This document shows positions 1 through 10,920 of a stretch of 10,920 bases of DNA, piece after piece. Under the pieces are notes generated by a model. That model did no database searches and was not told the origin of the DNA. It saw only the letters and a program-made list of their open reading frames with translations. Source of the stretch: an uncultured Lentisphaeria bacterium (GTDB lineage Bacteria; Verrucomicrobiota; Lentisphaeria; Victivallales; Victivallaceae); the NCBI GenBank assembly GCA_903821255.1, contig CAIJKT010000100.1:1-10920 (forward strand). The letters are read 5' to 3'. Made by a program: the position numbers and the translations under genes. Every line of letters starts with the position of its first letter. Position 1 is the stretch's first letter.

Positions 1-62
1 GAATGCAGTATGCGATAAAAAATCTTAAAAAAAGTCTGGCGGCTTGGAAAACAGGGAATTAG
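1..62 (+). CDS. C-terminal end of a probable ECF-type sigma factor (partial)
   Basis: An open frame entering from the left edge (codons in phase with base 3) ends with TAG at 60-62. It encodes about 20 residues, MQYAIKNLKKSLAAWKTGN after the first partial codon. A basic, amphipathic 'NLKKxLxxW' ending is common at the end of the region-4 recognition helix of ECF sigma factors. The stop lies only 3 bases before the ATG of a zinc-motif anti-sigma protein, the usual sigma/anti-sigma operon arrangement. The identity rests mainly on this context because the conserved sigma domains lie outside the window. It could be any protein with a basic C-terminal helix. Confidence 0.5.
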   Translation, partial: MQYAIKNLKKSLAAWKTGN

Positions 63-65
63 AAA

Positions 66-560
66 ATGAAAGACGCATGTAAAAATTACATCGAAACAAT
101 TTTAGCTGACAACGAAGAACAGCGTGCCGCATTCAGGACACACTGCGGAGAGTGTCCTGAATGCGCAGCGCTGGTGTCTGACTGGAAACGGCTGCGCAAG
201 GTCAGGATTCCGGTCGAAGAAGTTCCGTTGTCCCTGGATTTTGCCGTATTGGCCGCAGCCGGCAACGCATTGAGGGAACGGCTGCGCCGGAGAAGAGTCG
301 CGCTCCGCCGGATAATCTACTACGGTGCCGCCGCCGCCTGCGTGGCGCTGGCCTGCCTGGTTACAATCTTCCCGCCCGCCGACCAGGCCCGCGGGCACAG
401 GGAAATTGCAAAGAGCTGGGACTGGTCTAAATTTGACAAGGAATTATTTGAAACCGCGGCGGCGATTGAAATCAGCAACCATTGCATCAGCATATCCGGC
501 ACACCGGACGCGCCAGCTCCGAATTTACCCGTAATTGAAGAAGAACCAGAGCAAATTTAA
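66..560 (+). CDS. Membrane anti-sigma factor with HxxxCxxC zinc motif
   Basis: This 164-residue protein probably sequesters the sigma factor encoded just upstream. The cytoplasmic N-terminal part carries H26-x3-C30-x2-C33 (HCGECPEC), the signature of zinc-binding anti-sigma (zf-HC2/ZAS) domains, and an additional C27. A very basic juxtamembrane stretch (residues about 70-82, ERLRRRR) precedes one hydrophobic segment at about 83-103. The remaining ~60 residues would face the periplasm and end in an acidic, proline-rich tail. The order (small cytoplasmic zinc domain, one TM, short sensor tail) is that of single-pass anti-sigma factors. It starts 3 bases after the upstream stop, so the two are probably translationally coupled. 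The signal it senses cannot be read from the sequence. The following gene encodes an exported coiled-coil protein that could be the sensor partner. Confidence 0.75.
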   Translation: MKDACKNYIETILADNEEQRAAFRTHCGECPECAALVSDWKRLRKVRIPVEEVPLSLDFAVLAAAGNALRERLRRRRVALRRIIYYGAAAACVALACLVTIFPPADQARGHREIAKSWDWSKFDKELFETAAAIEISNHCISISGTPDAPAPNLPVIEEEPEQI

Positions 561-564
561 GGAG
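559..564 (+). promoter_or_regulatory. Shine-Dalgarno AAGGAG overlapping the anti-sigma stop codon
   Basis: AAGGAG lies 4 bases before the ATG at 569, and its first two bases are part of the TAA stop of the preceding gene. This supports the start of the coiled-coil gene and translation of both genes from one message. Confidence 0.8.
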
Positions 565-568
565 AAAG

Positions 569-1192
569 ATGAATTATTTAAAGTTTATTGCGGTATTAAC
601 CTTAACCAGTTGTGCTGCTTTATTGCCAGCCGCCGGTGATGACCAGACTAAAGCAGTCACGGATAAAACAACTGAACCCGCTGATATAAAGCCGGCAGAT
701 AAGGCTGGCGATAAAGCTGATAAAAAAGCAGATAAGGCATTTGATAAAAAAGCGGTCAGGAAGACTGCCCAGGGGATAAACCGCGAAGAACGTCCGCTGT
801 TAATGTATATTGAAAAACTTTCCGCAGAGGATAAGGCAAAACTCAGAGAGCTTTACCAGCAGGACCCGGAGAAGTTCAGGAAAGAATTGAAAGCCAAAGT
901 ACAGGAATTGAGAAAACAGGAAAGCGGCGTTCAGAAAAACATCAGCGGCCTGGCGGAAAAGTACCATAAAGCGCAAACCCCTGAAGAAAAGCAGAAATAT
1001 CTGGCCCAGTTGAAAGAGGCCAGCCAGAAAGAATTCAACCGCAATCTGGAAAGAAGCAAAACGGAATTGGACACTTTGGAAAAACGGTTGAATACTTTGC
1101 GACAGGCCTATGAAAATAGAAAAAACAATGCAGACAAGATCATTGACGACCAGGTTGAATATCTTACCCGGGATCCCAGCCTGCATTGGTGA
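569..1192 (+). CDS. Exported coiled-coil protein, third gene of the sigma/anti-sigma cassette
   Basis: This is a 207-residue protein of unknown function. The N-terminus is a short export signal (residues 1-22, hydrophobic FIAVLTLT then LLPAA). It can be read as a signal-peptidase I signal with cleavage near A21/A22, or as a lipoprotein signal because L12-T13-S14-C15 fits the lipobox pattern. Residues about 25-66 form a Lys/Asp/Ala-rich linker with repeated ADK-type units. Residues about 75-190 are almost entirely charged alpha helix with heptad-like leucines, including 'LSAEDKAKLRELYQQDPEKF', which resembles the style of Spy/CpxP-type periplasmic heavy-metal sensor or chaperone helices. That resemblance is weak and is inference. 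Its position behind a sigma/anti-sigma pair suggests an envelope sensor or stress-response role. Base and codon use are more A-rich than in the neighbour, consistent with the lysine content. Confidence 0.65.
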   Translation: MNYLKFIAVLTLTSCAALLPAAGDDQTKAVTDKTTEPADIKPADKAGDKADKKADKAFDKKAVRKTAQGINREERPLLMYIEKLSAEDKAKLRELYQQDPEKFRKELKAKVQELRKQESGVQKNISGLAEKYHKAQTPEEKQKYLAQLKEASQKEFNRNLERSKTELDTLEKRLNTLRQAYENRKNNADKIIDDQVEYLTRDPSLHW

Positions 1193-1220
1193 TTGACTTA
1201 ACGGCTTTTCCCGCTATATT
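1193..1220 (+). promoter_or_regulatory. Sigma-70-type promoter for the YhcH-family gene
   Basis: TTGACT (1193-1198), a 16-base spacer and TATATT (1215-1220) each match the consensus hexamers at 5 of 6 positions. The -35 begins directly after the stop of the preceding gene. Transcription would start near 1227, leaving room for the Shine-Dalgarno at 1243. The YhcH-family gene is therefore probably transcribed separately from the sigma cassette. Confidence 0.6.
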
Positions 1221-1252
1221 GTTTCCCCTTAAATATAAAAGTGAGGAAACAT

Positions 1253-1729
1253 ATGATCTCAGACCATTGCATCAACTGGAAGGCCTATTCCGCCTTAGCG
1301 CCCAAGGTATTCAAAACCGCTTTTGATTTCATCAGTACCGTGACTCCCGAAACTGAAGATAAGCGCTATGATCTTTGCGGCAACGACATCTATGCGCTTG
1401 TTCAGAAATACACGACCAGACTGCCGCAGGACGGCAAAATGGAGGCACACCGCAAATATATCGACATCCAGGCGGTCATCAGCGGCTGCGAAATCATCGG
1501 CGTCAGCACCCTTGCCGGATTAAAAGAAATATCCGCCTATACTGCTGAAAAAGACTGTGAATTGTTTGAACATGACGCTGAAATATCTTCTCTGATAAAG
1601 CTCCGGCCCGGCGATTTCATGCTGCTATATGCCGGCGAAGGGCACATGCCTTGCATTGCAGTCCACGGCAGCCCAATGGAAGTCAAGAAAGTAGTCATCA
1701 AAGTCCGGCGCGAATTACTGATAAGCTGA
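1253..1729 (+). CDS. YhcH/YjgK/YiaL family protein (DUF386, cupin-like)
   Basis: This 158-residue protein has the length and motifs of the YhcH/YjgK/YiaL family (TIGR00022/DUF386), which includes EbgC and proteins of sugar-acid and sialic-acid operons. Members have a double-stranded beta-helix fold, and several act as sugar anomerases or isomerases or as accessory subunits. Visible motifs are E64-A-H66-R67 followed by Y69-I-D71-I-Q73, then P119-G-D121-F and G130-H131-M-P. These supply the His/Glu/Asp residues typical of the metal/sugar site. The ATG at 1253 is preferred over an in-frame GTG at 1241 because GAGG at 1243-1246 is 6 bases ahead of the ATG, while nothing precedes the GTG. No sugar catabolic genes are next to it, so the substrate is unknown. 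It ends 4 bp from the convergent protease gene. Confidence 0.88.
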   Translation: MISDHCINWKAYSALAPKVFKTAFDFISTVTPETEDKRYDLCGNDIYALVQKYTTRLPQDGKMEAHRKYIDIQAVISGCEIIGVSTLAGLKEISAYTAEKDCELFEHDAEISSLIKLRPGDFMLLYAGEGHMPCIAVHGSPMEVKKVVIKVRRELLIS

Positions 1730-1733
1730 TCCG

Positions 1734-3023
1734 TCAGTCCGAAGATTTTTTTGTTTCCGCAGTCTGAAACCTTTTCAAATAGCGAATCCGCTGCAACAGC
1801 GGCGGATGCGAGTAATGAAATTTGGCGTAAAGCTTCTGCGGGTGAATATTTGACAAATTTTCGGCGGACAGCTTAACCAGCGCTGATGCCAGAGCTTCGC
1901 CGCTGCCGATAATCCTGACGACAAATTTATCCGCCTGTTTTTCAAAATGTCTTGAAATTGCGTTGAAAAACGGAGGCATCCCCCAGAGCACGATTGTCGC
2001 GACAAAACTCAGCAGAATGAATTTTGCAAAAAACGTGTCATGCGTCAGTCCGAATACCCGCGTCAGCCAATTGCTTTTTTCCAGCAGCAGGAAAGCAATA
2101 AAAGCTCCTGGCGCGGTAAGCGTTTCGAAAATAATCAGATTTTTTAAGACATGACGCTTTTTGCAGTGCCCCGCCTCGTGGGCCAGCACCGCCAGAATCT
2201 CTTCCTTGTTCAGACGTTCCAGCAGCGTATCAAACAGCACGATGCGCTTGACCCGTCCCAGCCCGGTAAAATAGGCATTTGAATGTTTAGTTCTTTTCGA
2301 TGCATCCATGCGATAAACGCCGCGGACTGTAATCCCGCCTTTCTCCAGAACTGATTCTATTTCCTTCTCAAGCGCCTTGTCCTCGATCGGAGTGAATTTA
2401 TTGAACAGCGGTTCAAGCACATACGGAGAAATATAAATTACAAAAATGGTGAAAGCAACGAAAAATCCCCAGACCGGAAGCCACCATATCTCCGGCAGCC
2501 GCTCGATCAGCCAGAATGCACCGACAATCATTATTGAAAGCAGAATTGAAGAGACAACAAAGCCTTTCAAAATGTCAAGCAGCCATAACTTGAAAGTCAT
2601 GGTATTAAAGCCAAAACGTTTCTCCAGGTTAAATACGCGATAAAGGTTTAACGGAAGGTTCAAAAAGGTCTTCGCATAAGTCAGCACCATCATGAAAACC
2701 AATCCGCCCAGTATGAAATTACTGGTATCTTTATACGAATTAAAACAATCAAACAAGTAATTATTGTAGTAATTTAAAATCCCGAAGATGAAAATCAAAG
2801 TGATCAACTGGTTGTAAACTGTGGAATATCCCCAGTACTTTGTTTTTGCAATAGTGTAATTCTTCGATCTTTCCATCAATTCCGGCGTAATAACGTCTTT
2901 AAATTCAGGCGGGATTTCCGCGCCGTGTTTTTCCAGATAGCGGCGGTTCATATACTCGAGAATAAAATCAGCCAGTTGAGTCAGAAAGTAAAATATAATT
3001 ATAATCGCAAGTTCGTATTTCAT
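1734..3023 (-). CDS. M48-family CAAX-type membrane metalloprotease (Ste24-like)
   Basis: This 429-residue zinc protease resembles Ste24/CAAX prenyl protease 1. It has an N-terminal multi-TM half (Peptidase_M48_N-like) and a C-terminal catalytic half. The zinc motif HEAGH is at residues 282-286, and E361 in FEKQAD is the likely third ligand with D365 close by. The preceding NAYFTGLG and KRIVLFDTLL segments match the conserved Ste24 block that forms the substrate strand. Bacterial members cleave membrane or membrane-associated proteins in quality control, but the substrate here is unknown. The start is taken at 3023 (MKYELAIII), preceded by GGGGA about 8 bases upstream. The frame stays open to 3089, but that extension is polar and lacks a ribosome site. 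The gene is convergent with the YhcH-family gene, with only 4 bp between the stops, so any terminators must lie inside coding sequence. Confidence 0.92.
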   Translation of the reverse strand: MKYELAIIIIFYFLTQLADFILEYMNRRYLEKHGAEIPPEFKDVITPELMERSKNYTIAKTKYWGYSTVYNQLITLIFIFGILNYYNNYLFDCFNSYKDTSNFILGGLVFMMVLTYAKTFLNLPLNLYRVFNLEKRFGFNTMTFKLWLLDILKGFVVSSILLSIMIVGAFWLIERLPEIWWLPVWGFFVAFTIFVIYISPYVLEPLFNKFTPIEDKALEKEIESVLEKGGITVRGVYRMDASKRTKHSNAYFTGLGRVKRIVLFDTLLERLNKEEILAVLAHEAGHCKKRHVLKNLIIFETLTAPGAFIAFLLLEKSNWLTRVFGLTHDTFFAKFILLSFVATIVLWGMPPFFNAISRHFEKQADKFVVRIIGSGEALASALVKLSAENLSNIHPQKLYAKFHYSHPPLLQRIRYLKRFQTAETKKSSD

Positions 3024-3101
3024 CAAAAATCCCCAATTATTAATCAAAACATTCCAAACGTCACATTTATGAATACAGAAATATCTCATAGATAAACTAT
3101 T

Positions 3102-3129
3102 AAAATATCACACTTTATATAAAAGTAAA
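3102..3129 (-). promoter_or_regulatory. Candidate promoter for the Ste24-like gene
   Basis: On the minus strand TTTACT (3129-3124), a 16-base spacer and TATTTT (3107-3102) lie 79 bases ahead of the ATG at 3023. The interval 3024-3179 is very A+T rich, so chance matches are likely. It is otherwise empty apart from a short 9-base direct repeat at 3154-3171. Confidence 0.3.
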
Positions 3130-3179
3130 AAGCAAAGTCGCGTTAACCTGCATTTTTCAGTATTTTCAGTCAAAAACAG

Positions 3180-4322
3180 TCATTGAGAAGAAGATTCCAG
3201 TTGAATCGGCTTAGCCGTATCAGTAATAAAGGTCTTGATAAAGCCCCTGATGCGTTCTTCCGCCTCCTGGATATTGCCGTACTCCACCGGCGAGAACACA
3301 TGATAAATCGTCCATTGCGAATCCCAGGCGTAGGTGCTCCGGAAAAACGCAAAATCGTCAACTGAACGTTTGACCGAACTGTACCAGACATAGAAAATAA
3401 AACGTCGGCCGCTCTTTTCCGCCTCAATGAAGTTGGCCACCGCGGCACCATTGTCGATATTAATTTCAACGCGCCGGCTGCTCAGAATTTTCCAGTTGGC
3501 GGAAGTCAGACAGAGCCGGAACGGATGAACCTTATGAATATCGCCTGCCACTTGCACCACCAGAGAGGAAACCGGAGCGCCGGCATCAGAATAATGAGTA
3601 AACCGCTGCGCCGCCTGGTCTTCATAAAAACCTTTTTCAATCGCATTCAGTTCAACGGCTTCTCCAAGCCATCTGCCCGCAGGTTCAATTGAAATATTGA
3701 GATTAAGCGGAGTACCTTGTGACGGTTTTTCAAAAAAGATAAAAAGGCTGCCCAGCCAGACAAGAACCGCCGCAAAATAAAAGACCCCCTGCCGGTTAAG
3801 CAGCAATTTTGTAAAATATTCCAGATATAATTCAGCGGCTATCAGCAGAAACGCGGCAATAAACTTGACCGCGATTCCAAAAGACGCATCAAATCCCAGG
3901 CGCTGGAGCATGTCACCGCACCAGAAGGAAGTGGCCGGGAGAGCAAGCATCAGCATCAGAAACAGCGGCAGCGTTCTGACAAAAATCCGCCATCCCCACA
4001 ACAGCCAGAGCATGGAGACACAGAACAGCAGCGCAAATATCATGTAAATCATGTTGATCCGCAAATATATTCCCAAGCCGAGACCCGCGACAGACAAAAA
4101 CAGCGGAATAATCCCTCCGAAATCATAGTCCCCCGCCTGTGTCCTGAAATCTTTGAAAAAAAACGCTGCCGTCAGAATTGCCGCGACAATGAAAATCGGG
4201 TCGAAGCGGTCAAGCGGGGATATCCGCCAGGCCTGAATAAACCAATTTATTTTAAGCGCCACCGGCTCCCAGGCGCAGATAAATATAAACATTTTAAAAT
4301 AATCATTTCTGAATATTTTCAT
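3180..4322 (-). CDS. Exosortase-associated membrane protein with C-terminal EpsI-like (DUF3485) domain
   Basis: This 380-residue protein has two parts. Residues 1-197 hold about six to eight hydrophobic segments. The block around 111-160 (WRIFVRTLPLFLMLMLALPA, then MLQRLGF and an AVKFI helix) resembles the central membrane part of exosortases but has no ACSG catalytic motif. Residues about 200-380 form a soluble domain. H266-P267-x3-C271-L and W277 fit the EpsI-type 'HxPxxC...GW' signature, and FIFYVWY (308-314) fits the aromatic strand that follows in EpsI proteins. EpsI proteins accompany exosortases, sometimes fused to them, and are thought to help sorting or export in the periplasm. The gene overlaps the catalytic exosortase by 20 bases, so the two are probably coupled. 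The membrane half may be a degenerate exosortase scaffold (inference). The ATG at 4322 is used. Confidence 0.75.
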   Translation of the reverse strand: MKIFRNDYFKMFIFICAWEPVALKINWFIQAWRISPLDRFDPIFIVAAILTAAFFFKDFRTQAGDYDFGGIIPLFLSVAGLGLGIYLRINMIYMIFALLFCVSMLWLLWGWRIFVRTLPLFLMLMLALPATSFWCGDMLQRLGFDASFGIAVKFIAAFLLIAAELYLEYFTKLLLNRQGVFYFAAVLVWLGSLFIFFEKPSQGTPLNLNISIEPAGRWLGEAVELNAIEKGFYEDQAAQRFTHYSDAGAPVSSLVVQVAGDIHKVHPFRLCLTSANWKILSSRRVEINIDNGAAVANFIEAEKSGRRFIFYVWYSSVKRSVDDFAFFRSTYAWDSQWTIYHVFSPVEYGNIQEAEERIRGFIKTFITDTAKPIQLESSSQ

Positions 4323-5139
4323 TCCCGTCCTCCTCTTTAAACAGCAGCCGGCAGAACCACATCAGCAGCGCCGCAATAATCACCATGACGAAGCCCATTA
4401 CGGTATGGAGCTTATAACTGAATGCGGCATTCCCGATATTCATATACAGTAGAATTACCGCGGACAGGCGCAGAGTGTTCATAAAAATGACAATTGGAAA
4501 GATCATGATAAAATGGGCAGCCCGCCGCCAAATGGCCCGGTGAGCGCTGACTACGATCAGCCAGCCCAGCAGCAACATTGCCTCCAACTGAAAAATTCCG
4601 CTGCATGCGGTCGTTATCGAAATTTTTTCTCCGCCTAAAACAATCACCGCCGCTTCATTGCTGACATTCATCCCGAATATTTTCAGAAAGTTTGCGGTGA
4701 AACCGGCGCAAATCAAGCACAGCGGATAACTCAGCAGGTAATGGCAATAAGTTAAAAACGGCAGAATGATAATAAATACTGTAAAAGGCAGCAGAGTTTT
4801 CAACATAAATGCAGTTCCCGCAATCCAGGCTGCCAGACTGAGCATCAGGGTCAGCAGCGATAAATTGAAAAATACCGCAGTTTTATTGCCAGTAAGGATT
4901 CCACCCCAGATCAGCGCAACAGCCGCGACCATCAGTATCCATCCGGTCATGTATGACGGGTTAAAATTCCAGGACTTGCGGAAACCTCTGAAAGCGTTAA
5001 ACAACATGCCGGCAGCCAGCAGCCACAATACCATAAACTCTGAATCGGACACGGCAATTCCGGAAGCAAACGGATAAAATGCCGCCGGCAGACAGATTAT
5101 ACCGGTGAATATGGCTTTAGTTGTGTCATTTCGAGACAT
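4303..5139 (-). CDS. Exosortase/archaeosortase family protein (catalytic)
   Basis: This 278-residue integral membrane cysteine transpeptidase/protease candidate has about eight TM segments. The expected active-site order is visible: C179 in TTACSGIFQLEA, R224 in FMNTLRLSAV, and H245 in KLHTVMGF. The upstream block with LPFLTYCHYLL, an amphipathic helix and KIFGMNVS followed by VIVLGGEKISI is the usual run-up to the cysteine. Such enzymes recognise C-terminal PEP-CTERM-type tails (short Pro-rich motif, TM helix, basic end) on secreted proteins and process them at the inner membrane. The start at 5139 has AGG 6-8 bases ahead, within the stop region of the TPR gene 6 bases upstream. The next gene overlaps its 3' end. 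No exopolysaccharide genes are adjacent, so a dedicated role with the local exported protein is likely (inference). Confidence 0.88.
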   Translation of the reverse strand: MSRNDTTKAIFTGIICLPAAFYPFASGIAVSDSEFMVLWLLAAGMLFNAFRGFRKSWNFNPSYMTGWILMVAAVALIWGGILTGNKTAVFFNLSLLTLMLSLAAWIAGTAFMLKTLLPFTVFIIILPFLTYCHYLLSYPLCLICAGFTANFLKIFGMNVSNEAAVIVLGGEKISITTACSGIFQLEAMLLLGWLIVVSAHRAIWRRAAHFIMIFPIVIFMNTLRLSAVILLYMNIGNAAFSYKLHTVMGFVMVIIAALLMWFCRLLFKEEDGNENIQK

Positions 5140-5145
5140 TATTAC

Positions 5146-8100
5146 CTATTCTATTGTCATCTTTGGCGGATTCGCCGATAAGTTCCGCCTTGCCTGGACC
5201 AGCAAGTCTTTCGCTTCGGCATTACCCGGTTCAAGCATCAGAGCCTGCACAAAATATTTTTCGGCTTTCGCAAAATCTTTATTCGACATGGCACGGCGGC
5301 CGGCATAAATCCAGACCGAAGGCCATTCGGGTGCCTGGTTAAGCGCCTTCTCCGCAAATTCATCCGCATGTTTAAAATCCCTGGACGCGGCATACGCTTC
5401 TGAGGCCTTGATCAGTTCGGCCGCTTTATTATGCAGATTTTCAGCCAGAACCTGTTTTATTTGTTGCTGCAGGCCCTGCGCCTCGGCATTACCCGGTTCG
5501 AGTATCAACGCCTGGACAATATACTTTCCGGATTTTACATAATCTTTGCCTGACATGGCGCGGCGGCCGGCATAAATCCAGACCGAAGCCCACTCAGGAG
5601 TCAGATTAAGCGCTTTCTCCGTATATTCGTCCGCATGTTTAAAATCTTTAGACGCGGCATAAGACTCAGAGGTCTTCATCAGTTCAGCCGCTCTATTCCG
5701 CAATTCTTTTGTGGATCCGCGCCCTATTTGCTCAAGCAGCCCCCTTGCCTCGGCATTCCCCGGCTCAAGCTCAAGCGCCAGGGTAAGATCTTTTTCGGCT
5801 TTCGCAAAGTCTTTGTTAAACATGGCACGGCGGCCGGCACAGACCCAGGCCGGCGCAAATTTTGGAGCGGCACGCAGCGCTTTTTCCGCTAATTCGTCCG
5901 CTTGTTTAAAATCCTTTGACGCGGCACAAACTTCCGAACGTTTTATCAGCGTGATCACATTGTCCGGATCTTTAGCGATCCTCTGCCGGACTTGTTCGAG
6001 CAGGGCTTTGGCTTCGGCATTATCCGGCTCAAGCATCAATGCGTGGACGAAATGTTCATCAGCTTTCAATAAATCATTTCTAGACATGGCACGGCGGCCG
6101 GCGCAAATCCAGACCGGCGGCCATTCCGGAGATTGATATAGTGCTTTCTCAGAGAACTCATCCGCCCGCCGTGAATCATTCAATGCGGCATAAGCCTCGG
6201 AAAGATTCACCAGTACGGCATTCCAATACGGCATTTTATGCAGCAAATCTTCGTATATTTTTACGGCCTTTTCCACGCTGCCGTATTTCTGCTCCCAGTA
6301 AGCCATTTTAAAGGCTACAACCGGATTGACGCTTTTTGTACTGTAGAAGTAATCCAGCAGCCGGCCGGCCTCTGCGATTTTGCCGGATTTAATCAACATC
6401 TCCGAATACAGGAAACAGTAGCGGAGAGTATCCGGGTCCATTTCGTATGCTTTTTTATAATTTTCCTCGGCGGATGCGTAATTCCCTTGGGAATTGAACA
6501 TATCGCCCATCAGTGCCCAGCCCAGCGCACGGGTATTTCTATTGTCGCTTTTAATTAAATTTCTGGCAATATTCTCAGCGCCTGCATAATCTTTAAATTC
6601 TATGCAGAGCATAAAAGCGAATTCAGCGATCTCGCTATCCTCCGTTGCCAGTTTGCTGGCTTTGGCAATATATTCTTTCGCCATGACCAGATTGCCGGCC
6701 TGACGATACGCCTGCGCGACAAGATAAAGACCGACCGGCGAGTCAGGCCGCATTTTGATCAGTTTAAGGAAAGACTCGACAGCCTTCTCGGGTTTATTTA
6801 ATTGCAAAAGTGACCGCCCCTGGATTTCCAGCGCTTCCAGCGAATCGGGATTGAATTCCAGCATTGTGCCGGCCTGACGCAATGCTTCCAGGTATTCACC
6901 GTGACGATATTTAGACAGCATCAGCAGCCGCGCATTTATCTTATTGACCGGATCTATCTGCTCAATCTCATTCATCAATTTTTCAGCATAAGAATAGTCT
7001 TCATCAAGCATCGCCTGGGACGCGGTTTCGCCCATGGCGTCGGCAATAATTTTCCGCGCTTTCTCTGAGTCTTTCACTTTCAGCAATTGAGCGGCGGCGT
7101 CGGAAACTGACGGATAATCTTTCAGCGGCAACGAAGTTTTAAAGAGCATCCACTGATACGCCGGACGTCTCCAGTAAGCAGTGCTTCGCTTCAACAATTT
7201 GGACGTCTCGCTGAAATCGTTGTGGATAAAAGTAATCATTGCCCTGATGTAATTCCTTGACGCGACGGCAGTTTTATTTTCAACCAGAATTTCTTTAATC
7301 AGCCGGTTCAGCACCGGAACGTCTGATTTCGCGGCGTAAATTTCCGCCAGAGGAATTATTGCTTCAAGCGAACCGGGGATACGGTTCAGGATTTCCCAGT
7401 ACAACACGGCAGTCTTATCGTTCTTCCCGGTATCCCGGTAGAATCCGGCAAGAACAAACTTCGGGCCGACAGAATTGCGCTCGACTTTCAACGCTTGCAG
7501 ATAATATTCTTCCGCTTTTTCCATATGGCCTGAAGCGCGCGCGCAATTCCCCAGTCCGATAAGTACGGCGCTTTTTATTCCGGCGCTTTCAGAATTTATG
7601 CTGTTGAAAACGGCGGCGGCGGCTTTATGCTGGCCATCGCCGGCAAACATATTCGCCTTCAGCAGCAGCGCGGAAATATTATCCGGTTCGGCAGTGAGCA
7701 TTTCCGCGATAACCGGTTCAGCCAGTTTTCGTTGTCCATTATACATATATGCTTTGCACAAACATATCTTTTCCGGAGTGGTGATCTTCTGGCTGTCAAG
7801 ATAAGGCTTCAGGAGTTCAACCACTTCGTCATAACGCCGGCAGGCCAGCAGATTCTCGGCAATTTTCAAAACCACATCACGGTCCAGCGGATTGAGTTTC
7901 GCCACATTCCGCCAATAGTACACCGCAGTGCCGGGCTGGCCTTTCTGCTCATATATCGCCGCCAGCTTGCGGTGGGCGCTCTCATTCGACACCTCGCGGG
8001 AGATTATGCCCTCCAGAATCGCGGCGGCCCGGTTATAGTCTTCGGCGTTTATCGCGAGATTGGCCTCGTCCATATAATCGGCCATGTTCTTGTAAGATAA

Positions 8101-8178
8101 CGCGAAATAACCAATCAAGGCAAGACAGGCAAGCGCAATAATAACACTTCCTATTTGAATGAAGGCTTTAAAACTCAT
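5146..8178 (-). CDS. Large membrane-anchored TPR protein of the exosortase locus
   Basis: This 1010-residue protein has one N-terminal hydrophobic segment (about residues 6-27, IQIGSVIIALACLALIGYFA) followed by TPR-type helical repeats almost to the C-terminus. Typical TPR spacing is seen in units such as YYLQALKVERNSVGPKFVLA and NYKKAYEMDPDTLRYCFLYS. The last third (about 660-1005) is a tandem array of four closely similar ~88-residue units, each two TPRs plus a linker. The topology implies a periplasmic scaffold. In role it recalls PrsT-type TPR proteins of PEP-CTERM loci, but it lacks a convincing lipobox (IALAC does not fit). ATG 8178 is chosen: the frame is open to a GTG at 8277, but that would precede the TM with a charged 33-residue stretch, overlap the upstream gene and lack a ribosome site. 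The Shine-Dalgarno of ATG 8178 is also weak. It ends 6 bases before the exosortase. Confidence 0.85.
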   Translation of the reverse strand: MSFKAFIQIGSVIIALACLALIGYFALSYKNMADYMDEANLAINAEDYNRAAAILEGIISREVSNESAHRKLAAIYEQKGQPGTAVYYWRNVAKLNPLDRDVVLKIAENLLACRRYDEVVELLKPYLDSQKITTPEKICLCKAYMYNGQRKLAEPVIAEMLTAEPDNISALLLKANMFAGDGQHKAAAAVFNSINSESAGIKSAVLIGLGNCARASGHMEKAEEYYLQALKVERNSVGPKFVLAGFYRDTGKNDKTAVLYWEILNRIPGSLEAIIPLAEIYAAKSDVPVLNRLIKEILVENKTAVASRNYIRAMITFIHNDFSETSKLLKRSTAYWRRPAYQWMLFKTSLPLKDYPSVSDAAAQLLKVKDSEKARKIIADAMGETASQAMLDEDYSYAEKLMNEIEQIDPVNKINARLLMLSKYRHGEYLEALRQAGTMLEFNPDSLEALEIQGRSLLQLNKPEKAVESFLKLIKMRPDSPVGLYLVAQAYRQAGNLVMAKEYIAKASKLATEDSEIAEFAFMLCIEFKDYAGAENIARNLIKSDNRNTRALGWALMGDMFNSQGNYASAEENYKKAYEMDPDTLRYCFLYSEMLIKSGKIAEAGRLLDYFYSTKSVNPVVAFKMAYWEQKYGSVEKAVKIYEDLLHKMPYWNAVLVNLSEAYAALNDSRRADEFSEKALYQSPEWPPVWICAGRRAMSRNDLLKADEHFVHALMLEPDNAEAKALLEQVRQRIAKDPDNVITLIKRSEVCAASKDFKQADELAEKALRAAPKFAPAWVCAGRRAMFNKDFAKAEKDLTLALELEPGNAEARGLLEQIGRGSTKELRNRAAELMKTSESYAASKDFKHADEYTEKALNLTPEWASVWIYAGRRAMSGKDYVKSGKYIVQALILEPGNAEAQGLQQQIKQVLAENLHNKAAELIKASEAYAASRDFKHADEFAEKALNQAPEWPSVWIYAGRRAMSNKDFAKAEKYFVQALMLEPGNAEAKDLLVQARRNLSANPPKMTIE
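5165..6200 (-). repeat. Four tandem ~265-bp repeats inside the TPR gene
   Basis: The element cggcggccggc (plus strand) recurs at 5294, 5561, 5828 and 6092, giving periods of 267, 267 and 264 bases, all multiples of three. Each unit encodes a variant of 'EAYAAS+DFKHADE..EKAL...PEW..VWI.AGRRAM..KD..KAEK...AL.LEPGNAEA', about 88-89 residues. The copy nearest the C-terminus lacks the full linker. High similarity at DNA and protein level, unlike the older diverged TPRs upstream, indicates recent duplication or gene conversion. Copy number is likely to vary between strains. Confidence 0.88.
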
Positions 8179-8251
8179 TTCTTTGATCTTGCCTGTCTGT
8201 AAAATGTCATAATTTAAAAATTTATCCCAGTAAGCCTCTTCAAGCCGTATT

Positions 8252-8953
8252 TTAAAAAATATTCCGCCAGCCAACACTGCCGATCGTAATTATGCCCGCA
8301 ACAAGCGTATATAGAATCGAAGGTGCGGGTTGTCCCTGCGGCGGCGAACTGCTGCCGGCAGGCGTAACGCTGATTGATACGAGGCAGTCATTGAAATCCA
8401 GATCTGCTCCATAAATCTTCTGAGTGCTGGGCAGAGTGCCTATCCATTTATCCTCAAATCCGATTATCATCTGCTGAGAAGTTGAATCCGCCGTGACCAC
8501 CGCATGCTGGACCCGGGTAATGTTGGCCTCGTCGACAGTCCACGTCGTAAAACCAGGATTATTGGATTGCTCGATCCAAAATCCGATTTTCTCGCCGGCC
8601 GGCGGGGTGATCGTAAAAGTAGAGCCGGGAGTCATGGTCGAAGCGGCAGTACTGAAAACAGAAATTTTATTGCCGGCATCAGGCAGCCCGTTGGCCAGGA
8701 TTTGCACATAACCGAAGTTGGTAACCTGATTGGTGCCGCCGATAAACGTCAGCGTGGTCCTGGTTCCGTCTGCAACCACAAAATTAGCCATGTCGTTGCT
8801 GCCTTTGTAGTTAAAAGCCGGGGTTCTGCCATCTTTGAAATACCGGTCAGCGCTTTGAGCGGTATTGGCAGGAATATCCACAATTTCAGCAAGCACCATG
8901 CCGGCGGCAAATATGAGCAATATCGCCAAAATACTCTTCTTGAGTGATTTCAT
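8252..8953 (-). CDS. Exported DUF4114-like protein with PEP-CTERM-type sorting tail
   Basis: This 233-residue protein is the likely substrate of the exosortase. Residues 1-22 are a classical signal peptide (KSLKK, then a hydrophobic core, cleavage after VLA-22). The mature part is rich in Thr, Gly, Asn and beta strand. G165-F-E-D168 and D184-L-D186-F-N188-D189 match the acidic 'GFED...DxDFND' region of DUF4114 domains, which are common in secreted and PEP-CTERM proteins and may bind Ca2+. The C-terminus has the three-part layout of a sorting signal: a Ser/Pro-rich linker and P209-A-P-S212, a hydrophobic helix about 213-229, and a short end R230-N-I-F. The motif is atypical, with PAP instead of PEP and a single basic residue. 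A GGAGGT ribosome site and a near-consensus promoter precede the gene. The TPR gene follows after 73 bases. Confidence 0.7.
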   Translation of the reverse strand: MKSLKKSILAILLIFAAGMVLAEIVDIPANTAQSADRYFKDGRTPAFNYKGSNDMANFVVADGTRTTLTFIGGTNQVTNFGYVQILANGLPDAGNKISVFSTAASTMTPGSTFTITPPAGEKIGFWIEQSNNPGFTTWTVDEANITRVQHAVVTADSTSQQMIIGFEDKWIGTLPSTQKIYGADLDFNDCLVSISVTPAGSSSPPQGQPAPSILYTLVAGIITIGSVGWRNIF

Positions 8954-8955
8954 AA

Positions 8956-8961
8956 ACCTCC
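8956..8961 (-). promoter_or_regulatory. Strong Shine-Dalgarno GGAGGT of the exported DUF4114-like gene
   Basis: On the minus strand GGAGGT lies 2 bases before ATG (8953-8951), as GGAGGTTTATG. It is far stronger than the ribosome sites of the three downstream genes, which suggests higher synthesis of the presumed substrate. Confidence 0.75.
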
Positions 8962-8997
8962 ATCGTTATTTTGGCTGAAAAATAATCCGACACTTTT

Positions 8998-9025
8998 ATT
9001 ATAATACCTTTTAAGCACAATGCAA
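8998..9025 (-). promoter_or_regulatory. Sigma-70-type promoter of the exosortase-locus operon
   Basis: On the minus strand TTGCAT (9025-9020), a 16-base spacer and a perfect TATAAT (9003-8998) lie about 45 bases ahead of the ATG at 8953. This is the best promoter match in the window. It lies in the 121-base gap 8954-9074 after the dehydrogenase gene, so the unit 8953-3180 can be transcribed independently of that gene. Confidence 0.65.
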
Positions 9026-9074
9026 GTAAAAACGCTCCCTCTTCCGGTTTTCAAAAAGCGGCAAAATACGGCAA

Positions 9075-10133
9075 TTAAAGTTCGATCATTTTCCCGGTAC
9101 GGAAGGATTCATCTGCGGCAAGCACGATTTTCAGGCTGTTTATCGCATCATCCCAATGCGCGGACAAATCAATATCCCGCTTAATCGCATCCAGGAAAAA
9201 CTGCTGTTCACGCTCGCACAGTTCCTGATGCACAGGCTCATCAGTCATTTCGACGTATCTGTCCTTTGCGATAAATTTACCGGCGGCGTCAATTTTCCCG
9301 GAATGTATCAGCAACCGGGTGGTTTTCGTATGAGAATCAATATTGTCAGATGCGGTATCTTTACTGCCGATAATACTTACCGCACCATCCGGTCCGATAA
9401 CGTCTTTAACAAAATAAGCGGTCTCACTGATCATCGGCCCCCATCCCGCTTCATACCAGCCGACCGAGCCGTCGGCAAAAGCAACCTGAAGCTGGCCGTA
9501 GTTATACATATCCGGGGCGATTTCATTGCTCAGCCGGGCGCCGATCGCGCTTACGCGCAACGGCCGGGATCTGGTCATCTGGCACATCACGTCCACATAA
9601 TGCACTCCGCAGTCAACTATCGGCGAAAGCGATTGGAGCAGATTTTTATGTTTGTTCCATTGATTGCCGCTGCTCTGTTGATTAAGATTCATCCGCATCA
9701 CCAGCGGCTTGCCCAGGGCCTGCGCCAGTTCGATGAATTTCATCCAGGAAGGATGATGCCGCAAAATATAGCCGATTACCAGTTTACGATCTGTCCTGCG
9801 AGCCGCGTCAACCACCGCCTCGGCTTCGGCAACGTTCCGTCCAATCGGTTTTTCCAGAAAAACGTGTGCTCCCGCGTTCATCGCCTTAATCGCATATTCA
9901 GCATGCGTATCCGGATAAGTATTCACCGAAACCGCATCCGGCCTGGTCGCTCTCAGCGCTTCCTCATAATCGTTAAAACGTCCGGCAATGCCAAGCTCGT
10001 CCGCCAGCGCGGTGCAACTTGCTCCGCGGCTTACCACCCCGACGATCTCAAACTCCTTGAGTTTCTTGTACGCTCTGGCATGTGACGCCCCCATCTGTCC
10101 ACAACCCGCCACCAGTACTTTGATCTTTTCCAT
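9075..10133 (-). CDS. Gfo/Idh/MocA family NAD(P)-dependent oxidoreductase
   Basis: This 352-residue cytoplasmic dehydrogenase has the usual family length. The N-terminal Rossmann fold has VAGCGQMG with G10-x-G12-x2-G15 for the dinucleotide phosphate. E94-K95-P96 is the family's EKP motif, with the lysine taking part in catalysis. The C-terminal domain has D174-C-G-V-H178-x2-D181, the DxGxHxxD substrate-site signature. Members oxidise or reduce sugars, inositols and related polyols, but the substrate cannot be inferred here because no sugar pathway genes are adjacent. The ATG at 10133 immediately precedes the KIKVLVAGCG strand. The upstream ribosome site is weak (GAGTGG, about 9 bases away). 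It stands apart from the next minus-strand gene by 121 bases containing that gene's own promoter, and is divergent from the lipoprotein gene at 10426. Confidence 0.92.
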   Translation of the reverse strand: MEKIKVLVAGCGQMGASHARAYKKLKEFEIVGVVSRGASCTALADELGIAGRFNDYEEALRATRPDAVSVNTYPDTHAEYAIKAMNAGAHVFLEKPIGRNVAEAEAVVDAARRTDRKLVIGYILRHHPSWMKFIELAQALGKPLVMRMNLNQQSSGNQWNKHKNLLQSLSPIVDCGVHYVDVMCQMTRSRPLRVSAIGARLSNEIAPDMYNYGQLQVAFADGSVGWYEAGWGPMISETAYFVKDVIGPDGAVSIIGSKDTASDNIDSHTKTTRLLIHSGKIDAAGKFIAKDRYVEMTDEPVHQELCEREQQFFLDAIKRDIDLSAHWDDAINSLKIVLAADESFRTGKMIEL

Positions 10134-10201
10134 AAATATATACCACTCTATTTAAAACGTTTGAATTATCCTTTAATTTACTCCGCTTAACACGAAAGTC
10201 A

Positions 10202-10216
10202 ACTCCAATCCGGAGT
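10202..10216. promoter_or_regulatory. Small inverted repeat touching the -35 of the dehydrogenase promoter
   Basis: ACTCC (10202-10206), AATCC spacer and GGAGT (10212-10216) form a 5-bp dyad. It overlaps by one base the TTGACT element reading toward the dehydrogenase gene. It could be an operator half-site pair, but five-base arms arise easily by chance. Confidence 0.25.
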
Positions 10217-10412
10217 GAGATTATGACAGTTCCTTTAATTTTGATTCAAGGCTTTATAATATATCTCTGCCTTCAAATTTCAGATTGTATGAAATGACAA
10301 AACTCAATATTTCTTGCTTAATTTCTGTTGCCGTACATTCTTTGTGCTTGTCTTTATACGTTTATAGTGTTAATTTTATAAGTATTTCATTCAATGTTTA
10401 TATGTCTTTTTT

Positions 10413-10417
10413 AAGGA
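10413..10417 (+). promoter_or_regulatory. Shine-Dalgarno AAGGA that selects the GTG start of the MlaA-like gene
   Basis: AAGGA at 10413-10417 is 8 bases before GTG 10426 but only 2 bases before the in-frame ATG at 10420, and lies downstream of another in-frame ATG at 10402. The spacing favours the GTG. The signal peptide is present with any of the three starts. Confidence 0.5.
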
Positions 10418-10425
10418 ATATGTTT

Positions 10426-10920
10426 GTGAGTATCCATAAAATTTTGTTCTGTTTGGGAGTGGCGGTGCTGCTTGCCGGTTGTACTTCTGCCCGCTCGCCG
10501 GGAACTGATCCACAACCGGTGTCGCCGGTTGAGAATAAGGCGACAAAGGCTGCCGCAACAAAACCTGCGGCACAGCAATCCTCTGAAAAAACTCAAACCG
10601 CAGCGGCGAATAATGCGAAAACGACAATTCACGCCGAGGCTGATAACAAACCTGCGGCGGCTTCAACCGGCAAGACAGAAATTTCCGAGGCAAATCCACC
10701 GCTGGATTTGTCCGAAAAACTGACAGGGCAGGACTCCGTCGAAGGTTTCAACCGCACGATGTACAGCGTGAACCACTTTTTCATCCGCTGGGTTTTCCGT
10801 CCGATCGGTTCAGTTTATGGTTCAATCATCCCCCGTCCTGGAATTGACGCGATCAACCGCTTTACTGATAATCTTGGATTCCCGGTGCGGATGTTCAGTT
10901 GTTTCTGTGAAGCTAAATTC
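10426..10920 (+). CDS. mlaA: MlaA (VacJ)-family outer-membrane lipoprotein, 5' part, runs off the window
   Basis: The frame is open to the window edge (165 codons). MlaA is the outer-membrane component of the Mla system, which moves mislocalised phospholipids from the outer membrane back to the inner membrane. Residues 1-19 are a lipoprotein signal ending in LLAGC, with C19 as the lipidated cysteine. Residues about 20-100 are an Ala/Lys/Thr/Pro-rich low-complexity linker. From D103 the family block begins: D-S-V-E-G-F-N-R-T-M-Y, then RWVFRPIGSVYGSIIPRPGI and NRFTDNLGFPVRM, matching the conserved 'EGFNR...RP...Y...P...R..I.NF..NL..P' pattern. In E. coli MlaA this block starts about ten residues after the lipid cysteine, so the long linker is unusual. 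No other Mla component is visible. Alternative in-frame starts are ATG 10402 and 10420. Confidence 0.85.
   Translation, partial: MSIHKILFCLGVAVLLAGCTSARSPGTDPQPVSPVENKATKAAATKPAAQQSSEKTQTAAANNAKTTIHAEADNKPAAASTGKTEISEANPPLDLSEKLTGQDSVEGFNRTMYSVNHFFIRWVFRPIGSVYGSIIPRPGIDAINRFTDNLGFPVRMFSCFCEAKF

Follow-up and report, generated by a model that had tools for sequence, protein, structure and literature searches.

Most exosortase systems serve many targets and are encoded in large gene clusters, so that they are difficult to study experimentally, and to our knowledge no acceptor has been established for an exosortase reaction to date. Several described systems can be compared with the locus reported here. 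The PEP-CTERM/EpsH-EpsI-PrsT system combines, in the available text of its description (PMC1569441), an exosortase with an adjoining EpsI, a PrsT-type TPR protein and targets with a tripartite tail, at a median of eight targets per genome; the same text describes the function of EpsI, encoded adjacent to EpsH, as unknown. In the XrtD/VPLPA-CTERM system of Rhodobacterales, exosortase and EpsI functions reside in a single fusion protein of about 533 amino acids, the tail has a P-L-P core, and one plasmid carries the order target-TPR-XrtD. Dedicated sorting systems, with one enzyme and one target encoded nearby, have also been described already, the worked case in the available part of that source being rhombosortase (PMC3237569). 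Finally, the available portion of a further source links the domain DUF4114 to calcium lectins of the LecB/BclA type (PMC9109919).

The window, as we call the whole stretch of 10,920 nucleotides analysed here, contains four genes transcribed from the minus strand in the order candidate target, TPR protein, exosortase and EpsI-type protein (Table 1). The initial annotation had presented them as same-strand genes in tight order, the last three closely joined, and the ORF coordinates bear this out: they leave 6 bases between the TPR and exosortase genes (5140–5145) and give a 20-base overlap between the exosortase and EpsI-type genes (4303–4322). As start of the TPR protein, the ATG at 8178 (MSFKAF) is likelier than the GTG at 8277, because the three closest orthologues begin with MSFKAF; with this start, 73 bases separate the target and TPR genes. 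Scans of the window with Rfam (at the gathering threshold) and for tRNAs found none. A promoter scan gave 12 candidates where 9.3 were expected, and terminator-like elements numbered 15 against an expected 8.0; neither count was given evidential weight.

Table 1. Features of the exosortase module and the basis of their assignment (coordinates refer to the window).
Feature	Coordinates	Strand	Basis
Candidate target, 233-aa secreted DUF4114-like protein	8252..8953	minus	ORF; DUF4114 26.9 bits (cut-off 27); orthologues
DUF4114 region with E-D...D-x-D-x-N-D motif, residues 135-196	8366..8551	minus	Invariant alignment columns; LecB-type structural matches
C-terminal sorting-like tail (GQPAPS, hydrophobic stretch, single Arg), residues 207-233	8255..8335	minus	Conserved in orthologues
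TPR protein, PrsT-like	5146..8178	minus	TIGR02917 217.8 bits (cut-off 312.2); start inferred via orthologues
Exosortase	4303..5139	minus	PF09721 94.1 bits; tree
Codon of catalytic C179	4603..4605	minus	Identical in 56/56 aligned module exosortases
Codon of R224	4468..4470	minus	Identical in 56/56 aligned module exosortases
Codon of H245	4405..4407	minus	Identical in 56/56 aligned module exosortases
EpsI-type membrane protein, 380 aa	3180..4322	minus	PF11984 28.7 bits (cut-off 26.1)
Half-exosortase-like membrane region, residues 12-148	3879..4289	minus	hhalign probability 91.9 and 89.7
EpsI domain with His266, Cys271 and Arg328, residues 207-371	3210..3704	minus	Structural matches SciW/DcrB/PsbP

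The exosortase scored well above the cut-offs of both PF09721 (25.7) and TIGR04178 (48.5 bits, cut-off 23) and possesses the Cys, Arg and His that, with these two matches, place it in the exosortase/archaeosortase superfamily. It is 99% identical to an NCBI protein from a Victivallaceae MAG, and the residues initially proposed as catalytic are invariant in all aligned module exosortases (Table 1). Below the superfamily level, it reached no curated cut-off among the named Xrt subfamily models of NCBIfam 20.0, the best scores being those of 8TM_EpsH (78.6 bits, cut-off 105.55) and XrtD (77.1 bits, cut-off 400), and the same was true of 12 exosortases from relatives of the module (six plus six, under stricter E limits). 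In a tree of 73 exosortases, whose rows were collected with the module model and whose long branches make inner placements unsure, the 56 module rows formed one side of a 94/98 branch, apart from the sampled XrtA (three rows), XrtD (four) and XrtV (one) as well as one Desulfovibrio, two planctomycete and six second exosortases of Verrucomicrobia. The distinct subfamily suspected in the initial annotation is therefore supported by the model scores of the window and its 12 relatives and by this tree position.

The neighbouring "giant TPR protein" of the initial annotation proved to be a PrsT-type protein with an additional 267-base repeat array at 5212–5926 within its gene; its score against the PrsT model TIGR02917 lies below the cut-off and leaves it outside PrsT proper (Table 1). 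Relatives outside the clade of the window are shorter, mostly 670–890 amino acids.

The EpsI-type protein exceeded the cut-off of PF11984 but remained below that of TIGR02914 (19.5 bits, cut-off 42.8). In its EpsI domain, His266, Cys271 and Arg328 are invariant in 47 of 47 rows, and the His and Cys are common to all seven stand-alone EpsI and XrtD C-terminal references. Among three XrtA C-termini, a weak control as XrtA may be without an EpsI domain, the Cys was conserved in none, the His aligned in one and a Lys was present in all. The N-terminal membrane region resembles one half of an exosortase, with an hhalign probability against exosortases of 19 when only close relatives were used and of 92 and 90 with wide sampling. 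An exosortase model matched 24 of 55 EpsI-type proteins together with 11 unrelated ORFs, the latter at 6.9 bits at most, and an earlier model matched 23 (best 25.4 bits) versus six others (best 7.0). PDB fold searches with the membrane half returned nothing convincing. From these profile comparisons, the protein looks like a remnant of the N-terminal half of an exosortase joined to an EpsI domain.

Judged by gene content, the module is no local oddity, its gene set being conserved and co-occurring with the tail. An initial scan found 15 module loci in Lentisphaerota, Verrucomicrobiota and one Marinamargulisbacteria MAG; adding 40 more regions and the window itself brought the number to 56 loci, which were tested with models built from the module proteins. 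The order TPR-exosortase-EpsI was present in 42 of them and EpsI lay downstream in 53, while in the other 14 the order TPR-exosortase-EpsI was not found, some of these being cut by contig ends. One locus (L015) has the order TPR-EpsI-exosortase, and at another (L133) the contig stops behind the exosortase. A further one (L163, genome G042) encodes exosortase and EpsI fused in one protein, an observation that counts for a sorting system. Strong exosortase relatives (E ≤ 1e-30) occur in 71 of 197 genomes of Lentisphaeria, the class of the closely related genome G003, and a further eight of the 197 have a weak relative only, without any tail. In a sample of the wider phylum, 50 of 387 genomes matched at E ≤ 1e-30, 45 of them already counted in the class. 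Of the four-gene order seen in the window, the TPR-exosortase-EpsI part thus recurs in most of the loci tested. An adjoining tail was found in 26 of the 71 exosortase genomes, 2.3–3.1 kb upstream of the exosortase on the same strand, a spacing that fits one TPR gene in between.

The tail of the candidate target, with the single terminal Arg as a weak basic cluster, has the same form in its orthologues (GQPAPS, short hydrophobic stretch, one Arg), and the common form in other relatives is GQPLPG followed by a helix and a Lys/Arg cluster. Across differing protein bodies, the G-x-P-x-P core is invariant. A model built from 14 tails, some of them from genomes of the same class, detected the tail (E ≤ 0.01) in 62 of the 197 class genomes, 58 of which also have the exosortase; the p-value of a Fisher test for this co-occurrence (5e-32) is overstated, both by kinship and by the use of tails from part of this genome set in training the model. 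Of the four tail genomes lacking the exosortase, two (G112 and G184) have a contig that stops within the TPR gene behind the tail. Conversely, the model had no match in 13 of the 71 exosortase genomes; in at least two of these (G054 and G061) it overlooked an adjoining tailed gene, and no tail was found in the remaining 11. The scans made suggest that neither the GxPxP tail nor its exosortase branch has a model of its own in NCBIfam 20.0.

The N-terminal signal peptide of the target was judged by eye, and the orthologues are 81–84% identical to it over the full length. Its DUF4114 match falls marginally below the cut-off, and eight of ten other tailed proteins scanned had no DUF4114 match. The first 17 structural matches of its structure model, which has a mean pLDDT of only 53, were LecB-type lectins, and the acidic motif in this region may correspond to the calcium ligands of LecB. 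The target resembles LecB/BclA-type lectins in the predicted fold of its body and differs from them in bearing a signal peptide and a sorting tail; also unlike them, in a PDB sequence search its profile matched no LecB chain (best E 0.13, chance-like). We regard a calcium-dependent lectin-like protein as the most likely identity of the cargo.

The initial annotation regarded the module as a dedicated one-substrate system. In agreement with this, the three closest genomes (G001, G002 and G003) contain one strong tail each (E ≤ 4e-13, the next best at E ≥ 0.75), immediately upstream of the TPR gene, and a PEP-CTERM tail (TIGR02595) scored above the cut-off in none of the three. G001 and G002 have one exosortase each, and G003 has one intact exosortase and an exosortase remnant with three stops. 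The exosortase of the window's lineage probably has one target, a reading that for the species of the window relies on these sister genomes, which are MAGs of unstated completeness. The picture differs across the class, where the 71 exosortase genomes have no tail (13 genomes), one (34), two (17), three (five), six (one) or seven (one), so that two to seven tails occur in 24 of the 58 genomes that have tail and exosortase together. In the class, the exosortase seems to serve one to a few targets, and the arrangement is best called a few-target system; a single substrate is probable for the window's lineage but is not supported as a rule. A second intact exosortase that might act on the tail is absent from the three closest genomes as far as these MAGs extend. 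Speaking against strict pairing, two Verrucomicrobia genomes (G011 and G013) have tailed proteins of the GAPLPG type about 6–9 kb from another exosortase of a different kind; the training set of the tail model included two of the tails from G011. The module of G013 has no adjoining tailed gene; in G011, only 473 bases of contig precede the TPR gene, and a target gene may have been lost at this contig end.

We consider it likely that the four genes form a small exosortase sorting system with a probable lectin-like cargo, serving probably one target in the window's lineage and one to a few across the class, where its genes often lie inside a polysaccharide cluster. In such a system, the target would be exported by Sec and retained in the inner membrane by its tail helix, and the TPR protein and the EpsI-type partner may deliver it to the exosortase. 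C179, aided by R224 and H245, would then cut near the P-x-P motif, and the exosortase would transfer the target to an acceptor, either a lipid or a polysaccharide, leading to its anchoring at the cell surface.

Somewhat unlikely, in our view, is that the genes belong to an ordinary exopolysaccharide-linked exosortase system with its polysaccharide genes elsewhere in this lineage, on other contigs, the target being attached to or exported with the polymer and the module not being functionally self-contained. Such a link is suggested by at least 24 of the 75 modules in the class (22 genomes), which are followed on the same strand, at a distance of 1.2–3.4 kb, by a gene for a PF02397 sugar transferase, directly confirmed at one locus (L154). 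It is also suggested by the named reference loci, 9 of 11 of which have polysaccharide genes in the stretch; the Isosphaera locus has a tyrosine kinase, EpsI and TPR, and that of Aliiroseovarius has target-TPR-XrtD without polysaccharide genes. PF02397 also occurs in all three closest genomes, on other contigs among the matches listed, although the module contigs of G001 and G002 span only 7.1 and 5.4 kb. The family is, however, common in any case (162 of 197 class genomes), and the single match in G003 lies off its 49.5-kb module contig, on which five ORFs scanned by Pfam gave MlaA, TPR, GH99-like, GHL10-like (weak) and MlaE. In the window itself, no glycosyltransferase or polymer-export family scored above the cut-off in the 10 ORFs scanned, just as the initial annotation had stated for the surroundings of the module; its description of the module as self-contained is not supported as a general rule given the class modules with PF02397 downstream, a kind of result that it had itself named as refuting. 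The module thus often lies inside a polysaccharide cluster and appears to be detached from it in the window's lineage.

Two other explanations bear on the enzyme and on the tail. It is very unlikely that the exosortase is a divergent XrtD/VPLPA-CTERM member in which two separate genes have replaced the exosortase-EpsI fusion. XrtD is its second-best NCBIfam match, the PLPx core of the tails resembles VPLPA, and one XrtD locus shares the order target-TPR-XrtD, but the XrtD score is far under the cut-off, the four XrtD rows cluster together in the tree (100/99) outside the module rows, and the EpsI-type partner, encoded separately, bears an extra half-exosortase region. Moreover, of 10 tailed proteins scanned with the VPLPA model, a single one matched, at 11.7 bits against a cut-off of 25.35. 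Equally hard to credit is a tail that acts as a plain C-terminal membrane anchor next to an exosortase working on other proteins. The short helix and single Arg of the window tail and the 11 exosortase genomes in which no tail was found would agree with this, but the co-occurrence of tail and exosortase, their conserved adjacency and the invariance of the tail core across different bodies speak against it.

Read as a small sorting system, the module also departs from the other systems described. Compared with the PEP-CTERM system, the closest genomes have no Pro-Glu-Pro tail above the cut-off, where that system has several, there are no polysaccharide genes beside the module in the window, and the window's lineage has one target instead of the median of eight given in the available text (PMC1569441). 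Whereas the dedicated system worked out in the available part of PMC3237569 is a rhombosortase, the enzyme here is an exosortase with two accessory genes, and a single target is apparent only in the lineage of the window. Literature searches found nothing on a dedicated exosortase with PEP-CTERM and TPR, and for GQPLPG only an unrelated enzyme. Judged against NCBIfam 20.0 and the literature searched, which did not include the 2012 survey of exosortase families, four features seem to be new: the exosortase branch without a name, the tail that goes with it, an EpsI partner that includes half an exosortase, and the conserved His, Cys and Arg of the EpsI domain.

The conserved His and Cys in EpsI are noteworthy given that the available text of PMC1569441 calls its function unknown. 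They allow a more speculative proposal, to which we give a low probability: exosortase and dead half-exosortase might form a heterodimer, a two-part enzyme in which the EpsI domain, as a thiol enzyme with His266, Cys271 and Arg328, would take the cut protein from C179 and pass it to the final acceptor. If true, such a relay would explain what EpsI does in many exosortase systems, because the His and Cys are shared by all the EpsI and XrtD references, and the module would show it at its simplest, with one lectin as the only cargo. A module that comprises a single target, a single enzyme and a single EpsI partner would offer a minimal case for reconstituting an exosortase reaction.

The module is flanked in the window by genes for a Gfo/Idh/MocA oxidoreductase and an M48 (CAAX-type) protease, both of which likewise lie beside it at a relative's locus, L003 (90% and 94% identity, respectively). 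Within the module, the TPR gene carries a tandem repeat array in its C-terminal part, and His266, Cys271 and Arg328 of the EpsI domain are all invariant over 47 aligned rows. The literature consulted records no function for these three residues.

Features in the window and in relatives
Feature	Position	Details
Gfo/Idh/MocA oxidoreductase gene	window 9075-10133	flanks module
M48 (CAAX-type) protease gene	window 1734-3089	flanks module
Tandem repeat array	window 5212-5926	267-base unit, 2.7 copies, 75% matches
EpsI domain residues	window 3339-3527	His266, Cys271, Arg328
Broken second exosortase (L177), close relative G003	G003:C264:24305-24856	three in-frame stops
GQPLPG-tailed protein	L101:1489-2064	16.4 bits, LPXTG model (cut-off 15.9)

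Second exosortases occur in several relatives. That of G003 is disrupted, and those of G011 (contig C268) and G013 (C60) lie 6-9 kb from similar tails; the latter two score nearest to the NCBIfam models XrtA/XrtW, at values below the cut-offs.

The largest tail sets in the class comprise seven and six proteins, in genomes G067 and G065, where several tailed proteins of about 300-380 aa each follow one another consecutively (G067:C51 and G065:C91). One protein with a GQPLPG tail scores above the cut-off of the LPXTG anchor model; tails of this kind might therefore be misannotated as substrates of Gram-positive sortases.
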